Source: CAVPRW01 sp046727435 [NCBI: bacterium] (GTDB lineage: Bacteria > Tectomicrobia > Entotheonellia > J063). Taken from it: a DNA stretch of 5,705 nt. The DNA is taken from positions 1 through 5,705 of the forward strand of contig JBKPCR010000547.1 in NCBI GenBank assembly GCA_046727435.1, written 5' to 3'. Below are positions 1-5,705 of this stretch, in pieces. Each line of letters opens with the position of its first letter. Position 1 is the stretch's first letter. The translations under genes were made by a program, and so were the position numbers. The notes beneath the pieces were generated by a model that was given only the letters and a program-made list of their open reading frames with translations, was not told where the DNA came from and made no database searches.

Positions 1-1
1 G

Positions 2-385
2 CACCATGAATTGAACTTGGGGCAGGCGAGGGGCCCAGATCACCCTGATGGTGCGAGGCCGAAAACCCAGGGGTTAGGGCAAATGTCCTTTATCGTGTCG
101 AACCTGGACGAACTGCGGGGCTTATATCATCGGTTCCAGGCCGAAGACACGCGGATTCTCAGGACGGTCACTCACGGCATTTCGGTAAGCATCTATTTCC
201 TTGACCCTGAGGATAATGTCGGCGAGGTCTATTACAAGACGGGATACAACGTCCGCCAAGGCTTTAGTCGGCCCATCGACCTAGAGAAGCAGTCGAACGA
301 GGAGATCCTGGCGTTTTCCCAATCTTTCGAGGCAACGATTGGCCCCTTCCAGGGTGCCAAGCTGCCAGTTGGAGCCGCCAGCTAG
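2..385 (+). CDS. VOC-superfamily protein (glyoxalase/extradiol dioxygenase fold), C-terminal part
   Basis: The reading frame is open to the left edge, so the gene starts outside the window; the TTG at 11 is only the first possible start codon here and is unlikely to be real. The first residues, HHELNL, resemble the DxEHHR-type strand that precedes the second module of extradiol-type VOC proteins. A full beta-alpha-beta-beta-beta module follows: GLGQMSFIV, the NLDELRGLY helix, VTHGISVSIYF and DPEDNVGEVYY. In this family metal ligands lie at the first strand (His or Gln), the HG motif and the Glu of the last strand. Here they would be Gln (codon 80-82), His (173-175) and Glu (224-226), a Q-H-E set rather than the usual H-H-E of ring-cleaving dioxygenases. 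The role is probably a metal-dependent dioxygenase or lyase acting on an aromatic or other small organic substrate; the exact reaction cannot be assigned. The neighbouring flavin monooxygenase supports a catabolic role. The family call is firm; the function is not. Confidence 0.8.
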   Translation, partial: HHELNLGQARGPDHPDGARPKTQGLGQMSFIVSNLDELRGLYHRFQAEDTRILRTVTHGISVSIYFLDPEDNVGEVYYKTGYNVRQGFSRPIDLEKQSNEEILAFSQSFEATIGPFQGAKLPVGAAS

Positions 386-430
386 ACCATCGATGCGGTC
401 ATCGGGTCCCGCTGTCTAGCCTTTGTGGCC

Positions 431-476
431 TCTCAAGTCACGGCCAGGTGAGGGCTATCCTGGCTATGGCTTGAGG
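431..476 (+). terminator. Strong stem-loop between the VOC and monooxygenase genes (terminator-like, no U-tract)
   Basis: Bases 431-448 pair with 459-476: 14 Watson-Crick pairs, 3 G-U pairs and a single C-A mismatch (441/466), around a 10-base loop (449-458). This is the strongest simple hairpin I found in the window. It starts 45 bases after the VOC stop codon and ends 65 bases before the monooxygenase start. No run of T follows, so it is not a textbook intrinsic terminator. It may be a Rho-assisted or bidirectional terminator, an mRNA-stabilising 3' end, or an attenuator for the downstream gene. The pairing is seen directly; the role is inferred. Confidence 0.5.
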
Positions 477-526
477 CGAAGCGCCGGATACGGGAGAACC
501 TGCTGGCATGTGCACGGCGTGATGGC

Positions 527-533
527 AGAGGAG
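527..533 (+). promoter_or_regulatory. Ribosome binding site of the monooxygenase gene
   Basis: AGAGGAG lies 8 bases before the ATG at 542, a good Shine-Dalgarno match at a good distance. It supports 542 as the start. The protein's N-terminus also begins directly at the first beta strand of the TIM barrel, as expected for the family. Confidence 0.75.
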
Positions 534-541
534 ACCCGCGC

Positions 542-1612
542 ATGTCAACGCTAGCGTTTGGAATCTGGGATGCTTTCGGTGCATACGAAGTGGCGAGCTT
601 TCCTGTGCAGGCTGACATCTATGAGCAGCACATCCGTGAGGTCCAACTGGCCGAGGAATTGGGCTACCGCTACTATTTCATCATCGAGCACCAGAATTCC
701 CCGGTGGGGCAGATCACCGCCCCCAGTGTATACCTGACCGCGGTGGCCAGAGAGACGAGCCGCATCCGCATGGGGGTGATGATCTATCAGTTGCCCTTTC
801 ATAATCCGATGCGCCTGGCGCAGGAGGCGGCTATGCTTGACCATCTGTCCCATGGCCGACTGGAGTTTGGGGCCGGCCTCGGGACACTCGAGCACGAGTT
901 CATGCGCTGGACCATCCCATACGATGAGCGCCGGGAGATGTCCACCGAGGCGTTAGAGATCATCCTCAAGGCGTGGACGGAGGAGAGTGTCACCTATGCG
1001 GGTAAGTACTGGCAGTTCGATGAGGCTTTGCCCGTGCCGAAACCCTATCAAAAGCCCCATCCTCCCGTCTGGTTCGCCGCGCATAGTCCCACGTCGCTGG
1101 AATACGCCGCACGCCATAACTTCCATGTGTCGCAGAACCTGGATGTCGACGAGGTAATCGCCGAAAAGTTTGAGCTGTACCGGAGTATCTGGCACCAGTG
1201 CGGCCATACAGGGTCGATGCCCCATACCTTCCTGATGCGCGCAGTGCACGTGGCGGAGACGGACGAGATCGCCAGATCTGAAGCGGAGCCCCCAATCCTA
1301 AGGGCGGACCGATTGGGTATCGAACCAGTCACCAGGACACGCATCGGTTTCAAAGGCAATCCCGATACTGTCGTCCGCAGCGCACGCGCCCGCGGCACAC
1401 GGGAGCAAAGGGCCTCATACGACTGGTGGATCGACAGCGGCGTGGCTGTGATCGGAAGCCCGGAGACGGTCCGCCGCAAGCTGGTCGAACAACAAGCACG
1501 TTGCGGATACGACGTATTTTGTGCCAACCATCGGTTTGGGGGGATGCCCCTGGAGCAGTCGTTGAAGTCTCTAAAGCTCTTCGGAGAAGAGGTGATTCCA
1601 GCGTTTGCCTAA
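542..1612 (+). CDS. Luciferase-like (LLM class) flavin/F420-dependent monooxygenase
   Basis: This 356-residue protein matches the usual length (about 340-370) of bacterial luciferase-like TIM-barrel oxidoreductases (Pfam PF00296 family). Visible family features are the N-terminal strand (residues 4-10), AEELGYRYYFIIEHQ (37-51) with the conserved EH pair at 49-50, RIRMGVMIYQLPFHNPMRLA (74-93), and EAAMLDHLSHGRLEFGAGLG (95-114). PKPYQKPHPPVWFAA (166-180) precedes the variable region. Near the C-terminus come the GSPETVRRKL helix and a final LKLFGEEVIPAF segment, both typical. Such enzymes are cytoplasmic and use reduced FMN (or F420) from a separate reductase, with O2, for oxygenation or desulfonation of small organic molecules. 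The substrate cannot be read from sequence. No flavin reductase is in the window. The flanking VOC protein, NMT1-like protein and HAAT transporter suggest breakdown of an imported compound. No truncation or frameshift is visible. Cofactor choice (FMN or F420) is undecided. Confidence 0.93.
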   Translation: MSTLAFGIWDAFGAYEVASFPVQADIYEQHIREVQLAEELGYRYYFIIEHQNSPVGQITAPSVYLTAVARETSRIRMGVMIYQLPFHNPMRLAQEAAMLDHLSHGRLEFGAGLGTLEHEFMRWTIPYDERREMSTEALEIILKAWTEESVTYAGKYWQFDEALPVPKPYQKPHPPVWFAAHSPTSLEYAARHNFHVSQNLDVDEVIAEKFELYRSIWHQCGHTGSMPHTFLMRAVHVAETDEIARSEAEPPILRADRLGIEPVTRTRIGFKGNPDTVVRSARARGTREQRASYDWWIDSGVAVIGSPETVRRKLVEQQARCGYDVFCANHRFGGMPLEQSLKSLKLFGEEVIPAFA

Positions 1613-1648
1613 GGTAGGTGCCGGCGCTTCCGCGCGCTCTGGAGCGGT

Positions 1649-1688
1649 GATACAGCATCCAAATAATGTATCCCTGGTGACCATTTGG
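1649..1688 (+). promoter_or_regulatory. Interleaved inverted repeats in the gap before the NMT1-like gene
   Basis: Two perfect 6-base inverted repeats interleave: GATACA (1649-1654) with TGTATC (1667-1672), and CCAAAT (1659-1664) with ATTTGG (1683-1688). An odd palindrome, TGGTGACCA, sits at 1675-1683. The centre is AT-rich (AAATAAT) in GC-rich surroundings, so the site could be an operator overlapping a promoter, or RNA with alternative or pseudoknot-like pairings. Six-base arms can arise by chance, so this is only a candidate. No convincing -35/-10 pair was found. Confidence 0.3.
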
Positions 1689-1704
1689 CGTGGTTTCGCG
1701 GCGC

Positions 1705-1732
1705 GACATGCGAGGCGACTTCTCGCCATGTT
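1705..1732 (+). terminator. Stem-loop downstream of the monooxygenase gene (terminator-like)
   Basis: ACATGCGAG (1706-1714) pairs with CTCGC-C-ATGT (1722-1731), leaving one bulged C at 1727 and a 7-base loop (1715-1721); a flanking G-U pair (1705/1732) can extend it. It lies about 93 bases after the monooxygenase stop and 50 bases before the next start. The sequence after it (TAGAGTCCTCGG) has no long U-tract, so termination would be weak or factor-dependent. It may instead be part of a structured leader for the NMT1-like gene. Confidence 0.35.
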
Positions 1733-1741
1733 AGAGTCCTC

Positions 1742-1766
1742 GGTTTCCGCTATCGTACCGGAAATT
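1742..1766 (+). promoter_or_regulatory. Hairpin just upstream of the NMT1-like gene's ribosome site
   Basis: TTTCCG (1744-1749) pairs with CGGAAA (1759-1764), extended by two G-U pairs (1742-1743 with 1765-1766), around a 9-base loop. It ends 3 bases before the AAGGAGG ribosome site, close enough to affect translation start or mRNA stability. Pairing is seen; any regulatory role is inference. Confidence 0.3.
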
Positions 1767-1769
1767 GAC

Positions 1770-1776
1770 AAGGAGG
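1770..1776 (+). promoter_or_regulatory. Ribosome binding site AAGGAGG of the NMT1-like gene
   Basis: This perfect Shine-Dalgarno sequence lies 5 bases before the ATG at 1782 and 8 before the ATG at 1785. It decides the start against the longer open frame reaching back to 1605, whose extra residues resemble no domain. An intact, strong site argues that the gene was recently, or still is, expressed. Confidence 0.85.
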
Positions 1777-1781
1777 GAGAA

Positions 1782-2003
1782 ATGATGAAAAAAGTCGTGA
1801 GTGAAATCAGTGGCACCGTGTTCAGCCTGCCCTGGCTGATCGCCAAGGACCATGGGCTCTTTGAGGCTGAAGGTATTGATATGGAGTTCGTCCGGGCTCG
1901 CCCCAGTGGTGTGGTGACGCATACGGAAGACCCCTCAGAGGTCAACCCTATCCTCGGCCATGTGGCCTTTGAGGAAGCACGAGTGTCCATTTATCGGGCC
2001 TGA
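1782..2003 (+). CDS. N-terminal piece of the NMT1-like protein as conventionally translated (73 aa)
   Basis: If TGA acts as a stop, ribosomes starting at the strong AAGGAGG site would make only this 73-residue fragment, ending SIYRA. It contains the first beta-alpha unit of lobe I (residues 11-37) and a basic/acidic stretch, but not enough to form a binding lobe, so it is unlikely to function alone. The ATG at 1785 is an equally plausible start. Listed so the physical reading frame is recorded; the preferred reading is the full interrupted gene. Confidence 0.4.
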   Translation: MMKKVVSEISGTVFSLPWLIAKDHGLFEAEGIDMEFVRARPSGVVTHTEDPSEVNPILGHVAFEEARVSIYRA

Positions 2004-2028
2004 GAAGAAGGACAGGTCCGGCGGGCCT
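2001..2028 (+). other. In-frame TGA followed by a short SECIS-like hairpin
   Basis: TGA at 2001-2003 sits between YRA and EEGQ codons. AGGTCC (2014-2019) pairs with GGGCCT (2023-2028): six pairs including one U-G, with loop GGC. The apical loop starts 16 bases after the TGA and begins with G. As I recall it, the permissive bacterial SECIS pattern asks for a short upper stem, a G among the first two loop bases, and a loop 16-37 bases from the UGA, so this fits at the lower limit. Hairpins this small are common by chance in GC-rich coding DNA, and the GGU often seen in SECIS loops lies in the stem here. Selenocysteine decoding is a hypothesis only. Confidence 0.3.
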
Positions 2029-2072
2029 TTGAGAGCAAGCAGGGAGCGAAGATCATTGCCCTCCGTTCTGCG

Positions 2073-2711
2073 GTGGTGAGCCAGGCGATCATGGTGCGTC
2101 CAGACTCGCCGCACAACTATCCCGGGACGCTGGGGCATCGACCGATCGCCGTACAGTTTCATGCCGGTTCGCATTACGTGGCCCTCCGGTTGCTCGAGGG
2201 TTACCTCCCCAACGAGAAGATTAAATTGGTCCACTACGGCTCACCGCAACAGCGCTTCGAGGCGATGTGGAACGGTGAGGTCGACGCCTGTGTGGTGATG
2301 GAACCCTGGATTGCCCTGGGAGAAAAGCTGGGTTGCAAGGCCGTCTGTGAGGGGCACTACCTGGGCGCCGAAAACGCCAGCGACGACATGGACGAGGCAA
2401 CCTTCGTCGCCATTAACCGGGCCGTCGCCAAAGCCGTGGACATGTTGAACGCCGACAAGCGGCAGTATCTGCACTATCTCATCGATGATCCACGCCATGC
2501 CGCAGCCCTTGCCCAGTATGGCGGTCTCACTCCAGAAGATTTTCACCTCCCCCGCCTGCGATACTCGTACACCACGCCGTACACCGACGAGATCGTGGAG
2601 GACACCTACCACTGGATGGTACGCTGGGGTTTGCTCAACGGCGCTGCCTGTTCCGCCGACTTGGTGGACAACCGTCTTCCCGAGGCCGCGGCCACGTCAG
2701 CTGATGATTAG
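2073..2711 (+). CDS. C-terminal piece of the NMT1-like protein, possible restart ORF (212 aa)
   Basis: GTG at 2073 is the first usual start codon after the TGA in this frame, giving 212 residues that hold most of the fold: MVRPDSP, the FHAGSHYVALRLLEGYL segment, DACVVMEPWIALGEKLG, and the C-terminal helices with HYLIDDPRHAAALAQYG and HLPRLRYSYTTPYTDEIVEDTYHWMVRWGL. No convincing ribosome site precedes the GTG (AGGGAG at 2041-2046 is too distant), so an independent gene starting here is doubtful. The piece lacks the first lobe's leading unit, and its continuity with the upstream frame argues that both belong to one original gene. Confidence 0.45.
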   Translation: MVSQAIMVRPDSPHNYPGTLGHRPIAVQFHAGSHYVALRLLEGYLPNEKIKLVHYGSPQQRFEAMWNGEVDACVVMEPWIALGEKLGCKAVCEGHYLGAENASDDMDEATFVAINRAVAKAVDMLNADKRQYLHYLIDDPRHAAALAQYGGLTPEDFHLPRLRYSYTTPYTDEIVEDTYHWMVRWGLLNGAACSADLVDNRLPEAAATSADD

Positions 2712-2743
2712 CCCGAGTCGCCGCCGGCACGAGCAGGCTGTCA

Positions 2744-2762
2744 ACCGGCATTGAGCGCCGGT
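2744..2762 (+). promoter_or_regulatory. GC-rich hairpin between the NMT1-like gene and livH
   Basis: ACCGGC (2744-2749) pairs perfectly with GCCGGT (2757-2762) around a 7-base loop, inside the 73-base gap before livH. No T-run follows, so it is at most a partial terminator or an RNA processing/stability element separating the first gene from the liv transporter genes. The remaining gap has no clear promoter. Confidence 0.3.
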
Positions 2763-2784
2763 GCAGTGGTACGATTAGAGAACA

Positions 2785-3696
2785 ATGTTGACTGCTCAGA
2801 TAGCCTCGAAGCGGAGGATGCAGGTGTTCTCCTTCGACCTGCTCGTCAACGCGGTCGTCGCCGGAATCCTCCTGGGAGGTTTCTATGCCGCCGTCAGCCT
2901 GGGGATCTCTATGAGCTTCGGCTTGCTGGAGGTGGCGAATATTGCCCATCCCGTCTTCGTCATCGCCGGCGCCTATGCGGCCTACATGATGAATACCGCT
3001 GCTGGTCTTGACCCTGTCCTTACGGGCTTGCTCTTCACGCCTGTCTTCTATGTCCTAGGGGTAGTCGTCTACCGCATTTACTATGCCAGCTTCGAGAGGA
3101 AAGGAGAGCAGTCCCTACGCGGATTGGTGTTTTTTTTTGGCATCCTCTTCATTATCGAGGTGTCACTGGTCCTGACCTACGGCGTCGATTACCGCCTGGT
3201 TGAGGCTCCCTACATCGGGCGTTCTGTGCTCCTCGGTCCTGTCGGCATCGCGTTGCGCCTCCTGGTGCCGTTCATGGTGGGGTCGGTGTTGACGCTGGCG
3301 CTCCACCTGTTTCTCGGCAAAACGTTCTATGGCAGGGCCATCATGGGGGTTTCGCAAGACGCCCTGGCACTTCGACTCATGGGCGCAGACCCTGTTAGGA
3401 TTAAGACCATTGCCTTCGGCCTCGGCATCGCGACAGCCAGCCTCGCGGGCGCCCTGCTGATCATTATTGCACCCGTTGAGCCCTCGATGGGACGCGAATA
3501 TATCGGCCGGGTCTTCGCCATCACGGTCTTGGGAGGTATGGGGAGCATCGGCGGCACCTTCGTCGCCGCGCTCATCCTCGGGGTGGCAGAAAGCTTAACC
3601 TCTACCTTTTCTGGCCCTTCGTGGGCGTTGGCCGTCTCATTCGGCATCCTGTTGCTTGCCCTGGCCGTCCGCCCCTCAGGCCTCTTCGGGAGATAA
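2785..3696 (+). CDS. livH: Branched-chain amino acid-type ABC transporter permease LivH
   Basis: A 303-residue, strongly hydrophobic inner-membrane protein of the BPD_transp_2 (LivH) family, near the usual 290-310 length. It has the N-terminal LVNAVVAGILLGGFYAAVSLG helix (20-40), SFGLLEVANIAHPVFVIAGAY (44-64; corresponding to the family's N-x-AHG motif, with Pro after His55), and several further membrane segments. The cytoplasmic coupling region GVSQDALALRLMGADPVRIKTIAFGLG (188-214) should contact the ATPases. ITVLGGMGSIGGTF (246-259) and the C-terminal RPSGLFGR are typical. It would pair with LivM to form the channel. The ATG at 2785 has only a weak ribosome site; ATG at 2818 has GGAGG immediately before it, too close to be ideal, but would start nearer the first membrane helix. 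LivM follows after 3 bases. HAAT transporters carry branched-chain amino acids, urea, amides or aromatic acids, so the substrate is not fixed by the family. Confidence 0.93.
   Translation: MLTAQIASKRRMQVFSFDLLVNAVVAGILLGGFYAAVSLGISMSFGLLEVANIAHPVFVIAGAYAAYMMNTAAGLDPVLTGLLFTPVFYVLGVVVYRIYYASFERKGEQSLRGLVFFFGILFIIEVSLVLTYGVDYRLVEAPYIGRSVLLGPVGIALRLLVPFMVGSVLTLALHLFLGKTFYGRAIMGVSQDALALRLMGADPVRIKTIAFGLGIATASLAGALLIIIAPVEPSMGREYIGRVFAITVLGGMGSIGGTFVAALILGVAESLTSTFSGPSWALAVSFGILLLALAVRPSGLFGR
3130..3138 (+). repeat. Nine-T homopolymer run inside livH
   Basis: Nine consecutive T bases encode the Phe run at residues 116-118 in otherwise GC-rich coding sequence. The frame is intact as given. Such a run is a hotspot for polymerase slippage and for sequencing length errors; a change of one base would truncate LivH. 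Confidence 0.6.
3688..3692 (+). promoter_or_regulatory. Ribosome binding site of livM
   Basis: GGGAG, lying in the last codons of livH, is 7 bases before the TTG at 3700. It supports that rare start codon and implies translational coupling between the two permease genes. Confidence 0.6.
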
Positions 3697-3699
3697 TCT

Positions 3700-4638
3700 T
3701 TGCGGTGGACATTGCCTGTGGTGGTCGCCCTCAGCATCGTTGGCGGGGGCATGCTGCTCACAGGCGTGGTGGAGAACCGGTATTTCTATTTCGCCACCTA
3801 TGTGATCCTGCAGTACATTGTGTTGTCCACCGCCTGGAACATCTTGGGAGGCTATACGGGCTATGTGAATTTCGGCACGCCAGCGTTCTTTGCCCTGGGC
3901 GCCTATACCGCTACGTTTCTCATGCTCCTCTGCCAGGCCCCCCTCCTGGTGTCGATACCGACCGGCGGTCTGATCTCTGGCCTGTTGGGTTTGGGGATTG
4001 GCTATCTCACCCTGCGGTTGAAGGGGGTGTTTTTCTCTATCGCTACCCTGGCGTTGACGGTGGTCTTGCAAACCCTGATCATCAACTGGGAGTTCGTCGG
4101 CGGCGCCAAAGGCATCAGCATCATCCGACCGGCGGCTATCCCTTTCTTCAGGAACTATGTGCAATTCCTCTTCGTCGTCATGCTCGGCCTAGCGGTGGGT
4201 TCCCTGGCCATTGCCCGCTGGATTGAGCGCTCCTGGATCGGCCTGGGCCTGGCTGCGATTCGCGACAACGAGGAGGCGGCGGAGTGCATGGGTGTTCCCA
4301 CCCTGAGGCTGAAGCTCTTCGCTGCCGTGGTGAGTGGAGGCTTGATGGGGATGGCTGGGGCGCCGTTTCCCTACCATATCAGCCTCATCGAGCCTCTCTC
4401 CGCCTTCAACCTGGATTATGCCGTGAATAGCCTGGCCATGCCGATGATCGGCGGCACGACCACCTGGGTGGGACCTCTGGTGGGGGCCGTCTTGCTAGGG
4501 ACGGCGCAGCAGGTGGCGACGGTAACCATCTCCTCCGAATTGAACCTGCTGATCGTGGGTGTCGTGCTGGTCGGCTTTGTCATCCTTGCGCCCGACGGCA
4601 TTGTCGGGCTTCTCCAACGGGTGTTGAAGCGGAAGTGA
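3700..4638 (+). CDS. livM: Branched-chain amino acid-type ABC transporter permease LivM
   Basis: A 312-residue inner-membrane protein of the BPD_transp_2 (LivM) family. Diagnostic stretches are LSTAWNILGGYTGYVNFG (42-59) with PAFFALGAYTA (61-71), the loop-helix LRLKGVFFSIATLAL (105-119), and the cytoplasmic coupling segment GLGLAAIRDNEEAAECMGV (181-199), which is the classic LivM region contacting the ATPase. GGTTTWVGPLVGA (251-263) and the final VILAPDGIVGLL complete the family pattern. About eight to ten membrane helices are expected. The start is TTG, chosen because the hydrophobic N-terminal helix begins at once, GGGAG is well placed, and only 3 bases separate it from livH. The end overlaps livG by 4 bases (GTGA), a standard coupling arrangement. 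Function: second half of the transport channel with LivH. Confidence 0.94.
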   Translation: MRWTLPVVVALSIVGGGMLLTGVVENRYFYFATYVILQYIVLSTAWNILGGYTGYVNFGTPAFFALGAYTATFLMLLCQAPLLVSIPTGGLISGLLGLGIGYLTLRLKGVFFSIATLALTVVLQTLIINWEFVGGAKGISIIRPAAIPFFRNYVQFLFVVMLGLAVGSLAIARWIERSWIGLGLAAIRDNEEAAECMGVPTLRLKLFAAVVSGGLMGMAGAPFPYHISLIEPLSAFNLDYAVNSLAMPMIGGTTTWVGPLVGAVLLGTAQQVATVTISSELNLLIVGVVLVGFVILAPDGIVGLLQRVLKRK

Positions 4639-5369
4639 CCCCGATGTCCAGCCCATTGCTCGACGTGCAACATGTGACAAAGCGCTTCGGCGGCTTCCAG
4701 GCGCTCACCGATGTGAGCCTGGAGGTGCACGATGGGGAACGTGTCGGCCTCATCGGGCCGAACGGCTCGGGGAAGACGACACTGATCAACTGCATCGCCG
4801 GTGTATTGCGGATCGATGGGGGCAGGATCCGCTTTCGGGGGACGGATATTACTACCCGTCCGGCCCACCAGCGGACCCGGCTGGGTATCGCCCGGACGTT
4901 CCAGATCCCCAAACCATTTACCAGCATGACGATGCTCGAGAATCTGTGCATTCCCTTGACCTATGTTCGGCCGAGGCAGGTGCATGGCGGCGATATCGCG
5001 TCCGCGGCCATGGCGATCCTCGAGCGTATCGGCCTGGCGAGGAAGGCCCACGTCACCGTCAGCAGCCTGACGCTGATCGAGTTGCGCAAGCTCGAGCTCG
5101 CCCGCGCCATGGCGGCCAGGCCGCTGCTGCTGATCGCCGATGAGGCCATGGCAGGACTCTCCAGCGTCGAGGTGGATGAGATCTTGGCCATTCTGGTCAG
5201 GCTCAACGACGAGGGCATCACCATTATTATGATCGAACACATCATGCGGGCGGTCATGCGCTTTTCGAGTCGGATCGTCGTTCTCGACGCCGGACAAACG
5301 ATCGCTGATGGGACGCCGGAGGACATCCTGCACCATAGCGCTGTGGAGAAAGCTTACCTTGGCACATAG
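4635..5369 (+). CDS. livG: Branched-chain amino acid-type ABC transporter ATPase LivG
   Basis: A 244-residue cytoplasmic ABC ATPase that powers LivHM. Visible motifs: aromatic A-loop region near Phe18, Walker A GPNGSGKTT (41-49), Q-loop Gln90 in RTFQIPKPF, Walker B LLLIADE (164-170, catalytic Glu170), D-loop GLSSVE (174-179) and switch His202 in MIEHIMRAV. ARTFQ and the C-terminal EDILHHSAVEKAYLG tail are typical of LivG. The signature, normally LSGGQ or in LivG often YGxQ, reads LTLIELRK (145-152) with no glycine, although the following LELARAMA helix is normal. I recall LivG relatives with LTL-type degenerate signatures, so this is likely a subfamily trait and not damage. The GTG at 4635 overlaps the livM stop by 4 bases; ATG at 4644, with GGAAG 8 bases upstream, is an alternative giving 241 residues. 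livF overlaps its 3' end. Confidence 0.93.
   Translation: MTPMSSPLLDVQHVTKRFGGFQALTDVSLEVHDGERVGLIGPNGSGKTTLINCIAGVLRIDGGRIRFRGTDITTRPAHQRTRLGIARTFQIPKPFTSMTMLENLCIPLTYVRPRQVHGGDIASAAMAILERIGLARKAHVTVSSLTLIELRKLELARAMAARPLLLIADEAMAGLSSVEVDEILAILVRLNDEGITIIMIEHIMRAVMRFSSRIVVLDAGQTIADGTPEDILHHSAVEKAYLGT
5345..5348 (+). promoter_or_regulatory. Ribosome binding site of livF
   Basis: GGAG inside the last codons of livG lies 10 bases before TTG 5359, supporting that start. The next in-frame start codon (GTG 5407) would cut off the first ABC strand. Confidence 0.5.
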
Positions 5370-5705
5370 AATCGTCCTCCATGATGTCGATGCTGGCTAT
5401 GGCGCTGTGCGGGTGCTCCACCATGTCTCTCTTACGGTCAACGACGGTGAGACGGTCGTGCTGCTGGGTACCAATGGCAACGGCAAGAGCACCCTCATGC
5501 GCTGCATCATGGGCCTGGTACAGGTCGATGCTGGCGAGATCTTTCTGGAGACCGACGGGGAACGGATCAACCTCGTGGGTCTGGCTCCTGAGGCGATCGT
5601 CAACCTTGGCATCACGCTCGTACCCGAGGGTCGCCGGCTCTTTCCGAAGCTCACCGTGGAAGAGAATCTCCTGCTTGGCGCTTATCGGGCTGAAGCGCGC
5701 CCGGA
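5359..5705 (+). CDS. livF: Branched-chain amino acid-type ABC transporter ATPase LivF, N-terminal half
   Basis: The gene runs off the right edge: 115 complete codons of an expected 230-240. The frame begins at TTG 5359 (LAHRIVLHDVDAGYG), overlapping the livG end by 11 bases. Walker A is GTNGNGKST (residues 37-45), and GYGAVRVLHHVSL (13-25) is the usual LivF opening, with Tyr14 as the A-loop aromatic. The Q-loop region reads LVPEGRRLFPKLTVEENLLLGAY, the LivF hallmark in which VPEGR stands where other ABC proteins have Gln. Signature, Walker B and switch His lie beyond the window. It pairs with LivG as the second cytoplasmic ATPase. The Walker A Thr38 where Gly, Pro or Arg is more common is a minor variation. 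Position after livHMG matches standard liv operon order. Confidence 0.92.
   Translation, partial: MAHRIVLHDVDAGYGAVRVLHHVSLTVNDGETVVLLGTNGNGKSTLMRCIMGLVQVDAGEIFLETDGERINLVGLAPEAIVNLGITLVPEGRRLFPKLTVEENLLLGAYRAEARP

What the first reader, a model, noticed from the sequence alone, without database searches (positions are those of the whole stretch)
1782..2711. In-frame TGA splitting an otherwise intact NMT1-like gene: recoding, fresh nonsense mutation or error
Both halves lie in the same frame, sum to a normal family length (about 309 residues), contain no other stop or frameshift, and are preceded by a perfect AAGGAGG site. The TGA lies in a stretch (YRA-TGA-EEGQ) where, from memory and unverified, relatives carry a Cys in an ACEWGQ-like motif. 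TGA is one base from TGC/TGT (Cys), and a Cys/UGA exchange is the classic sign of selenocysteine. A six-pair hairpin with a G-first loop 16 bases downstream sits at the edge of the permissive bacterial SECIS pattern. If real, this would be a selenocysteine in a binding-protein-fold protein, which I do not know of.
Basis: partly seen in the sequence, partly recalled or inferred. Interest (0 to 1): 0.6.

Follow-up and report, generated by a model that had tools for sequence, protein, structure and literature searches.

The report
Selenocysteine in a binding-protein-fold bacterial protein
A bacterial gene that looks broken by a stop signal in its middle is very probably intact: in SAR202-related bacteria the signal is kept in nearly all copies and is apparently read as the rare selenium amino acid selenocysteine, in a protein family not listed among known selenium proteins.

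Summary
The window gene (1782-2711) has one in-frame TGA (2001-2003, residue 74). Of 17 related Chloroflexota loci, all 16 covering residue 74 have TGA there. In 250 genomes of the order, 35 close full-length copies (30 genomes) each have one TGA, at residue 74; one further copy has TAA and a deletion. Distant homologues have Cys: of 79 aligned rows 37 have TGA and 42 Cys. Both sides of the TGA are under purifying selection. A hairpin 16 nt downstream is frozen at synonymous sites in 36 copies apart from one loop base, though it is not unusually stable. The 17 relatives' genomes have selA, selB and selD (17 of 17) and tRNA-Sec (16 of 17); UGA still ends other genes there. The window's own genome is not held. 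The protein has a binding-protein fold (SsuA, Thi5, DszB) and matches neither Sao selenoprotein model. Best reading: a new selenoprotein family, probably a cytosolic enzyme; its chemistry is inferred.

The parts
1770..1776 (+). Shine-Dalgarno-like AAGGAGG
   Evidence: direct reading
1782..2711 (+). selenoprotein gene, NMT1/SsuA-like binding-protein fold, 309 codons with UGA read as Sec at residue 74 (start may be 1785)
2001..2003 (+). in-frame TGA, proposed selenocysteine codon (U74)
   Evidence: TGA in 16 of 16 covering relatives, in 35 of 35 close full-length copies; Cys in distant homologues
2013..2028 (+). 16-nt block invariant in 36 copies except one loop base, holding the proposed bacterial SECIS hairpin: stem 2014-2019/2023-2028, loop 2020-2022 (GGC here, GUC in the other 35)
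2709..2711 (+). terminal stop TAG
   Evidence: terminal stops of the 36 copies: TAG 23, TAA 8, TGA 5
542..1612 (+). neighbour: luciferase-like monooxygenase, 169 nt upstream, same strand; possible functional partner
   Evidence: Pfam PF00296 193 bits; luciferase-like genes lie within 1 kb of the selenoprotein gene in 10 of 31 loci
2785..5703 (+). neighbour: Liv/Urt-type ABC transporter (two permeases, one complete and one cut ATPase); its permeases have no match beside the gene in the relatives examined

Best explanation
The gene encodes a full-length selenoprotein. SelB with Sec-tRNA(Sec) reads the UGA at 2001-2003 as selenocysteine, directed by the hairpin at 2014-2028. The protein has the binding-protein fold of SsuA/THI5/DszB, shows no obvious signal peptide, and carries the motif (Sec/Cys)-E-x-G-xxx-R, invariant in the 79 rows aligned. 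Shown by sequence: conserved UGA, Sec/Cys exchange, hairpin frozen at synonymous sites, selection, sel genes in relatives. Inferred: that Sec is really inserted, that the protein is cytosolic, and that Sec74 is a catalytic nucleophile in the inter-domain cleft. The most likely function is an enzyme (not a transporter subunit) acting on a small organic or organosulfur substrate, perhaps a product of a neighbouring luciferase-like monooxygenase; that last step is a guess at about 0.2-0.3. The stated confidence is for the selenoprotein claim.
For: TGA in 16 of 16 covering loci and in all 35 close full-length copies, in 30 of 250 genomes. 79 rows: 37 TGA, 35 TGC, 7 TGT at position 74, with E75, G77 and R81 79 of 79. 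Tree: 36 Sec rows form one clade, support 100/99. dN/dS 0.04-0.14 downstream of the TGA in 13 pairs, 0.01-0.08 upstream in the 8 pairs where dS was not saturated. Codons +5 to +8: synonymous homozygosity 0.986 against 0.337 expected, the top of 123 runs of four. selA 17/17, selB 17/17, selD 17/17 over the curated cut-offs, tRNA-Sec at 66-68 bits in 16/17 genomes, UCA anticodon in 8 of 8 loci examined. SelD in the same genomes has its own in-frame TGA (17/17), and in both SelD loci folded (L032, L033) a hairpin with a 3-nt GUA or GUU loop, like GUC here. UGA remains a stop: 5 of 36 copies and 4 of 10 neighbour genes end in TGA. Fold: SsuA Z 15.2, THI5 13.0, DszB 11.4. The bacterial SECIS model (G, often followed by G or U, in a small apical loop, 16-37 nt from UGA) was seen in passages of PMC13188914.
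Against: No direct proof of selenium. The window's own genome is not held. The hairpin is not unusually stable; in 45-nt context it is in the minimum-energy fold of 17 of 24 distinct variants (28 of 36 copies), not in the window's own; its stem pairs never vary, so there is no covariation support. The Cys-clade control for synonymous freezing rests on few comparable columns (+6 and +7). Sel genes are common in genomes where only Cys forms were found (selA over the cut-off in 10 of 16, tRNA-Sec in 12 of 16), so their presence is necessary rather than specific. One Sec-gene genome (G609, 1.9 Mb) shows neither selA nor tRNA-Sec. G605 has TAA instead of TGA, in a copy that also lacks about 40 residues in frame. 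The motif is not universal further out: L111-L116 have Cys at the site by the HMM alignment but not the whole motif, and the haloarchaeal L122 reads CKW by eye. The structure model is moderate (pLDDT 64) and poor exactly at residues 56-80, so the place of Sec74 in the cleft is inference.
Confidence: 0.95

Rival explanations
1. Fresh nonsense mutation or pseudogene.
For: One in-frame stop; one relative (G605, L073) does look decayed: TAA at this codon and an in-frame loss of about 40 residues.
Against: The same TGA stands in 35 of 35 close full-length copies; the downstream part is under strong purifying selection.
Confidence: 0.01
2. Sequencing or assembly error in the window.
For: Window reads cannot be inspected.
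Against: Other assemblies, including contigs of 3.1 and 4.4 Mb (L004, L005), have the same TGA.
Confidence: 0.005
3. UGA ends translation and the downstream part is made by re-initiation (for example GTG at 2073), giving a two-chain protein.
For: A 212-aa frame starts at 2073.
Against: The E-x-G-xxx-R right after the UGA, invariant in 79 rows, would be lost; in those rows the position is TGA or Cys only; the synonymous freezing lies just after the UGA; in the Cys homologues it is one open frame.
Confidence: 0.02
4. UGA is read through or reassigned to another amino acid such as Trp.
For: None beyond the open frame.
Against: Homologues have Cys there; UGA still ends other genes in these genomes; tRNA-Sec and SelA/SelB are present.
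Confidence: 0.01
5. A selenoprotein, but a ligand- or metal-binding subunit of the adjacent ABC transporter rather than an enzyme.
For: Binding-protein fold; transporter genes directly downstream in the window; Sao binding-protein selenoproteins exist (PMC13188914).
Against: No obvious N-terminal hydrophobic signal in a crude scan. The transporter is Liv/Urt-type (PF02653), whose partners are normally type I binding proteins (established knowledge, not tested). Its permeases have no match beside the gene in the relatives examined; the only ATPase matches there are 27-30% identical (L013/L142).
Confidence: 0.2

Closest known systems
Cys-containing 'ABC transporter substrate-binding protein' homologues with ACEWG motif (e.g. 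Geminicoccaceae CP122394 = L119, Mesorhizobium NZ_AP023260 = L120)
   Same: 48% and 44% identical in alignment A3, CEWG motif, no obvious signal peptide
   Different: Cys instead of UGA; among Chloroflexota Cys forms no synonymous freezing at the two comparable columns
SaoB / SaoX ABC transporter substrate-binding selenoproteins (NF040727, NF040735)
   Same: selenocysteine in a substrate-binding-type protein (PMC13188914 Table 1)
   Different: no match of any of 17 members to these models at E<=10, HMMER's filters applying; listed Sec motifs CUxxT and UxP versus UExG here
SsuA/TauA sulfonate-binding proteins
   Same: fold (Z 15.2 for SsuA, 12.9 for TauA) and weak sequence match (TIGR01728 21.8 bits)
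   Different: far below the family cut-off (163.5 bits); no obvious signal peptide
THI5 (HMP-P synthase) and DszB (sulfinate desulfinase, catalytic Cys27)
   Same: binding-protein fold used by a cytosolic enzyme; DszB uses a Cys (role recalled; C27S mutant named)
   Different: 12-17% identity in structure alignment; correspondence of Sec74 to their active sites not tested
SelD selenoprotein of the same genomes
   Same: in-frame TGA and, in the two loci folded, a hairpin with a 3-nt G-U loop
   Different: unrelated protein

Membership tests
bacterial selenoprotein | in-frame UGA conserved among orthologues | tested here: met
   16 of 16 covering loci; 35 of 35 close full-length copies; one further copy has TAA plus a deletion
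bacterial selenoprotein | Cys at the same position in other homologues | tested here: met
   42 Cys rows and 37 UGA rows of 79
bacterial selenoprotein | SECIS hairpin: G then G/U in small apical loop, 16-37 nt after UGA | tested here: met
   spacing 16, loop GUC (35) or GGC (window); synonymous sites frozen
bacterial selenoprotein | hairpin stability or covariation beyond chance | tested here: inconclusive
   z -0.06 for the window; hairpin in the 45-nt minimum-energy fold of 17 of 24 distinct variants, not the window's; stem pairs invariant, so no covariation
bacterial selenoprotein | selA, selB, selC, selD in the same genome | tested here: inconclusive
   relatives: selA, selB, selD 17/17, tRNA-Sec 16/17; the window's own genome is not held
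bacterial selenoprotein | selenium in the protein | not testable with these tools
   needs 75Se labelling or mass spectrometry
NMT1-like (Pfam PF13379) | score above gathering cut-off | tested here: not met
   24.5 against 24.7 bits; just below
SsuA family (TIGR01728) | score above curated cut-off | tested here: not met
   21.8 against 163.5 bits
periplasmic-binding-protein fold of the SsuA/THI5 kind | fold | tested here: met
   best Foldseek and VIA-align 2 matches include SsuA, PqqT, THI5, on a model of pLDDT 64
periplasmic solute-binding protein | N-terminal signal peptide | tested here: inconclusive
   crude hydrophobicity scan only: maximum 12-residue mean 0.97-2.02 in 36 rows against 2.49 for one neighbouring binding protein in L119; no dedicated predictor run
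SaoB/SaoX selenoproteins | match to NF040727 / NF040735 | tested here: not met
   no match at E<=10 for any of 17 members, HMMER's filters applying
DszB / THI5 | active-site residues in place | not tested
   fold similarity only

The most novel reading that the evidence does not exclude
A selenocysteine enzyme built on the substrate-binding-protein fold, partner of the expanded luciferase-type monooxygenases of SAR202, using Sec as nucleophile to break down recalcitrant or organosulfur matter in the ocean and in sponges; selenocysteine arose at least twice at the same site in this protein superfamily.
Probability: 0.25. Interest if true: 0.75.

Novelty: new member of a known kind. Interest (0 to 1): 0.6.

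Why it matters
It would add a selenoprotein family to the 119 families/subfamilies compiled in a 2026 review (PMC13188914, Table 1 read), which lists none of this type. Annotation that takes UGA as a stop would cut the gene in two. It points to selenium use by SAR202-related bacteria, a group thought to degrade recalcitrant organic matter (PMC6946804, passages), and marks one residue as the likely catalytic centre of a Cys family annotated only as 'ABC transporter substrate-binding protein' in the plasmid records opened with CEWG.

Tried and rejected
Fresh mutation, error, re-initiation and code reassignment were considered and rejected (see rivals). Covariation of the hairpin: none available, stem pairs invariant. 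Hairpin stability: not significant. Rfam scan of the window at gathering cut-offs: no match. Gene neighbours as a guide to function: shared only among some of the loci; the luciferase-like association is weak because such genes number 45-108 per genome in the six genomes counted. An antisense frame over the gene (403 aa in L001), which clustered across 15 loci, was rejected as coding: it is broken in the window, and the + frame carries the homology and selection. Structure search did not settle the active site, since residues 56-80 are modelled poorly. PDB sequence search with A3 at E<=10 also listed transferrins at E 0.04 or worse, taken as chance.

Literature: no paper describing this family was found. 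Searches: (20 of 308 papers listed; 10 of 135 listed), 49, 69, 70, in open-access PMC papers only. PMC13188914: section 7 parts 1 and 2 with the whole Table 1 and passages. PMC12013277: term search only, no passage with the terms asked.

Rows dropped: one search left out L073 (TAA), L082 (contig end), L015 (does not cover the site), L111-L116 (distant; Cys at the site by the HMM alignment), L117 and L118 (duplicates) and the 16 loci L001-L014, L016, L017, whose genes are in as other loci (list). Of 14 plasmid records with a match four were opened, and only L119 and L120 were seen to have CEWG; the match in L121 starts at residue 137 and does not cover the site. My notebook (and others) speaks of a frameshift in L073; one search shows an in-frame loss instead.

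Full report
Observation. The frame 1782-2711 is open except for a TGA at 2001-2003 and reads as 309 codons when the TGA is taken as a residue. Pfam gives only a sub-threshold NMT1-like match (24.5 against 24.7 bits) and NCBIfam a weak SsuA-family match (21.8 bits, cut-off 163.5).

Conservation of the TGA. A search of genome contigs with the read-through protein (C at 74) gave 17 loci, all titled as Chloroflexi/Chloroflexota, Dehalococcoidia or SAR202 MAGs, 73-81% identical. One of the six peptide patterns required Cys at the site and none required TGA, so the search was not biased towards TGA. All 16 loci that cover residue 74 have TGA exactly there; the 17th (L015) matches from residue 145. 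The read-through alignment shows an invariant YRA-U-EEGQVRRA block. In 250 genomes of the same order, 47 had a match at E<=1e-20. The 35 close full-length copies (539 bits or more, in 30 genomes, five of them second copies) each have one TGA, at position 74, and no other stop. Three further close loci depart: G015 does not cover the site; G601:C126 is a contig end with TGA at 74 and one more TGA; G605 has TAA at 74 and an in-frame loss of about 40 residues, which looks like real decay or an assembly fault.

Sec/Cys exchange. More distant homologues have TGC or TGT at the same place, mostly in an ACEWG- or MCEWG-like motif. In a wide alignment of 79 rows, position 74 is TGA in 37, TGC in 35 and TGT in 7, and E75, G77 and R81 are invariant (dropped rows are listed under Tried and rejected). 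Further out the motif loosens: L111-L116 have Cys at the site by the HMM alignment but not the whole motif, and the haloarchaeal L122 reads CKW by eye. One distant homologue (L038, genome G178, about 30% identical) also has TGA there; the tree places it among Cys forms, so two changes are required, while the 36 window-type rows form one clade with 100/99 support. L038 has a long branch and odd composition, such a gene was found in one of the 16 genomes of its order searched, and its predicted hairpin lacks the G-first loop, so this second origin is less sure. G178 does have selA and tRNA-Sec.

Selection and SECIS. dN/dS downstream of the TGA is 0.04-0.14 in 13 pairs; upstream it is 0.01-0.08 in the 8 pairs where dS is not saturated. 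Among 126 invariant degenerate columns, codons +5 to +8 after the UGA show synonymous homozygosity 0.986 against 0.337 expected, the highest of 123 runs of four, with 0 of 200,000 random sets as extreme; 4 of the 5 columns with one single codon in all 36 rows are +4, +5, +7 and +8. The permutation ignores relatedness, but the comparison is within the same gene and rows. A clade of 29 Cys rows shows no such freezing, but only two columns there (+6, +7; homozygosity 0.59 and 0.49) can be compared. The block +10 to +25 is invariant in 36 copies except for one loop base and holds a hairpin AGGUCC-GUC-GGGCCU, with GGC as loop in the window only, 16 nt after the UGA. This fits the bacterial SECIS model as described in PMC13188914 (passages). 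Against this: the hairpin is not more stable than shuffles; in 45-nt context it is in the minimum-energy fold of 17 of 24 distinct variants (28 of 36 copies), not of the window; some permissive hairpin of 6 pairs follows 28.6% of 7,161 TGA triplets. The exact geometry follows 28 of 7,161, a scan that did not exclude the gene itself, which can account for up to 17 of the 28.

Machinery. In the 17 relatives' genomes: selA 17, selB 17 and selD 17 over curated cut-offs, tRNA-Sec at 66-68 bits in 16 (G009 has only a sub-threshold match). ARAGORN reads a UCA anticodon in 8 of 8 loci examined. The Rfam gathering cut-off alone is not specific here (5 of 14 control genomes over it), so I rely on the high scores. 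selD itself carries one in-frame TGA in all 17, and in the two loci folded a hairpin with a 3-nt GUA or GUU loop. In 14 more genomes with the Sec gene, selA was found in 12 and tRNA-Sec (E<=1e-10) in 10; only G609 lacked both. Sixteen genomes in which only Cys forms were found also often have the machinery (selA over cut-off 10, tRNA-Sec 12), so presence is necessary but not specific. UGA is still a stop: 5 of 36 copies of this gene and 4 of 10 neighbour genes end in TGA. The window's genome is not held, so the machinery there is inferred from relatives. PMC5649159 (passages) notes SelA and SelB co-occurring in the majority of sponge-symbiont bins of various phyla; its SAR202 bins 22 and 87 bear the accession prefixes of L013 and L008.

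What the protein is. AlphaFold2 with 17 rows gave a moderate model (pLDDT 64, pTM 0.68; residues 56-80 poor). Its best solved matches are binding-protein folds: 3qsl Z 15.3, SsuA 15.2, PqqT 14.8, THI5 13.0, MqnD 11.7, DszB 11.4. No strongly hydrophobic N-terminal stretch was seen in a crude scan, unlike the neighbouring binding protein in the Geminicoccaceae locus; no signal-peptide predictor was run. Some proteins of this fold are enzymes (THI5, MqnD, DszB; established knowledge). The permeases of the window's downstream Liv/Urt-type transporter have no match beside the gene in the relatives examined, and the only ATPase matches there are 27-30% identical (L013/L142); such transporters normally use a type I binding protein (established knowledge), so I do not take the protein as its subunit.

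Possible role. A luciferase-like monooxygenase gene lies within 1 kb of the Sec gene in 10 of 31 distinct loci examined (window, L002, L128, L129, L130, L132, L133, L134, L136, L137), and in 14 of 31 within about 3.5 kb; flanks are short in some loci and the genomes are related. Such genes number 45-108 per genome in the six genomes counted, in line with the expansion reported for SAR202 (PMC6946804, passages), so some association is expected by chance. I propose that Sec74 is a catalytic nucleophile at the cleft, perhaps acting on a product of such a monooxygenase, as DszB does after DszA (recalled); this is inference.

Known or new. PMC13188914 Table 1 (read) lists 119 prokaryotic selenoprotein families or subfamilies, including SaoX, SaoB and BtuF as binding-protein types but none of this type; the NCBIfam models for SaoB and SaoX do not match any of 17 members at E<=10. 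Paper searches found no description, within open-access PMC and in the parts of the lists shown. I therefore call it a new selenoprotein family, a new member of a known kind.

Noticed in passing
L038 / L118 / L155 (G178:C194, about 21630-22540): Distant homologue with TGA at the same site (FQGUECGNNRR) inside a Cys group, in a genome that also holds a Cys form, selA and two tRNA-Sec matches; its predicted hairpin lacks a G-first loop. Possible second origin of selenocysteine.
   Followed up: partly
L073 / L143 (G605:C62): Close copy with TAA instead of TGA at residue 74, hairpin intact, and an in-frame loss of about 40 residues; a decaying copy or an assembly fault.
   Followed up: partly
L082 (G601:C126, contig start): Partial copy with TGA at 74 plus an additional in-frame TGA eight codons upstream.
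   Followed up: no
L032, L033 (selD): SelD of these genomes has an in-frame TGA followed by a long hairpin with a 3-nt GUA or GUU loop, so SECIS elements of this lineage may share a 3-nt G-U loop.
   Followed up: partly
window 2-385: 5'-open frame of 127 aa that by eye resembles a VOC/glyoxalase-type C-terminus; no Pfam match at E<=0.001.
   Followed up: no
window 2785-5703: Liv/Urt-type ABC transporter genes (two PF02653 permeases, one complete and one cut ATPase) without a matching type of binding-protein gene seen inside the window.
   Followed up: no
genomes G002, G600, G608, G596, G005, G004: 45-108 luciferase-like monooxygenase matches (E<=1e-15) per genome, in line with the expansion reported for SAR202.
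   Followed up: no
L122 (Natrinema plasmid NZ_CP084470) 4962-7827: Three genes annotated as substrate-binding proteins in tandem, with no transporter permease or ATPase annotated in the stretch shown; suggests that such proteins may be enzymes.
   Followed up: no
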